From contig MEPC01000019.1 of NCBI GenBank assembly GCA_001769655.1, positions 62,001 through 126,000 on the forward strand: a DNA stretch of 64,000 bases. The letters are read 5' to 3'. Positions 1-64,000 of the stretch are shown piece by piece; the first letter of the stretch is position 1; the number at the start of each line of letters is the position of its first letter. The notes beneath the pieces were generated by a model. The model was given only the letters and a program-made list of their open reading frames with translations, did no database searches and was not told the DNA's origin. Both the position numbers and the translations under genes were made by a program. The stretch is from Bacteroidetes bacterium RIFCSPLOWO2_12_FULL_37_12. Its GTDB lineage: Bacteria > Bacteroidota > Bacteroidia > 2-12-FULL-37-12.

Positions 1-3000
1 TGGAAACGCCTTCATCAACCAGCGTGTCGCAGTTATTATCTGCCCCGTCACATACTTCAGTGGCACTAGGATGAATAGCAGAATCGGAATCGGCGCAGTC
101 ACCACCGGTTAATATATAAGGAGCTCCTGGATCATAGCATATTGTAGCGAGGTCGTTACCATAACCATCTCCGTCACCATCATAGAACCAATCAGTAAAT
201 GTGAGACCGTCATCAATCATGCCGTTGCAATCGTCATCCATGTCATTACAGATTTCCGTTGCAGAAGGATTGATGTTAGAATCGCTGTCAATGCAGTCAC
301 CACCTACCGTCGTATAATTTGCTCCCGGGTCGGTGCAAGCGATTAATACATCTTTACCAAAACCATCTCCATCCCAGTCGGCAAAATACGTAGTAGGGTT
401 GAATCCTTCGTCGGTTACTCCATCGCAGTTGTTATCTAACCCGTCGCAAATTTCCATCAATCCGGGGTTTTCCTGGTTTTGAGCATCGTTACAATCAAAG
501 TCAACCACATTCATGGTGTAAGGAGCACCTGGGTCGAAGCAGAAATAGTAAGGAGTAGAACCTGCAAATCCATCCCCATCCCAGTCAGCATAATAAGTAA
601 ACGGAGAGCCCTCGTCCACCATTCCATCGCAGTTGTCGTCTGAATTGTTACACGTAATTTCTGACATTCCTGGATTGGCAAACGGGTTACTATCGTCGCA
701 ATCGCCGCCTAACAATGAAAATCCGGAACCAGAATTACATGCTAATACTCCGGCTGAGTCACCTCCAAAACCGTCTCCATCCCAATCATAATAATAAAAG
801 TCGCCTGTACCGCCGGTCAATCCTTCGTCGGTTTCTCCGTTACAGTTATCATCCATACCATTACAAATTTCGGGAGCGGCTGGATTGATTCCATTACTCC
901 AATCGTAGCAGTCACCTCCCGTTAAAACCCATCCGGAATCGGGCGCTGAGCAGAAGTCCATTTTATACATGTCGTCGCCAAATCCATCCATATCGTAGTC
1001 ACGATAGTAGGATGTTTTAGAGAATCCTTCATCCACATCTCCGTCGCAGTTATCATCCATTTCGTTGCAAATTTCAATGGCGCCTGGATGTACTTCTCCA
1101 TTGTCGTCATTACAATCACCGCCAATCGTTACCCAGCCGGTTGCACCTGGCAGTGCGCAACTTGCATAAGCACTCCAATCGTTACCAAAGCTGTCACCAT
1201 CGTTGTCATAATAGTAAGTGGTTGTGGTAAAACCTTCGTCAATGGATCCATCGCAGTTATCATCCATCATATTACAAACTTCCGTAGCGCCTGGATGCAT
1301 GGAAGGATCCCAATCATAACAATCTCCGCCGTCTATCACCCAAGGTAATCCGGGATCTGTACAGAAACGCATCATAGTACTATCATTTCCAAATCCGTCT
1401 GCATCGTTATCTAAATAATACATTACTGATTCTGAGAACCCTTCGTCAACAGTACCATCACAGTTATCGTCCATGCCATTGCAAATTTCAGTGGCACCGG
1501 GATAAATGTTTAAATCCCAATTATTGCAGTCACCATCAATCAGTGACCAACCCAAACCGGGGTCTTCGCAGAAATCCATACCTACCATAGCACCGTAACC
1601 ATCGCGGTCATAGTCCTCAAAATAAGTTGTTTTTGTAAAGCCCTCATCCACTAATGAGTCACAGTTGTTATTCATGTTATCGCAAATTTCAGTGGCACCG
1701 GGATGTACATTTGGATTCCAGTCCTCACAATCGCCACCATCAAGCGTCCAGGGCCAGCCAAGTGAGTCACAGGAATACATCATATCCCACATACTACCGT
1801 AACCATCATTGTCGTTATCTTTATAATAGACGAGTGAACCAGTTAGTCCTTCATTTACTTCGCCGTTACAGTTATCATCCAATTCATTACAGATTTCAGT
1901 ACCATCAGGATGAACCATAGGATTCATGTCATCGCAGTCACCGAATACTTCCGTATAATTGCTACCGGGTGTGCAGAAGAAAACACCTGCAAAGTCACGT
2001 CCGTAACCGTCCATATCCCAATCGTAATAATATGCGGTTGGAGTTGCGCCTGTGAAACCCTCATCTGTTTCGCCATCGCAGTTATTGTCTTTTCCATCGC
2101 AAATTTCAACATTGCCTGGATAAACCATCCAATCCATGTCATTGCAATCGCCGCCGGTTAAAATCCAAGGCATACCCGGATCAAAGGAAAAATCCTGAGC
2201 CCATCCGCCGAATCCGTCGTTATCACCATCATAGTAATAAGTCAAAATAGTACAGTTATCGTCCATCAAACTATCGCAATTATTATCCATTCCATCGCAA
2301 ATTTCCATTGCGGCAGGATTAACCATAGGATTCCAATCGGCACAGTCGCCACCATTTAATATCCATGGATCGCCTGGATTTGGGTCACAGAAATAACCAA
2401 CAGCACCACCGAAACCATCATGGTCATAATCGGAATAGAACACGAATGAAGAACCTTCATCCACCATTCCATCACAATTTTCATCCATATTGTTACATGG
2501 AATTTCCATGGCATTAGGATTTATATCCATGTTCCAATCATTACAGTCACCTCCTATCGTAATAAGTGAAGTATCCGGGCTACAATTCAACGTACCAACC
2601 CACTCTCCACCAAATCCGTCACCGTCCCAATCACGATAATATTCTTCAGGACTTCCACCGGCAAGACCTTCATCAACAAATCCGTTACAGTTGTTGTCTC
2701 TGCCATCACAAACTTCCATAGCACCCGGATGAGTCATCCAATCCCAATCTTCACAGTCGCCCGTAGTTGTTGTCCAATTAGAATCTAAAGGTGCTTCGCA
2801 GAACCAGTTAATCCAATTGCCGCCATAACCATCCATGTCGTTATCATAGTAGTAAGCAAGTTTAGTAAATCCTTCGTCAACGTTTCCATCGCAGTTGTCG
2901 TCCATTTCATTACAGACCTCAACAGTGCCCGGATATGCCATTGGGTTCCATGGTTGGCAGTCACCTCCTGCTAATACCCATATAGGGCTAACAGAAGAAC

Positions 3001-6000
3001 AAGTTTGTTTCATATTATTATCATCCCCAAAACCATCCATGTCACCATCATAGTAATAGACGGTAGAATTAAGGAATCCTTCATCCACATCTCCATCGCA
3101 GTTATCATCATAGCCATTACAAATTTCAGTGGCACCTGGATGAACATTTGGCTTCCAATCTTCGCAATCACCACCGATTAAGGACCAACCGGCTCCGGGA
3201 TCAAACGAAAAGTTTTCGGGCCAATTGCCGAACCCATCTCCGTCATTATCTCTATAATAAGTAGTGACACTACAGGTACTGTCATCCATTTTACCATCGC
3301 AATTATTATCCATTCCATCGCAAATTTCAGGAGCGCCGGGATAAATCATCGGGTTCATGTCATCACAATCACCTCCATCGGCAATAAAACCTGAATCGGG
3401 ATCAGAACAAGAGTAAATTACATACCCGTCATTTCCAAATCCATCGTTATCGCCATCAAAATAGTAGGGTTTTGAGTCGGTAAATCCATCGTCAATCATT
3501 CCGTTGCAATCGTTATCCATACCATCGCAAACCTCAGTAGCACCTGGATATGTAGTAGCATCCCAATCTTTGCAGTCACCACCCATTGTGGAAAATCCTA
3601 AACCGGGATTACAGAAGTAGTTACCATAGAAAGGTCCTCCAAAACCATCCATATCTTCATCTCTGAAATAGGATACTAATGAATCCATAGGTAATCCCTC
3701 ATCCACTTCGCTATTACAGTTATCATCCCAGCCATTACACAATTCCATCATACCGGGATTTACGGAAGGGTTGCTATCATCGCAATCACCACCATCCATA
3801 GCCCAACCGGAGTCAAGAGGTGCCATACATAAATTTTCGGACCATGCATCTTGACCATAACCGTCCATATCCCAATCTCTGTAATAGGTAATAAAAGCTA
3901 TCCCTTCGTCAAATAAACTATCGCAGTTATTATCCATGCCATCGCAAATTTCAGCCGCACCTGGGTTAATATTCATATCCCAGTCATTGCAATCACCAGC
4001 TAAAGAAACCCAATTGGAATCAACCGGTGGATTACACCATGAGTTAGACCCCCAATCTTGTCCGTAACCGTCCCCGTCGTTGTCCTTATAATAATTTTCA
4101 AAAGTAAGTCCATCATCAACCATTCCATTGCAATCATTATCCATATCGTCACATATTTCAAGGGATGAAGGATTTATTTCGGGTTTCCAATCATCGCAAT
4201 CGCCACCTAAAACTGCCCAGTTTGAGTCAACAGGCGCCATACACCAAACTTCAGTCCACCAATCCTGACCGTATCCATCCATGTCATAATCTTTGTAATA
4301 AGTAGTAAAAGTAAGCCCATCATCATCCATACCGTTACAATCGTTATCAAGATAGTCGCATAGTTCCATGGCTCCAGGATGTATATCAAAATTTCCGCTA
4401 TTACAGTCACCACCCATTGGTGCCCAAAGAGAATCCGGCATACCGCAGAAATCTTGTGACCACCCATCATCACCATACCCATCTCCATCCCAGTCATAAT
4501 AATAAGTAGTAAAAACAGCGTCTTCATCCACATCCCCATCGCAGTCATTATCTTTCATATCGCATGAATCTAAAGCACCTGGGTAAGTCATTGGGTCCAT
4601 ATCATCGCAGTCACCGGCAGTAGTAAGAAATCCGGATCCGGTAAGACAAGTAAGAAATCCTGCATATTCGCCTCCGTAAGTATCTCCATCTTTATCATAA
4701 TAATAGTCGGCACCGGGCATTGGGATGGTTCCTTCATCAGCAGTTCCTTCGCAGTTGTTGTCTTTACCATCACAAAGTTCAGTAGCACCAGGATAAATGT
4801 TGTTAGCCATATCGTAACAGTCGGTACTGTCTGCCACCCATGGGGAAGGAGGGATGGAGCAGAAATAACCTCTATAGAATACATTACCAAAACCATCGCC
4901 GTCTTCATCATAAAAGTATGTAAATGCGGCGCCTTCATCTTTCATATTATTACAATTGTTATCAATGCTGTCACAAAGCACTTCGACAGCGCCAGGATGG
5001 ATGGTAGAATCCATATCGTTGCAGTCATCAGAATTATTCGCAAAACCGGGTCCTGGGTCACAGGTTAAAGATGCAAAATAATCCATTCCACCAAAGGAGT
5101 CGCTGTCAAAATCACGATAATAAAATTCGCTTGGTATAACAGGGAAGCCCTCATTTACAAGTGTGTCGCAATCATTATCGTATCCATCACAAACTTCGGT
5201 GGCACCGGGATTTGTCCAAAGGTTATTATCGTTGCAATCGCCACCTGCCAATGCCCAACCGGAATCGAGGGGGTTGCAGGAATTCTGTGTCCACCAATCA
5301 ACTCCGTAACCATCGTTGTCCCAATCATAATAATAAGTTGTAAATACAAGTCCTTCGTCTATTTGCATTAGAGAATCACAATTGTTATCCATGCCGTCAC
5401 AGATTTCAGGGGCGCCTGGGTGTCTTGCGGGGTTCCAATCTTCACAATCCCCTCCCATTACTACCCAAGTTGAATCAAGAGGATTACATGAATTTTGAGT
5501 CCACCAATCAGAGCCATATCCGTCATTATCTTCATCTCTGAAATAAGTAGTGAAAGCGAGTCCTTCGTCTGCCTTCCATAGTGAATCGCAGTTATTATCC
5601 AATCCATCACATATTTCAGCCATACCTGGGTTTCTTAAAAAGTTCCAATCATCGCAATCGCCTTTTATTAGCACATAGTTATAAGTAGTGTCCGTGGGGG
5701 GCATGCAAGAAGTTTGTGAATCCCAATCAGAACCGTAACCATCCCAATCTTTATCCCTATAATATGTTTCCATTGCAAGGGAGTCATTCCACATTCCATC
5801 GCAATCGTTATCAAAATCATCGCAAATTTCAATAGCTCCCGGATGAACATCCATATTCCAATCATTACAGTCGCCACCCATAAGGACATAATTAGAATCT
5901 GGGGGGTTACATGATTGAATAGAATTCCAATCCTGTCCATATCCATCTTTATCCCAATCATAATAATAGGTCATGGATTGAGAAAAACCTTCATCTATCA

Positions 6001-7429
6001 TCATATCGCAATCGTTATCTTGCCCGTCGCATACTTCATCAGCACCTGGGTATGACCATGAATCCCAGTCGCGGCAATCGCCTCCATATAATATCCAACC
6101 TTGCCCTAGTGGTACACAAGACCGTACAGAATCCCACATACTTCCGTATCCATCTTGATCACCGTCATAAAAATAAGTTTTTGAGTCGGGGAAGCCCTCG
6201 TTAAATTCGCCGTTACAGTTATTATCGAAATTATCACAAACTTCTTCAGCAGATGGGTTTATCATAGGTTCGTAGTCATTACAATCGCCACCGTTTAAAA
6301 TCCATGACGAATCGGCTGGAGTGGTACAATAATTTTGCCACCACCAATCAGTTCCATAACCGTCGTTATCTCCATCTTTGTAATAAGTAGTAATAACTCC
6401 CTCGTCAACCAAGCTATCGCAGTCATTATCCATGAAATCACATATTTCCGTTGCACCGGGATGCACCATAGGATCCCAATAATTGCAGTCACCATTTACA
6501 ACAGACCAACTGGAATCCTCTACAGCACAACTTTGCTTGTAATCCCAATCAACACCATAGCCATCATAATCCCAGTCGCGATAGTAGGTAATCATAAGTA
6601 ATCCTTCATCGGTGGAATCGTTGCAGTTATTATCTTTCCAGTCACAGATTTCCATCGCACCGGGATGAACCGTTGATTTCCAGTTATCACAATCACCTCC
6701 TAAGGTTGACCAAGAAGAATCTAATGTGAAACAGCTTTCTGTATTTTCCCCGTCATCTCCGTATCCGTCATAATCATAGTCGCGATAATAAGTAGTCATC
6801 GGCAACCCCTCATCGGCGGAACCGGTGCAGTTATTGTCGATCCAATCACAGATTTCCATCGCACTGGGGTTTATCATTGCGTTCCAGTCATCACAGTCAT
6901 TAGCCAATGTTGACCATGTAGAATCCAGTGTTGAGCAACTTGAGATAAAATCCCAATCTCTTCCGTAACCATCATAATCCCAATCGCGAAAATAAGTTGT
7001 AATAGGTAAGCCCTCATCTATTGAGCCATCACAGTTATTATCCAATGCATCGCAAATTTCAGAGGCACCTGGGTTCATCATGGGATCCCAATCATTACAG
7101 TCACCACCATCAAGCACCCACAGAGAATCCGGGACGAAACAATAACTTTCCGTCCACATATCGTCTCCATAACCATCCAAGTCGTTGTCATGATAATACG
7201 TTGTAAAAGTTAACCCTTCATTATTTTCACCATCGCAGTTATTATCCAAGGCATCGCAAATCTCAGACGCCCCGGGATTGATCAACGAATCATTGTCGTT
7301 GCAATCAACGGACATATCATACCCATCCCCATCAAGGTCTTGGGCGAGTAGTGTCACTGAACCTGCAACTGCAAGATTCAGGAGACAGAAAACAAAAAGA
7401 GTACGGATAAAACGACATGGAGTAATCAT
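1..7429 (-). CDS. Giant secreted MopE-type metal-binding repeat protein (N-terminal part, C-terminus beyond left edge)
   Basis: Open in one frame from the ATG at 7429 to the window edge, giving 2476 codons without the C-terminus. The start has a clear signal peptide (MITPCR, hydrophobic core, cleavage near LLAQ). The rest is about 36 tandem units of 62-70 residues. Each unit has a calcium-loop-like DxDxDG[YF]G, a lone Cys, then GGDC-x(n)-PGA-x-EICD-x(2)-DNNCDG-x(2)-DEG. The second half matches the putative metal-binding motif named after Methylococcus MopE (Pfam Cu-binding_MopE). Units are Asp-, Cys- and Trp-rich (often GGDCxDW). I infer an extracellular, probably Ca2+-stabilised adhesin or matrix protein; a T9SS sorting domain would be expected in the unseen part. 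In-frame reading was checked at both ends and at several internal points. The frame is certain; the function is not. Confidence 0.9.
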   Translation of the reverse strand, partial: MITPCRFIRTLFVFCLLNLAVAGSVTLLAQDLDGDGYDMSVDCNDNDSLINPGASEICDALDNNCDGENNEGLTFTTYYHDNDLDGYGDDMWTESYCFVPDSLWVLDGGDCNDWDPMMNPGASEICDALDNNCDGSIDEGLPITTYFRDWDYDGYGRDWDFISSCSTLDSTWSTLANDCDDWNAMINPSAMEICDWIDNNCTGSADEGLPMTTYYRDYDYDGYGDDGENTESCFTLDSSWSTLGGDCDNWKSTVHPGAMEICDWKDNNCNDSTDEGLLMITYYRDWDYDGYGVDWDYKQSCAVEDSSWSVVNGDCNYWDPMVHPGATEICDFMDNDCDSLVDEGVITTYYKDGDNDGYGTDWWWQNYCTTPADSSWILNGGDCNDYEPMINPSAEEVCDNFDNNCNGEFNEGFPDSKTYFYDGDQDGYGSMWDSVRSCVPLGQGWILYGGDCRDWDSWSYPGADEVCDGQDNDCDMMIDEGFSQSMTYYYDWDKDGYGQDWNSIQSCNPPDSNYVLMGGDCNDWNMDVHPGAIEICDDFDNDCDGMWNDSLAMETYYRDKDWDGYGSDWDSQTSCMPPTDTTYNYVLIKGDCDDWNFLRNPGMAEICDGLDNNCDSLWKADEGLAFTTYFRDEDNDGYGSDWWTQNSCNPLDSTWVVMGGDCEDWNPARHPGAPEICDGMDNNCDSLMQIDEGLVFTTYYYDWDNDGYGVDWWTQNSCNPLDSGWALAGGDCNDNNLWTNPGATEVCDGYDNDCDTLVNEGFPVIPSEFYYRDFDSDSFGGMDYFASLTCDPGPGFANNSDDCNDMDSTIHPGAVEVLCDSIDNNCNNMKDEGAAFTYFYDEDGDGFGNVFYRGYFCSIPPSPWVADSTDCYDMANNIYPGATELCDGKDNNCEGTADEGTIPMPGADYYYDKDGDTYGGEYAGFLTCLTGSGFLTTAGDCDDMDPMTYPGALDSCDMKDNDCDGDVDEDAVFTTYYYDWDGDGYGDDGWSQDFCGMPDSLWAPMGGDCNSGNFDIHPGAMELCDYLDNDCNGMDDDGLTFTTYYKDYDMDGYGQDWWTEVWCMAPVDSNWAVLGGDCDDWKPEINPSSLEICDDMDNDCNGMVDDGLTFENYYKDNDGDGYGQDWGSNSWCNPPVDSNWVSLAGDCNDWDMNINPGAAEICDGMDNNCDSLFDEGIAFITYYRDWDMDGYGQDAWSENLCMAPLDSGWAMDGGDCDDSNPSVNPGMMELCNGWDDNCNSEVDEGLPMDSLVSYFRDEDMDGFGGPFYGNYFCNPGLGFSTMGGDCKDWDATTYPGATEVCDGMDNDCNGMIDDGFTDSKPYYFDGDNDGFGNDGYVIYSCSDPDSGFIADGGDCDDMNPMIYPGAPEICDGMDNNCDGKMDDSTCSVTTYYRDNDGDGFGNWPENFSFDPGAGWSLIGGDCEDWKPNVHPGATEICNGYDDNCDGDVDEGFLNSTVYYYDGDMDGFGDDNNMKQTCSSVSPIWVLAGGDCQPWNPMAYPGTVEVCNEMDDNCDGNVDEGFTKLAYYYDNDMDGYGGNWINWFCEAPLDSNWTTTTGDCEDWDWMTHPGAMEVCDGRDNNCNGFVDEGLAGGSPEEYYRDWDGDGFGGEWVGTLNCSPDTSLITIGGDCNDWNMDINPNAMEIPCNNMDENCDGMVDEGSSFVFYSDYDHDGFGGAVGYFCDPNPGDPWILNGGDCADWNPMVNPAAMEICDGMDNNCDSLMDDNCTILTYYYDGDNDGFGGWAQDFSFDPGMPWILTGGDCNDMDWMVYPGNVEICDGKDNNCDGETDEGFTGATPTAYYYDWDMDGYGRDFAGVFFCTPGSNYTEVFGDCDDMNPMVHPDGTEICNELDDNCNGEVNEGLTGSLVYYKDNDNDGYGSMWDMMYSCDSLGWPWTLDGGDCEDWNPNVHPGATEICDNMNNNCDSLVDEGFTKTTYFEDYDRDGYGAMVGMDFCEDPGLGWSLIDGDCNNWDLNIYPGATEICNGMDDNCDGTVDEGFSESVMYYLDNDADGFGNDSTMMRFCTDPGLPWVIDGGDCYDWDPSMHPGATEVCNMMDDNCDGSIDEGFTTTTYYYDNDGDSFGNDWSAYASCALPGATGWVTIGGDCNDDNGEVHPGAIEICNEMDDNCDGDVDEGFSKTSYYRDYDMDGFGDDMYKMDFCSAPDSGWVLTGGDCYDWSNGINPAAPEICNGMDDNCNGETDEGLTGGTGDFYYYDWDGDGFGGDSAGVLACNSGSGFSLLGGDCDDSNPFANPGMSEITCNNSDDNCDGMVDEGSPFTYYADWDGDGFAGSTPYYFCFDPGAPYTMNVVDFDCNDAQNQENPGLMEICDGLDNNCDGVTDEGFNPTTYFADWDGDGFGKDVLIACTDPGANYTTVGGDCIDSDSNINPSATEICNDMDDDCNGMIDDGLTFTDWFYDGDGDGYGNDLATICYDPGAPYILTGGDCADSDSAIHPSATEVCDGADNNCDTLVDEGVS

Positions 7430-7506
7430 GGTTTTTGTGATTTAGGGTTAACTGATTAATTGGTAAAATTTGGTTAAAAAGGGATTGTTTTTTCCAAAAA
7501 GAGACA

Positions 7507-7538
7507 CGAAGGTAGAACAAAGAAATGAGAAAAACAAA
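7507..7538 (-). promoter_or_regulatory. Bacteroidota-type promoter for the MopE-repeat gene
   Basis: On the minus strand, TTTG (7535-7538) is followed after 20 bases by TACCTTCG (7507-7514). This is close to the Bacteroidota sigma-A consensus TTTG-N(19-20)-TAnnTTTG. It predicts a transcript start near 7500 and a leader of about 70 bases before the ATG at 7429. Confidence 0.5.
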
Positions 7539-7617
7539 TTTTAGGTAAAAAAAATTTGGGGGGGCAGGGATTTATATTCTTCCTACGCTTGACGAGCCAA
7601 AATAAAAAAGGAATAAT

Positions 7618-7731
7618 GAATATTGAACAAGGAATTTCGAATGTTGAAGTACTTCGAAATTCATTATTTCATGCCTTCAACCACACTATCTCGCTCAAAA
7701 GTCCACTGGAATTTTGCCGTGTTCAATATTC
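7618..7731. repeat. MITE-like inverted-repeat-bounded element
   Basis: A 114-base element in the 7430-7817 spacer. Its ends, GAATATTGAACAAGG (7618-7632) and CCGTGTTCAATATTC (7717-7731), are inverted repeats matching 14 of 15 positions. It carries an internal perfect 10-bp hairpin (GAATTTCGAA at 7632-7641, TTCGAAATTC at 7653-7662). There is no coding capacity. The rest of the spacer holds the promoter of the gene to its left and a run of eight G near 7557. Confidence 0.5.
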
Positions 7732-7817
7732 GATATTTTGAAAAATATTTTGCTAAAAAGTGCAAAGAATTAACTTTTTAGACGCTAAGATGTTGGTAAT
7801 CAGAAAATCACTTTGCA

Positions 7818-8924
7818 TTATTTAGCTCCTGTGGTGGGAGCAACCTCTTCAACTTCCGCCGAGATTTTTAATACGGTGGAAGGAGTTGATGGGTCATTAG
7901 CAATCACAGTTACAGTGTTGGAGGTTTTTCCTTTTTTACCTGTAGAATCAAAGGTAACATCCACTTTTGTAGATTGACCGGGTTTAAGATTATTCTTTTG
8001 AGGTGTTCCGGCTGTACAGCCACAGCTTGCTTTTGTATGTCGAATTATCAACTCGCTTTTACCTGCATTGGTTAAGGTAAATTCGGTTTTAACTTTATCT
8101 CCTGCTTTAATTTTTCCGAAGTCAAATTCCTGTTTATCGAAACTGATTTTTGGCGCTTTAGCTTTTTGTTCATCGGTCATAGGAGGAAAAAATTCTTCCA
8201 GCGTTGAGCTGATAAACATCTTTTTTATGGGTTCTTCAGAATCGCTGGTTGGAATTTCGATGCGAATGGTTTCGGCTCCCCATTCTGATTTTTTATCACC
8301 GGCAATGGTACCTTTTAATTTACCTTCTTTTTCAGGTGCGAGTTCTTTGGGTTCGATAGTTAAAGTTAACCATTTGGGAAGATCTTTGGGTTCTAAAAAT
8401 TTGATGGGTTCTTTGCCGTTGTTGTAAATTTTCATTTCTTTCGTTTTGGATTCATTGTTTTTGACGGCATCAAAGGAAAGTGTGCTTGATTCAGAGCGAA
8501 GGTTTCCCATTTTGTTTGGATACCAGTCGGCAGGTCCTTTCGGTCTTGGTGTGACTTCTCCGTTGATGGTGAGAGTGGTGGTTGCCGGCTCGGTGTTGGA
8601 AGTTACCGTTATATTTTTGGTAAATTTACCCGGGCGACCCATGGAGTTATAAGATGCGGTAATGGAACCGGATTTGCCGGGAAGTACAGGTTCTTTTGAC
8701 CAGGAGGGAGTTGTACATCCACACGATGCTTTCACATTGGAAATCACTACCGGCTCGGTGCCTGTGTTGACGAATTTGAATGTATATTCATAAGGTCCGC
8801 CTTCTTCTTTAATGTTGCCGAAATCATGCGTAGATTTTTCAAAATTCATGACTGCATTGGTTTGTGCAGTTGCCAGTTGCGTAACTAAAAACAAGGGAGA
8901 CAGGAATGTAAAGATGCGTTTCAT
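7818..8924 (-). CDS. Exported DUF1573 protein with two SCGCT domains
   Basis: 368 aa with a signal peptide (MKRIFTF, cleavage near ATAQ). Two immunoglobulin-like DUF1573 domains lie at roughly residues 25-125 and 258-360. Each opens with HDFG or FDFG and contains KASCGCT, the signature of this Bacteroidota family of periplasmic or surface proteins. A less conserved beta-rich domain with an SE-rich linker separates them. The biochemical role of DUF1573 is not established. The gene stands alone: a -7 box lies at 9015-9022 and the leader consists of a tandem microsatellite. Start chosen at the ATG that gives the signal peptide. Confidence 0.85.
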   Translation of the reverse strand: MKRIFTFLSPLFLVTQLATAQTNAVMNFEKSTHDFGNIKEEGGPYEYTFKFVNTGTEPVVISNVKASCGCTTPSWSKEPVLPGKSGSITASYNSMGRPGKFTKNITVTSNTEPATTTLTINGEVTPRPKGPADWYPNKMGNLRSESSTLSFDAVKNNESKTKEMKIYNNGKEPIKFLEPKDLPKWLTLTIEPKELAPEKEGKLKGTIAGDKKSEWGAETIRIEIPTSDSEEPIKKMFISSTLEEFFPPMTDEQKAKAPKISFDKQEFDFGKIKAGDKVKTEFTLTNAGKSELIIRHTKASCGCTAGTPQKNNLKPGQSTKVDVTFDSTGKKGKTSNTVTVIANDPSTPSTVLKISAEVEEVAPTTGAK

Positions 8925-8930
8925 GTTTGT

Positions 8931-8985
8931 GTGGTTAAATGTTAAATGGTTAATTGGTTAAATGGTTAAATGGTTGAATGGTTGC
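8931..8985. repeat. Tandem microsatellite, unit about ATGGTTAA
   Basis: About six degenerate copies of an 8-9 base unit (ATGGTTAA or AATGGTTA) lie between the promoter and the start of the DUF1573 gene, so they form its leader. The same unit recurs at 14383-14458 and 33420-33494. Confidence 0.7.
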
Positions 8986-9014
8986 CTATTACGGTTATGT
9001 CTGAAAAAGGGTAG

Positions 9015-9022
9015 CAAATTTA
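9015..9022 (-). promoter_or_regulatory. -7 box of the DUF1573 gene
   Basis: The minus-strand sequence TAAATTTG followed by C matches TAnnTTTG exactly. The predicted transcript start is near 9008. No convincing TTTG was seen 19-20 bases upstream, so only the -7 element is called. Confidence 0.4.
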
Positions 9023-9081
9023 ATAAATTTTTTTTGGATATTAATTTTTAATAAGAAAATATGAAAATCAAACAAATACAA

Positions 9082-9756
9082 TTATAAGCTACTAAACAAA
9101 AACCCTTGTTTTGAAAAGTGATTCAATAATTCAGGCAACACATATTCCAACTTTTCTTTTGCTTTTAAACTATCATGGAAAACAATTATACTTCCTTCTT
9201 TTATTTTTTTTAAACAGTTGGCAAGACAACCCTCTTTGGTCAGGGTTTCATCAAAATCACCGCTTAGTACATCCCAGAAGATAACCTGGTAGGTTTTCCG
9301 GATTTTGCTAATCTGATTAGGTTTTATTTTTCCATAAGGAGGGCGAAATAATCTGGTAGAAAAAATTTTTTCAAACGCATATACGTCATTCAAATAATTC
9401 TGTGTGGGTGTATTCCAACCATTCAGATGAGTACAGGTATGGTTGCCAATGGAATGTCCAGCATCTATAATTTTTTCAAAAACCATTTTGTATTTCAAAA
9501 TATTATTTCCTACACAGAAAAAAGTTGCTTTTCCGTTTACCTTTGCAAGACAATCAAGTACAAATTCAGTGATGCCGGGTGTGGGTCCGTCGTCAAATGT
9601 CAGATAAATTGTTTTTTCAGATTTTTTTTTCCAAACCGAATACGGGTATAAAAGTTTTAGTAGCCATGCGGTATGGAAATAGAGGCGGGGCAAGGGGTAT
9701 AGGGGTAGGGGTATAGGGGAACCTTTAATCTTTGCTTCTAACCGTTGTAGTTTCAT
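9082..9756 (-). CDS. Polysaccharide deacetylase (NodB homology domain, CE4)
   Basis: 224 aa with all NodB/CE4 motifs: TFDDGPT (53-59, catalytic and metal Asp), the metal-binding HTCTH (H106, H110), RPPYG (138-142), WDVLSGD (161-167) and the catalytic-His motif FHDS (H194). The family removes N- or O-acetyl groups from peptidoglycan or poly-GlcNAc-like polymers. A short hydrophobic N-terminal stretch may anchor it. The start overlaps the end of the upstream TPR gene by 32 bases, suggesting translational coupling. Residues about 13-25 (Pro/Leu/Tyr) are encoded by a GGGGTATA-type microsatellite, so the first 25 residues look acquired; conserved similarity should begin near YFHTAW. Confidence 0.88.
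   Translation of the reverse strand: MKLQRLEAKIKGSPIPLPLYPLPRLYFHTAWLLKLLYPYSVWKKKSEKTIYLTFDDGPTPGITEFVLDCLAKVNGKATFFCVGNNILKYKMVFEKIIDAGHSIGNHTCTHLNGWNTPTQNYLNDVYAFEKIFSTRLFRPPYGKIKPNQISKIRKTYQVIFWDVLSGDFDETLTKEGCLANCLKKIKEGSIIVFHDSLKAKEKLEYVLPELLNHFSKQGFLFSSL
9686..9720. repeat. GGGGTATA microsatellite inside the deacetylase 5' end
   Basis: Three to four imperfect copies of an 8-9 base GGGGTATA-type unit encode part of the deacetylase N-terminus. A longer array of the same unit lies at 12465-12526 near the start of the outer-membrane barrel gene. Confidence 0.65.
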
Positions 9757-11059
9757 TAATCCAACATCCTACCTGAATTTTCTCACCTAGTTTTGCACCG
9801 AGGGCAGATTCTGAGAAAAAGAGTTCTTCTTTTAACGGGAAATATTTTTTCACATTACTCATCTCCGTAAAATTTCCGGCTTTTTCGAACATATCATAAG
9901 CCACCCAGAAAATTGCTTTATCCTTTATACCGTTATCTGTTTTACATTCATCCCCGCTGGTCATATAGAGAAATCCAATCAAAGTGAATACATCTTTCTT
10001 ATCCGGGTCAATAGAAAGCGCTTTACGTGCCATGGTACGTGCTGTTGACTTATTCCCTTGCGATTTGTAGGATTCAGCCAGACGATAATAATAGTCCGCT
10101 TTCTTTTTTTCATCGGTTGCAGTTTCTATGGCTTTATTAAAATATTCAATGGCGGTTGTAAAATCTTTTTGCAACATGGAAAACAAGCCGATAATAGCCG
10201 CAAGGTCGGGGCTGGGTTCTGATTTATAAATTGATTTCGATGCCTCAAGAAACAAAGGGTCCTCTGTGCATTTTCCGGTTTTCATAAAATGAAAAACCTT
10301 TTTTGCGAGAAGTAGGTCTTCCGGATTTTGATGGAACTTGGGACCCAGCGTAGTTTTCACTCTATCACAATCAATGTTAACACAAGAAAATAAAATACGG
10401 TCCAAATTTTCCTTAGTGGATTCCCAGTTGCTGACTTTTTCTCCTTTTGAAATATTGAATTCAATGATTTGTGCCATTTTTTCATATTCTTCGAGCACTT
10501 CTTCTTCTGTAATTTTATTATCTTTTTTCAATTTACACAAGACCTCCATAAACGGACTAAGATTATTAAAAAACGTACTATTTCCGTTGAGATGGATTGT
10601 TTTTTTCAAAAGTTCATACATATCGTTTGTATTAGCGCTTTTCCATTTCATTGCATCTACAGCTTTGCGATTCAATATATTGGCTGTGTCACCGAAATAA
10701 TTAATTCTCATGTCATAAAGTAAAAGGGCTGAGTCCTGCAAAGCAGTTTTCATTTTTGCATCGTTGGAACAATCGGCAAGTCCTTTGTAAAGGGCGACCC
10801 CCCTTACATACAACGCATTCTCAAGATTGGGGCAATTTACCAGGAGCCAGCGAAAAGAAGTAGCGGCATCACGAAAAGCGGTGCACTTTGCATCAGGATT
10901 AGATGTATTACTTTCGCCTTGTTTTAAATATTCCGAAAACAAAGACCATTGTTTTTGTGCTTCCATTTTGTTTTCGGGCCAATTCCATTGGGTACCGGCT
11001 TGTGCATTAAGCAGGAAGGGGAATGATAGGATGCAGAGGGTTAAAAGTGTTTTTTGCAT
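9725..11059 (-). CDS. Exported TPR-containing protein
   Basis: 444 aa from the ATG at 11059 (MQKTLLTL), which gives a good signal peptide ending near LNAQ. The frame is open for 22 more codons upstream, but those codons do not resemble an export signal. Helical repeats dominate: a clear pair of TPRs lies around residues 275-350, preceded by degenerate helices with several Cys. The C-terminal 60 residues are non-repetitive and Cys-poor except for GCW near the end. No enzymatic motif is visible. It lies upstream of, and overlaps, the polysaccharide deacetylase, so the two are probably co-transcribed. A periplasmic scaffold or lipid-anchored role is possible but unproven. Confidence 0.75.
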   Translation of the reverse strand: MQKTLLTLCILSFPFLLNAQAGTQWNWPENKMEAQKQWSLFSEYLKQGESNTSNPDAKCTAFRDAATSFRWLLVNCPNLENALYVRGVALYKGLADCSNDAKMKTALQDSALLLYDMRINYFGDTANILNRKAVDAMKWKSANTNDMYELLKKTIHLNGNSTFFNNLSPFMEVLCKLKKDNKITEEEVLEEYEKMAQIIEFNISKGEKVSNWESTKENLDRILFSCVNIDCDRVKTTLGPKFHQNPEDLLLAKKVFHFMKTGKCTEDPLFLEASKSIYKSEPSPDLAAIIGLFSMLQKDFTTAIEYFNKAIETATDEKKKADYYYRLAESYKSQGNKSTARTMARKALSIDPDKKDVFTLIGFLYMTSGDECKTDNGIKDKAIFWVAYDMFEKAGNFTEMSNVKKYFPLKEELFFSESALGAKLGEKIQVGCWINETTTVRSKD

Positions 11060-11157
11060 TTGATTTTTTGTTTTTTGAAATTTCCTTCGTTTGTGAGGAC
11101 ACAAACGAAGGTGATGAATAAACAATGACTAATGGGCAACCGCGAGGTTTGCCACTA

Positions 11158-12609
11158 CTAATCAACCTTCGGTCTCATAAACCATTTTTCAGAAAATGAA
11201 AAACCCAGATAAATCCGGTATGTTTGTTCGAGGATTAAATTTTTTTCGGTGGTTCCCCGGCGGGCGTATTCAAATCCTACCTGAATGCCCGATATACTTC
11301 TTACCATCGGAAAATGCAGACCAACATTCATACCAAATTCAGGTAATTGGGTTCCATTCAGTAATAAAGGGCTTTTTCCGAACCATGCGCCTGTGCGGTA
11401 ACTCATTCTGTAAAGATAATTTCCAACATTCGTGAAATCGGGAGTCCACTCAATTCCGAAAGACCCTGTTTTGCTGTCTGCGGCTGAATCTTTGACTCCA
11501 AAATTTTTAAACCGGGACCATGACTCCTGCGTGTATTCAATGGCTATGGTATATTTGTTTTTTCTACTAAAAGCAAAGCCACCATTGATGGAAGCTGGGA
11601 GGTTAATGGTTCCAGCCAATTCTTTCTGTGCGGTGTCTCTGCTAAAAATTCCACCGCCGTAATTACGAAGATCATACGTTAGGTTTTTGCGTGCATTTAT
11701 TCCACTTTCAAAATGATACGATAACCCAACACTTATTAATTTATCGTGGTTAGTTTCTTTATGAAAATTCAAACCCGCATCAAATGTAAAATCGCGGATA
11801 TTGATTCTGCGTGAAATGGCTGATGTAAAATATCCGGTTTCTGCGCCGGTACTATCGCGCAGAGAAGAAATAGTTTCGTTGATGATGCTTCCAAAAATAA
11901 AATTTGAATTTAATCCTACCGATAAGTATTTTGCAATCTTAAAAGCATTTGCCCAACCGAGCATGGAAACACCCCCGTTTCCTGAGTATTCGTAGTCAAC
12001 AAACATAGAGTCAATAGTTAATTTTTCCTGACTGATATCTTTGTATTTAACGGTAGTATATGGTAACATGGAGATTCCGGAAACCCAGGAATCATTGATT
12101 GGAAATGCCATACTAAAATAACTAATTCCCCCTATGTAATAGGGTTGACTTTTTTCCAGATTGGATACTATGTTTTCCCCGACATAGGCACCCGTTTCAA
12201 GGGTAGTTAGGTTTAATGCCTGCAAGCAAGCAGGGTTTTTGAAATTTATATCGGTAGGAGAAAATAATGAACTCCCTGTTCTTCCCATTCCTGCCTGGCG
12301 GACAGAGCCGTTGTAAATTTTATCGCCTAATAAAAAACGGGAATAGGGGGATTGGGCGGCGAGTTGAGTGAAAGAAAATAGAAAATAGAAAATAGAAAAT
12401 AGAAAATAGAGTGAATATCGTTTTGGAGATGATATTCTGATATTAAGTGGTTTTCCGAAAAGTGTGGGGTATGAGGGTATGGGGGTATAGGGGTATAGGG
12501 ATATAGGGGTATAGGGGTATAGGGAAATCGTCTCCTTTAAGCCAGAACTTTCAAATAAATTTCGAAAACCTGCGTTGGTTTGGTACATCGTTGTGCTAAA
12601 AACAGGCAA
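11158..12609 (-). CDS. Predicted outer-membrane beta-barrel protein (start uncertain)
   Basis: The frame is open for 483 codons. The mature part begins SPYSRFLLGD and continues with QAGMGRTGSSLFSPTDINFKN-like sequence, then alternating amphipathic beta strands to an aromatic C-terminus. This pattern is shared by FadL/PorV-like Bacteroidota outer-membrane proteins; I do not assign PorV itself. The signal peptide (YFLFSIFYFLFSF, cleavage near LAAQ) is encoded largely by five copies of GAAAATA. Upstream of it the frame runs through a GGGGTATA array (Tyr/Pro/Leu-rich residues) to an ATG at 12609, with no ATG between, so the annotated N-terminal 60 residues may not be native. A non-ATG start near the signal peptide is an alternative. 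Confidence 0.7.
   Translation of the reverse strand: MPVFSTTMYQTNAGFRNLFESSGLKETISLYPYTPISLYPYTPIPSYPTLFGKPLNIRISSPKRYSLYFLFSIFYFLFSFTQLAAQSPYSRFLLGDKIYNGSVRQAGMGRTGSSLFSPTDINFKNPACLQALNLTTLETGAYVGENIVSNLEKSQPYYIGGISYFSMAFPINDSWVSGISMLPYTTVKYKDISQEKLTIDSMFVDYEYSGNGGVSMLGWANAFKIAKYLSVGLNSNFIFGSIINETISSLRDSTGAETGYFTSAISRRINIRDFTFDAGLNFHKETNHDKLISVGLSYHFESGINARKNLTYDLRNYGGGIFSRDTAQKELAGTINLPASINGGFAFSRKNKYTIAIEYTQESWSRFKNFGVKDSAADSKTGSFGIEWTPDFTNVGNYLYRMSYRTGAWFGKSPLLLNGTQLPEFGMNVGLHFPMVRSISGIQVGFEYARRGTTEKNLILEQTYRIYLGFSFSEKWFMRPKVD
12374..12408. repeat. Heptanucleotide array GAAAATA x5 within a coding signal peptide
   Basis: Five perfect consecutive copies of the 7-base unit GAAAATA lie inside the reading frame of the outer-membrane barrel gene, encoding its signal-peptide core. 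Because 7 is not a multiple of 3, gain or loss of one unit would shift the frame. A related TTTTCTA run lies at 59735-59761. Confidence 0.85.
12465..12526. repeat. GGGGTATA tandem array
   Basis: About seven degenerate copies of an 8-base unit (GGGGTATA), in frame in the extended N-terminus of the outer-membrane barrel ORF. It is read there as repeated LYPYTPI-like peptides. It shares its unit with 9686-9720. Confidence 0.8.
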
Positions 12610-12659
12610 AAATAGGTATAATTTACAAGAAAGTCAGGAAAAGCTGTGGTATAAAAAAA

Positions 12660-14339
12660 TTAAAACAAATACTCCTTCCTGCCAATATTCATCCTTAACC
12701 CAGCCATCCAACCCGTAGATAAAAATTCATCATCGCCGATAATCTGGTTTCTACGGAAAAAAGTGAAATCAATGAAAACATTATAATTCCATCTCCAGGT
12801 GAACACGCCATAAAGCAATTCTGTAGTGGAAGGAATACCTTGCAAAACGCGGTTTTCGTAAATCTGATGAGGGTTTCCTGTTCCAAAAATATTTCCTCCC
12901 CATTCCACTCCAATACTATCCAGCCCCTGTTGAATGTAAAAATACCTGACATTTATAGTGTATCTTGAACGGAAACAATAATTAAGCGCAAAAATATTTT
13001 CCATAAAATTTGCACCTGTAGGATGTGCCAGTTCCTGACCGAAGTGAGAATAATTCTGCCCTTTCGATAACCAGTGAGAATACGTATAGGGTTGGGCTGA
13101 ATTCCATTCATATTGGAAATCCAGATGATCAACTCCGGCGAAGTTGAAATACTTAATGCCACTCTGTAATCCATACTTGTTTCCCCAATATCCTTTTCCA
13201 TTTTTTCTTTCAGCAAAGTTGAAATCATCGAGCAAAAACTGAGCGTATAATTGAACGGAATGGTAAAAATCATACGATAAATCCATTCCCAGATTTCCAT
13301 TATGCGGAGAACCGAGATTTCTTTCGGCTGAACGATAGAAAATAAGCGGATTCAGATAACTGATTTCAAAACCACCATTCAAACTATCAGGGAGACCATT
13401 CACCACTGATTCAAAAAAACCAATATTAAAACGATCGGTAAGATTGATGGAAAGATGATGAAGGGCAAAATATTTTTTTGGATAAACTCCGGCGCCATCG
13501 TCCTTATTGATTATAAAATCCGTCAGTTGGGCAAAAAGATTTGTATATTGAATTTTTCCTACGCGGGTTGTTAATTTAAAATAGGGATAATCGGTAGCAT
13601 AATCGGAAAGTACTACCGAACGGAATCCATTTCCGATAAAATGCCGTCCATGCCCGAATTGAAAATTGATGTATGGCTTGAAAACATCAAACGTTGCAAA
13701 GCCCCTTGCACTATAGAAATCGTATCCCTTGTTTTTAAATAACACCCACTGCCCTTCGCCCGGAACAGCACCATTTTTTTGAATTTTTCTATCCGCATAA
13801 ACAGGTACTACGGTTTGATTGTCTGCAAAATAGGTATATAGCCCAACCTTATTTCCTAAAAATCCAAAAACTTCTGCCCCTCTTGAATTTAAGAATAGGG
13901 TATCATTTATTTTTTTTGTTGGCTCTGTGGATGAACTCAATCCAAAATTAAAATTCAAAACCGGATTAGCGGAAAAAGAATATTTTTCATTTTCACTAAC
14001 CGGGGCTTTCCATTTGAACAACGCATTGTCTTCTTTAAAAAAATATTTCCGTTCAGATGGCTCCACATAATTTCGTGCTTTGGTTTCAAACGTAACTAAT
14101 TCTCTTGCCAGATATTTTAACTCAAGGTCTGAGAAGGAAGAAGAATCAAGTTCATCTAACCAACCTGCAATTTTGGCGGCATTGTAGGGCTTAAATGTGG
14201 TATGAACGTTTTTTTGTTTTCCTTTTATAACAAGGTTTCTATCAATAATACGATAGAAGTCGGTTTGAAGGGTAATGGGATAATCCTGAGCCGTGAGGGG
14301 GGATGAAAAAAGCAGAAGATAAATAAGAAAGGATAACAT
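12660..14339 (-). CDS. RemB/Wzi-like outer-membrane protein
   Basis: 559 aa with a signal peptide (MLSFLIYLLLF, cleavage near LTAQ). An N-terminal 100-residue helical/mixed region is followed by a long series of beta strands with the segment FGHGRHFIGNGFRS (around residues 227-240), typical of Bacteroidota proteins annotated as capsule assembly Wzi family or gliding motility protein RemB. Wzi anchors capsular polysaccharide at the outer membrane; RemB contributes to gliding and surface adhesion in Flavobacterium. I cannot separate these two assignments from sequence alone. The C-terminus ends in a final beta strand. It is followed after a 50-base gap by the barrel gene on the same strand. Confidence 0.6.
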   Translation of the reverse strand: MLSFLIYLLLFSSPLTAQDYPITLQTDFYRIIDRNLVIKGKQKNVHTTFKPYNAAKIAGWLDELDSSSFSDLELKYLARELVTFETKARNYVEPSERKYFFKEDNALFKWKAPVSENEKYSFSANPVLNFNFGLSSSTEPTKKINDTLFLNSRGAEVFGFLGNKVGLYTYFADNQTVVPVYADRKIQKNGAVPGEGQWVLFKNKGYDFYSARGFATFDVFKPYINFQFGHGRHFIGNGFRSVVLSDYATDYPYFKLTTRVGKIQYTNLFAQLTDFIINKDDGAGVYPKKYFALHHLSINLTDRFNIGFFESVVNGLPDSLNGGFEISYLNPLIFYRSAERNLGSPHNGNLGMDLSYDFYHSVQLYAQFLLDDFNFAERKNGKGYWGNKYGLQSGIKYFNFAGVDHLDFQYEWNSAQPYTYSHWLSKGQNYSHFGQELAHPTGANFMENIFALNYCFRSRYTINVRYFYIQQGLDSIGVEWGGNIFGTGNPHQIYENRVLQGIPSTTELLYGVFTWRWNYNVFIDFTFFRRNQIIGDDEFLSTGWMAGLRMNIGRKEYLF

Positions 14340-14382
14340 ATATCAAAGGGGTTCAGGTTTCCGAATGTTAGAATGAAATATG

Positions 14383-14458
14383 ATTAAATGGTTAAATGGT
14401 TATATGGTTAAAATGGTTAAATGGTTAGATGGTTAAATGGTTAAAATGGTTAAATCGT
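14383..14458. repeat. Tandem microsatellite, unit ATGGTTAA(A)
   Basis: About eight degenerate copies of an 8-9 base unit fill the spacer between the methyltransferase gene and the RemB/Wzi-like gene. No gene or clear terminator was seen in this spacer. Confidence 0.75.
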
Positions 14459-14483
14459 TGGATAAATTGAAATGCGTTATTGG

Positions 14484-15254
14484 TTACGATTTTGTACAAT
14501 AATAAATAATTTCATCCTTATTCACAGCATACCGAATAATTTCTTCCTCACTCAACGTTTCTGCAAATTTTTCAACAGTGACACTAAACCCAACAGATGC
14601 GGCTCTTTTTGGAAAATCCAAACCATATAGCCGGATATGATCACTTTGCCAGAAAAGTTTTTCTCTCTCTTTAGGATCTTTGATGCTGGAATCCTCAAAC
14701 GTTGTTTCTTTGGTCATGTCAATGGGAACCATAAAGATAGCCCATCCACCGGGTTTCAATATTCTAAAAAATTCAGCCATCACTTTAATATCATTTTCCA
14801 CATGTTCTAAAAGATGATTCGCCATTACCACATCAAACGTGTTGTTCTCAAATGGTATTTTGTGAACATCCATTTTGACATCAGCCCATGGCGAATTCAG
14901 ATCACCTGTAACGTATTGCAGGTTTTTGGCATTTCTAAAAATTTTCAAATAACAAAATTCGGGAGCTACGTGAAGAAACTTCAATTTTGCGGTGAAAAGA
15001 TTGGTTTTCTTTTTCAGAAACAACCACAACAGACGGTGCCGTTCCAATGAGAGCGTATCGGGCGCTAAGGCGTTTTTGCGGCTGATAATCCTTCCATAAG
15101 GTAAAAGTTTCCGGTACGTAATGCCGGATATAGGGTCTTCGAAGCGGTTACCTCTGTAGAATGGAGAAATTAATCTCAGACCAAAATGAGCTAATTTCTG
15201 AAGATGGTGACGAGGAATTTTTTGAGTTAAATATTTAACGAGGGCGTCTGTCAT
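14484..15254 (-). CDS. SAM-dependent class I methyltransferase
   Basis: 256 aa. The Rossmann-fold methyltransferase core starts near residue 90: motif I is degenerate (FLHVAPE), the acidic end of strand beta2 lies in TGDLNS, then MDVHKIPF, NHLLEHV (motif around strand 4) and LKPGGWAIFMVP (motif after strand 4). This is the Methyltransf_11 type. The N-terminal 85 residues are basic and unrelated. The substrate cannot be inferred. A -7 box only six bases upstream of the ATG suggests a leaderless mRNA. It contains one AGTGACACT site (14577-14585). Confidence 0.8.
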   Translation of the reverse strand: MTDALVKYLTQKIPRHHLQKLAHFGLRLISPFYRGNRFEDPISGITYRKLLPYGRIISRKNALAPDTLSLERHRLLWLFLKKKTNLFTAKLKFLHVAPEFCYLKIFRNAKNLQYVTGDLNSPWADVKMDVHKIPFENNTFDVVMANHLLEHVENDIKVMAEFFRILKPGGWAIFMVPIDMTKETTFEDSSIKDPKEREKLFWQSDHIRLYGLDFPKRAASVGFSVTVEKFAETLSEEEIIRYAVNKDEIIYYCTKS

Positions 15255-15260
15255 TTACGC

Positions 15261-15268
15261 CAAAAGTA
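15261..15268 (-). promoter_or_regulatory. -7 box TACTTTTG, leaderless arrangement
   Basis: The minus strand reads TACTTTTG, an exact TAnnTTTG, ending six bases before the methyltransferase ATG. The usual start-site spacing would place transcription initiation on or next to the start codon. Confidence 0.45.
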
Positions 15269-15298
15269 GTGGAAATTTTTGAAAAATCAGGTTATCAC

Positions 15299-15892
15299 CT
15301 ATTTCTTTTCAGAATACCATACATCCGCCAATCCGTTTTCTGATTTTAACTCGAACATATTAGTTATAAATTCCTGATTTTTTAATGGAAAAGGGATTAC
15401 AACAGAACGTAGTTCCACATTTTCAGAATCTATTGTGGTGAGCCGGAAAAAAACAATGATATTTTCTTCATCATTTTCCGTCAATTCAGATGACTCTATG
15501 GAAAAATCATACTCTTTTACAGATTGACTTCGTTCCATAATACCCAGAAATTTTAATACGCCCTCTTCACCGGTTTTATATTCTATTTTTATCCTTTCAG
15601 GGGCTGATTCCAGTACGTAAATCATATTCCGGTATTCTATCCCCTTATCTGATTCCATTGACCAGTTCAGATATACTTTGTTTTTATACATGTATGTTTC
15701 GAGTAAGAGAAGGGGTGCGTGGAGCGTTAACTGTTTTTGTTTATGTAACGAACGGGCTTGTGTCACCAACAGGGTGGTCATCAAAAATAAAAAAATTAAA
15801 ATAAGTATTTTCAGGAATCCCAACATCCTGAGGATTGGATTATTTTCATTCAGCAGTAGAGGTGACTTCGGGTAATAAAGATTGGTTTTCAT
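15299..15892 (-). CDS. Hypothetical exported or membrane-anchored protein
   Basis: 197 aa, not recognised. One strong hydrophobic segment (about residues 25-45, preceded by a Pro/Asn-rich N-terminus) acts as a signal anchor or long signal peptide. The remainder is predicted beta-rich (VYLNWSME, YDFSIES, FFRLTTID), resembling a fibronectin/Ig-like fold found in Bacteroidota surface proteins. No catalytic motif is visible. The neighbouring 16045-16587 gene has a similar size and layout but no obvious sequence identity. The ATG at 15892 was chosen because the hydrophobic segment follows it. Confidence 0.6.
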   Translation of the reverse strand: MKTNLYYPKSPLLLNENNPILRMLGFLKILILIFLFLMTTLLVTQARSLHKQKQLTLHAPLLLLETYMYKNKVYLNWSMESDKGIEYRNMIYVLESAPERIKIEYKTGEEGVLKFLGIMERSQSVKEYDFSIESSELTENDEENIIVFFRLTTIDSENVELRSVVIPFPLKNQEFITNMFELKSENGLADVWYSEKK

Positions 15893-15951
15893 GTTCGTAA
15901 GGGTTTTATGTTTAATTGTTGGTATTCATTAGTGCGGGAAATTAAGCCACT

Positions 15952-16010
15952 GATTACACAGATTAATTTTTATAATACTACTCTTTTCCTTTTTTTTAAT
16001 CCGTGTAATC
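15952..16010. repeat. Imperfect hairpin, GATTACACAGATTAA family
   Basis: Arms 15952-15966 (GATTACACAGATTAA) and 15996-16010 (TTAATCCGTGTAATC) pair at 14 of 15 positions around a 29-base loop. It lies between two minus-strand hypothetical genes and could end the upstream transcript. It belongs in style to the dispersed palindromes elsewhere in the window. Confidence 0.55.
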
Positions 16011-16044
16011 TGTTGCTAAACAATATTCTTACTTAACTTTATGT

Positions 16045-16587
16045 TTAATTGTTAGAAAATTCCGGGTAATGTGATTTGTTGAAAAATTGAATGGGAATAT
16101 CAATGGTATTTAAAATCTTATTTTCATTGCCGAGAAAATAAATGTGGTAGGTGATAACCGAATCCAAACGACCTGTTGGAATTCTTTTTAAAAAATTAGT
16201 ATTTGCAAGATTTCTGCAATGAATGAATCCTACACGTTCGTATTTATTGTTTTGAAAAGTGGCATCAAGCACTATGCTATTCGATTCCATGTTTCCTTCG
16301 ACTATTGAAAAAAAAGAGGAAACTAATCCATTTGAATTAACAACCCATGTAATTTCCAATAATCCTTTATTGAAATTCAGATGAACAAGAAGGGTTTGTT
16401 CGGGAGGAATTTTATCAATATTAATTTTTTTGTAAAAAGAGCCGTTTGTTTTTAACGTAGGGGGTTGCGCTTTCAAAATATCCGTCAAAAACGCAACGAA
16501 AAGTAAAATCAGTACGGATCTGATTATATTAAAATATACATGTTCAAAATACTTATCAATGGGTTTTGGTGGCAAGTAGGAGTACAT
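16045..16587 (-). CDS. Hypothetical exported protein
   Basis: 180 aa, not recognised. A hydrophobic stretch at about residues 20-38 ending LKAQ looks like a signal peptide preceded by an unusually long 20-residue N-region. The mature part has an energy-transducer/TonB-like flavour (FLKRIPTGRLDSVITYHIYF near the C-terminus), but no defining motif was found. Gene order and orientation match the preceding small exported gene. Coding status is supported by length, a plausible export signal and codon use like the neighbours. Confidence 0.55.
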   Translation of the reverse strand: MYSYLPPKPIDKYFEHVYFNIIRSVLILLFVAFLTDILKAQPPTLKTNGSFYKKINIDKIPPEQTLLVHLNFNKGLLEITWVVNSNGLVSSFFSIVEGNMESNSIVLDATFQNNKYERVGFIHCRNLANTNFLKRIPTGRLDSVITYHIYFLGNENKILNTIDIPIQFFNKSHYPEFSNN

Positions 16588-17114
16588 GGTGGGGAGGGGT
16601 GAGAAATTAGTTGAATTTTTAATCTGTTTATTTGGGAATCAAAATTCGTTACTGTTAAATAGCATGTATAATTCAGTATTATATAAGAAATTTAAAAAAT
16701 GTTCAATGCCAAACGAACAACTAACAATATACAAGTAAGCATCTCTTTAAGGTCGAACTTTCTTTTTTGTTTGTCATTTTTTCTTTTTATTATTTGTTCA
16801 TTGTTAATTGAACATTTGAAATTGTTCATTTATTCTCTAATTTACCGCTTAGTAGTCATCAAAATTTTAATGGATACTTGCGTAGATAGTATAGAGAATT
16901 ATGCCAGAAAGAAATTCATTGGTTTTTCTTCTGACTTTGAAGTGGTTATGGAAAATAAATAAAATAGGAGTAGAAAACGTGGGGAAAAAAATGCCCGATA
17001 TGAGTAAGAGTAGAAAAGTAACTCTTACAAAAAGACCTCACTCCAACCCCCTCTCCAAGGTACGGCAATCCGCCAGTGGCGGATTGAGCGAGAATGTGCG
17101 GTAGGGGCGAGAAA
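16588..17114. other. Intergenic region without a supportable gene
   Basis: A 527-base stretch between a hypothetical gene and rlmD. It is AT-rich up to about 17000 and holds a palindromic dispersed repeat at 17030-17114. Short open frames here are hydrophobic, lack similarity I recognise and partly overlap the repeat, so none is called. Confidence 0.5.
17030..17114. repeat. Dispersed repeat AAAGACCTCAC...CCCTCTCC, copy 1
   Basis: It starts AAAAGACCTCACTCC, continues with a C-rich tract, then a perfect hairpin AATCCGCCA-G-TGGCGGATT (about 17068-17086), and ends GGTAGGGGCGAGAAATT. A close copy is at 59030-59122. Shorter relatives lacking the CCGCCA hairpin are at 58917-58977 and 60919-60978. 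It abuts the 3' end of rlmD. Confidence 0.75.
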
Positions 17115-18566
17115 TTACTTGTCAAGCAACACAACATTTTCTACATGATGTGTCTGTGGAAACATGTCAACAGGTTGTATTTTTTTTATTGTAAAGGAAG
17201 TGCATAAGATCTTCAAATCTCTTGCCTGTGTGGCAGGATTACAACTTACATAAACAATTTTTGCGGGGGCTACATCCATCAATTGTTCTACCACCCCCGG
17301 GCTCATTCCGGTTCTTGGAGGATCCGTAATGATAACATCAGGTCTTCCGTTTTCCTCCAGAAATGACTTTGTAAAAATATTTTCCATGGTTCCCGCTACA
17401 AATTTTACGTTGCTTATCTGATTTAAATCAGCATTATCAATCGCGCTTTTTACGGAGTCATCTACGGATTCTATCCCTATCACTTTTTTAACGTGGGAAG
17501 ATGCCGTTAAGGCAATGGCACCGGTACCCGTGTATAAATCGTAAAGGATTTCATCCCCCTGAAATTCACAAAAATCTATCGCTGTTCGAACCAGATTTTG
17601 CGCCTGATAGCTATTTGTCTGAAAAAATGTTTTGGGTTTTATTTTAAACTTGATTCCGTGGAGCATTTCATAAATGCAATCACTACCTGAAAATACAACC
17701 ACCTCCTGATCAAGAAAGGTCTCATTTGGTTTTGGATTTATGATGTACTGGAGTGAGTTTATTTCCGGAAATTTATTTTTCAGAAATTCGAGCAGCGCCA
17801 CTCTTTTTTCTTCATCATCATGATAAAATTGAATGATAACCATGATATTTCCCAATCCGGAAATACGTATTATAAGATTACGCAAAAAGCCGGTTTGTTG
17901 GCGCAAGTCATAAAAAGAATAATGATTTTCAATTGCGAATTTTTTTACCGCATTTCGAATCTGATTGGAAGGGTCTGCCTGCAGGTGGCAGGTATTGATA
18001 TCAAGAACCTGATCAAAACGGCCTGGGAGGTGAAATCCAAGGGCAGGGGGAAGCGTAGGTTGGTTTTCAGCGACAAACCTTTCAGGTTTTGCTACGCTAC
18101 ATGCTGAGCAAAACCTGAAAGGTTTGTTCCATTCCGCCTCCGTCAGCCAGCTACGGTGGCTAAATGTATATTCCATTTTGTTACGGTAGAATGTCTGAGA
18201 CGGAGAAGGTAAGATGGGTAAAATCGGTGGAAATGAAAACCCGCCGATATGTTCAAATTGTTCCTGAACCTGATTCTGTTTATAATATAATTGTTTTTGA
18301 TATGATAAATTCTGCCACCGGCAACCACCGCAGGGTCCGAAATGCTCACATACGGGAGTGACACGATCCGGGGAAGGGGAATTCAATTGCTTAATTTCTG
18401 CGAAAGCGAATTTTTTTTTGTTTTTATAAATACGGATGTCACAGGTGTCACCGGGAATGGCATTCTCCACAAAAATAACTTTGTTGTCAATTTTTGCAAT
18501 GGCATATCCTTCAGAGCCGATGCTGGTGATGGGAATGTTTTCGAAAATTTTTTGTGATTTGTCCAT
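17115..18566 (-). CDS. rlmD: 23S rRNA (uracil-C5)-methyltransferase RlmD/RumA family
   Basis: 483 aa. It has an N-terminal TRAM domain (residues 1-60). The [4Fe-4S] cysteines are in C73-EHFGP-C79-GG-C82, with a fourth in DINTCHLQ. The SAM-binding core has LYTGTGAIAL, DPPRTGM, and YVSCNPATQARDL with the catalytic Cys. The family methylates U1939 (and in some bacteria U747) of 23S rRNA using SAM. Residues about 147-165 are encoded by a near-perfect 21-bp hairpin (18073-18127) that interrupts the conserved stretch between YRNKMEYTFS and ALGFHLPGRFD. The frame stays open, so the enzyme may still work. Divergent from rpmE2. Confidence 0.9.
   Translation of the reverse strand: MDKSQKIFENIPITSIGSEGYAIAKIDNKVIFVENAIPGDTCDIRIYKNKKKFAFAEIKQLNSPSPDRVTPVCEHFGPCGGCRWQNLSYQKQLYYKQNQVQEQFEHIGGFSFPPILPILPSPSQTFYRNKMEYTFSHRSWLTEAEWNKPFRFCSACSVAKPERFVAENQPTLPPALGFHLPGRFDQVLDINTCHLQADPSNQIRNAVKKFAIENHYSFYDLRQQTGFLRNLIIRISGLGNIMVIIQFYHDDEEKRVALLEFLKNKFPEINSLQYIINPKPNETFLDQEVVVFSGSDCIYEMLHGIKFKIKPKTFFQTNSYQAQNLVRTAIDFCEFQGDEILYDLYTGTGAIALTASSHVKKVIGIESVDDSVKSAIDNADLNQISNVKFVAGTMENIFTKSFLEENGRPDVIITDPPRTGMSPGVVEQLMDVAPAKIVYVSCNPATQARDLKILCTSFTIKKIQPVDMFPQTHHVENVVLLDK
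18073..18127. repeat. Palindromic element inside rlmD
   Basis: Perfect inverted arms of 21 bases (18073-18093 and 18107-18127, cores AAACCTTTCAGG and CCTGAAAGGTTT) around a 13-base loop, entirely within the rlmD reading frame. A diverged copy with AAACCTTCCAGG arms is intergenic at 21078-21127. The shared loop words ACGCTA and GCTGAG show common origin. Confidence 0.85.
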
Positions 18567-18650
18567 AATCCGGTAAATTTCATAAAATAATGCATAACAT
18601 CATAAATATTGCATTTTTGCGGAGACACAGTGCACCGTGTTTCTACAAAC

Positions 18651-18682
18651 GTTGCAACTTAAAACTAAATTCCTTACCTTTG
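18651..18682 (+). promoter_or_regulatory. Promoter of rpmE2
   Basis: GTTG (18651-18654), a 20-base spacer, then TACCTTTG (18675-18682), an exact -7 consensus. The predicted start site is near 18688, 17 bases before the ATG. Confidence 0.5.
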
Positions 18683-18704
18683 CCCCCTTTAAACTTAAAA
18701 CGTC

Positions 18705-19013
18705 ATGAAAAAGGGCATTCATCCGGAGTATCATCCTATTGTTTTTGAGGACCTCTCCAGCAACTATAAATTTCTCAGTCGTTCTACTATGACTTCCCAG
18801 GATACGATTGTTTGGGAAGACGGGAATACTTATCCTTTAATTAAAGTAGAAATTTCTTCCAAATCACATCCTTTTTATACCGGTAAAAAAATGCTGGTGG
18901 ATACCGCCGGCAGGGTAGATAAATTCAAGAAGCGCTATGCTAAGAAAGCGGCTGTAAAGGAAACCGTGGAGGTGAAAGAGAGTGAGCCAGAGGTGGTTGC
19001 AAGCACTCAGTGA
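18705..19013 (+). CDS. rpmE2: 50S ribosomal protein L31 type B
   Basis: 102 aa. [16 protein letters not shown] and [15 protein letters not shown] are diagnostic of L31. The absence of the zinc-ribbon Cys marks the type B (C-) form. [12 protein letters not shown] is the usual core C-terminus, followed by a 20-residue Lys/Glu/Val-rich tail common in Bacteroidota. It is a component of the large ribosomal subunit at the central protuberance. It has its own promoter and may be co-transcribed with the HEAT-cyclophilin gene 29 bases downstream. Confidence 0.95.
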
Positions 19014-19042
19014 TGTGAAAAAATTCATTCATCGTTGCGGAA

Positions 19043-21064
19043 ATGGCGGCTAAACGACTTTGTTATTGTCTATGTATCATCTGCTTTGTAATATTTTTTT
19101 GCAACTGTAACCCCTTATCGCAACAATCCTCCCCGCACGCACCTAACCAGTTCTCTGACCCTGTTTTAATTACTATATATAATTACCAGGATCAACGAAA
19201 TACCAGCCAATTAATCCCGTTTTTTCATCATAAAAATCCAGCATACCGCTATGCATCGGCGCTGGCTTTTGGAAGTATTCAGGATACCAATGCCATCTTG
19301 CCACTAACCGGTTTACTTTCCGATACTTCGGCGGATGTACGGTTTGCCGCTACATATTCATTAGGTCAAACCCGTCATCCGACAGCAGAAAAGCACCTTA
19401 TCAACGCCTTTAAGAAAGAAAAATTTTCTGATGTTAAACATCACATACTTGAAGCACTCGGAAAATGCGGTTCCCCGGATGGACTTAATTTTATAACCCA
19501 ATTAAATTATTTAATAAGTGACACTTTTGAGATTACCGGACAGGCATGGGGAATTTACCGGTTTGCGCTCAGGCAGATGGTGAATACTGCCGGTTCTGAG
19601 AAAATGGCATCTTTTTTAGGATATTTTAAAACAGCCGAAGACCTGCGGTTTGTTGCTTCCGCTTATTTTGCAAGAGCATCGTTTTTGCAGTTTGATTCTT
19701 TTTATGATGCGTTTCAAAAATCAGAGCAAAATGACTCGAATGGGTTTGTCAGGATGAACATTGCCACCGCGCTTTCGCGATGTAAAAATCCGGAAAAGGA
19801 AAAAATATTAGCATACATTTTAAGAAACGATGCTGACTACAGGGTGCTTGTAAATACTATACGCGGGTTAGAGCGCTGTCCATATGAAATAGGAAAAAAA
19901 ATAATTTATGAAAAATTATTCCATGGCAACCCAAATGTGCAAGCAGTCGCCTCAACTTATTTCAGAAATAACGGGTCCGCAGAAGACGCCCTTTTATATC
20001 TTGCTACCTGCAACAGGAATATTTCTGTTTTTGCAAAAGGGAATTTATATGCCGCCTCTCTGAAGTTTGCACCTGACAGTGCCACTACTGATTCGATAAA
20101 TAAAATTATTATCGCCCGGTATCATACATCATCAAGTAACTACGAAAAAGCATTTCTCCTTTCTGCCCTGAGTGAATTTATTCCCAATCATGCTTTTATA
20201 GCGAACGAATGTTTTAATTCCAAAAATGCCCCTGTGATTAAAAGTTATGGCATGGATGCATTAATTGCCATCCGTGCAAACAAAAATTTTTCAAACTCTC
20301 TTAGTAAAGAAGATCAAAATCAGTTTGCAGAATATTTCAGAAAAGCCATTATTTCGGGTGATGTTGCACTGGCGGCGCTGGCGGCAGGAGTGTTACGAGA
20401 TGAACTATATGATTATAGAAAAAAATTTTCTGAAACCACATTTATTAAAAATGCACAATCATCTTTAAAATTACCAAGAGACATTGAAACGTATAATGAA
20501 TTACAACAAACGATTGATTTTCTGGAAGGGAAAAAAGTTGTAAAACAAAACCCTGCCGTTTTTAATCATCCCATAAACTGGGACTTTGTAAAAACAATCC
20601 CATCAGACCAAACGGTGACACTTATTACGAACAAAGGAAACATTAAAATCCGGCTAATGGTAAATGAGGCACCGGGATCGGTAGCCAATTTTCTGGAGTT
20701 GGTGGAAAATAATTTTTACAAACGCTCTCCTATTCACCCGGATTCTTTGGGAAATGAAATCTCCGGCACTATATTTCACAGAGTGGTTCCTAATTTTGTA
20801 GTACAGGCAGGGTGTCCTCGAGGAGATGGTTGGGGTGGTTCGGAGCAGACAATCCGTTCCGAGTTTTTTCCAGCGCATTACAGCGAAGGATTTTTAGGAA
20901 TGGCATCGGCAGGAAAAGATACCGAGGGGAGTCAGTGGTTTATCACTCATTCTCCTACGACCCATCTGGATGGTAATTATACAATTTTTGGCAAAGTGAT
21001 AGAAGGGATGGAGGTGGTAAATACGCTCGAGATCGGGGATGTAGTAGTGAAGTTTTTCTGGTAA
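19043..21064 (+). CDS. Lipoprotein with HEAT repeats and a C-terminal cyclophilin peptidyl-prolyl isomerase domain
   Basis: 673 aa. The N-terminus is hydrophobic and ends in Cys (FFCNCNP), consistent with a lipoprotein signal. Residues about 45-500 are alpha-helical HEAT-like repeats (AYRYASALAFGS, DVRFAATYSLGQT). Residues about 510-673 form a cyclophilin domain: VTLITNKGNIKIRL, GTIFHRVVPNFVVQAG with the catalytic Arg, GFLGMASAGKDTEGSQWFIT, then HLDGNYTIFGKV. It should catalyse cis-trans isomerisation of prolyl bonds in envelope proteins; the HEAT part probably docks clients. The architecture is known in Bacteroidota. Transcription probably ends at the hairpin at 21078-21127. Confidence 0.88.
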   Translation: MAAKRLCYCLCIICFVIFFCNCNPLSQQSSPHAPNQFSDPVLITIYNYQDQRNTSQLIPFFHHKNPAYRYASALAFGSIQDTNAILPLTGLLSDTSADVRFAATYSLGQTRHPTAEKHLINAFKKEKFSDVKHHILEALGKCGSPDGLNFITQLNYLISDTFEITGQAWGIYRFALRQMVNTAGSEKMASFLGYFKTAEDLRFVASAYFARASFLQFDSFYDAFQKSEQNDSNGFVRMNIATALSRCKNPEKEKILAYILRNDADYRVLVNTIRGLERCPYEIGKKIIYEKLFHGNPNVQAVASTYFRNNGSAEDALLYLATCNRNISVFAKGNLYAASLKFAPDSATTDSINKIIIARYHTSSSNYEKAFLLSALSEFIPNHAFIANECFNSKNAPVIKSYGMDALIAIRANKNFSNSLSKEDQNQFAEYFRKAIISGDVALAALAAGVLRDELYDYRKKFSETTFIKNAQSSLKLPRDIETYNELQQTIDFLEGKKVVKQNPAVFNHPINWDFVKTIPSDQTVTLITNKGNIKIRLMVNEAPGSVANFLELVENNFYKRSPIHPDSLGNEISGTIFHRVVPNFVVQAGCPRGDGWGGSEQTIRSEFFPAHYSEGFLGMASAGKDTEGSQWFITHSPTTHLDGNYTIFGKVIEGMEVVNTLEIGDVVVKFFW

Positions 21065-21077
21065 ATCTTCCTGGGCT

Positions 21078-21127
21078 AAACCTTCCAGGTTTTGCCACGC
21101 TAAAGCTGAGCCAAACCTGGAAGGTTT
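21078..21127. repeat. Palindromic element, intergenic copy of the rlmD insert; possible terminator
   Basis: Arms 21078-21094 and 21111-21127 pair at 16 of 17 positions (AAACCTTCCAGG type), flanked by an outer CTTCCT/AGGAAG pair, then a T-rich run. Its position just after the cyclophilin gene and before a T tract suits a Rho-independent terminator. Sequence similarity ties it to the element at 18073-18127. Confidence 0.65.
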
Positions 21128-21189
21128 CGTAGGAAGTTTTTTTTATTTTAGAAAAAAAGACCTTTTTTTCTTTTTTTATTAAAAAGTTG

Positions 21190-21197
21190 TATATTTG
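21190..21197 (+). promoter_or_regulatory. -7 box of the ric operon
   Basis: TATATTTG followed by C matches TAnnTTTG. It predicts a start site near 21203, which rules out the upstream non-ATG start at 21195 and supports the ATG at 21222. Confidence 0.5.
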
Positions 21198-21221
21198 CAA
21201 CCAGATAACCAACAAAAAATC

Positions 21222-21953
21222 ATGGAAACACCATCAATAACTAAAACCATCACCATCGGTGAAATCGTTACTAACGATATCCGTACAGCAAAAATTTTTA
21301 CCCGGTATGGGTTAGATTTCTGCTGTGGGGGAAAACAAACTCTTGAAGAGGCATGCCTCAAAAAAGGGGTAAATATAACAGAGCTGGAGACATCACTACA
21401 AGAATGTACGAAACACTCCTCGCCAAAAGATGAGAATTTTAACGAATGGGAATTAGACCGCCTTGCTGATTACATTGTGGAGAAACACCATTCGTATGTA
21501 CGGTCAGCATTGCCCTTATTGGAAGGGTATGCATCTAAAGTAGCAAGCGTGCATGGAAGTACTCATAAGGAAGTAGTGGAAATTTACAATCATTTCCGGG
21601 CGGTAAGCAACGAATTGCAAATGCACATGCACAAAGAAGAGTTTATTCTTTTTCCTTTTATAAAAAAAATGGCAGAGGCAAAACGAAATTATCAGCCCCT
21701 ACTTCCTCCACCTTTTGGCACTATCCGCAATCCTATCGCGATGATGGAAAATGAGCATGAATTTGCGGGAAACTCAATGGAGGCAATAAATCAATTAAGT
21801 AATGGATATACTCCTCCCGAAGATGCCTGCAACACTTTCCGGGTTTTATATGCTGAGTTGAAAAATTTTGAATTGGATTTACATCAGCATATTCATCTTG
21901 AAAATAATATTTTATTTCCAAAAGCCATAAAAATGGAGGAAGAAAATATATGA
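21222..21953 (+). CDS. ric: Iron-sulfur cluster repair di-iron protein (Ric/ScdA/YtfE)
   Basis: 243 aa from the ATG at 21222. The N-terminal ScdA_N domain (residues 10-60) has the paired Cys motif LDFCCGG (C34, C35). A hemerythrin-like four-helix domain follows, with H-rich ligands (EKHHSYV, MHMHKEE, ENEHEFAG, HQHIHLENN). Family members repair [Fe-S] clusters damaged by nitric oxide or peroxide, using a di-iron centre. It overlaps by four bases (ATGA) the next hemerythrin gene. The Rrf2 regulator downstream supports an NO or iron-sulfur stress operon. Confidence 0.92.
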   Translation: METPSITKTITIGEIVTNDIRTAKIFTRYGLDFCCGGKQTLEEACLKKGVNITELETSLQECTKHSSPKDENFNEWELDRLADYIVEKHHSYVRSALPLLEGYASKVASVHGSTHKEVVEIYNHFRAVSNELQMHMHKEEFILFPFIKKMAEAKRNYQPLLPPPFGTIRNPIAMMENEHEFAGNSMEAINQLSNGYTPPEDACNTFRVLYAELKNFELDLHQHIHLENNILFPKAIKMEEENI

Positions 21954-22465
21954 ATCACGACCCCATTCAGTTATTAATCTCCGAACACGATGTTATTGTT
22001 TCGGTGAAACACAAAATAAATGAATCTGAAAACACCTGGCAAAATTCTCCGGATGATTATAAAAAATTTGTCACCCGGTTAATCCGGTTCTTCAGGGATT
22101 ATGCCGACAAATTTCACCATTTCAAGGAAGAAGACGTCTTGTTTCCTGAAATGAATAAACATCCTGAATTTCTTCATCAGGATTTGATAAATGAAATAGA
22201 AGAACAACACGAAACATTCAGGACTTATCTGAAAGAGATTGAAGAATACCTGGCAAATGAAAAATGGGAAAGTGCCCATAAAAAGTTGTTGCACTATTTT
22301 GATGAGCTTCAGGATCATATTGCGGCAGAAAACGATGAAATTTTTATGATGGCAAAGACCTTGTTTACAGAAAACGAGCTTGAACGAATGTATTTCAGGT
22401 TTATAGATTTTGATACTGAATATGGTCAAACGCTCAAAAAAGAATTAGAGGGGTTTGGGCGTTAA
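21950..22465 (+). CDS. Hemerythrin-like domain protein
   Basis: 171 aa. It is a four-helix HHE domain with iron-ligand candidates spread as SEHDVI, HHFKEEDVLFPEM, EQHETF and DHIAAENDEIF. It resembles the C-terminal domain of Ric without the ScdA_N part. It probably binds a di-iron centre and senses or scavenges O2 or NO. The start codon overlaps the ric stop (ATGA), implying translational coupling. Confidence 0.88.
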   Translation: MNHDPIQLLISEHDVIVSVKHKINESENTWQNSPDDYKKFVTRLIRFFRDYADKFHHFKEEDVLFPEMNKHPEFLHQDLINEIEEQHETFRTYLKEIEEYLANEKWESAHKKLLHYFDELQDHIAAENDEIFMMAKTLFTENELERMYFRFIDFDTEYGQTLKKELEGFGR

Positions 22466-22512
22466 TCGTTGGGTATTGGTTATTGGTTATTGGTTATTCG
22501 TAAATCGTAAAT
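22466..22512. repeat. TATTGGT / TAAATCG microsatellite
   Basis: Three to four copies of the heptamer TATTGGT, then two of TAAATCG, fill the spacer between the hemerythrin and Rrf2 genes. It is spacer-type simple sequence with no regulatory symmetry. Confidence 0.6.
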
Positions 22513-22524
22513 CGCAATTCCTCC

Positions 22525-22956
22525 ATGCTTTCCCAGAAATGCAAATATGCTATCCGTGCTATTCTTCATTTAGCAACCCATACCGGTACGAATGAAAAGA
22601 AAAACATTAAAGTACTTGCCGGTGAGTTAAAAATACCTACTCCCTATCTCGGCAAAATCCTTCAGGGGCTTGTACCTAAAAACATCATCTCTTCTATTAA
22701 AGGTCCAAACGGAGGGTTCTTCATGACCGAAAAGAATCTTAAGACACCGCTAATCACTATTGTGGAAGCCATAGATGGTTTATCTTTTTTTGAAACCTGC
22801 GGATTGGGGCTTGAGGAATGTTCGGATACACATCCTTGCCCTATTCATAATGATTTTAAAAAAATCAGAACATTTTACCAAAACCTGCTTGTGAAAAAAA
22901 CTATCGGGAAATTTTCCGTAGAGATTAAAGATAAGGAGTGGAGTTTGGTGCGGTGA
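22525..22956 (+). CDS. Rrf2-family transcriptional regulator (NsrR/IscR type)
   Basis: 143 aa. The winged helix-turn-helix matches Rrf2 (KCKYAIRAILHLA, LKIPTPYLGKILQGL, GPNGGFFM). Three Cys, C92, C99 and C105, form the [2Fe-2S] or [4Fe-4S] ligand cluster seen in NsrR and IscR. With ric and hemerythrin immediately upstream, it is most likely an NO- or Fe-S-responsive repressor of this operon. I cannot tell NsrR from other Rrf2 subgroups. No clear inverted operator was found. Confidence 0.9.
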   Translation: MLSQKCKYAIRAILHLATHTGTNEKKNIKVLAGELKIPTPYLGKILQGLVPKNIISSIKGPNGGFFMTEKNLKTPLITIVEAIDGLSFFETCGLGLEECSDTHPCPIHNDFKKIRTFYQNLLVKKTIGKFSVEIKDKEWSLVR

Positions 22957-22994
22957 GGGGTTTTAAGGAGGTTGGAAACTACTTCATTTTTTAG

Positions 22995-23002
22995 TATTTT
23001 TG
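22995..23002 (+). promoter_or_regulatory. -7 box of the toxin-antitoxin pair
   Basis: TATTTTTG matches TAnnTTTG. It lies 12 bases before the ATG at 23014 and excludes the upstream TTG at 22972 as the start. Confidence 0.4.
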
Positions 23003-23013
23003 TAAAAATAATC

Positions 23014-23235
23014 ATGCTAGGGATAAGAACCATAACAAAAACGAGAAATAATAATCTTAGAATCAGAATACCCGATGCTCTTATAAACCGTGAGTTAGAG
23101 GTTATTATTCTTACAACGCCCAAAAAAAAATCTAATGATGATTATGAATTTTGGAGTGATGAAGAATTGGATAAACTAAGTACAATAGCGTTGAGTACTC
23201 CTTTAAAAGAAAACGAAGATTACTCGAAATGGTAA
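23014..23235 (+). CDS. Putative antitoxin of a type II toxin-antitoxin pair
   Basis: 73 aa from the ATG at 23014. The N-terminus (IRTITKTRNNNLRIRIPDALINRELEVII) looks like a small DNA-binding or swapped-hairpin antitoxin fold. The acidic C-terminus (DDYEFWSDEELDKLS) is typical of toxin-binding tails. It ends with a 7-base overlap with the MazF-like toxin, the usual operon layout. The family was not identified by a specific motif, so the call rests on size and context. Confidence 0.65.
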   Translation: MLGIRTITKTRNNNLRIRIPDALINRELEVIILTTPKKKSNDDYEFWSDEELDKLSTIALSTPLKENEDYSKW

Positions 23236-23552
23236 GAGACATTTATCTTGCAAAAATTGATTTTACAGACGGAACTGGGTCCAAAATTCGTCCTATTTTA
23301 CTTATTCAAAAAAATACGTACGGAGATTATATTTTCATCCCATTATCTACAAATCTTAAAGCAAAAGGAATCTTGATAGTTGATGAAGGAATAGAGAAAG
23401 GTTCATTGCTTAAAAAGACAGTAGCAATTATAGAAAAAATAAGCGTTATTTCTTCCGCACTTTTAATACGGAAAATTGCACAAGTAAATGAAGAACTTTA
23501 TACTAAAATAATACATGCTATTTGTGAATTTATCAGAAAAAATAAATATTGA
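23229..23552 (+). CDS. MazF/PemK-family endoribonuclease toxin
   Basis: 107 aa. The order RDIYLAKIDFTDGTGSKIRP-ILLIQ-DYIFIPLSTN-KKTVAIIEKISVIS matches the PemK/MazF SH3-like fold, including the SKIRP loop that usually carries the catalytic Arg. Family members cleave mRNA in a sequence-dependent manner. The start overlaps the antitoxin stop by seven bases. It lies just upstream of an unrelated MFS/spermidine synthase gene. Confidence 0.8.
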   Translation: MVRDIYLAKIDFTDGTGSKIRPILLIQKNTYGDYIFIPLSTNLKAKGILIVDEGIEKGSLLKKTVAIIEKISVISSALLIRKIAQVNEELYTKIIHAICEFIRKNKY

Positions 23553-23604
23553 ATTATGCAGATAAATTGAATTTTTTTCAATATATAATTATAAAGCCGA
23601 ACTA

Positions 23605-25206
23605 ATGTCCAAACCCCTCCCTCGCCCCGCCCTCCCCGAAAAAACTTCCCTCTTCGCCATTGCGTTTCTGGAGGGAGCCATGGTGCTTTCCGTAGAAATA
23701 CTCGGCGCCAAGATGCTTGCTCCGTTTTTCGGCACCTCTCTGATTGTATGGTCCTCTGTCATTGGAATTACGTTGACCTCTTTGACAGCCGGTTATTATT
23801 TTGGCGGATACTTGAGCAAAAAGCAAAATCCTGCGACAATACTTTTCACTGTTCTGCTATTGGCAACCTTTACCATCGTTCTAATGCCAACCCTTGCTTA
23901 TTCCTATATTGGATCCTTTAGCGAATGGAGTATTTATACCGGAAGTTTTTTCAGTGCATTGCTTTTACTGGGTCCTCCCCTTTTCCTACTGGGCACCACT
24001 TCCCCCATTTTAATTCAAGTAATGACACAAAGTGTCACTGAGTCAGGCCGGCTGGCGGGCACCTTGTATGCCATATCCACTGTGGGGGGAATCCTAATGA
24101 CTTTTCTCCAGGGATTTCTATTAGTGCCACTCTTTGGAATCAGCATCCCTTTGTTATTTTGTGCCTTAATACTTCTGATCACCACGCTGGGAATTCTTTA
24201 CACTTCCAGACGATTAATTTACTCTCTTCCGGTTTTTTTAATTCTCCTTTTTCAGTTTAATAATCTTTCTAATTGGGATAAGCCGAAACGTTCCACCAAG
24301 GTTTCCATCCCTTACAGCAGTGAAGGACTGCTCGGTCAACTGAAAGTGGTTGATTTTGAAGACCCAAACTCAAAAAACCCGCTCCGGCATCTGTTAATCA
24401 ACGGAATCGGACAGACGCGAATAATTAATAATCCCACGGCTATTTCTTTTTGGAAATACATCCACCTTCTTTCCGTTTATTCTTCCCTTCAAAAAGGAAA
24501 AAAGGAAGCATTGTTATTTGGTTTTGGCGCCGGAAGCATGTCGAACGAATTGAACCGGCTGGGAATGCATGTGGACGCAGTGGAAATAGATGAGCGTATG
24601 ATGGGACTCGCCAAGAAATACTTTTATTTTTCAGATACTGCCACTCGCTTTGTGGTGGACGATGCCCGGCATTTTATCCGCACCGAAAAGAAAAAATACG
24701 ACCTTATCATTTTTGATATTGCCAATGGAGAAGTTCAACCATCCTACGTATATACTAAAGAATGTTTTACGGAAGTAAAAAATATGCTCAATGAAAATGG
24801 TCTGATATTATTTGAATTCCAGGAATTAATGGTTCCGGACCGTGAACTTGTATTTCCTTCTATATGTAAAACCTTAAAATCAACCGGATATGAACCCTAT
24901 TACCACCTGGATTCTCCCAATGGATTAAATGATGTAATGATACTTGCCTCTCCCCAACCCATTGATTTTGCAAATCTGAAAAAAGAGAACATGACCGGTT
25001 GCTGTGCCATGCAACCCTGGGTTCCTGCACTCATTGAACATCCTTTCAACCCATGGAAAAATGAATTGGATAACGCACGGGTGTTTACTGACAATCAACC
25101 TATGCTGGACCATCTACATGCCGCTTCACTCAAATCATGGAGAGAGAGCATGCTGGCTTACGTCGTAAGAAGAGAAATGATTGAAGGGTACAAGTTGTTC
25201 AAATAA
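23605..25206 (+). CDS. Fused MFS-like membrane domain / spermidine synthase-like domain
   Basis: 533 aa. Six or seven hydrophobic helices (residues 15-210, starting FLEGAMVLSVEILGAKMLAPFFG) are fused to a Rossmann-like spermidine synthase domain: LRHLLINGIGQTRI, LFGFGAGSMSNELNRLG, VDAVEIDERMMGLAKKYF, DDARHFIRTEKKKYDLIIFDI. This architecture is common and annotated as fused MFS/spermidine synthase. Aminopropyltransferase activity has not been shown for most members. The C-terminal 70 residues include a CC pair (GCCAMQPW). It contains AGTGTCACT at 24031-24039. Confidence 0.9.
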   Translation: MSKPLPRPALPEKTSLFAIAFLEGAMVLSVEILGAKMLAPFFGTSLIVWSSVIGITLTSLTAGYYFGGYLSKKQNPATILFTVLLLATFTIVLMPTLAYSYIGSFSEWSIYTGSFFSALLLLGPPLFLLGTTSPILIQVMTQSVTESGRLAGTLYAISTVGGILMTFLQGFLLVPLFGISIPLLFCALILLITTLGILYTSRRLIYSLPVFLILLFQFNNLSNWDKPKRSTKVSIPYSSEGLLGQLKVVDFEDPNSKNPLRHLLINGIGQTRIINNPTAISFWKYIHLLSVYSSLQKGKKEALLFGFGAGSMSNELNRLGMHVDAVEIDERMMGLAKKYFYFSDTATRFVVDDARHFIRTEKKKYDLIIFDIANGEVQPSYVYTKECFTEVKNMLNENGLILFEFQELMVPDRELVFPSICKTLKSTGYEPYYHLDSPNGLNDVMILASPQPIDFANLKKENMTGCCAMQPWVPALIEHPFNPWKNELDNARVFTDNQPMLDHLHAASLKSWRESMLAYVVRREMIEGYKLFK

Positions 25207-25240
25207 CAAAGTCATGAAATTATACATTAAAAATTGATGG

Positions 25241-25264
25241 AGTAACTAAACAGATTTAGTTACT
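25241..25264. promoter_or_regulatory. Perfect dyad operator before merTP
   Basis: AGTAACTAAA-CAGA-TTTAGTTACT has 10-bp perfect arms and a 4-base centre. It ends 11 bases before a near-consensus -7 box (TAAATTTA, 25276-25283), so it covers the expected -33 position. This placement fits a repressor operator for the metal locus. No regulator gene is adjacent. Confidence 0.55.
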
Positions 25265-25290
25265 GTTATGTTCATTAAATTTATAGCCAC

Positions 25291-25917
25291 ATGAACACAC
25301 AAAAAACATCCAAGGGATTAGTAGGAGCAGGAATCCTCTCCGCCCTTGCCGCATCACTTTGCTGTATCACACCCCTATTAGCATTGATAGCAGGAACTAG
25401 CGGATTTGCATCAGCATTTTCCTGGCTTGAACCGGCAAGACCTTATTTAATGGGAGTAACCGTTCTGGTTTTGGGTTTTGCTTGGTATCAGAAACTAAAA
25501 CCGAAAAAAGCGAAAATTAATTGTGCCTGCGAAGTGGATGAAAAACCATCCTTCTTACAGACAAAATCATTTCTCGGAATCGTTACCGTATTTGCGGTTC
25601 TTATGCTTGCCTTTCCCAATTACTCTCACGTCTTTTATCCCAAAACAGAAAGCAAAGTCCCGACAACTGTCTGGATTGAATCAGGCAATGTTGCTGAGAC
25701 AAATTTTGAAATTGAAGGAATGACCTGCCAGGGCTGTGAGGAACACATCAAAAATGCAGTGGCACAATTACCAGGATTTATTTCAGCAGAAGCCAATCAT
25801 GAAAAGGGAAAAGCAACGGTAAAATTTGATAAATCAAAAACAACAACAGAGCAAATTGTAACTGCAATCAATGAAACGGGATATAAAGTAATAAAACAGG
25901 AAGGGGTAAATTTATAA
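25291..25917 (+). CDS. merTP: Mercuric ion transport fusion MerT-MerP
   Basis: 208 aa. A MerT-like membrane part has the vicinal pair C24-C25 in the first helix (SLCCITP), a cytoplasmic CAC (C78, C80) and a third helix ending around residue 115. It is followed by a MerP-like heavy-metal-associated domain (EIEGMTCQGC, C146 and C149). Such fusions import Hg(II) or related soft metals for cytosolic reduction. No merA, merB or merR lies in this window, so the terminal detoxification step is missing here. Upstream operator at 25241-25264. Confidence 0.88.
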   Translation: MNTQKTSKGLVGAGILSALAASLCCITPLLALIAGTSGFASAFSWLEPARPYLMGVTVLVLGFAWYQKLKPKKAKINCACEVDEKPSFLQTKSFLGIVTVFAVLMLAFPNYSHVFYPKTESKVPTTVWIESGNVAETNFEIEGMTCQGCEEHIKNAVAQLPGFISAEANHEKGKATVKFDKSKTTTEQIVTAINETGYKVIKQEGVNL

Positions 25918-25957
25918 TCATAACCCCTTAAAACCAATCATTAATAAGAATTAAACC

Positions 25958-26179
25958 ATGAACAAAATAATTATTTTACAATCCGTCATTACTTGTCCGA
26001 ATTGTGGACATAATAAAGAAGAAACAATGCCAACAGATGCATGTCAGTTTTTTTATCACTGTGAAAACTGCAAAACACTTTTGAAACCCAGGGAAGGCGA
26101 CTGCTGTGTATTTTGTTCTTATGGTTCAATCCCATGTCCTCCCATTCAAGGAGGCGGAAGGAAAAAACAATGTTGCTGA
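25958..26179 (+). CDS. GDCCVxC-type small Cys-rich protein
   Basis: 73 aa. It has the signature GDCCVFCSYG near the C-terminus, an N-terminal zinc-ribbon-like CPNCGH, HCENCK and a terminal CC. This family, whose homologues may use selenocysteine, is repeatedly found next to mer genes; here all positions are Cys. A thiol-metal relay or mercury-binding role is likely but unproven. It lies 40 bases after merTP on the same strand, so probably in the same operon. Confidence 0.8.
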   Translation: MNKIIILQSVITCPNCGHNKEETMPTDACQFFYHCENCKTLLKPREGDCCVFCSYGSIPCPPIQGGGRKKQCC

Positions 26180-26224
26180 TGTATAAAATATTGACACAAA
26201 ATCATTTATGTAGTAAACATTTCA

Positions 26225-26232
26225 TATTTTTG
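26225..26232 (+). promoter_or_regulatory. Possible -7 box before the Cys/His-rich gene
   Basis: TATTTTTG matches TAnnTTTG. If used, the transcript would carry a leader of about 245 bases that includes the palindromic element at 26287-26406. Confidence 0.3.
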
Positions 26233-26286
26233 TGTTATTAAAAACAACGTACTGCTCTGGCGGGTATTATTTCTCTTAAATAATAC

Positions 26287-26406
26287 GTCACGCAAAGGCG
26301 CAAAGTACGCAAAGTATTAAGTACGCAGAGAAAAAAATCATTTATGATTTTTTCTTTGCGTTCTCTGCGACTTTGCGTGAGAACTTTTTTTACTCTGAGT
26401 AGTTAC
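26287..26406. repeat. Dispersed palindromic element GTCACGCAAAGGCGCAAAG, copy 1
   Basis: About 120 bases: a CACGCAAAG-rich left arm, an A/T centre (AAAATCATTTATGATTTTTT), a complementary TTTGCGTGA right arm and the tail CTGAGTAGTTAC. A nearly identical copy is at 59581-59702, including the tail. It is non-coding. Confidence 0.85.
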
Positions 26407-26483
26407 AAAACAGCAAAGCACAGTTTGCTGAAAATAATCATCCTTTCGCTGTGCAGAAAGGAACAACTAAAATCAAAATCAGT

Positions 26484-26861
26484 ATGAGAAAATTAATGTT
26501 AATCATTGCAATTGCAGGATTTGCTTTTGCAGTCAATGCTCAAACCACCACCGACACATCGGGACAGGCAAAAAAGGAGAGCAATCAAGAAAAATCAAAA
26601 ACAGAACAGATGGCAATGAAAGACCATGCTTGCAGTCCTGCATGTAAAGATGGAAATCATGTTTGCATCCATGGGGAGAAAGGACACACCTGCTCAGCAG
26701 AATGTACAAAAATGTCAATGAAAGACCATGTTTGTGCTACAGCGTGCAAAGATGGAAAGCATGTTTATGCTTGCGGAGAAAAAGGGCATGTTTGCGGAAC
26801 AGATTGTAAAAAATCCGAACATCCTAAAAAAGCAGAACACCCGGAGCATCCCCATAATTAA
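26484..26861 (+). CDS. Exported Cys/His-rich repeat protein, probable soft-metal binder
   Basis: 125 aa from the ATG at 26484 (MRKLMLII), which gives a clean signal peptide ending VNAQ. A Lys/Gln/Ser-rich linker leads to two tandem units of about 32 residues: MKDH-x-C-x3-C-KDG-x-HV-x(3-4)-GEKGH-x-C-x3-C. A His/Lys/Pro tail follows. Spacing of paired C-x3-C with flanking His suggests coordination of thiophilic metals such as Hg, Cu or Zn in the periplasm. The family name is unknown to me. It lies 300 bases after the mer-type pair. Confidence 0.7.
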   Translation: MRKLMLIIAIAGFAFAVNAQTTTDTSGQAKKESNQEKSKTEQMAMKDHACSPACKDGNHVCIHGEKGHTCSAECTKMSMKDHVCATACKDGKHVYACGEKGHVCGTDCKKSEHPKKAEHPEHPHN

Positions 26862-26900
26862 AATTTTTGTGCCTACTCGGGAGAGTAAAAAAATACTATA

Positions 26901-27001
26901 CCACAGAGACACAAAGGGCACAAAGAAACACGGAGATGATAATTCAAAATGTTTTATTACTAATTTCTCTATGCAACTTAGTGTTCTCTGTGCCTCTGTG
27001 G
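26901..27001. repeat. Imperfect palindrome CCACAGAGACACAAAG type
   Basis: The left arm CCACAGAGACACAAAG (26901-26916) and right arm CTCTGTGCCTCTGTGG (26986-27001) pair at 14 of 16 positions. The element is followed by TGAGTAGTAAC, the same tail word that ends the two GTCACGCAAAGG elements. It lies between the Cys/His-rich gene and the transglutaminase gene. Confidence 0.7.
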
Positions 27002-27024
27002 TGAGTAGTAACAAATTTTTAAAG

Positions 27025-28434
27025 ATGAAGAAAAAGCTATATGCTATAACCGCACTACTTTTACTAGTGGGCGCTACAACTACGTGTTTTTCATTGGAAA
27101 AACATCTCCGCGATGAGTTTGTCTATATAGAAATAACAGCATGTGTACGTAACGATACAAATAAACAAAATACTGAAGGGGTGTCGGATAACGATAACAA
27201 GGTAACTGCAGAAATAGCCGCCGGCATTGAAAAATATATTGAAAAGGAAACCGAAAATGGAAAAGGTTATTTCAAGTTTATTTCAGATGGCAAAGAATTT
27301 AAATTTAGATTGGTGCGGGTTCATAAAGAGTATTTAGCGAAATTAGATGAAGGTAAATACTTTGCCTGTGTTGACCTTGTTGATACGGTGGGTGATGTAT
27401 ATGATGTTGATTTTTTTCTTGCCGGTGACACCAATGACATGAGTGTCACTGAAACCTCTTTGCACAAATTGAATGGCATTCCATTTTATTTATGGGAGCA
27501 AAACGCAAGCGGTACATGGGAAAGAACGCGGATAGAGGGAGCACCGCCTGAACTACTCGGAATAATCCACCAAAAAGATGAATTTGATTTTTTATATAGC
27601 GTAAAATTGCCGGCTATCAGTGGCACTGCCAGAATATGGCTACCATTTCCTCAAACGGACAAATTCCAGGAAGTTCAGATAAAAAATATCAGCTCGTCAA
27701 AGAATTACCAAATACTTGGCGAAACCCAATACAATAACAAGATGTTATTCTTTGAACTTGGTCCCGAAGACAGCGGAAAAACAATTGATATTCTGTATCA
27801 TGTTCAGCGTACTGAAAAATCATCCTATTCAGACCCGGATACGGATTTGGCTCAGTATTTAAAATCAGATCTTTTTACTCCGGTTAACGAATCATTCAAA
27901 AAAGAAGCAGAAAAACTAATCAATGGAAAAAAGAATGTGATCATGCAGGCAAGAGCAATGTATGATTATGTGATTGATAGAATGAAATACATGAAATACG
28001 GCGCTGGCTGGGGTAAAGCGGATGCTGTTTATGCTTGCAGTGCCGGTAGTGGTAATTGCAGTGATTACCACGCTTATTTTATTTCTTTAGCAAGATCTGC
28101 AGGAATCCCTGCCCGTTTTGCCATAGGAGCGGCAATTCCTTCTGATAGGAATGAGGGTGGAATAGACGGTTATCATTGCTGGGCAGAGTTTTTTGCGGAA
28201 GGGAAATGGTGGCCCATAGATATTTCTGAAGCGGATAAATACACAGCGCTTTCAACTTACTATTTTGGTCATAATCCGGCAAATCGTTTTGAATTCAGCC
28301 GCGGTCGCGACCTTGTAAGTGAAAAAGGAATGGGTCCCCAAGCAGGACCTATTAATTTTTTGGCATATCCTGTATTGGAAATAAACGGAGAGATGGTAAA
28401 TGCTGGCGTTGAATTTTCGTTTAGGCGATATTGA
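27025..28434 (+). CDS. Exported transglutaminase-like (papain-fold) protein
   Basis: 469 aa from the ATG at 27025 (MKKKLYAITALLL, signal peptide); the frame extends upstream through a repeat, so earlier starts are rejected. The C-terminal transglutaminase core has the catalytic triad C345 (GSGNCSDYHAYF), H384 (DGYHCWAEFF) and D399 (WWPIDISE). The N-terminal half is a beta-rich domain of unknown fold. Bacterial members are mostly proteases or amidases rather than cross-linkers. It is secreted or periplasmic. It carries AGTGTCACT (27442) and AGTGGCACT (27619). Confidence 0.82.
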   Translation: MKKKLYAITALLLLVGATTTCFSLEKHLRDEFVYIEITACVRNDTNKQNTEGVSDNDNKVTAEIAAGIEKYIEKETENGKGYFKFISDGKEFKFRLVRVHKEYLAKLDEGKYFACVDLVDTVGDVYDVDFFLAGDTNDMSVTETSLHKLNGIPFYLWEQNASGTWERTRIEGAPPELLGIIHQKDEFDFLYSVKLPAISGTARIWLPFPQTDKFQEVQIKNISSSKNYQILGETQYNNKMLFFELGPEDSGKTIDILYHVQRTEKSSYSDPDTDLAQYLKSDLFTPVNESFKKEAEKLINGKKNVIMQARAMYDYVIDRMKYMKYGAGWGKADAVYACSAGSGNCSDYHAYFISLARSAGIPARFAIGAAIPSDRNEGGIDGYHCWAEFFAEGKWWPIDISEADKYTALSTYYFGHNPANRFEFSRGRDLVSEKGMGPQAGPINFLAYPVLEINGEMVNAGVEFSFRRY

Positions 28435-28678
28435 GTTTGCAAAATTTGTATTTCCTTCTTTTTTCTATCGTTAATTACCTAAAAATTCTATATTGTATTT
28501 TACTATTCTGTGCAGAAAAAAAGTTTAATTGCAACAAATTTCTCTGCTTTTTTTTATTGGTGTAAATCGTAGCTATACATCTCTATTGGACTGACCTTTA
28601 ACATTTGTTTTTATACATATCTATAAATTTATTGTAACCCCTTTTTTTGCCGAAACACAACGCTCTTTTTGTGTTTTA

Positions 28679-28692
28679 TTGACTTTTATCAT
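28679..28692. promoter_or_regulatory. FNR/CRP-type box 1
   Basis: TTGAC-TTTT-ATCAT matches eight of ten positions of the FNR-family consensus TTGAT-N4-ATCAA. Its centre is 22 bases from box 2, two helical turns, putting both proteins on one DNA face. Confidence 0.5.
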
Positions 28693-28700
28693 ATTATTCA

Positions 28701-28714
28701 TTGATTTTTATCAT
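28701..28714. promoter_or_regulatory. FNR/CRP-type box 2
   Basis: TTGAT-TTTT-ATCAT matches nine of ten consensus positions. Its centre lies about 28 bases before the predicted start site and overlaps the -33 promoter element, a repressing position for FNR-type proteins. Confidence 0.55.
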
Positions 28715-28722
28715 TTTTGACA

Positions 28723-28730
28723 TATATTTG
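28723..28730 (+). promoter_or_regulatory. -7 box of the cytochrome c oxidase operon
   Basis: TATATTTG followed by C matches TAnnTTTG, with TTGA 18 bases upstream inside FNR box 2. It lies 19 bases before the subunit II ATG and excludes the upstream TTG at 28717 as the start. Confidence 0.55.
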
Positions 28731-28749
28731 CGGTTTGTTTAAAAATTCA

Positions 28750-29808
28750 ATGAAAAACTCCCGCCTGAATGCTACCCTGTTTTTTGTTGCCGGGATAGCA
28801 TTTCTAATACTCGTTTTCTACGCTCATTTTCAAAACCCCCAATGGTATCTACCTGCCGCAACTTCTGTCCATGGATTAGTAACTGATCACCTGTTTGACA
28901 TTACTATGTGGATAACCTTGCCGGTTTTTGTAATTACCCAAGGGTTATTGTTTCTTTTCGTCTTTCTGTATCCTCACAGAGACGATAAAAAAGCCGACTA
29001 CTATCCCAACAATCACAAATTAGAACTTATATGGACCATTGTCCCCGCCATAGTGCTTACCTGGCTTATCGTTCAGGGACTTCAAACCTGGGCAAATATA
29101 AAAAGTCCGGCTCCGGCTGATGCTGAAGTAATTGAAGTTACCGCCGAACAATTTGCATGGAACTTCCGCTGGTCGGGAAAAGATGGGAAATTCGGTAGAA
29201 ACAAACCCGAATTGATGAAAGCATCAACCAATCCTATCGGGATCGACTTTGACGACTCTTTATCTCATGATGATATTACATCCAAAGAAATTTTTATACC
29301 TGTAGGAAAAACGGTCTTGTTCAACATTCAGGCAAAGGATGTAATACATAGTTTTTATCTTCCTCATTTCAGGGTAAAAATGGACGCGGTTCCGGGAATG
29401 CGTACTAATTTTTGGATGAATCCTACCATGACCTCTGCAGATAAAAAAGAAGACGTGAAACGAACCACCAAGGGATTGAAAGAAGTTGATGAACGACTGT
29501 ATGGACAGGTTTCAGATGAAACTTATAAAGACGCAAATGGAAATGTGATTGTTGAAAAAGGTGGTATCATCAAAAGAGCGGAGCGTGACCAAAATGGAAA
29601 TTTAGTCAAATCTACTGACGTGGTTTTGCGGTTAAGCAAAGCCGGAATTAAAAAAATTATGGCGTATCATGATTTTAATTATGTGCTTGCCTGTGCGGAA
29701 TTATGCGGATTAGGACATTATAAAATGAGAGCGGCAATTACCGTAGTGACACAACAGGAATATGATAAATGGATGAGCGAGCAAACCCCGGATTTTGAAT
29801 ATCAATAA
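28750..29808 (+). CDS. Cytochrome c oxidase subunit II (CuA subunit) with periplasmic insertion
   Basis: 352 aa. There are three hydrophobic helices (residues about 6-27, 47-70, 86-108). The cupredoxin domain starts at EVTAEQFAWNFRW. CuA ligands are H200 (HSFYLPHF), C315 and C319 (CAELCGLGH), H323 and M326. Between the HxxxLPHFRVKMDAVPG region and the CuA loop lies an extra 75-residue Lys/Asp/Asn-rich segment (about 223-300) not present in the canonical fold. It accepts electrons from cytochrome c and passes them to haem a. First gene of a five-gene operon; the stop is one base before the subunit I ATG. It resembles coxM of coxMNOP-type oxidases. Confidence 0.92.
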   Translation: MKNSRLNATLFFVAGIAFLILVFYAHFQNPQWYLPAATSVHGLVTDHLFDITMWITLPVFVITQGLLFLFVFLYPHRDDKKADYYPNNHKLELIWTIVPAIVLTWLIVQGLQTWANIKSPAPADAEVIEVTAEQFAWNFRWSGKDGKFGRNKPELMKASTNPIGIDFDDSLSHDDITSKEIFIPVGKTVLFNIQAKDVIHSFYLPHFRVKMDAVPGMRTNFWMNPTMTSADKKEDVKRTTKGLKEVDERLYGQVSDETYKDANGNVIVEKGGIIKRAERDQNGNLVKSTDVVLRLSKAGIKKIMAYHDFNYVLACAELCGLGHYKMRAAITVVTQQEYDKWMSEQTPDFEYQ

Positions 29809-29809
29809 T

Positions 29810-31645
29810 ATGGAAACATCAACACAAACCCAATCAACTGCTGTGCATTCACACACTAATGATGTTCATATACATGAACACGAACATCACCACCATCAGA
29901 GTTTTATTTCAAAATACATTTTTAGTTTAGATCATAAAACCATTGGTAAACAGTATTTGATTACGGCTATTTTCATGGCGATTGTCGGAATGTCACTATC
30001 CCTTTTGATGCGTGCACAACTTGGGTGGCCAGGCGAACAATTCTCTTTTATCGGTAAACTACTTGGTAAATTTGCAGAGGGAGGAATCATCAAACCGGAA
30101 TATTATTATGCATTAGTTACTCTGCATGGAACTATCATGGTTTTTTTTGTTTTGACAGGCGGATTAAGCGGCACTTTTTTTAATCTTCTGATTCCATTGC
30201 AGATTGGCACACGTGACATGGCATCTCCTCTCTTAAATGCACTTTCTTACTGGTTTTTCTTCGCGTCTTCCTGTGTAATGCTTTCCTCCTTTTTCGTTAT
30301 GGCAGGTCCTGCCTCAGGCGGTTGGACCATTTACCCTCCTCTTAGCGCATTGCCGGAAGCAACCCCGGGTTCAGGCACCGGAATGACACTCTGGTTGGTA
30401 AGCATGAGTTTATTTATTGCTTCGGGTTTGATGGGAGGCATCAATTATATAAGCACGGTAATTAACATGAGAACCAAAGGAATGTCACTTTGGAAAATGC
30501 CACTGACGGTGTGGTCATTTTTTATTACGGCAATCCTTGGTGTTTTATCTTTTCCTGTCCTCTTCTCCGGTGCTATCATGCTTGTGTTTGACAGAAGCTT
30601 TGGCACCAGTTTTTTCCTGCCGGATGGTTTGGTAGTAGCGGACAAACTACTGAACCATTCCGGTGGGAGCCCTATTTTATGGCAACATTTATTCTGGTTT
30701 CTGGGACATCCGGAAGTTTACATAGTACTCCTTCCCGCCATGGGAATGGTTTCAGAAATCCTTTCAGTAAATGCGCGTAAACCCATTTTTGGTTACAAAG
30801 CCATGGTATATGCCATTATGGCTATAGGGTTTTTATCGTTTATCGTCTGGGCACATCACATGTTTCAGAGTGGAATGAATCCTTTCCTGGGTTCTGTTTT
30901 TGTTTTTACAACTTTATTAATTGCCATTCCTTCTGCTGTAAAAACTTTTAATTGGCTCACTACATTGTATAGATCCAATATTATTTTTACGCCCGCCATG
31001 TTGTATGCGCTGGGGTTTGTGTCACTCTTTATCACTGGAGGTATCACCGGAATATTTCTGGGAAATGCAGCTGTGGATATTCAACTGCACGATACCTATT
31101 TTGTAGTGGCACACTTTCACCTTGTCATGGGAGCGGCTTCTTTCTTTGGATTATTTGCCGGTGTATATCACTGGTTTCCCAAAATGTTTAGCAAGATGAT
31201 GAATAATACATTAGGAAAGTGGCACTTCTGGTTAACCATTATTTCACTTTACTGTGTTTTCTTTCCAATGCATTATATGGGAATGGCTGGTGTACCGAGA
31301 AGATATTATGCTTTTACTGAGTATGAGTGGACCAGTATGTTTACGGATTTAAACCGGTTTATAAGCATCTGGGCTTTGATAGGCGGTGCCGCGCAAGTAT
31401 TGTTGATTTTCAATTTCTTCTGGAGTATGTTTAAAGGAAAACCTGCAACAGCAAATCCATGGAAAGCAAATACGTTGGAATGGACCACACCCATAAAACC
31501 CGTTCACGGAAATTGGCCCGGAGAAATTCCTGAAGTTCACCGCTGGCCCTACGATTACAGCAAGCCGGGGCATGAGGAGGATTATATTCCGCAACATATT
31601 CCGTATTCCGAAACGGGGTCTTCGAACAGGAAAGGGGATTATTGA
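29810..31645 (+). CDS. Cytochrome c oxidase subunit I (haem-copper catalytic subunit)
   Basis: 611 aa from the ATG at 29810; the TTG at 29795 lies inside the previous gene. The twelve-helix core carries all ligands: H106 (LHGTIMVF, haem a), H300 and Y304 (GHPEVY, CuB and cross-linked Tyr), H349-H350 (WAHHMF, CuB), H435 and H437 (AHFHLVMGA, haem a3 and haem a). The GHPEVYI form points to an A-type proton-pumping oxidase. Residues about 9-26 form a strongly His-rich N-terminal extension, possibly a copper-binding tail. It reduces O2 to water. Operon with subunits II, III and IV. Confidence 0.95.
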   Translation: METSTQTQSTAVHSHTNDVHIHEHEHHHHQSFISKYIFSLDHKTIGKQYLITAIFMAIVGMSLSLLMRAQLGWPGEQFSFIGKLLGKFAEGGIIKPEYYYALVTLHGTIMVFFVLTGGLSGTFFNLLIPLQIGTRDMASPLLNALSYWFFFASSCVMLSSFFVMAGPASGGWTIYPPLSALPEATPGSGTGMTLWLVSMSLFIASGLMGGINYISTVINMRTKGMSLWKMPLTVWSFFITAILGVLSFPVLFSGAIMLVFDRSFGTSFFLPDGLVVADKLLNHSGGSPILWQHLFWFLGHPEVYIVLLPAMGMVSEILSVNARKPIFGYKAMVYAIMAIGFLSFIVWAHHMFQSGMNPFLGSVFVFTTLLIAIPSAVKTFNWLTTLYRSNIIFTPAMLYALGFVSLFITGGITGIFLGNAAVDIQLHDTYFVVAHFHLVMGAASFFGLFAGVYHWFPKMFSKMMNNTLGKWHFWLTIISLYCVFFPMHYMGMAGVPRRYYAFTEYEWTSMFTDLNRFISIWALIGGAAQVLLIFNFFWSMFKGKPATANPWKANTLEWTTPIKPVHGNWPGEIPEVHRWPYDYSKPGHEEDYIPQHIPYSETGSSNRKGDY

Positions 31646-31686
31646 TTTACGATTTTAGATTGACAATTTACGATTAATGAACTACA

Positions 31687-32280
31687 ATGAATTTATCTCT
31701 TTTCAACAATAACGGTTTTACCTTAGCACAAACCTCCCAGCGCAAATCCGCCATCCGTTTTTCTATCTGGATTTTCATGGCTACCGTCACCATGCTGTTC
31801 GCGGCTTTTACGAGCGCACTGATTGTACGGCAAGGACAAGGAAACTGGGATTTGTTTCGTTTCCCGGCAATATTCAATTTCTCAACGATTTTTATTGTTT
31901 TTTCAAGTGTCACTATGCAATGGGCGTATCTTTCTTTCCAAAAGCAAAAAACAAAAGAAGTATGGATGGCGGCGGGAATTACATTATTCGCAGGGTTGGT
32001 GTTTGCATTTTCTCAGATTTCAGGATGGAACACGCTTTACGATTCTGGAATAAAATTATCGGGCAATGCTTCCCATTCCTTTCTGTTTTTGATTTCAGGG
32101 GCACATCTTTTACATCTTATTGGAGGAGTGGTGTTATTGATTTTTTTTATCGTGCGCTTTAGTGTCACTCCATCTTTTTCAGATAAAATTACTATTTACT
32201 CCTGCACGGTAATCTGGCACTTCCTGACTGCATTGTGGGTGTATTTATTTTTGTTTTTGAAATATTATTGTGCAGCGTGA
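31687..32280 (+). CDS. Cytochrome c oxidase subunit III-like protein (CoxO type)
   Basis: 197 aa with about five hydrophobic helices. GAHLLHLIGGVVLL and VIWHFLTALWVYLFLFL match the haem-copper oxidase subunit III family. It is shorter than the classical seven-helix form, like CoxO in coxMNOP operons. It stabilises subunit I and the oxygen channel. It contains two AGTGTCACT sites (31906, 32161). The 41-base spacer from subunit I is a TTTACGATT-type simple sequence. Confidence 0.85.
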   Translation: MNLSLFNNNGFTLAQTSQRKSAIRFSIWIFMATVTMLFAAFTSALIVRQGQGNWDLFRFPAIFNFSTIFIVFSSVTMQWAYLSFQKQKTKEVWMAAGITLFAGLVFAFSQISGWNTLYDSGIKLSGNASHSFLFLISGAHLLHLIGGVVLLIFFIVRFSVTPSFSDKITIYSCTVIWHFLTALWVYLFLFLKYYCAA

Positions 32281-32417
32281 TTCATAAAATTCCAAAAAAA
32301 TTATTAACATATTACAAAAAATTGTTAATGTCAAAGGCGGTTTTTCCTTAATCATTATTCATTTTTTGTTATATGTTATATGTTTTTTTTCTAAGACCTT
32401 TCTTCTCCCAATAAACC

Positions 32418-33368
32418 ATGGACACAACCCTTTCAACATCACACGCGCCCGCAAAGACCTCCGTTTGGTCCGGTGGTGTTCGCCCTTTTAACATCAGCTA
32501 CGGAAAGATGATGATGTGGTTCTTCATCTTATCGGACTTCTTCACCTTTATGGGATTTTTATTTGCCTATACGGCATTGAAGTCATCCCACCCCGATTGG
32601 CCCAACCCGGATTATGTATTCAAAGGATTTCCGTTAATGGGTCATCATTTCAATGCGCCGCTCTTGTTTGTAGGAACCATGACATTCATTCTCATTGTAA
32701 GCAGTTTTACCATGGTCATTGCGGTTGACGCAGGACACAGGCGCGACTATAAGAAAACGGTAAAATACATGATCCTAACTATTCTCGGTGGCGCTGTTTT
32801 TTTAAGTTGCCAGGCGTGGGAATGGTCTCACCTGATACATGGCGTGAAACTCAGTGACACAACCGTTAAAATGATTAAAGATACTAATGGGAACATGCTA
32901 CGCAAGGAAGTTCCTTATGCAATGGTTAAATTAACGGATGGAATAATCACGGTCACACCGCATACGGCAATTTTAGTTAAGCCCTTAGGCGAAAAAATCA
33001 CAGAAGAAGCCGGTAAAGCGTTTACCGTTTCCACCAATGCCACTGACATTACATTAACGCCCATCGGTAATAATAAACCATCAGCATGGATGGAATTTTT
33101 TAATGAGGGCATGACGTTTGGTTCAACGCTCACGCATAATCCTTTCGGGCAACCGCTTTTTTCTTCCTTGTTTTTTTTAGTAACAGGATTTCATGGCTTT
33201 CACGTTTTCAGTGGGTTGGTGATTCTGGTAATCATTGCTTTCAATGTTTATAACAAACGTTACGAATCGCGCGGGCATTATGAAATGGTGGAGAAAGCCG
33301 GATTGTACTGGCACTTTGTGGACTTGGTATGGGTTTTTGTATTTACGTTTTTTTATTTGTTGAAGTGA
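32418..33368 (+). CDS. Cytochrome c oxidase subunit III with a large loop insertion
   Basis: 316 aa. Conserved subunit III segments: MMMWFFILSDFFTFMGF, FLSCQAWEWSHLI with the membrane Glu, TGFHGFHVFSGLVIL, and GLYWHFVDLVWVFVFTFFYLL. Between EWSHLIHG and the segment starting FNEGMTFGSTL lies an extra region of roughly 75-80 residues (about 145-225), hydrophilic and beta-like, facing the periplasm by topology. Together with the insertion in subunit II this could form a docking site for an electron donor. A 137-base AT-rich gap precedes it; no separate promoter is clear. Confidence 0.9.
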   Translation: MDTTLSTSHAPAKTSVWSGGVRPFNISYGKMMMWFFILSDFFTFMGFLFAYTALKSSHPDWPNPDYVFKGFPLMGHHFNAPLLFVGTMTFILIVSSFTMVIAVDAGHRRDYKKTVKYMILTILGGAVFLSCQAWEWSHLIHGVKLSDTTVKMIKDTNGNMLRKEVPYAMVKLTDGIITVTPHTAILVKPLGEKITEEAGKAFTVSTNATDITLTPIGNNKPSAWMEFFNEGMTFGSTLTHNPFGQPLFSSLFFLVTGFHGFHVFSGLVILVIIAFNVYNKRYESRGHYEMVEKAGLYWHFVDLVWVFVFTFFYLLK

Positions 33369-33421
33369 ATTTAGTTATTATACTGCAATCGGTATAAATT
33401 TCGTGTATTTGGGATGATTGT

Positions 33422-33494
33422 TATATTGTTAAATGGTTATATGGTTACCAAAGTTCACACTAACCATATAATTATATAACCATTTAACAATATA
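33422..33494. repeat. Perfect 21-bp inverted repeat of the ATGGTTAA microsatellite family
   Basis: Arms 33422-33442 and 33474-33494 are exact complements with a 31-base loop that itself holds GGTTA/TAACC. The arm sequence (TGTTAAATGGTTATAT) is built from the ATGGTTAA unit found at 8931 and 14383. It sits between oxidase genes and could form an mRNA hairpin that tunes expression of the last gene. Confidence 0.7.
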
Positions 33495-33515
33495 GCAAAA
33501 TTATATAAATTAATC

Positions 33516-34109
33516 ATGGAAACACAAACTCTCGCGCATAAACCCATCCCCGTTTATGTAAAATCAATTTTCTCCGCGCTGATTCCGGTACTAACGTTAG
33601 TGCTGATCACTGTAACCCTTTCTGCAAAAAATGTTCCCGGAGGAACCATTGCGGCTTTGTGGATTTACTTGTTAATTCCTGCTTATTACGTCGTTTCCCG
33701 TTTGCTTTCAGGAAAACAGTTACTGACATTCTCACATTCGAACGAAAGTCATTCTCACGAATATGTGCCCGGCGATGAAGACAGGTACATCGTTCAAAGC
33801 ATAAATCATCATCTTGAGCATCACGAAAGCCCAGTTAAAAAATTCGTAAAAGTTTTCTGGATACTGTTGGTAGTGACACTTATTGAAGTTGGAATTGCGT
33901 ATTCTTCGTTATCTAAAATGACCATGGCGGTTTTGTTTATGTTTTTCACAATAGTGAAAGCCATTTACATTGCCGGCACTTTCATGCACCTGAAAGATGA
34001 AACCAAACAATTTATCTGGACCCTTGTTCTTCCAGTTTTTTTTCTTATCTGGTTTATTTTTATTTTGCTGACGGAGAGTGGGTATCTGCTGGGGCACAGG
34101 TTGTTTTAG
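33516..34109 (+). CDS. Cytochrome c oxidase subunit IV-like protein with His-rich loop
   Basis: 197 aa with an N-terminal helix pair (SIFSALIPVLTLVLITV, GGTIAALWIYLLIPAYYVV), a hydrophilic His-rich loop at about 68-107 (SHSNESHSHE, NHHLEHHES), then three helices including MFFTIVKAIYIAGTFMHLKDE, the signature of prokaryotic oxidase subunit IV. It is probably a small accessory subunit of the oxidase encoded upstream. The first helix pair and His loop are additional to the usual 100-residue form. Confidence 0.8.
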   Translation: METQTLAHKPIPVYVKSIFSALIPVLTLVLITVTLSAKNVPGGTIAALWIYLLIPAYYVVSRLLSGKQLLTFSHSNESHSHEYVPGDEDRYIVQSINHHLEHHESPVKKFVKVFWILLVVTLIEVGIAYSSLSKMTMAVLFMFFTIVKAIYIAGTFMHLKDETKQFIWTLVLPVFFLIWFIFILLTESGYLLGHRLF

Positions 34110-34161
34110 AATGATTGATAAGTTATCATTTATTTCTTCATACTTCTATGAGATAATTACG

Positions 34162-34207
34162 AATTACGAATTGATGAATGCTGTGTTATTACATATTATT
34201 CGTAATT
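34162..34207. terminator. Hairpin between convergent genes
   Basis: AATTACGAAT (34162-34171) and ATTCGTAATT (34198-34207) are exact complements with a 26-base loop. It lies between the stop of the subunit IV-like gene and the 3' end of the convergent TPR gene, so a bidirectional terminator role is plausible. The stem is AT-rich and weak. Confidence 0.35.
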
Positions 34208-34214
34208 AATTGTA

Positions 34215-35864
34215 TCAACTTATTCTCTTTTTCAGCATTTTCTCAAAAAACTGGTGCAAAGGAAAAATCACTGCCGCTAACGATGCATTTGCCAACAACT
34301 TCCACAGTGGTTCTCCTTTGGTAATCTGCTCTATATATGGGTCTAAGAGTACCAGCACAAATTCAAATAAAATCAAAAAGGGTATAAATACCACCAATTC
34401 CGTTGTCCAGTGAGGAAGTTTAAACCGTACCACAAAAAATACAATTACAAACAATGCAAATATTCCTAAAAGTATTGCCGAATATTGAAGGTTATTGCGC
34501 CTGTTGAGTTTCACTGCCAACTTCCTGCTCTTTTCTTTTTCTTCCTGTTGATGTTTCAATTCTGCCATCTCGTACTCGTGTTTTTGTTCTAATCTACCGA
34601 TTTCTTTGGATTTTTCTTCGTTGAAAATAGAATCTCTTGCCATACAATATTTTTTGTAATGCGTAAGAGCTTTTTTATATATTTCCGATAGCGTTCCGAA
34701 CCCGTTCAGAGCAGGGTTATTCTCTTTTAGTAAAGCCAGTGTATCATAAAGATGGCTGAGTGAAAACTCAAATGTTTGCGTCTCATTGATAATTCCAATT
34801 GAATCAGAAATAACAAGAGCATTTATAAGGTATTTTTCTGCTTCCGGAAATTTTCCAATTTTCATATAAAAAGTACCAATGTCACCGAGCACAATGGACA
34901 TTCCATTCTTATTGCCCTGTTCTTCCGCAACTTTTAATGCTTTAAAATAATATTCCAACGCTTTATTAAATAATGAATCTTTTTTGATATTGTTTTTTTG
35001 TTTTTCTCCCAGTTCCAAAAAGACAATTCCAATATTGCCAATATGCCTTGCTACTCCTGCTTTGTTTTTAAGTTCTTCATCAATTTTTAACGCATCAAAA
35101 TAATATTTCAATGCTTTGGAATAATCTCGTAGCTTCCAATAAACAATTCCGATATTGCCTAATTGGATAGCTATCCGCTTTTTATCTCCCAACTCTTCTC
35201 CTAATTTCATTGCTCTATAATAATATTGGAGCGCTTGTAACCTCGATTGTTTTTTTTCTGAAGGACTGGCTTGTGGGTCATCAGACTGAGCATTGTAAAC
35301 ATTTCCAATATTGCCTGTCTGTCCTGCTACCATATCCTTGTCACCGGTTTCTTCACTGACTTTTAATGCTTTAAAATAACAAGTGAGCGCTTTCGGATAG
35401 TCCCCCTGAAAATTAAAAACATTTCCTATACCGCCGAGAGTTCGTGCAATTCCATTTTTCGCTTTTTGTTTTTCAATATAATTCTTAGCTCCCTTCATAA
35501 TACTTACATTAATCTTCAAAGCTTTTCTATAATTATACAATGCGTTATTATAATCGGCTTTAAGCCGGTAATATGTACCAAGATTTCCATACAAATTCGA
35601 CATTCCGTCGTTCCATCCAATTTTTTTGGAAATAGCAAGAGCTTTTTTTCCAAGAATGATTGAGGTATCAGGATTGGAATACTTTAATTCCCAAGCAAGT
35701 GTGTTCAGATGAATGATTTTGTTTGTATCCTCTTTATCCTTCCGGAGAAGAAAGAGCAGTGAGTCGTTTTTGGTGATTTGCGAAAAAGTTGAATGAACAG
35801 TTGCATTGAAAAGCAAACTTATGAATAGATAAAGAGTAAAAAAGATAATTGGTTCTTTTTTCAC
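34215..35864 (-). CDS. TPR protein with C-terminal three-helix membrane module
   Basis: 549 aa from GTG at 35864; no suitable ATG exists upstream in frame. A signal peptide or anchor (PIIFFTLYLFISLL) is followed by about eight TPRs (residues 60-400; units such as GNIGIVYWKLRDYSKALKY), a coiled coil (GRLEQKHEYEMAELKHQQEEKEK) and a C-terminal module of about 90 residues: NNLQYSAILLG helix, EFVLVLLDPYIE helix, TKGEPLWKLLANASLAAVIF helix, basic tail. The position usually held by a histidine kinase or cyclase is taken by this module. Paralogous modules occur at 59754-60160 and 62580-62860. Confidence 0.82.
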   Translation of the reverse strand: MKKEPIIFFTLYLFISLLFNATVHSTFSQITKNDSLLFLLRKDKEDTNKIIHLNTLAWELKYSNPDTSIILGKKALAISKKIGWNDGMSNLYGNLGTYYRLKADYNNALYNYRKALKINVSIMKGAKNYIEKQKAKNGIARTLGGIGNVFNFQGDYPKALTCYFKALKVSEETGDKDMVAGQTGNIGNVYNAQSDDPQASPSEKKQSRLQALQYYYRAMKLGEELGDKKRIAIQLGNIGIVYWKLRDYSKALKYYFDALKIDEELKNKAGVARHIGNIGIVFLELGEKQKNNIKKDSLFNKALEYYFKALKVAEEQGNKNGMSIVLGDIGTFYMKIGKFPEAEKYLINALVISDSIGIINETQTFEFSLSHLYDTLALLKENNPALNGFGTLSEIYKKALTHYKKYCMARDSIFNEEKSKEIGRLEQKHEYEMAELKHQQEEKEKSRKLAVKLNRRNNLQYSAILLGIFALFVIVFFVVRFKLPHWTTELVVFIPFLILFEFVLVLLDPYIEQITKGEPLWKLLANASLAAVIFPLHQFFEKMLKKRIS

Positions 35865-36026
35865 AGTTGTACTGGCATAGTATTGTATAAAAGTTGAAAA
35901 ATATGTTCAGCTTTATGAAAATTTTAAGATTAATTTTTATGAAAAACCAAATATACCTTTTAATAAATCATCTCTTTTGCAAATGTATACCTTTTCTTTA
36001 AACATTTCCATTTCCACAAATTATTC

Positions 36027-36034
36027 TATCTTTG
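36027..36034 (+). promoter_or_regulatory. -7 box of mscS, leaderless arrangement
   Basis: TATCTTTG, an exact TAnnTTTG, ends seven bases before the mscS ATG. Transcription would begin at or within a base or two of the start codon. Confidence 0.45.
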
Positions 36035-36041
36035 TCTCACC

Positions 36042-37076
36042 ATGAACCCATCTTTTCTCTTCTGGGCTATCCCTGCCGGCTTTGTCATCTCCGGAATTAT
36101 TCTAGGAATGATTTTTCAAAAAATTATTCTCCGGAAATTAAAAAAATCAACCCGTGTAATTAACTGGCACGGCGATGTCGTAATAAATGCCTTACAGCAT
36201 TGGATAGTATTCTGGTTTATCCTTGCAGGAATTTACGGCGCCATTCATTCTCTCTCGTTTTCTGCCGACCATCTAAAAATATTCAACAAAATATTGCTGA
36301 TACTCACCATCATTTCGGCCACTACGGTGATTGCCAGAATAGCCGGAGGATTTGTAAGAACTTATCAGGAAAGCATTAAGGATGTGATTCCATCAACCAC
36401 TCTTTTCACAAACCTGACTAAACTGATTGTTTTTCTGATTGGTTCCCTTGTAATGCTTCGTTCTTTGGGAATTTCCATAGCTCCTATTCTCGCTACGTTA
36501 GGAGTGGGTGGTTTAGCAGTGGCGCTGGCACTGCAGGATGTTCTTTCCAACCTTTTTTCAGGCATTCATATCATTCTTTCCAAAAAAATAAAACCCGGAA
36601 ATTATGTCCGTCTCGATTCAGGCGAAGAAGGGTATATTGTGGACATTACCTGGCGTGACACTACTTTGCGGGAACTTTCCGATAACCAGATTATCGTGCC
36701 GAATTTACGTCTTGCCCGTGCCACTATAAAAAATTATAACCTGCCTGATTTGGATTTATCGGTGCCGGTGGAAGTCGGGGTTTGCTTCGACAGTGACCTT
36801 GAAAAAGTGGAGAGAGTGACACAATCGGTGGCTCAGGAAGTGATGAAAGAAGTTCCCGGAGGAGTGCCGGAATTTGAACCTGCTGTGCGCTTCCATTCCT
36901 TTGGCGATTCCAGCATTCAATTAAAAGTCGCACTCAGAGCAAAAAATTTCTCTGACCAATACCTTCTTAAGCATGAATTCATCAAACGTCTTCAAAAAAG
37001 ATATCAACAAGAAGGAATTGTGATTCCGTTTCCTGTGAGAACGGTAAAGATGGATTCTGCAAAGCTGAATTTTTAA
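36042..37076 (+). CDS. MscS-family mechanosensitive ion channel
   Basis: 344 aa. Four hydrophobic segments; the pore helix TM3 reads ATLGVGGLAVALALQDVLSN, the Gly/Ala-packed MscS motif. The beta domain has GNYVRLDSGEEGYIVDITWRDTTLRE and NQIIVPNLRLARATIKNY, then a C-terminal alpha/beta domain. It opens under membrane tension to release solutes during hypo-osmotic shock. 28 bases upstream of the cyclase gene on the same strand, so possibly co-transcribed. Confidence 0.93.
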   Translation: MNPSFLFWAIPAGFVISGIILGMIFQKIILRKLKKSTRVINWHGDVVINALQHWIVFWFILAGIYGAIHSLSFSADHLKIFNKILLILTIISATTVIARIAGGFVRTYQESIKDVIPSTTLFTNLTKLIVFLIGSLVMLRSLGISIAPILATLGVGGLAVALALQDVLSNLFSGIHIILSKKIKPGNYVRLDSGEEGYIVDITWRDTTLRELSDNQIIVPNLRLARATIKNYNLPDLDLSVPVEVGVCFDSDLEKVERVTQSVAQEVMKEVPGGVPEFEPAVRFHSFGDSSIQLKVALRAKNFSDQYLLKHEFIKRLQKRYQQEGIVIPFPVRTVKMDSAKLNF

Positions 37077-37104
37077 GCTATCTTGAATATCTTATTTATA
37101 TAAA

Positions 37105-39315
37105 ATGCAAGCCGGTAAAATTAAATTTTTTCTTCTGCTACTTGCGTATTTTTCTTTTTTATTTTCCATCTATTGCCAACAAAATGATTCCCTTCTAAGT
37201 ATTGTAAATAACCCGGTATATTCATGTAACGGATGCCCGGCAGATACCCAACGGGTGAATCTCCTCATCACTGTTTCAGAAAATTATTGGAGAAACGGTA
37301 ACTATGAAAAAGGATTCATTTATGCTCGTCAGGCGGAAATATTAGCTGAGAATATTCGGTTTCCTTCGGAAAATAAAAGAGGATGGGAGAAGGGAATGGG
37401 TGCAGCTTTTTTTAACATGGGTATCACCTGTTATTATAAGGGTATAAATCCCACGGCTAAAAAATTTTATACCAAAGCATTAAATTATCAGACGCCTCAT
37501 ACTGATTTTAAAGGAATGGCGCGTACCTTAGGTTGTCTGGGCAACCTCGAGCAGGCAACAGGTAATCTGGATCTTGCTATGGAAAATTATTACAAATCGT
37601 TGAAAATTTCCGAAGAAATTAAATACCTTAAAGGCATGGGTTCTTCCCATAATAATTTAGGTAACTTTTTTAATTTCAGGAAGGAATATGATAAAGCGCT
37701 CCTGCATTTTAACACCGCGTTGAATATTTATCAGGATTCTACCAATCAACCTGAGCGAAACAAACGCAACATTGCCACTATTTACAACAATATAGCTTTG
37801 ATTTATTATGATAAGAAGGAATATTCAAAATCATTGGAGTTGCAATTGAAATCATTAAAACTGAAAGAAGAATCGGGTGACATTTCCGGAATTTATTATG
37901 CGCATAACAATATCGGAAATCTTTATGATCAGATGGGAGATTCAGCATTTCGTGCAGGAAATAATAAAGTTTCTTTGGAATATTACAAACAGGCATTACA
38001 AACCTATCATTCCATACTTCCTACTATTTACAATTCCGGGGATCAAGACCGTTTAGCATCTGTTTATATAAATATCGGCATTGCAAATTTACGTTCCCTG
38101 AACCCGGATTCGTCCCGGTTTTATTTGAAAAAAGCCCTCCGGTTGGTTGAAAAAACCCACAATAAGGACTTATTGAAAATTTGTCACAGGGGATTGTATG
38201 AAACAGAAAATTACTTAGGAAATTATCAGCAATCCTTACAACATTACAGGCAATTTATTTCCTACCGCGATAGTTTGTACAATGAAGAAACCACAAAAGC
38301 AACCCTTACCCGTGAAATGAATTTTCAATTCGAAAAAAAACAGTCGGAAGAAAAACTCGAGCAGGAAAAAAAAGATGCGTTGGCAAAAATGGCGATGGAA
38401 CGTCAAAAAATGATTAATTACAGCGCCTTTGCTGGTCTCACTGTCATTCTGATTATTTCCGTCATTATTTTTAGAACACTCACTATTACACGAAAACAGA
38501 AAAAAATTATTGAATCGGAAAAAAAATTATCCGATAAACTTCTTCTGAATATACTCCCTGCTCAAACGGCTGAAGAGTTGAAAAAAAACAATTGTGTGGA
38601 GCCAAAACATTTTGAATCGGTGACCGTTTTGTTCACCGACTTTAAAGGGTTTACGCAAATAGCCGAAACGTTAAGCGCCGGCGAATTAGTGAAAGAACTT
38701 GATTTTATTTTTAAGGAATTTGACAGAATTATTTCTTTTTATGGAAAACAAGATAGGGCATCTCTAAAAACACCATTAGTGTCCCTCTCTCGGAGAGGGC
38801 AGGGAGAGGAAAAAAATCAGTTTTTAGAGATGCCCGTTTCCAATTCAACGAGAGGTAACGCAGTAAATGGTTCCATCGAAAAAATTAAAACCATTGGCGA
38901 CAGTTACATGTGTGCCGGGGGATTACCATTGGTTAACGAAACCCATCCCTATGATGTAGTTCGTGCCGCTATTGAAATAAATGAATTTATGAAGTGTTTT
39001 ACTTCCGGTAATTTCATAGCCATTAACGGAGAGAAAAAACAACCGCTGGCGCCCTGGCAATTACGAATTGGAATTCATACAGGACCCGTTACCGCGGGAG
39101 TGGTTGGAGATGCTAAATTTGTTTATGATATTTGGGGGGATACTGTAAATATGGCAAGCAGAATGGAGAGCAGTGGCGCACCCGGCAAGATAAATATTTC
39201 TCATGCTACTTATCTGTTAATAAAAGGTAAATTTAATTGCGTTTCTCGAGGAGAGATTCAAGCCAAAAACAAAGGAATGGTAAAAATGTATTTTGTGGAA
39301 GGTGAGATTGGTTAG
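37105..39315 (+). CDS. TPR-class III nucleotide cyclase with a 43-residue insertion in the catalytic domain
   Basis: 736 aa. Signal peptide, about six TPRs (residues 60-395), coiled coil, one TM helix (YSAFAGLTVILIISVIIF), then a class III cyclase domain. Metal Asp residues are D512 (VLFTDFKGF) and D599 (IKTIGDSYM); the purine-site Lys is in EKIKTIGD; the transition-state region is YDIWGDTVNMASRMES. In class III cyclases the two Asp are 44 residues apart; here they are 87 apart. The extra sequence coincides with an 80-bp palindromic element (38756-38835). The frame is intact. It probably senses protein interaction through periplasmic TPRs and makes cAMP or cGMP. Confidence 0.9.
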   Translation: MQAGKIKFFLLLLAYFSFLFSIYCQQNDSLLSIVNNPVYSCNGCPADTQRVNLLITVSENYWRNGNYEKGFIYARQAEILAENIRFPSENKRGWEKGMGAAFFNMGITCYYKGINPTAKKFYTKALNYQTPHTDFKGMARTLGCLGNLEQATGNLDLAMENYYKSLKISEEIKYLKGMGSSHNNLGNFFNFRKEYDKALLHFNTALNIYQDSTNQPERNKRNIATIYNNIALIYYDKKEYSKSLELQLKSLKLKEESGDISGIYYAHNNIGNLYDQMGDSAFRAGNNKVSLEYYKQALQTYHSILPTIYNSGDQDRLASVYINIGIANLRSLNPDSSRFYLKKALRLVEKTHNKDLLKICHRGLYETENYLGNYQQSLQHYRQFISYRDSLYNEETTKATLTREMNFQFEKKQSEEKLEQEKKDALAKMAMERQKMINYSAFAGLTVILIISVIIFRTLTITRKQKKIIESEKKLSDKLLLNILPAQTAEELKKNNCVEPKHFESVTVLFTDFKGFTQIAETLSAGELVKELDFIFKEFDRIISFYGKQDRASLKTPLVSLSRRGQGEEKNQFLEMPVSNSTRGNAVNGSIEKIKTIGDSYMCAGGLPLVNETHPYDVVRAAIEINEFMKCFTSGNFIAINGEKKQPLAPWQLRIGIHTGPVTAGVVGDAKFVYDIWGDTVNMASRMESSGAPGKINISHATYLLIKGKFNCVSRGEIQAKNKGMVKMYFVEGEIG
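38756..38835. repeat. 80-bp palindromic element inside the cyclase gene
   Basis: Perfect 16-bp terminal inverted repeats (38756-38771 and 38820-38835, GGGCATCTCTAAAAAC type) enclose a second perfect hairpin CCCTCTC-TCG-GAGAGGG. The element lies in the cyclase reading frame between the two metal-binding Asp codons. Its CCTCTC/GAGAGG core recalls the AAAGACCTCAC family at 17030, 58917, 59030 and 60919. Confidence 0.85.
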
Positions 39316-39334
39316 GATACGTAAAGAAAAAAAA

Positions 39335-39410
39335 TTTCAACACAAAGACACGAAGAAGCATTAAGTAAACTCTTTGTATAACTTTATTTCTTAGTGTCTT
39401 TGTGTTGAAA
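39335..39410. repeat. Dispersed palindrome TTTCAACACAAAGACAC, copy 1
   Basis: Arms 39335-39357 and 39388-39410 pair at 22 of 23 positions. Similarity extends beyond the arms (through AATGCAGTTTTTT) to a second copy at 59230-59340 in the opposite orientation. It lies downstream of the cyclase gene between convergent genes. Confidence 0.85.
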
Positions 39411-39434
39411 AAACTGCATTATGCAAGATGAGTA

Positions 39435-39788
39435 TTAGTATTTAGAGGCGCCAAACCGTTTTAACAAATGCACTTTCTTTTCATTTCTCCATCCCGCCTG
39501 CGATTCATATTTTACATAATAAATTTTCAAGTCGGCTTGTGATTCATATTCCACAAAATAAATTTTAATATCCGCCTGGCTTTCGTATTTTACCGGAAAC
39601 CATAGCCCATCTTTGTTTGCCTGAGAAGAATATGATACACAATATACTTTCAAATCGGCTTGCGATTCATAGTTGACGGCAATTATCTTTAAGTCCGCCT
39701 GGGATGAATATTTTACTTCATACACCTTTTGGGGGAAGGTGGGATGAGAACTGAAAATTAGCGCCGTTATAAATAGATATTTTTTCAC
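39435..39788 (-). CDS. 7(1) septoil knot-like repeat protein (DUF6150 type)
   Basis: 117 aa from GTG at 39788. A signal peptide (KKYLFITALIFSSH) is followed by six or seven short units of about 14 residues with core YESQADLKIY-x-V (variants SSQADLK, SSQANKDG, ESQAGWRN). This spacing and the SQAD core match small Bacteroidota proteins annotated as 7(1) septoil knot domain proteins, predicted to have one of the most complex known backbone knots. I recognise the family from pattern only. Function unknown; probably periplasmic or secreted. The promoter -7 box is at 39811-39818. Confidence 0.65.
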   Translation of the reverse strand: MKKYLFITALIFSSHPTFPQKVYEVKYSSQADLKIIAVNYESQADLKVYCVSYSSQANKDGLWFPVKYESQADIKIYFVEYESQADLKIYYVKYESQAGWRNEKKVHLLKRFGASKY

Positions 39789-39810
39789 TACTGTACGGTT
39801 GTTGTAAAGA

Positions 39811-39818
39811 CAAATTTA
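39811..39818 (-). promoter_or_regulatory. -7 box of the septoil-knot-like gene
   Basis: The minus strand reads TAAATTTG, an exact TAnnTTTG, 22 bases before the GTG start. This supports the GTG at 39788 as the true start. The rest of the 39789-40039 spacer holds a GCCCTGAAA/TTTCAGGGC inverted pair (39910-39918, 39965-39973) and no gene. Confidence 0.4.
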
Positions 39819-40039
39819 GTAAAATAGATGGAATAATTGTTACTGTTCCTGATTTCGACATTGGGACACAAAACAGATTAAATAATTTCACCTGCTTTAG
39901 CGTTTCAACGCCCTGAAATTTTTTCATATTGTACCATAAAATAAGCAATCAGCCCAACTTGCCCTTTCAGGGCTAAGCAAAATCTCTCCAGTGCTCAGGG
40001 GGAGGTTACTTTTGTAAAATCACTTTCTGGTACTTTTTT

Positions 40040-40327
40040 CTACTTCAATTCACTCCCACAATGTTGGCAAAATTTCGGATTCATGCTCTTACCAAAATAC
40101 TTATTGCAATTTGGACATCTCCAATTCCAAACAGTGAATCCAATAATACAAACTATCAATCCCAAGGAAGAATAAACAACCAAACTTTGATATTCTCCCA
40201 AAACACTACTGTCAGGGTTCTTACTGATAAATGCCATTAAAACAATTATTGGGATGGCGAATACTGCGACAATATATTGTCGAGTTCTTCTTTTCTTAAA
40301 TTCAGTTTTAATTAAATTAGTTACCAT
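40040..40327 (-). CDS. Small membrane protein with C-terminal zinc ribbon
   Basis: 95 aa. A basic N-terminus (EFKKRRTRQY), two hydrophobic helices (IVAVFAIPIIVLMAF and VYSSLGLIVCIIGFTVW), then CPNC-x(11)-CQHCG, a four-Cys zinc-ribbon pattern. It is predicted to be an inner-membrane protein with a cytoplasmic zinc site. No family name recognised. It ends 33 bases downstream of the large type B cargo gene start-to-stop boundary on the same strand, but has its own ATG. Confidence 0.7.
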   Translation of the reverse strand: MVTNLIKTEFKKRRTRQYIVAVFAIPIIVLMAFISKNPDSSVLGEYQSLVVYSSLGLIVCIIGFTVWNWRCPNCNKYFGKSMNPKFCQHCGSELK

Positions 40328-40360
40328 AAAAATATAAAATTATAAATAATCATCCTCCAA

Positions 40361-43300
40361 TCACCTCTTCATCACTAATATCCAACCCGAATATTCCTTC
40401 CGCGTACTCGCCATTTTTCCTACGTAAAAATAGGTTCCCGTAGATACTATTTCTCCCGCTATGTTTTTTCCGTTCCAGTTGTTCATGTAAAAACTATTTT
40501 CATAAATCAATACGCCCCATCGGTTGAAAATCTTTATTGTGCCACCGGGCTCTAATCCCTTGATTACAAACTCTTCATTCACCCCATCTCCATCAGGACT
40601 GAACGTGTTTGGAATATCCAAAATAGTAATCACTTCCACATGTACGGTGTCTTTATTCATACAACCGTTTTCATCTGTTCCTGTTAAAAAATAATTGCTA
40701 TTTTCCACCGGTGACACTAATTGTAAAACATTTTCCGGGTCATTTAATGTTCCCGAAGATGCACGCCAAATATAAGTAGTAGCGCCACTCGCTTTCAGTG
40801 TTGCGGTTTCCCCTTTATTTATAGTTGTATCCGCCCCTGCTGAAACCACCGGCAACTCATAAATTTTTACTTTAATGCTATCCCATGTATAACAGCCCAG
40901 CGCGCTGAGTCCTTTCACATAAATTATCGTGTCACTGTTAATTTTAAAAATCGGATTCTGAGACAATGAATCATCCACAATATTTCCGGGAGTCCATAAA
41001 TATCCCAACACACCGTCTGCGGAAATCTGCAACTCGTTACCCTTGCACCCGGCAGTGTCACTGCTTGCCATCACCCGAGAGGTATCCACAATAACAGAAA
41101 GGGTGTCTGTTGATTCAGGACATTGGTCATCAAATACATGAAGTACAATTTTCATCGAGGAATCCGCAGTCATCTCGAAGTTTTCTCCAAAAAACAAAGT
41201 GTCGGCAGGTTTCTTGACATCTTCCCACCAGCAATTAACCCCTGAAAATGCTTTCAGTGCCACTGTGTCACCAGAACACGCTGATTTATCTGCGCCTGCA
41301 TCGGCACCCATTACTTTTTGAATTACTTTTAATTGCATGGTGTCGGAATTAGCACACCCGCTGAACCATTCGAGTACATTTAATACATATTCGGCATCAT
41401 CCGACACAGTGGAAAAGGGCTGAATCAAATTTGGATTTGAAAGTCCGATTGCCGGCTCCCACCAGTAATTCAATTCTAGCACTGTATCGCCCACTCCCAG
41501 AAGTTTTATGGGTTGGTTCATGCAGGTAATTAAATCAGGACCCGCGTCAACAAACGGGGTAATCACAGTCACAAATACCGAATCATTCACAGTACATCCT
41601 GCGGGACTTGTGCCGGTGACATGAAACTGGGTGGAAGAGTCCGGTGACACAAAGGGGTTGTAAACAAATACATTATCTATAAAATTTTCGGGAGTCCAGT
41701 AATAGGAATACCCGTTTATATTTGTGGCATTCAATTGGACCATACCTCTCACACAAACAGAAACATCAAAACCTGCTGAAAAAAACTTAGTGCTATCAAT
41801 AAACACCCTCACGGTGTCAGTATCTTCAAGACAGGAACCGGTCGTAACCTTTACTATGTAATTCACAGAAGAATCCGGAAAAACGGTGGCAGGATTTATA
41901 CCGGTGTTCAATATATTATAATCCGGTGACCATTGAAAATTTTTTCCTCCGCTGGCAATAAGTGTCACTGTATCACCCGGACAAATAATTTTATCAGGTC
42001 CTGCATTGGCAATTAGTTGCAATGGTGTAGAATTTACCCAAACGGTATCTGTGGCACTGCAAATACTGTCTCTGATTACGGTTAAAACATACTTTGTGGA
42101 GTCAAGAGCTTTTGAATACGTAAAAGCGGAATCGGAATTTGTCAGATCAAGGGAGGGATTCCACGAATATTTATTTCCGGGTTCCCACAGTGCGCCAATA
42201 GTGACACTATCTCCCTTGCAAATATCTTTGTCCATGCCTGCATCTGCCTGAGGATAATTCCCCACCTCGATGCTGAAATAACTTGTATCCGGTTCGCAGA
42301 CACCGCTGAAGGATGCAAGTCCATACGTAATGTTTCCCAATGGAAAGGCAAATACCTGCGCAGTGTCATCAGATGATAAACCAGAAATAGGAAACCAATT
42401 GTATGATAATCCTCCGGAGGCAGTAAGTGTCACTGTGTCACCCTTACAGATTAAACTGTCGGTGGCACTTATTTTCGCAAGAGGTGGCTGAGAAACATTT
42501 ATCCGGAAAGAATCACTAAACGTACATCCCTTTGAAGATTCCGTTAATTTTAATTTATACTGAATGGAATCGGAAGGAAAAAAATAAGGATTGGCGGAGT
42601 CGGCTGAAGATATATTCACCGCGGGAGACCATAAATAAGTGACACCGGATAATTTTTCTACACCGGAAAGCTGAAAGGTATCTCCTTTACAAAGCGCTAT
42701 ATCATCTCCGGTTTCAACCTGGGATAACAATACGGTTACGTTTACGGTATCATAAGAGTAAGTGCATTGAGGACCCTGTGCCACAAAAAGAATGTAGGAT
42801 GTAGATTTTTCCGGTTTTGTGTATGGGTCAGATACAGTATTTAAGGAAAGATTTTCAACCGGAGACCATTTGTAAGAATAACCGGGAACATCCGGAACAC
42901 CTATTTTTACACTATCACCAAAGCAAATAGTAGTATCGGGTCCTGCCTGTGCCACAGATGGACTGTATATGGTAATTTCTGTTTTTGCAGAATCAGTGCC
43001 ACAATTATTGGTTTTAATTACTTTCACATAAGGTGCGCTTGGGTCATTCCAAAGTACAGAAATTTCATTGGTTCCCTGCCCTGACTGAATATCACCTCCT
43101 GCTACTTCCCATTGCAATTGAGCGAGAGTCGGTTCAATGGAATAGGTAAATGTCTGTCCCAAACAGGCGAGAGGTTCACCGGTAATATTGGGGTTTTTAA
43201 ATGCGGTAATAGAAATGGAATATACAATGTGTTTTGTTTTAGGAGGACAGTTATTATCAACTGCTTTTACAAAAAAGGCATAGTTACCCTGATCTGCCTG

Positions 43301-44395
43301 GTCACAATCGGTGTACCAACAGAAAGGCATGGTAGCAATACTGTCATTTTTTGTTACAGTGGCTAATGCAACAGGCAGTACTTTTGAACTATCAAATACT
43401 TCTCCTTCTGCGGTAATGAAAATACTGTCACCATCCATATCCACAAAAGACGAAGAAAAACAAAGTGAGTCGCCCGATTCAATGTCGTAAATCACCTGAC
43501 CGGAACCACCCTGGTCGGAAAAAGCAGGGGTTTTATTGGGAGGACAATCCAAAACAATCAACTGCATGACTCGCTGGGAAGTATTGATAAGATTGTTGTT
43601 ACGGTATTCTTTAATCTCAACAGTAACTACAAAAAAACCGGTTTTATCGCTGTAAAAAGTAGTTAAACCGGTAGCAGGGTTAATGTTTGCGTATCCACCC
43701 GGACCAAAGGGTTGTTCCCCGCTGTATCCGCTGACATATCCACATTCTGTTAAAGGCAAATTAAGATTGTTATTTGTGGTTGAATAATCTTCTATTGTAG
43801 GAATAATTGAAAAAACAAGAATGTCGCCATCCGGATCTGTGGCGGTATTTACAAAACTTGTTGTGTCATTAATGCAAAAATAAGGAACCGGCACATCCGC
43901 AAAAACAGGGGAAGAATTTTGAAAATACGTGGGAGAAATGAACGTATAAAAAGTGGCATTATCCGGATTGCTTAAATTAACAATTTCATCATTTCTGCAA
44001 CATTGATCCCAGAGTAAATGAAAACCGGTTAAACTGTTGGGTATTTCCAAGGTGCCTGTATAAAAACACATTTGAACATTAAATCCGGGATCGAAATTAC
44101 AACCGGTGGCATTTGGAATTTCAATCATCTCCTTGATGGTTGAGGGAAGCGTCACATCTTTATAATGACTCATTAAAGAATCGTCATTAAACAAAACAAT
44201 ATCAGCGTTTGCATCACATTCAATACCTCCAGCATCCCTGTATATAACTAATGTCACCTGATATTTATTTAAGCCCGTAGCCGGATTGTAGCCCAGAAAT
44301 TTATAATAAAATTCTCCGCCGACTATGTGGGAGGCGTGGGAATGAAAGGTAAATAATACAGATAATAAAAAGGTAAAAAGTAAACGCTTGTTCAT
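40361..44395 (-). CDS. Giant T9SS type B cargo protein with PKD/Ig-like repeats (gliding motility-associated C-terminal domain)
   Basis: 1344 aa. A signal peptide (MNKRLLFTFLLSVLF, then HASHIVGGEFYYK, a conserved Bacteroidota N-terminal domain about 260 residues long) precedes about ten Ig/PKD-like repeats of 80-90 residues. Each has a CxGDTVTL- or CKGDSVTI-type strand and a Y-x-W-x-P core. The last 85 residues, IPNTFSPDGDGVNEEF through FNRWGVLIYE to WILVMKR, are the CHU_C/type B sorting domain used by T9SS. It is a surface-exposed or secreted adhesin-like protein. It contains four AGTGWCACT sites. Confidence 0.9.
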   Translation of the reverse strand: MNKRLLFTFLLSVLFTFHSHASHIVGGEFYYKFLGYNPATGLNKYQVTLVIYRDAGGIECDANADIVLFNDDSLMSHYKDVTLPSTIKEMIEIPNATGCNFDPGFNVQMCFYTGTLEIPNSLTGFHLLWDQCCRNDEIVNLSNPDNATFYTFISPTYFQNSSPVFADVPVPYFCINDTTSFVNTATDPDGDILVFSIIPTIEDYSTTNNNLNLPLTECGYVSGYSGEQPFGPGGYANINPATGLTTFYSDKTGFFVVTVEIKEYRNNNLINTSQRVMQLIVLDCPPNKTPAFSDQGGSGQVIYDIESGDSLCFSSSFVDMDGDSIFITAEGEVFDSSKVLPVALATVTKNDSIATMPFCWYTDCDQADQGNYAFFVKAVDNNCPPKTKHIVYSISITAFKNPNITGEPLACLGQTFTYSIEPTLAQLQWEVAGGDIQSGQGTNEISVLWNDPSAPYVKVIKTNNCGTDSAKTEITIYSPSVAQAGPDTTICFGDSVKIGVPDVPGYSYKWSPVENLSLNTVSDPYTKPEKSTSYILFVAQGPQCTYSYDTVNVTVLLSQVETGDDIALCKGDTFQLSGVEKLSGVTYLWSPAVNISSADSANPYFFPSDSIQYKLKLTESSKGCTFSDSFRINVSQPPLAKISATDSLICKGDTVTLTASGGLSYNWFPISGLSSDDTAQVFAFPLGNITYGLASFSGVCEPDTSYFSIEVGNYPQADAGMDKDICKGDSVTIGALWEPGNKYSWNPSLDLTNSDSAFTYSKALDSTKYVLTVIRDSICSATDTVWVNSTPLQLIANAGPDKIICPGDTVTLIASGGKNFQWSPDYNILNTGINPATVFPDSSVNYIVKVTTGSCLEDTDTVRVFIDSTKFFSAGFDVSVCVRGMVQLNATNINGYSYYWTPENFIDNVFVYNPFVSPDSSTQFHVTGTSPAGCTVNDSVFVTVITPFVDAGPDLITCMNQPIKLLGVGDTVLELNYWWEPAIGLSNPNLIQPFSTVSDDAEYVLNVLEWFSGCANSDTMQLKVIQKVMGADAGADKSACSGDTVALKAFSGVNCWWEDVKKPADTLFFGENFEMTADSSMKIVLHVFDDQCPESTDTLSVIVDTSRVMASSDTAGCKGNELQISADGVLGYLWTPGNIVDDSLSQNPIFKINSDTIIYVKGLSALGCYTWDSIKVKIYELPVVSAGADTTINKGETATLKASGATTYIWRASSGTLNDPENVLQLVSPVENSNYFLTGTDENGCMNKDTVHVEVITILDIPNTFSPDGDGVNEEFVIKGLEPGGTIKIFNRWGVLIYENSFYMNNWNGKNIAGEIVSTGTYFYVGKMASTRKEYSGWILVMKR

Positions 44396-44433
44396 CTGAA
44401 ATCAATTAGTGTTAATTCGTGTTAATTCGTGGC

Positions 44434-47400
44434 TCACAACAACACCAACTTCCTATACATCACCCTTCCATTTTCATAAATTTTCAAAATATAAACACCC
44501 GCGTTAAAACCGGAAAGCGAAATCTGTTCGGTGACATTTCTATCTCCTGTTAATTCTTTTTTGAAAAGTTGCCTTCCGGAATTATCTGAAATTTCCAACG
44601 AAACTTTTTCTTCTTTCAAATTTGTATAATTCAACCACAAGTCACCTGTAGAAGAAGGGTTAGGATAAATCGCCAGATAATTTCCATCTCCAAAGTCCTC
44701 AACTATTCCGGACTTCATGGTAATCACAACTTTTTGTTGTGATTCGGAACTGCAAGGACCGTTAGAAATAGTTTGTGTCACTGTAAAAACACCTGGTTGG
44801 CTGTAGGAATTGGATGGATTCTGTTGCATAGAACTGTTTCCATCACCAAAATCCCATAACCATTCTGTTGAGCCATTGCTCAAATCCAAAAATGACACTA
44901 ATGCGGGTTTAGCTGGCGTCATGGTTGGAAATGCAGGAGAAAAAGAAAATCCTGCAAATACACGATAAGAAGGAATCTGCATTAAAAGTGTATCTGCGCC
45001 GAAGAGATTTTTAGTAATACATTTTACATTATAGCTGGGTGCATAACGGAACGCATGTGTTACTGCTTTTTGTGATGAAACACCACCGTCACCAAAATCC
45101 CATGTCCACTGATCTGCACTTTGTGTTAGTCCGGTAAATTTAAGAATGCCGTTGCAAGTATCTAAGTAACTGTATATAAATTCTGAAACGGGAGGTAAAT
45201 CATTTCTGCGAATGATGATTCCATAATCCTCCGCTTGCCCGGATTGCAGGTTTTTACAACTGAATAAAGGATTCTCCTTCCGGTCCGTCATGACTCTCAT
45301 GCGAATCAGCTTGTCAAATACCATGGAACTGTCGGGTGTTATTTTAATTTGTGTGGTAACTGTTTTCAGAAAATTTCCGCTTGAGAAAATAATTTCTTTT
45401 GAGAAATCAAATACGCCATCATTATTATAATCAATGAGCACCATGAGATTCTGAGCCGGAGCAGAATCGCTGGCAGATACCGACATTGTATAGTAGGTGT
45501 ATGTGTTTAACTCTGCAATTTGAGAGCATGTAAAATCCCTGTAATTCTCAACAGAAGTTGAACTCACGTTATTAATTCCAGCTAAATTAAACTTAGTAAT
45601 TCCCATATTACAACAGGGACTTAACGTAGCAGGTTTGCATTGCGCTTTCACTGGATTGCTGAATTTCCGTACTTCAATGAAATTTGTCTTAGTGACAGAG
45701 TTGTTTCCGAAATTATTTGTGGCTGTTAAAATAACTGTATAGTTTCCTTCTATCTGATACGCATGTACGGGATTTTGCTCCTCTGAAGTTGTACCATCTC
45801 CAAAATTCCATAGCCATTGAGTTGGAGTATTGGTAGAAAGATCGGTAAATGACACCAGACCATTGCAAGTCAATGTATCAATGGAAGTAAAATCAACCAC
45901 CGGTCTTGGACCTGTGCAGAACCAATCTAATTCAAATCCCGGTTTAGTAACAGTGACATTGGTTGTCTGCCTGATAGTAACAGAAGATCCGGTGGATTGA
46001 ATAATCCCGCCGCCGGGTAATGAAGTGCCATCATATTTCCCGATTAATGGGGAAGATTTATCAGGACCATCGTAAATGTAAAGAAAATCCTTTGTGTTTT
46101 CATAATTAAAAGAAGTAAACGAAAGCTTAATAGTCACGGCTCCTGGTGGTGAGATGGTAACAGATCCATCGGTGTTGCTTGAATAATTTCCGGAACCATT
46201 ATCATCAAACAATTTTCCGGTACAAGATGAAAGCATGGTATTACCGGTTTTTGGCATTTTCATAACGCAGGAAACACTGAGGTAATTAATTTTTTTCATC
46301 GTATCGGAGCCGGATTGATTCAGAGCAATTAATTTTACAGTGTAGGTTCCTTCCAATGAATAAACATGATACGTGTGTTTGGTAGTATCCGTGGTTCCAT
46401 CTCCGAAATCCCATAAAAATTCTGTGGCGGAGGAAGATTGATTGGTAAAATAAACAGTGTCACTGCAATAGGGAGTAAGCGTGCTTGCTGAAAAATCAGC
46501 AACCGGAGAAACAGCGGGATTTTCGAGAATGACCGAATAATCCTCCGCTTGTCCGTAATTTATATCTTTACATGCAAGTAAAAAAACAGAGGACGAAGCA
46601 GTAGCCACCCGTAAGCGTATTTTTTTTCTATAAACAATTGTATTCAGGTCAGGAATAACAATACTGCCGGTCACAGTTCCGTTTAACTCCGTTTTTGAAA
46701 ACAATAATTCGTCGGGTTCTGAAAACATTCCATCATTATTCAGGTCGCACCAGATCTTTACATTCTCTTTGTAAATGCTATCCGGATTTAATTTTATTTC
46801 AAACGGGTAATTTTTTCCCACTACTAATGCGGGTGTACTGTTACAGGTAAAATCACGGTAGCCCTCAGTGGCATTTTCAGAAACATTGTCAATGACATCG
46901 AGTTTAAATGAATTAATTCCAAAACCACAGCAAGTTGTCAGTGTATTTACCGTGCATGCGGTACGGAGAGTTGTGTCTTTTTTTACCGTGATAAAATTGT
47001 TTTTAATTAGTGTATCATAACCAAAAGAATTTGAGCATTTCAGTGACACTGAATACACACTATCGAATGAATAGACATGCTCAGGATTTTGCAATGTTGA
47101 AAAAGTTCCATCCCCGAAATTCCATAACCAACTGTCAGGACTTAACTGGGAAAGGTCTGTGAATCGTACTTTTCCATCGCAAGGAGCGTTTGTATTAACA
47201 GAAAAATCGGGAATCGGAACAGGATAGGCACATTCCCATTTTAACATAAACCCACTGTATGAAGAAAAATTATCGGAAGTAAAATGCAACGTAACAGAAC
47301 TTCCGGTTGAGTTAATAATTCCACCATTTGGCAAGGATGCGCCACTGTATTTTCCTATAAGAGGACCGGTAGTATCGGGACCGTCATAAATGTAAAGAAA

Positions 47401-50400
47401 ATCATAACCGGATTCGGTATTAAAGGTTGAAAAAGTTAGTTTTACACGAATGGCTGAAAGAGGTTTAATAATGACTATATCATCAGCTATATTCTGATAA
47501 TTCGAACCGCCTCCATTATCTGTCAGAGTGCCACTACACTGTGTTATCATCATTGTACTATCATACAACATAGCCACGTTACAGCGATATACAATGAAAC
47601 CGGATTTTTCAATAGTATCTGTCCCGAATTTATTAATTGCTATAAGGGTTACGGTATAAATTCCTGTATCGGCATACACATGAAGCGGATTGGGAATAGT
47701 ATCACTTTTTCCATCCCCGAAAAACCATTTCCAACGGGTAGGACCATTCAGAGAAACGTCTGTAAACTGAACAGTGCCATTGCAGGTTGTGTCACTGTCA
47801 ACAATAAAATCAGGAACAGGAGGGTTCGTATTGCTCTTTATGATTATTCCGTAGTCCTCCACCTGACCGAGTTGTGGAGAGGTACAGGGTCCCTGATTGC
47901 TTTTTTCATAGTCGCATGAAACCCTGAGGCGCACTAACGTATCGGCTACTGCCGAAACAGGTACGATAAAGTTATCAGAAAATATTTTTGATTTATCAAC
48001 CGAAAATACTTGTTCGAGAGTATCTTCAAAGTCACCGTCATTATTATAATCAATCCATACACGCACATCCTGGTAATTGTTGGTACCGGTTTCAATGGTA
48101 ACGGTATAAATTCTTCCGGACAGAAGTTCTGACTGGTATTTACATGAAAAATCCTGATACCCTTCAGAGCCATCAGCAGAGAAATTGGTAATGGTATTTA
48201 AGGTGAAACCGGTGATGCCGTAACCACAACAATTATCAATAGTTTGAGGGGCACAGGTTGGCTCTTTGGGAATATTATTAAGTGTCACATGAATCATACT
48301 GTCAATTTCAATGGAATCGGACCCAAAAGCATTGCTTGTTTTCAGCTTTATTCTATAATAACCATCTTGAGCATACACATGTAAAGGATTTTTTTCCGTG
48401 GATGTTTTGCCATCTCCAAAGTTCCATAACCACGAGGTAGGAATATTGGCTGTTTTATCGGTAAAGCGAACAATCCCACTACAAGTAATAGTGTCATCGG
48501 TTGTAAATTTTGGCAGGGGAGGATCAAAATTATCATATATGATAATTCCATAATCTTCGGCATGTCCTAATTTAAGTGTGCCACAAGGAGAAGGAGGATC
48601 AATTCCAAAAACTTCAGAAGATACTCTCAGGCGTAGCATGGTATTTTTTATAGCCATAGGAGAAATTTGAACTAAACCCAGATGGTCTTTTAATTTTTTA
48701 TCGGAGGAAAAAACCAATTCAGATGAAGGATCAAATAGGGCATCATTATTATAATCAATCCACATTCTTACATTTTCCTGTAATTCAGGATTTGTTTTAA
48801 TTAAAACAAAATTGTCACTGCCGGATAAAACATCTGTATTAATCATGCAGCTGTAATCGTGATATTCCTTAGAGCTATCGAACGTTGAAACATCAATGTT
48901 GTTGAAACGCACCATGTTGATTCCCGCCTGACAGCAGTATGCCATTGTTGGCGGACTACAGGAAATCGGTTTGGGACCACCTGAAAGAATGTTTATAAAA
49001 TTTGTTTTAGTGTTTGTAACCGTATCAACACTATTTGCAGTTGTTAACTTAACAGTGTATTGACCGGGATTCAGATATGCGTGAGATGGATTTTGAGTGG
49101 TATCGGTAGTGCCATCCCCAAAATCCCATAGCCAGGATCTGACAGCATTTTTTGTCAGGTCGGTAAAACGAATGGTTGAAATGCAAGCAGTGGTTTTATT
49201 AGACAAAAAATCTGTTACCGGTGGCAGTGGATTTGGTTTTATAAAGATGCTATAGTCCTCAATTTCTCCATTGATGACAGGTCCGCAAGCAACTGGAAAC
49301 GGTTTATCAGCGGCATCAGAAATGACACGCATGCGTAGCATTTTATTTAACACAGACCGTCCGGAAATTTTGACACTGTCACTATGTTCTTCTGTTAAAT
49401 TATCAACGGCAAGAACCAACTCATCCGGTTCTTCAAAAGATCCATTATCGTTATAATCAATCCAGATTCTCACATTTTCCTGTTGATCCATGCTTGTAAA
49501 AACTGTAAAAAGATATTTAATTCCTTCTTTCACTGTAAAAAATTTTTCACACGAAAAGTCCTGGAATTTATTTTCATTGGGTAACCCAAAACTAACAATA
49601 GCGGATGTATCAATTAACACTTTCTGAATACCATAACCGCAACAATGGGCAGTCAATACCGGGTCGCAAGTTGAAGGAGATGGCACTAGAGAATCAGGTT
49701 TAACCGTAACAAAATCTGGTTTAATAATAGTGTCACTCCCTATCCGGTTTGAACAAATTAATTGAACGGTGTATTTACCTCCGGTTTGATAGTAATGGGT
49801 TGGATTTTTTACCGTATCGGTTGTTCCGTCTCCAAAATCCCATAACCAGCGGTTAGGATATTCATTTGACTGATCACGGAAAGTAGCTACCCCACATAAA
49901 TCAGTGGAATCGTCAGCAGAAAAATCAGTTACAGGAGGGTTGGTAGCCATACCACATCTCCATGTTGCCTGAAAGCCCGAAAATGAAGTGCCGTTGTCGG
50001 ATGTAAAAAGTAAAGTGATTGAAGAGCCCGAAGAAGTAATAATGCCGTCAGTGTTGGGGAGAGAATTGCCTGAAAAACTTCCTATGAGGGATGAGGATGT
50101 ATCTGCACCATCAAAAATAGAAAGCATGTCATAGTTGGATTCGGTGTTGAAAGATGAAAATGTAAGTGTAATATAATCAACATTGGAAGGAGAAATAGTT
50201 ATCAGACCGCTTGATTTGTCTGAATAATTACCGGTAAGACCATCATCCATGATTAAACCTGAACAGCTTGTTTGAGTGACACCGATTCCTTGAGCAGGAA
50301 AAATCGTGGTGTCGCAAATCGTGGTTGAGTCAAAAACAATTGTAATAAAATTTGATTTAATCAAGGTATCAGTACCGAAGGAATTTCCGGCAATTAATGA

Positions 50401-52368
50401 AACGGTGTAAATTCCGGGGGTCGTGTAACGGTGCATGGGATTTTTTAGAGAACTAGTGGAATCATCACCAAAATCCCAAAGCCAGGAGTCGGGCCAATCG
50501 GTAGAAAGGTCGGTGAAATAAACGGGTCCGCAAGTTGAATCAGTGTCAGAAGTGAAGTCAGCAACCGGAGCGCTGTCCACCATGATACATTCCCAATAGA
50601 CAGAAAATCCCTTTTTGGCAACTCCTCCATCGCTGGTGAATCTTAGAGTGACAGAGTTTCCGGTAGAATAAATTGTTCCATTGCCAGGAAAAGAAGTGCC
50701 GGTGAATTTCCCAATGAGTGGCTTCGAAGTATCAGCACCATCGTAGATGTAAAGATAATCGTAATTATTTTCGAGTTCAAATTCACTGAAAGTTAGTTTT
50801 ACAATTGTAGCAGATGTTGGAGCTAAGGTAATAAACCCGTTTGAATTGTTTGAATAATCATTTTCTGAACCATTGTCGAGCAGGTTACCGGTGCAGTTTG
50901 TCTGAGTGACACCAATTCCGGTTGTAGGGATTATCACAGTGTCACAGGCAGATGTATCCGTAAGAATTAAGATATAACCGGATTTTAAAACAGTATCTGA
51001 GCCCTGTGAATTCGTAGCGATAAGTTTTACAGAATACGAGCCGGATGAATCATAACTATGCGCTGGATTTTTCAGCGTGGAAGTATCTCCGTCTCCAAAA
51101 TCCCATAACCAGGAAGAGGGAAGATTAGTTGACAAATCACTAAAAGTGATGTTGCCGCAAGAAAATGTTTTATTGGTTTTAAAATCTGCAGTTGGCTTAT
51201 CGGTAACAGTAATGCAATCCCAGGTTAGTTTAAATCCTGAATTTTCCACACCTCCATCGCTCGTCTGGCGCAGGGTGAGGGAATTTCCGGAAGAAGTAAT
51301 AATGCCACCTTCCGGCAACGAATTGCCTGTGTATTTTCCAATCAACGGACTTGAGACACCGGGTCCATCATAAACATATAAAAAATCATAAGTATCTTCA
51401 AAATCAAACGTTGCAAACGTAAGTTTTACGGCATCAGCTCCGGATGGAATAATCACAATGCTTCCGTCCATGCCGGAAGGATAATCGAATTCGCCTCCTG
51501 CATCATACAGGACACCGCGACAGGAAGTTTGAACCGGACCCTCCTGGTCAGATGGAATTAATAGGGTGTCACAATAAATGATAGAATCAACAATGGTTGT
51601 CACGTAATTGTTTTTTATCAAGGTGTCACTGCCGTTTGCATTGGTTGAAATGAGAGAAATCGTAAAGGTGCCGGATGAGATATATGTATGAACCGGAGAA
51701 AAATCAGTAGAATTATTGCCATCTCCGAAATCCCATAAGGAAGAAATAACAATGCCGTTGGTGTTATTCACGAATGAAACTATTCCATCGCAATCGAATG
51801 TATTGATAGCGGAAAAATCGGAAATGGGGGTCATCCCATTGTCAACGAGCATTACTGTGTAATCCTCTGTTTCACCATAATTAAGATTCATGGCACAGGG
51901 GTCATCGGTAAAAGACCCATAATGCATGAGGACTCTCATTCGCACCGTATCCTGAACAGTGTTGGAAGGGATTTTAAAAGTTCCACTTACCGAATCCATA
52001 CCACTGGCACGTAATATTTGTTCCTCAGGATCAAATGTCAGGTTGTTGTTAAAATCAATCCAGCCCGTAATGTATTCATTGTAACCACCACCTAAATTCA
52101 CATAGATGGTGTAATTATATCCGATAAAAAGAGCAGTGGATTTAGCTGTGTAATCTCCATACGCATTACTGTTTTTTCCGCTGAGGTTGTTCAGGGTATT
52201 CAGTGTCACTTCCGAAATCCATTCGCTTGTGTTATCGTGTCCGGAGGAGGTGCAATATTGGGCGTAGGTTGGAATATTGAGGAGATTGAAAAGGAAGAGA
52301 ATGTTTGTTACGCAAAAGACACGGAACATCCAATTTTTATGAATTTTGGCAATTGTTTTTTGTAACAT
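44434..52368 (-). CDS. Giant T9SS type A cargo protein with alternating GEVED, PKD and CUB domains
   Basis: 2644 aa from the ATG at 52368; the frame continues six codons to a TTG that is rejected. After the signal peptide (ending PTYAQ), the protein has an N-terminal GEVED domain (YCTSSGHDN...GETEDYTV), then twelve PKD domains (WLWDFGDG core), five CUB-like domains (DFLYIYDGPD core) and five more GEVED domains introduced by CCGYGI-type Cys motifs (DFSC, DYSC). It ends with a type A sorting domain (IYPNPSSTG, final strand YRKLVLL). It is probably a secreted adhesin or matrix protein. It shares its domain alphabet and N-terminus with the upstream gene, which starts the operon. Confidence 0.92.
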   Translation of the reverse strand: MLQKTIAKIHKNWMFRVFCVTNILFLFNLLNIPTYAQYCTSSGHDNTSEWISEVTLNTLNNLSGKNSNAYGDYTAKSTALFIGYNYTIYVNLGGGYNEYITGWIDFNNNLTFDPEEQILRASGMDSVSGTFKIPSNTVQDTVRMRVLMHYGSFTDDPCAMNLNYGETEDYTVMLVDNGMTPISDFSAINTFDCDGIVSFVNNTNGIVISSLWDFGDGNNSTDFSPVHTYISSGTFTISLISTNANGSDTLIKNNYVTTIVDSIIYCDTLLIPSDQEGPVQTSCRGVLYDAGGEFDYPSGMDGSIVIIPSGADAVKLTFATFDFEDTYDFLYVYDGPGVSSPLIGKYTGNSLPEGGIITSSGNSLTLRQTSDGGVENSGFKLTWDCITVTDKPTADFKTNKTFSCGNITFSDLSTNLPSSWLWDFGDGDTSTLKNPAHSYDSSGSYSVKLIATNSQGSDTVLKSGYILILTDTSACDTVIIPTTGIGVTQTNCTGNLLDNGSENDYSNNSNGFITLAPTSATIVKLTFSEFELENNYDYLYIYDGADTSKPLIGKFTGTSFPGNGTIYSTGNSVTLRFTSDGGVAKKGFSVYWECIMVDSAPVADFTSDTDSTCGPVYFTDLSTDWPDSWLWDFGDDSTSSLKNPMHRYTTPGIYTVSLIAGNSFGTDTLIKSNFITIVFDSTTICDTTIFPAQGIGVTQTSCSGLIMDDGLTGNYSDKSSGLITISPSNVDYITLTFSSFNTESNYDMLSIFDGADTSSSLIGSFSGNSLPNTDGIITSSGSSITLLFTSDNGTSFSGFQATWRCGMATNPPVTDFSADDSTDLCGVATFRDQSNEYPNRWLWDFGDGTTDTVKNPTHYYQTGGKYTVQLICSNRIGSDTIIKPDFVTVKPDSLVPSPSTCDPVLTAHCCGYGIQKVLIDTSAIVSFGLPNENKFQDFSCEKFFTVKEGIKYLFTVFTSMDQQENVRIWIDYNDNGSFEEPDELVLAVDNLTEEHSDSVKISGRSVLNKMLRMRVISDAADKPFPVACGPVINGEIEDYSIFIKPNPLPPVTDFLSNKTTACISTIRFTDLTKNAVRSWLWDFGDGTTDTTQNPSHAYLNPGQYTVKLTTANSVDTVTNTKTNFINILSGGPKPISCSPPTMAYCCQAGINMVRFNNIDVSTFDSSKEYHDYSCMINTDVLSGSDNFVLIKTNPELQENVRMWIDYNNDALFDPSSELVFSSDKKLKDHLGLVQISPMAIKNTMLRLRVSSEVFGIDPPSPCGTLKLGHAEDYGIIIYDNFDPPLPKFTTDDTITCSGIVRFTDKTANIPTSWLWNFGDGKTSTEKNPLHVYAQDGYYRIKLKTSNAFGSDSIEIDSMIHVTLNNIPKEPTCAPQTIDNCCGYGITGFTLNTITNFSADGSEGYQDFSCKYQSELLSGRIYTVTIETGTNNYQDVRVWIDYNNDGDFEDTLEQVFSVDKSKIFSDNFIVPVSAVADTLVRLRVSCDYEKSNQGPCTSPQLGQVEDYGIIIKSNTNPPVPDFIVDSDTTCNGTVQFTDVSLNGPTRWKWFFGDGKSDTIPNPLHVYADTGIYTVTLIAINKFGTDTIEKSGFIVYRCNVAMLYDSTMMITQCSGTLTDNGGGSNYQNIADDIVIIKPLSAIRVKLTFSTFNTESGYDFLYIYDGPDTTGPLIGKYSGASLPNGGIINSTGSSVTLHFTSDNFSSYSGFMLKWECAYPVPIPDFSVNTNAPCDGKVRFTDLSQLSPDSWLWNFGDGTFSTLQNPEHVYSFDSVYSVSLKCSNSFGYDTLIKNNFITVKKDTTLRTACTVNTLTTCCGFGINSFKLDVIDNVSENATEGYRDFTCNSTPALVVGKNYPFEIKLNPDSIYKENVKIWCDLNNDGMFSEPDELLFSKTELNGTVTGSIVIPDLNTIVYRKKIRLRVATASSSVFLLACKDINYGQAEDYSVILENPAVSPVADFSASTLTPYCSDTVYFTNQSSSATEFLWDFGDGTTDTTKHTYHVYSLEGTYTVKLIALNQSGSDTMKKINYLSVSCVMKMPKTGNTMLSSCTGKLFDDNGSGNYSSNTDGSVTISPPGAVTIKLSFTSFNYENTKDFLYIYDGPDKSSPLIGKYDGTSLPGGGIIQSTGSSVTIRQTTNVTVTKPGFELDWFCTGPRPVVDFTSIDTLTCNGLVSFTDLSTNTPTQWLWNFGDGTTSEEQNPVHAYQIEGNYTVILTATNNFGNNSVTKTNFIEVRKFSNPVKAQCKPATLSPCCNMGITKFNLAGINNVSSTSVENYRDFTCSQIAELNTYTYYTMSVSASDSAPAQNLMVLIDYNNDGVFDFSKEIIFSSGNFLKTVTTQIKITPDSSMVFDKLIRMRVMTDRKENPLFSCKNLQSGQAEDYGIIIRRNDLPPVSEFIYSYLDTCNGILKFTGLTQSADQWTWDFGDGGVSSQKAVTHAFRYAPSYNVKCITKNLFGADTLLMQIPSYRVFAGFSFSPAFPTMTPAKPALVSFLDLSNGSTEWLWDFGDGNSSMQQNPSNSYSQPGVFTVTQTISNGPCSSESQQKVVITMKSGIVEDFGDGNYLAIYPNPSSTGDLWLNYTNLKEEKVSLEISDNSGRQLFKKELTGDRNVTEQISLSGFNAGVYILKIYENGRVMYRKLVLL

Positions 52369-52397
52369 GGTTTGTGAATTTTTCAACCGAATTGAAA

Positions 52398-55300
52398 TTA
52401 TTCCACCATCAACAACCGGCGCGACACCATCCCATTCCGGTTTCTGATTGAAATAATGTATGCACCGGATTTTAATTCGGAAACATTCATAAAAGCATAT
52501 ACATTTCCGGAAAATGAATTAATTTCTTTTTCAAAAACCTTTCTGCCTGAAATATCAGTGACACACAATTGAATTCCGGGTTGTACAGCATTTGTAATCA
52601 AATACACATTTCCATTGGCTGGGTTTGGATAAATGTCAAAGGAAAAATTTCCGGATAAATCCTGTTCGCGAATTGTTTTCAATTTACATTCCCAACTGGC
52701 GGAAAACCCGCTTTTATTTATTCCACCGTCTGTTTTCTGACGCAGGGTGACAGCATCGCCGGTGGAAAAAACAGTGCCACCGCCCGGGAGCACATCTCCG
52801 GTGAATGAACCAATCAAAGGTTGCATAACATCGGCTCCGTCATGGATATACAGATAATCCGCATTGTTTTCAAAGCTGAAAGAAAAGAAAGTCAGTTGAA
52901 TGATTTTGTCAGAAGAAGTTGTAATTGTTAATGACCCATCGGTATTTGATTGATAATTACCCGCACCGCCGCTGTCGAAAATTTGCCCGGAACATTGTGT
53001 CTGCGTAGTACCTGCACCCGTTACCGGTATAAATACTGAATCGCAAAAAGAAGAATTTTTATCTACGGTAACGGCATCCGGCATGGAAAGGGTGTCAGCT
53101 CCCCACGGACCCGCAACAATCAGTGTCACTGAATAAAGACCGGAAGCGGAATAAAAATGAACGGGATTAATGTCACTGCTAAATTGTCCGTCACCGAAAT
53201 CCCAGTTCCATGAATTAATAGTATAGACGGAACGATCTATGAATTCAACCATTCCACAGGGTGTTTGCTGGTTAATTTCGAAATCCGCAACAGGAGGCAC
53301 GGTATCGTACTGGCATTTCCAGTTTAATATAAAACCTTTTTTCTGGGCTCCATAATCGGATGTAAATTTTACAGTGACACTATTTCCAGGAACAATCACA
53401 ACCCCTCCACCCGGTAACAATGTTCCGGAATATTTTCCAACCAGATTACTTACTGTATCGGTATCGGCATATATATATAAATAATCGTAATTAAGTTCAG
53501 ATTCAAATTCCGAAAAAGTCAATTTAATGGAGCTGGCTGAACCTGTGCTGATAGTGATGTAACCATTTGCATCAGCAGAATAGGCACTATCACCGCCACC
53601 ATCATCTGCAAGAACCCCTTCGCAATTTGTCTGCAAAATTCCCACTCCTGAATCAGGTAACAGAATGGTATCGCAATAAACCAAATACTTATCTACGGTT
53701 ATATAATTGGTCTTAACAAGTGTGTCGTTACCCAGATTATTTCCTGCGATTAAACTCACAGTATAAGTGCCATTGTTAGAATAATAATGAACAGGATTTT
53801 GTTCAACTGAATTAGTTCCATCTCCAAAATCCCATACCCAGGAATTAGGATAATTTGATGAAGTGTCACTAAAAGAAACTTTACCGCAACTAAAAAGATT
53901 ATCGGCTGTAAAATTTGCCACGGGAGGTTGTGTGACAGTAATACATTCCCAGATAATAACAAAACCCTCCCGATTAGCAACCCCATCAGCTGTAAAATAC
54001 AAGGTCAGTGATGTACCCGAAGATAAAATAGTTCCACCTTCCGGTAAAGCGGTTCCGGCATATTTTCCGATAAGTGCAGAAGATGTATCAGTACCATCAT
54101 AAATGTACAGATAATCATACCCACTTTCGGTGTTGAAGGATTGGAATATAAGTTTCACCAAATCCGTTCCGGTCGGAGCAATGGTGACGATACTTTGCTG
54201 GCTGTTTGAATAATAGTTTTTTCCTCCATCATCCATCAGTAATCCATTACATTGATTGAATGTCACTGTGGCTGAATCAACAAATAATAAAGTGTCACAT
54301 AAATAGGAGGATGCATCCACTAAAATAGAATTTGGGAAAGCGTAAGAGTTATTCCCAAAGGGATTTGAAACGGTCAGGGTGACAAAATAATTTCCATTGG
54401 AAAGATAGGTGTGTGTAGGATTTCTTTCGGTGCTGGTATTTCCATCTCCAAAATTCCAGAGCCAGGTATCCGGAATGCCGGTTGATTCATCTTTGAATGT
54501 CACTGTGCCACAAGAAATCAATTTGTCAGGAGTAAATTTAGCTATAGGAGGTGTTGTAACGGGCACACAATCCCACCAGAATTCAAAACCATCGTTTTCA
54601 GTCCAGGAATTAGATATAAACTTCAGGGTAAGCGTTTCCCCGGTAGATTGAATAGTATCATTTATTCCCAGAAGAGTGCCATTAAATGCGCCTATTAACG
54701 GGTAAGATGCATCGGGACCGTCATAAACAAACAAGGTGTCGCTGTAATTATAAACATCAAAAAATTTAACTATAAGTGAAATGTAGGAGAGTCCGGCTGG
54801 GTCAATCGTAACAAACCCGTTTGCGTTAGGATGATAGGATTGGTTTTTACCTGCATCCATCAATAACCCTTTGCAAGTTGTAAATGTGCCACCAGAACCG
54901 GAGTCAGGAATAACAAGAGTGTCACAAAAGAACAAGGTATTGTCAACGTTTATATAGGACGGCTTGGTTAAAGAGTCACTGCCGAATGAATTACTTACTC
55001 TCAGTTTGATGGTGTATGAACCATTCTGAGTATATTGATGAAATGGGTTTTTCTCAATGGAAGTAGTACCATCGCCGAAATCCCACAGCCAGTCATTTGG
55101 AAGATTTTCAGAAAGATCTTTGAAATAAACAGAACTGCAGGTATTGAGGGTGTTTGCAGAAAACTCAGCGTTGGGCTTATCTGAAATTGTAATACATTCC
55201 CAGGTTGCCATAAAACCGGCTTTGTTAACTCCTCCATCCGAAGTAAAACGTAAAGTCAGTGATTCGGAGGAGGAATTAAAAACGGTGTCATCGGGCACTG

Positions 55301-56300
55301 ATGAACCATTTAGAACAGCTAAGAGTGGCGCCGCTGTATCCCTCCCATCGTAAATATAGAGGTAATCATAATTTGTTTCCGATTCAAAATAGTTTATAGT
55401 CAATTTTATCATTGAAAAACCGGTTGGATTAATGGTAATGTATCCGTTACAGTCAGATGGATAGTCACCGTTTTTTCCAGCATCTATGATCAGACCCTGA
55501 CAAGCGGTGATGGTTCCGCCGTCACCGGAATCGGGAACTACTGTAGTGTCACAATAAAAAGAACCGGCAACAATGGAAATAAGATTTGATTTGGTCATTG
55601 TGTTAGAGCCATAGGCATTGGTTGCAGTTAGTTTTACCGTAAAGGTTCCATTTTGCATGTAGGTATGAACAGGATTTTGCAGAACGCTGGTAGTTCCATC
55701 TCCGAAATCCCACAATACGTTATCCACTATGCCAGAAGTTAAATCCCAGAACTGAATGACACCGTCACAACTAAGGGTCTTGTCATAAAAAAAATCCGGT
55801 ACAGGTGGCACCGGGTTTGTAGAAATATAAATTCCATAGTCCTCTGCTTCTCCATATTGAAGGTCCATCGCACAAGGGTCGTTGTTGGGACCATAATAAT
55901 TTAAAATAATTCTTAGCCGCGTGGCACCATTCAGAGCGGTAGCAGGAACTTTAAAAAGCGAAACAAGTGTATCGGTGCCATTCAAATCCATTATTTTTTC
56001 GGTAGAATCAAACGCATTATCCTGATTATAGTCAATCCATGCATCCACATATTCGGAATAAGTGCCACCTATTTCCACTGAAAGGGTATAAAATGTAGCG
56101 AGGGAAAGTGAATCGTACATGAGTGTGAAGTCGCCGTATCCGTTTGCGTCAATTCCCGATTTGTTGTTGAGGGAATTCAACGAAACACTTTCAATCCATT
56201 CGGTGGCATTGTTATGACCGCTGGAGGTGCAATATTGTGCCTTCAGGTTTGAAGAAAGCAGAAATATGCTAACCAGAAAAAGGGTGTTTGTTATTTTCAT
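52398..56300 (-). CDS. T9SS type A cargo protein, paralogue with GEVED, five PKD and five CUB domains
   Basis: 1300 aa from the ATG at 56300 (MKITNTLFLVSIF); the upstream TTG is rejected because the signal peptide starts here and cleaves near LKAQ. The N-terminal GEVED (YCTSSGHNNATEW) is nearly identical to that of the downstream paralogue. Five PKD (WDFGDG) plus five CUB (YLYIYDG) domains alternate strictly. The C-terminal type A sorting domain starts FDIYPNPANG. It is 29 bases upstream of the 2644-residue paralogue, so one transcript is likely. The pair looks like a duplication followed by domain expansion. Confidence 0.92.
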   Translation of the reverse strand: MKITNTLFLVSIFLLSSNLKAQYCTSSGHNNATEWIESVSLNSLNNKSGIDANGYGDFTLMYDSLSLATFYTLSVEIGGTYSEYVDAWIDYNQDNAFDSTEKIMDLNGTDTLVSLFKVPATALNGATRLRIILNYYGPNNDPCAMDLQYGEAEDYGIYISTNPVPPVPDFFYDKTLSCDGVIQFWDLTSGIVDNVLWDFGDGTTSVLQNPVHTYMQNGTFTVKLTATNAYGSNTMTKSNLISIVAGSFYCDTTVVPDSGDGGTITACQGLIIDAGKNGDYPSDCNGYITINPTGFSMIKLTINYFESETNYDYLYIYDGRDTAAPLLAVLNGSSVPDDTVFNSSSESLTLRFTSDGGVNKAGFMATWECITISDKPNAEFSANTLNTCSSVYFKDLSENLPNDWLWDFGDGTTSIEKNPFHQYTQNGSYTIKLRVSNSFGSDSLTKPSYINVDNTLFFCDTLVIPDSGSGGTFTTCKGLLMDAGKNQSYHPNANGFVTIDPAGLSYISLIVKFFDVYNYSDTLFVYDGPDASYPLIGAFNGTLLGINDTIQSTGETLTLKFISNSWTENDGFEFWWDCVPVTTPPIAKFTPDKLISCGTVTFKDESTGIPDTWLWNFGDGNTSTERNPTHTYLSNGNYFVTLTVSNPFGNNSYAFPNSILVDASSYLCDTLLFVDSATVTFNQCNGLLMDDGGKNYYSNSQQSIVTIAPTGTDLVKLIFQSFNTESGYDYLYIYDGTDTSSALIGKYAGTALPEGGTILSSGTSLTLYFTADGVANREGFVIIWECITVTQPPVANFTADNLFSCGKVSFSDTSSNYPNSWVWDFGDGTNSVEQNPVHYYSNNGTYTVSLIAGNNLGNDTLVKTNYITVDKYLVYCDTILLPDSGVGILQTNCEGVLADDGGGDSAYSADANGYITISTGSASSIKLTFSEFESELNYDYLYIYADTDTVSNLVGKYSGTLLPGGGVVIVPGNSVTVKFTSDYGAQKKGFILNWKCQYDTVPPVADFEINQQTPCGMVEFIDRSVYTINSWNWDFGDGQFSSDINPVHFYSASGLYSVTLIVAGPWGADTLSMPDAVTVDKNSSFCDSVFIPVTGAGTTQTQCSGQIFDSGGAGNYQSNTDGSLTITTSSDKIIQLTFFSFSFENNADYLYIHDGADVMQPLIGSFTGDVLPGGGTVFSTGDAVTLRQKTDGGINKSGFSASWECKLKTIREQDLSGNFSFDIYPNPANGNVYLITNAVQPGIQLCVTDISGRKVFEKEINSFSGNVYAFMNVSELKSGAYIISIRNRNGMVSRRLLMVE

Positions 56301-56367
56301 GAATAAGGGGTTTAAAAAAGGAGAGTAAAGGTAGGAAAAAGGAATTAGATTACAAAGTAATTTAATG

Positions 56368-56389
56368 AAAACTGACAAAAGTCAGTTTT
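56368..56389. terminator. Hairpin AAAACTGAC-N4-GTCAGTTTT
   Basis: Perfect 9-bp arms and a 4-base loop, with T runs on either side depending on strand. It lies 47 bases past the stop of the minus-strand DUF4139 gene and upstream of the CUB/PKD operon, as expected for an intrinsic terminator of the former. Confidence 0.55.
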
Positions 56390-56435
56390 GGTGCTTTCGG
56401 ATTGGGACTTCTGACTTCTTTCTTGCATCAAAACG

Positions 56436-58427
56436 TCACTCCATCATCAAATTCATATTTCTTGGATATTTTACAAAATATTTGTAACCAATTTCTTTTT
56501 TTTCATTTGGTTCCATGGACAAATCCCATGTTAATTTGCCTGTTTTATCATCTAATTTAGCGTTTGAATATTCGAGATGGAAAATTTCAATGGATTTTTT
56601 TTCAGTTATAGGAAACTGATCTTCCACCATGATTCTGATTTTAGTATTTTTATTATTTTTAATAATAATATTCCAGCCCACCACTTCTTTAATATTATTA
56701 CCTAAAAATATTTTATCGTTCACTTCTTTTTTTCCTTCCCGCTTAACGATAATATTTCTATCTCTCCCCAACGAAACGGTTAGGGTATCGGTTGCCTGAT
56801 TTGGGTTTAAAATGGATTCGCCGGTATAGGTTCCCTGGTAATAAATATTTGATTTTCCCTGTAAAAAATTAAGGGATGCCCAATTTGTGATTTCAGCGGT
56901 TAGAAATACATCGGTTTCCAATTTTGGAACGGCATGATACACATAGTTTACGGGCACGCTTGCCTCTTTTATTTTTATGCTGTAATCCTCACCATCAGAG
57001 GGTATGGTATAAGGAATTTCGATCACATATTCCAGATTAGTAACACTGGTTTTAATAGAATTGGAAATGAAATTGGAAATTTCAATACCCGAACGTGATT
57101 CATCCTTATCAGTACCGCCGTTTACATCACTTCTGATTTTTATTCCATCTATATAATATTGAGTATCTTCGGCGTGGGCTCCTTTGATGGCATTTTGATT
57201 TATAGACCTTCCTTCGCTACTCGGGTAAACTAACGGAGTTTTATAATCCAATATCAGGACCTCATCCAAGCGAACATCCTGGGAATTCATTTTTATATCC
57301 AGAAAAGTAATTTGAGCAGGAGAGATTTGGGTATTGTTTATTTTAGTAGATTGATACCCCACGTAAGATGTTTTTACGGAGTATTTTCCAGGTTTAATGG
57401 GTTTTATAGTATATAAACCATCCACATCAGTGGCGCCACTTGCCACTAATTCATCTCCTTTATAAACCGACACATTTGCGAAAGGTAGTCCTTCATTGGT
57501 TTTGAAGTCATACACTTTACCTTTTAATGCGCCTGGTTCATGATTCGATGGCATATTGTCGTTGAAATTTTTTCGTTCGAGGTACCAGGCATTTAATTCC
57601 GGTTTAGTGCCGGTTAAGGAAGGATTTTGAGTGGAAAGTTTCATTTTAATATTATTCCAGCTTTCACCGGAAGATTGATATACGTTGGCATTATACACAA
57701 TTACGAGCGGAAGCGTAATTTCTTCCACTCTGAAATCGTAATAAGGAGTCCATCCGGCAGAGGAGATATAATAACTTATTTGAATGATGGCATTTATATC
57801 TTTTTCACATTCGAGAGTGATTAATATTTTACTGTAAGTCCTGTGTTTTTTTGAAGTCAGTTCATTTAACTTCGTGTAGAATTCCTGAATTTTTTTGTTA
57901 GCCGATTCTAATTCGGTGGAAAGATTTAACTTTCCTTGTTTTATTTCATTAAGACGCACTCTATAGAAGTCAGCCGCTAATTTTATATCCGCTATTGCAG
58001 TGCCATCATCTTTTTTCTTTAGAGAGCTATTGTCGAGGAGTATTTTTTCTTCCAACTCAAAAACATTTTGTTTGTTTTTTATTTCTTTGATTTTTAATTC
58101 CTGCGCATCAATTTGTTTTTGTATTTCGGTTTCTTCCACTTCTTTTTTATTTTGGTTAGGATATTCGAGCTGGTGTTTAACGGAAAGAATGACACAATTT
58201 TCAATTCCAGCCACTTGAATGCTTTGGGGATTTATTTCACTAGGCAGTTGATTGAGAATCAGAAGATGTTTTCCTTTTGTAGTTTGTAAGTGAGCATTGC
58301 GGGTAATCTGAGCGCCGCTGAAAAACACCGTTACGTCTGTAATTTTTGATTTGGTTTGCAGGGTATCGGTATTTGCAAAAGCCGTTGCAGAGAGAAGGAG
58401 CGTGAGAAAGAGGGAGGTTTTGTGCAT
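56436..58427 (-). CDS. DUF4139 (mucoidy inhibitor MuiA-like) protein with inserted carboxypeptidase-regulatory-like domain
   Basis: 663 aa. Signal peptide (cleavage near AFAN), DUF4140 N-terminal domain (KITDVTVFFSGAQITR), a long coiled coil (residues 90-200), and DUF4139 (YYISSAGWTPYYDFRVEE through EIGYKYFVKYPRN). Between DUF4139 halves lies a CarboxypepD_reg-like beta sandwich (LKGKVYDFKTNEGLPFANVSVYKG through SYVGYQS, about 297-360) and then a TonB-plug-like segment (LDEVLI, YYIDGIKIR). This middle block usually belongs to TonB-dependent receptors. Family function is unclear. Probably periplasmic or outer-membrane attached. Confidence 0.85.
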   Translation of the reverse strand: MHKTSLFLTLLLSATAFANTDTLQTKSKITDVTVFFSGAQITRNAHLQTTKGKHLLILNQLPSEINPQSIQVAGIENCVILSVKHQLEYPNQNKKEVEETEIQKQIDAQELKIKEIKNKQNVFELEEKILLDNSSLKKKDDGTAIADIKLAADFYRVRLNEIKQGKLNLSTELESANKKIQEFYTKLNELTSKKHRTYSKILITLECEKDINAIIQISYYISSAGWTPYYDFRVEEITLPLVIVYNANVYQSSGESWNNIKMKLSTQNPSLTGTKPELNAWYLERKNFNDNMPSNHEPGALKGKVYDFKTNEGLPFANVSVYKGDELVASGATDVDGLYTIKPIKPGKYSVKTSYVGYQSTKINNTQISPAQITFLDIKMNSQDVRLDEVLILDYKTPLVYPSSEGRSINQNAIKGAHAEDTQYYIDGIKIRSDVNGGTDKDESRSGIEISNFISNSIKTSVTNLEYVIEIPYTIPSDGEDYSIKIKEASVPVNYVYHAVPKLETDVFLTAEITNWASLNFLQGKSNIYYQGTYTGESILNPNQATDTLTVSLGRDRNIIVKREGKKEVNDKIFLGNNIKEVVGWNIIIKNNKNTKIRIMVEDQFPITEKKSIEIFHLEYSNAKLDDKTGKLTWDLSMEPNEKKEIGYKYFVKYPRNMNLMME

Positions 58428-58793
58428 GGGTTGGTTGTGATTATTTCGAGTACTGATGACACTGATTTTAAGATTTGTGAGGGATAAAATAAATATTGTA
58501 AAAAATGTACATTATGCAAACATAGCATAAAATATTGAAATACCGAATGACAATAATCAGCCCTAATTGCAAAGTTAAATTTTTCTCCCTTTTACCTATA
58601 TTCCATCCCAGAGACGTCCAATTTGGGCGCCTATAGGTTTGGTGCAATATCTTTTCTTTCCTCCCCGACCCCCTCCATACAAATGACACTGTCATTCTGA
58701 ACGACGCGTGGAGTTGTGCGACAGGGTGTAGAATCCTTAAAAATTGCATTGAGCCAATGATAGTTAATTATTGGACAAAGTCGTTCTAATTAA

Positions 58794-58833
58794 TACTCAA
58801 TATACTGAGTATTATTACTCAATATATTGAGTA
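58794..58833. promoter_or_regulatory. Tandem palindromic operator-like sites
   Basis: TACTCAATATACTGAGTA (58794-58811, one mismatch from symmetry) and TACTCAATATATTGAGTA (58816-58833, perfect) have centres 22 bases apart. Paired symmetric sites at two helical turns suggest binding by a dimeric repressor. No gene start lies within 350 bases. Confidence 0.4.
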
Positions 58834-58916
58834 TTTAGTATATTTGAGCTAATAAATAAAGCCAACCATCTCTCACTCTTCATAGCCGTCAACTTAAAGA
58901 TAAATCTTACCCTTTC

Positions 58917-58977
58917 TAAAAGACCTCACCCCTGCCCCTCTCCAAAAAAATGGAGAGGGGGGGAGAAATTTGCCAAG
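58917..58977. repeat. Dispersed repeat AAAGACCTCACCCC, short form
   Basis: AAAAGACCTCACCCC, a C-rich tract CCCCTCTCC, an A-rich loop and GGAGAGGGG complement form a hairpin, then GAAATTTGCC. The same form is at 60919-60978; longer forms are at 17030-17114 and 59030-59122. Confidence 0.75.
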
Positions 58978-59029
58978 TGAAAACTATAAATTGAAAGTAA
59001 TAATTGCTAAATATATAAAATCTGGTTTC

Positions 59030-59122
59030 AAAAAGACCTCACCCCAACCCCTCTCTAAAAAAATACGGTAATCCGCCAGTGGCGGATTGAGCGAGATTGT
59101 ACGGTAGGGGCAAGAAATTTGC
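59030..59122. repeat. Dispersed repeat AAAGACCTCAC...AATCCGCCA hairpin, copy 2
   Basis: It matches the copy at 17030-17114 over almost its full length, including AATCCGCCA-G-TGGCGGATT, GAGCGAGA and CGGTAGGGGC. Both end in GAGAAATT or AAGAAATT. Confidence 0.8.
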
Positions 59123-59229
59123 CAAGTGAATAATATTATTTACTTTTTATACCCGATAGCGCGTCTTTTATTGTTAGTAAAACAGCTTTAAGATTATTTA
59201 ACACTTCGTAATTTGTAAATCGAGTAATA

Positions 59230-59340
59230 AACATCTTTCATAATGCAGTTTTTTTCAACACAAAGACGCTGAGAAGCAAAGCTACACAAAGAGTTTACTT
59301 ATTGCTTCTTAGTGTCTTTGTGTTGAAATTTTCTTTTATT
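59230..59340. repeat. Dispersed palindrome TTTCAACACAAAGAC, copy 2
   Basis: Arms 59253-59279 and 59302-59328 pair at 25 of 27 positions. It is in inverted orientation relative to 39335-39410, with shared flank AATGCAGTTTTTT and shared loop words ACAAAGAGTTTACTTA. Confidence 0.85.
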
Positions 59341-59580
59341 TTTTTTTATTACGCAAGAGTTTTATTATTCCGGCATGTTTCCCTCTATCCATAAGGGAAT
59401 AAGGTTGGTGATAGAATCCCCTTTTTTTTTCTACTACGGTTGTTTGAAGGTTTTTAAATCGTTATAGTAGGATCACAATATCTAATATCAAATATCCAAT
59501 ACCTAATTTCCATTACCATTTTCTAATTTCTACATTCATACCACACTGATCAGGTATATTTTAATTTTCGTTTTAAATAT

Positions 59581-59702
59581 GTCACGCAAAGGCGCAAAGT
59601 GCGCAAAGTATTAAGGACGCAGAGAAAAAAATCATTTATGATTTTTTTACTTTGCGTTCTTTGCGCCTTTGCGTGACAACATTTTTTTATGCTGAGTAGT
59701 TA
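59581..59702. repeat. Dispersed palindromic element GTCACGCAAAGGCGCAAAG, copy 2
   Basis: Nearly identical to 26287-26406 across both arms, the AAAATCATTTATGATTTT centre and the CTGAGTAGTTA tail. The right arm CTTTGCGCCTTTGCGTGAC is a better complement to the left arm than in copy 1. Confidence 0.85.
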
Positions 59703-59753
59703 TGGTTTTTTGAAGATTGTTAAAACGGGATCGCATTTTCTATTTTCTATTTT

Positions 59754-60887
59754 CTATTTTTCCCCTCCCTTCCTCAACACCCATCTCTCACTCTTTCTAT
59801 GCAGAAAAAACAACACAGCCGCAATCACAGAGTTGAACATCAATTTCAACAGCGGTGCCCCGCCCGTCACATAATCAATTACCGGGTCGGTGAGCACTAA
59901 GGTAAATTCAAAGAATAACATGAATACTACAAATACCGCCACTTCCATCACCCTGGCGGGAACTTTAATGCGTTTGAAAATACCGAGCCCCATACCGAGT
60001 ATGAAAAGTACGATGGCAATACTGGTATATTGCAACAGGTTACGTTTGCTAATTTTCTCTGCTTGTATTTTTGCTTCTTCTGCGGAACGCTTTTTTTGCA
60101 GTTCAATCAATTGCTCTTCCTTTCTCAATAATTGATTTTCTTTTTCTTTCTTATCGGTTTCGTATCGTGTTTACATATCTGCTATTTGTTTGGTGGTTTC
60201 TTCGTTCAGTATGCTGTCGTTATAAATGGAATATAATTTATGGTATTGGTGAGCGGATTTCCAGTTGCCGAGGGTGCTGTCTAATTGGGATAAGCCCTGA
60301 TAAGAAAGTTTTGTCCACTCTTTTGTTCCGATTTCAGTGGAGATTTGCAAGCTCTTGTTCAAATATATTCTCGCCTGCGCAAATTTATTGAGCGTAGTAT
60401 TTAATTTGCCGATGTTGTTATAAGAATTTGCCATTCCGTTTTTGTCACCGATTTCTTCTCTTATAATTAACGCCTTCAAATAAAATCCCAATGCTTTCTC
60501 ATAATCGCCTTTATTATGGTGAATAAAGCCGATGTTGATGTAAGAAGTAGCCATTCCTTTTTTAAAATTCAGTTGGAGCGCCAGTTTCAAGGCATTATTA
60601 CAAAAACGCAATCCCTCATCATATTTACCCATTAATCTGAATTCATTACTTAACTGGTTAAGGTGATTTACTTTATTGGTATCGTTGTGGTCAGATTTGA
60701 GTAAAGTAAGTAGGGAGTCAATGGAGCGGTTGTGTTCACCGGAATTGTTGGATTGTTGCGCGGAAGAATGTAAAACACAAAACAGGAAACAAAAAATGTA
60801 GAATGTAAAGCGCAAAATGAAAAAATGTAAAAGTATAAATGTAAAACGCAAAAATGAAAAACAAGAAATAATTAAAGAATTTTCCAT
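59754..60887 (-). pseudogene. TPR / three-helix membrane protein interrupted by an in-frame stop
   Basis: One reading frame from ATG at 60887 to stop at 59754, broken only by TAA at 60171-60173. Before the stop: signal peptide, about four TPRs (IGFIHHNKGDYEKALGFY), and LNEETTKQIADM. After it: TRYETDKKEKENQLLRKEEQ, a coiled coil that continues the same heptads, then the module LLQYTSIAIVLF, FTLVLTDPVIDYVTGGAPLLKL. Homologues in the window read straight through this point, so a CAA or CAG to TAA change is the likeliest cause. It ends next to a TTTTCTA array. Readthrough cannot be excluded. Confidence 0.8.
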
Positions 60888-60918
60888 TAGGCAAACTTAC
60901 GGGGAAATTTCGGTTTCT

Positions 60919-60978
60919 GAAAGACCTCATCCCAGCCCCTCTCCGAAAAAATGGAGCGGGGGGAGAGATTCGTTAAGT
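60919..60978. repeat. Dispersed repeat AAAGACCTCATCCC, short form
   Basis: The same family as 58917-58977 (CCCCTCTCCGAAAAAATGGAG core). It lies in the 60888-61179 spacer with the promoter of the next gene and an AAACTTGAAA-type microsatellite (61137-61178). Confidence 0.7.
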
Positions 60979-61065
60979 GAAGACCATTTTTTTTGAGACG
61001 GGCTGGGGTGAAGTAGGAGTGTCGGAGTAACCAGTATCGCTATAAATTAAACGGATAAAAATGAC

Positions 61066-61073
61066 TACATTTG
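61066..61073 (+). promoter_or_regulatory. -7 box before the long TPR gene
   Basis: TACATTTG matches TAnnTTTG. It predicts a leader of about 105 bases consisting mainly of AAACTTGAAA simple sequence before the ATG at 61180. Confidence 0.4.
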
Positions 61074-61136
61074 TAAAAAAATATCTTTAAGGGAAACATA
61101 CGTTTAGCGCAATTCAAACACCAAACCGATATAGAT

Positions 61137-61178
61137 TTTCAAAACTTGAAACTCAAAACTTAAAACTTGAAACTTGAA
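61137..61178. repeat. AAACTTGAAA microsatellite
   Basis: About five degenerate units of AAAACTT / GAAACTT immediately before the ATG of the long TPR gene. It is spacer-type simple sequence. Confidence 0.6.
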
Positions 61179-61179
61179 A

Positions 61180-64000
61180 ATGGTTTGTATAAAAAAAAGT
61201 ATCTTCTTAATTCTCTTTTTATTAAATACATCCTACTTTCTACTTCACACTTCTTACAGCGCCTACTCACTGTCTTCTAAGACCGATTCCCTGCTAAAAA
61301 TTGTACAAACCCTGCAGAAAAAATCTCAACGTACTTATACTCTTGACACTACATTAGTCAATAGTTTAAATTTGCTTGCGTGGGAACTCCGAAATAGAAA
61401 TCCTGATACATCCATTATTCTTTCTACTCGTGCTAAATTAAAAGCAGAAAATATCAACTATGACTTGGGTATTGGGCAGGCAAATCTGAATCTTGGCTGG
61501 TTTAATTATCTCAAGACAAATTTTACAAAGGCACTCGCACATTACAAAATTGCCCTTTCCGTATGGGAAAAAATGGAAAAAAATCCGGAGGTTAAAGATA
61601 AATCAATTATACTCCAAAAAAGAGCATCCACTTTTGGTAACCTTGGAAGCGTCTTTAGAAACCAGTCCCAAAATATCAAAGCATTAGATTATTATTTTAA
61701 GGCATTGAAAATTGATGAGGAACTTGGGAATAAAAAACGCGAAGCACTCTGGCTTAATAATATTGGAGTAATCTATACCGACCAGGCAATCTATACAAAA
61801 GCATTAGAATGTTATTTTAAAGCGTTAAAAATAGCAGAACAATCGGGTGATAAAAACGGAATTGCTGATTATCTCAGCAATATTGGGAACATTTATCACA
61901 ACAAATCTGATTGCCCTAAAGCATTGGAATATTATTTCAGTGCATTAAAAATTAAGGAAGAATTGGGAGACAAATATGGAATAGCAAACAATCTTGGAAA
62001 TATCGGGCTTGTTTATTCCATTCAACATGAATATCAAAAAGCGCTGGAGTATCTTTTAAAGGAACTGAAAATAAAAGAATACTTAGGAGATGGTTATGGT
62101 GTTGCATCAAACCTTGGCAATATGGGTATCATCTATTCAAGCTTGAAAGAGTACTCTAAAGCATTGGAATATTATTTCAGAGCGTTGAAAATTAAAGAAG
62201 AAATCGGGGATGAAAAAGGAATGGCGGCTACGCTCGGAAATATTGGTACCATTTATTCCATTAAAGGAGAGTATGAAAAAGCGGAAGAATATCTGCAAAA
62301 AGCCAAGTTGCTTTGTGATAGTATTGGTGCTTTGCGTATCAATGAACAGATAGAAAATTCATACAGTAATTTAGATGGTTTTCGCGGCAACTTCAAAGGT
62401 TCCCTTGAACATTACAAGAAATATATAGCGGCAAGAGATTCCATTTTTAACGAAGAAAACGAGAAAAAACAAACCCGCCTTGAGGTAAAATATGAATTTG
62501 AAAAAGAACAAATCCTGAAAGAGCAGAATGAAAAGGAAAAAGCAAGAAAGTCAACAGAAACAAGACATCGCAGAGACAATTTGCAATATTCCTTGATTTT
62601 AATAGGCATGTTCGTTTTAATTACGATGCTTCTTTTACTTGGAAGATTAAAGGTTAATTACAGAATAGTAGCGGGATTGATTTTCATCGTATTCCTCATC
62701 TTTTTTGAATTTATTTTAGTTTTTATAGATCCTTTTATAGATACATGGACAGGGGGCGCTCCGGGATGGAAACTCTCTATTAATGCGGTGATTGCCGCAA
62801 TCATTTATCCGGTTCATACGCTATTTGAAAATTTTATAAAAAGAAAATTATTAATAGCTAAAAATGAAAAATCTATAAATGTCACTAACGCCAGTGACAC
62901 TGAAAATTTAATTGGAAATTCCTCCGTAACAGGAAATCCTACTATGAAATTTATATTTTTTATGGGATTAATGATGATTTTTTTCATTAACGCCGGAAAT
63001 AATAAAACAGAAGAAAAAAACAGTACATCCACATTATACTATGACTCGCTTAACTCAATATTGAATTCCACGAATGAAATGAATGTCATGGATACTTCCT
63101 ATATATTTAAACTTAATTCCCTCGCATGGAAACTAAGCAAGAACAATCCGGATACTGCCATTCTCCTCTCCACAATGGCTTTGAAACTTGCGGAAAAATT
63201 TAACTATACTCTTGGGATTGGTGTTTCAAATCAAAACCTTGGTGCATTTAATCGCCTTATATCCAACTACACCCTTGCCCTTGAATATTTTGAAAACGGA
63301 ATTCATGCCTGGGAAAAATTAGAAAAGAACGTAAACCAAGATGCTCAAAAATCTGGCAACCTCATTATCATGGATGTAAAATTAAAAAAAGCAAACGCTT
63401 TGAGTAATATGGGAAATGTTTATTTAGCCCAATCCGATTTTCCTAAAGCATTGGAAATTTATTTCATGTCTCTGAAAATAAGCGAAGAATTTAATGATAA
63501 AAAAGGAATAACCACTTGTTCAGGAAACATCGGGATTGTTTATGCTTCCCAAAAAGATTATTCTAAAGCATTGGATTATTTTTTAATGGCATTGAAGACA
63601 GCAGAAGAAACCGGCGATAACGCCAAAATTTCAAATAACCTGATAAATATCGGAAATATCTATACTGCAAAAAGAGAGTACGCCGAAGCATTGAAGTATT
63701 TTTTCCGGGTACAAAATATAAAAGAATCGCATAAAGATAAAGCAGGGCTTGCAAGAATTCTTGGAAACATCGGGCTTGTTTACTATCAAAAATCCGATTA
63801 CCCAAATGCGTTGAATTACTTATTAAAAGCGTTGAAAATTAAAGAAGAGTTAGGAGATAAATACGGAATGGCTATAAATTTTGGAAATTTAGGTATGCTT
63901 TATGTCCATTCACCCTCCTTACCTTCCCCGCCCGGTGAAAAGAAAAAAGGATATGCGTTGGCGGAAAAATTTATTCAGAAAGCAATTTTTATCGGTGACA
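61180..64000 (+). CDS. Tandem-fused TPR / three-helix membrane protein (C-terminus beyond right edge)
   Basis: Open from ATG at 61180 to the window end (940 codons). Residues 1-25 signal peptide or anchor; about eight TPRs (100-400, units such as GNIGLVYSIQHEYQKALEY); coiled coil (TRLEVKYEFEKEQILKEQNEKEK); the three-helix module at about 468-560 (NLQYSLILIGM, FILVFIDPFIDTWTGGAPGWKL, basic tail). Then comes a linker and a second export-signal-like start, MKFIFFMGLMMIFFINAG (first codon at 62944), followed by a new TPR array that repeats the order of the first (NSLAWKLSKNNPDTAILLS matches NLLAWELRNRNPDTSIILS). This reads as two paralogues joined in frame. The junction carries GTCACT-N6-AGTGACACT (62881-62901). 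Confidence 0.85.
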   Translation, partial: MVCIKKSIFLILFLLNTSYFLLHTSYSAYSLSSKTDSLLKIVQTLQKKSQRTYTLDTTLVNSLNLLAWELRNRNPDTSIILSTRAKLKAENINYDLGIGQANLNLGWFNYLKTNFTKALAHYKIALSVWEKMEKNPEVKDKSIILQKRASTFGNLGSVFRNQSQNIKALDYYFKALKIDEELGNKKREALWLNNIGVIYTDQAIYTKALECYFKALKIAEQSGDKNGIADYLSNIGNIYHNKSDCPKALEYYFSALKIKEELGDKYGIANNLGNIGLVYSIQHEYQKALEYLLKELKIKEYLGDGYGVASNLGNMGIIYSSLKEYSKALEYYFRALKIKEEIGDEKGMAATLGNIGTIYSIKGEYEKAEEYLQKAKLLCDSIGALRINEQIENSYSNLDGFRGNFKGSLEHYKKYIAARDSIFNEENEKKQTRLEVKYEFEKEQILKEQNEKEKARKSTETRHRRDNLQYSLILIGMFVLITMLLLLGRLKVNYRIVAGLIFIVFLIFFEFILVFIDPFIDTWTGGAPGWKLSINAVIAAIIYPVHTLFENFIKRKLLIAKNEKSINVTNASDTENLIGNSSVTGNPTMKFIFFMGLMMIFFINAGNNKTEEKNSTSTLYYDSLNSILNSTNEMNVMDTSYIFKLNSLAWKLSKNNPDTAILLSTMALKLAEKFNYTLGIGVSNQNLGAFNRLISNYTLALEYFENGIHAWEKLEKNVNQDAQKSGNLIIMDVKLKKANALSNMGNVYLAQSDFPKALEIYFMSLKISEEFNDKKGITTCSGNIGIVYASQKDYSKALDYFLMALKTAEETGDNAKISNNLINIGNIYTAKREYAEALKYFFRVQNIKESHKDKAGLARILGNIGLVYYQKSDYPNALNYLLKALKIKEELGDKYGMAINFGNLGMLYVHSPSLPSPPGEKKKGYALAEKFIQKAIFIGD

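Follow-up and report, generated by a model that had tools for sequence, protein, structure and literature searches.

An IS5-type miniature transposon family with in-frame copies in Bacteroidota genes, including the catalytic domain of a class III adenylate cyclase

The best-known palindromic elements translated as part of conserved proteins are those of Rickettsia. Rickettsia palindromic elements (RPEs), about 150 bp in length, are short repeats that lie in frame in many unrelated genes and are translated, at fold-compatible sites in proteins (Ogata et al., 2000, 2002, as summarized in PMC10969869). Measured against this description, the family reported here (subfamilies A and B) is alike in being translated, in frame, in seven ORFs of unrelated genes. 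It differs in its Bacteroidota host, its length (80/89 bp vs about 150 bp), its IS5-like ends with 4-bp target duplications, and the use of more than one reading frame by subfamily A. In being translated as part of proteins, the A/B family works like RPEs, a likeness of behavior rather than a claim of RPE membership, with a single-frame peptide seen in only some of the copies.

Other relevant elements are miniature transposons (MITEs). Coxiella QMITE1 and QMITE2 have a long palindromic stem and are sometimes in frame within ORFs (PMC5896051). The A/B elements are likewise palindromic-stem MITEs with some in-frame copies, but they have another host and sequence and sit inside conserved catalytic domains, whereas the in-frame QMITE copies that have been reported lie in hypothetical proteins or at the ends of genes (PMC5896051). 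MITECca01 of Cardinium, which is derived from IS982, about 240 bp long and mostly intergenic or within other mobile elements (PMC9769881), is also an IS-derived MITE of a Bacteroidota genome; the A/B family, however, is IS5-type and 80/89 bp long. Like IS5-type bacterial MITEs, A/B elements share their ends with an IS5-family element, lack a transposase and have a constant short duplication, but unlike them 7 of 18 copies are in frame within genes here, with few such copies in the other genomes examined. We regard A/B as a new family of IS5-type MITEs, a kind of element already known. It is notable for having inserted in frame repeatedly within one Bacteroidota genome (nearly 4 Mb long), two of the insertions lying in catalytic domains, those of the cyclase and of the SpoIIE phosphatase.

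A dispersed palindrome in the cyclase gene

The original prediction described an 80-bp palindrome that splits, in frame, the catalytic domain of a class III cyclase in the window (the whole 64,000-nt stretch of DNA that was analyzed), with perfect 16-nt inverted ends and an inner hairpin between the codons of the two metal-binding aspartates. This description was borne out (Table 1). The arms are 16 nt long, 100% complementary and 48 nt apart, and the RNA of the element folds at -38.5 kcal/mol vs -20.6 in shuffles (z = -5.7). The ORF is open throughout the palindrome, which encodes R551-P577 (RASLKTPLVSLSRRGQGEEKNQFLEMP), and is coding on both sides. Pfam matches were found for TPR and Guanylate_cyc (161 bits), the catalytic domain match being broken into two stretches. 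As had been claimed, all other catalytic residues are kept: the adenine-specificity Lys/Asp (EKIKTIGD, YDIWGD) and the transition-state Asn/Arg (TVNMASRME) form, together with the two metal Asp, invariant columns in two alignments. Beside the cyclase, at 39435-39788 on the minus strand, is a gene for a small 117-aa protein built from repeats like YESQADLKIYFV.

Table 1. Positions of features at the cyclase locus (numbered in the window) and host proteins of the in-frame copies.
Feature	Position	Strand	Basis or host
TPR-repeat class III adenylate cyclase, 736 aa, insertion host	37105..39315	+	ORF, Pfam
Metal-binding Asp 1 codon, D512	38638..38640	+	FTDFKGFT motif
129-nt (43-codon) segment, residues 548-590, absent from all relatives	38746..38874	+	Alignments with paralogues and relatives
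Left flank GATA, target-duplication position	38752..38755	+	Flank comparison; right flank 38836-38839 = GTTT
MITE copy, subfamily A, 80 bp	38756..38835	-	Core in minus orientation; 8 genomic copies
Left terminal inverted repeat GGGCATCTCTAAAAAC	38756..38771	+	Arm pairing
Inner hairpin CCCTCTCTCGGAGAGGG	38783..38799	+	Core common to other A copies
Right terminal inverted repeat GTTTTTAGAGATGCCC	38820..38835	-	Arm pairing
Right flank, 39 nt, VSNSTRGNAVNGS, extra segment not covered by element	38836..38874	+	Single copy in genome
Metal-binding Asp 2 codon, D599	38899..38901	+	KTIGD motif
In-frame copy L001			Class III adenylate cyclase
In-frame copy L003			7TM-SpoIIE phosphatase
In-frame copy L006			Subtilase-like protein, weak Pfam match
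In-frame copy L008			Protein without family assignment
In-frame copy L062			PMT_2-like membrane protein, below curated cut-off
In-frame copy L075			LysM protein, element just after signal peptide
In-frame copy L099			DUF1574 protein, B element

The insertion is also visible in the distance between the metal-binding residues. D512 and D599 are 87 residues apart where 44 had been given as the rule for class III cyclases, and our survey agreed: 80 loci were fetched from GTDB genomes, 72 domains were measurable, and the spacing was exactly 44 in every one (72/72). Three paralogues from the same genome, aligned with the host cyclase, also have a spacing of 44, read FDEIISKYPIEKIKTIGD and are without the insert. 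The long spacing without a palindrome, which had been named as the observation that would speak against an insertion, was seen in 0 of the 72 measured relatives. In a separate search of 60 relatives, matches stop at residues 546/547 and restart at 589-591. The extra segment defined by these alignments is placed between helix alpha2 and strand beta2, and the palindrome covers 27 of its 43 codons, or 28 if a 4-bp duplication is added. The 45 of 129 nt left over after element and duplication might stem from a further insertion or from a loop that was already longer in the ancestor. The right flank was considered as another repeat and rejected, as no second copy was found in the genome. No close orthologue matching the whole cyclase protein was present in the contigs of the genomes searched, which included no relative nearer than class level.

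The palindrome is a member of a dispersed, transposon-like family and not a one-off. The 80-mer is found at 8 places in its own genome (82-100% identity), which is beyond chance; in the alignment, ends and core are common to all eight, and the sequence of the cyclase copy is unique to that copy among them. Searching with the pattern of the terminal inverted repeats (TIRs) gave 58 matches vs 1 for a reversed control. A sister subfamily, B, has the same layout in 87-91 bp and at least 10 copies in this genome, for about 18 A/B copies in total, which are typically 80/89 bp long, carry 16-nt ends (GGGCAYYTCTAAAAAY, common to copies) and are without a transposase. Among 395 genomes of the class, a covariance model detected relatives of the family in 11 besides this one, and some of these have ten or more copies each. 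The in-frame palindromic insertion originally predicted stands and is now seen as one copy of a repeated mobile element that is also in frame in other genes.

No Rfam family was found above threshold, and a plasmid search for the element gave no match. We considered a functional RNA motif and set it aside: covariation between the arms of different copies is confined to two positions (end pairs), which is expected of transposon ends too. At L039, L047, L060, L081; L046, L082 (own genome), we observed longer elements (131-141 bp) whose ends are the same but whose cores differ. The cores consist of CACATAGG repeats or TTGTCTTTTGTCCAG..., and it seems that ends of one kind have picked up several cores.

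IS5-type ends and target duplications

The ends of the elements were also found with transposase genes. An IS5-family transposase in genome G095 (NF033581, 178.7 bits) has the exact element end ATTTTTAGAGATGCCC about 160 bp downstream, as the right end at G095:C46. Related transposase genes occur in a 1304-bp element with the same kind of ends at both sides (L288), with TTAA-flanked ends (L294; TTAA duplication) and with the end AGGCACCTCTAAAAAC (L295). Because these ends are shared with IS5-family transposase elements in relatives (L275, L288, L294, L295), the elements are IS5-type MITEs. The search for an autonomous IS5 partner in the own genome returned only two C-terminal remnants, below cut-off, and the source may have been lost or may be missing from the draft genome. 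A partner transposase in the same genome is usual for a MITE but not obligatory. No TIR pairs at IS-like distance were seen among the matches listed for six genomes.

Identical 4-bp flanks border 34 of 59 copies from four genomes, with about 4 expected when the right flanks are shuffled (11/23 in the own genome, 1.6 expected; 23/36 foreign copies, 2.7 expected), and 5-bp flank matches number 0 and 1, respectively. The targets are A+T-rich, with TTAA and TATA the commonest, and 4-bp duplications are typical of IS5-group elements. Ends and target duplications together provide a plain transposition mechanism for translated palindromes.

A search for a target duplication had been proposed for the cyclase copy and, once run, found no intact 4-bp duplication there (GATA / GTTT). 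This mismatch makes the insertion event at this site less certain and leaves the identity of the repeat unaffected, since the match to the family is whole-length. Judging from the flanks, it is plausible that the duplication was lost by decay under coding drift, as GATA is the reverse complement of TATC, the target at the SpoIIE copy, and the flanks of the in-gene copies L006, L008, and L062 are one base apart.

The insert in the cyclase and competing explanations

An AlphaFold2 model (60 sequences, monomer, without ligand) reached a mean pLDDT of 86 and a pTM of 0.83, with the core mostly at >=90. In fragment numbering, helix alpha2 extends to residue 78 and strand beta2 begins at 122; for residues 92-117, in the insert, pLDDT falls below 50. 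The best PDB structural matches of the model are the class III cyclases 5o5k and 5oyh (TM-score by target about 0.9). In the model, the insert joins beta2 at the end opposite D599, which comes after the strand. We infer that the insert is a disordered external loop at the alpha2-beta2 turn and that the cyclase core is intact. The structure prediction was among the checks first suggested, and it gave a high-confidence core and a disordered insert but did not support a position within helices that flank the active site, since the modeled turn is at the opposite strand end from the metal Asp. With the core predicted intact and the insert away from the catalytic Asp, activity loss would not be the likeliest outcome, although a confident AlphaFold core is no proof of activity.

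We consider it very probable that a non-autonomous MITE, of the kind mobilized by an IS5-family transposase, inserted into the cyclase gene and duplicated 4 bp of target, the site being a surface turn that joins helix alpha2 to strand beta2. Element and duplication would make 84 bp (28 codons), one open frame of the element would match that of the gene, and translation would read through the element to produce an extra disordered loop. The cyclase would then most likely still fold and work, with the insert as tolerated baggage and not a regulator. Counted against this explanation are the duplication that is not intact here, an extra segment exceeding element plus duplication by 45 nt, the lack of an intact IS5 partner in this genome, and the fact that a close relative with an empty site was not among the genomes searched.

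It is also conceivable, though unlikely, that the insertion damaged the cyclase, the loop hindering dimerization or folding and the gene becoming a pseudogene that is tolerated by virtue of at least five other cyclases. Class III cyclases act as dimers, the insert is large and disordered, and the five other Guanylate_cyc genes (at least five) found in the genome amount to redundancy. Nevertheless, the frame and all catalytic residues have been kept throughout the domain, even though decay has apparently reached the duplication at the flanks; this suggests that the gene has been selected for some time. The core, moreover, is predicted to be intact. That the insert gained a function, whether by serving as a loop for regulation or interaction or by forming an mRNA hairpin that slows translation between subdomains, is very unlikely: the strength of the hairpin, the two covarying arm positions, and the precedent of translated palindromic elements described from Rickettsia (PMC10969869) would fit such a role, but transposon ends that must fit one transposase would be expected to covary just as well, and three frames are in use among the A copies in other proteins, so these are not under selection for one shared peptide. 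We give hardly any credence to an artefact of assembly or to a structural element of the REP or terminator type. While the C/T-rich core hairpin resembles other structural repeats and the genome is a draft of 43 contigs, the 4-bp duplications, the ends common to IS5-family elements, the unique sequence of the cyclase copy among the eight, and in-frame coding on both sides all argue for insertion of a MITE instead.

In-frame copies in other genes

Seven of the 18 A/B copies examined, in the cyclase and six others, lie within ORFs whose reading frame the element does not interrupt (Table 1). The SpoIIE copy is the cleanest, with an intact TATC duplication, a split Pfam match, and about 29 extra columns compared with homologues, where 84 bp predict 28 codons. 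All seven in-frame copies (7/7) have a length of 80 or 89 bp, giving 84 or 93 with the additional 4 bp, both multiples of three, and no copies of 79, 87, or 91 bp were found inside genes among the 18. This pattern is suggestive only, since the sample is small and a gene disrupted by an insertion is less easily recognized. Five of the seven in-frame copies, the three B copies among them, are read in one and the same frame of the element (..LK....FLEMP/FLEVP), and the A copies L006 and L008 each in a further frame of its own. Few of the copies in three other genomes were inside ORFs.

The family may have been shaped as frame-neutral, persisting by harmless translation inside proteins in convergence with RPEs, a tentative reading that we regard as unlikely. 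It draws on the commonest lengths (80 and 89 bp), which become multiples of three with 4 bp added, and on the one to three open frames kept in most copies. If it were true, the element family would be a route for proteins to gain new loops. The phenomenon is now testable, as proteins with and without the insert are directly comparable.

Several further observations concern coding repeats. In the DUF1574 protein (L099:678-1772), the peptide REESRKIEFLEAP upstream of the B element resembles the B-peptide end NKKIEFLEVP and is perhaps, from its sequence, an older decayed copy within the same gene. At L079:1506-1594, a gene whose upstream open frame runs for 501 codons takes its last residues and its stop codon from a B-element copy. 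Finally, the catalytic domain of sister cyclases in the same genome (L134:1750-1924, paralogue at G000:C23; same in L136 and L137) holds an in-frame insertion of another kind, just before the RIGIHTG strand. Its purine-rich and pyrimidine-rich arms (35 nt) are 83% complementary, it encodes GEGEKGGKGESEKGG..., and it is possibly another repeat-derived loop.
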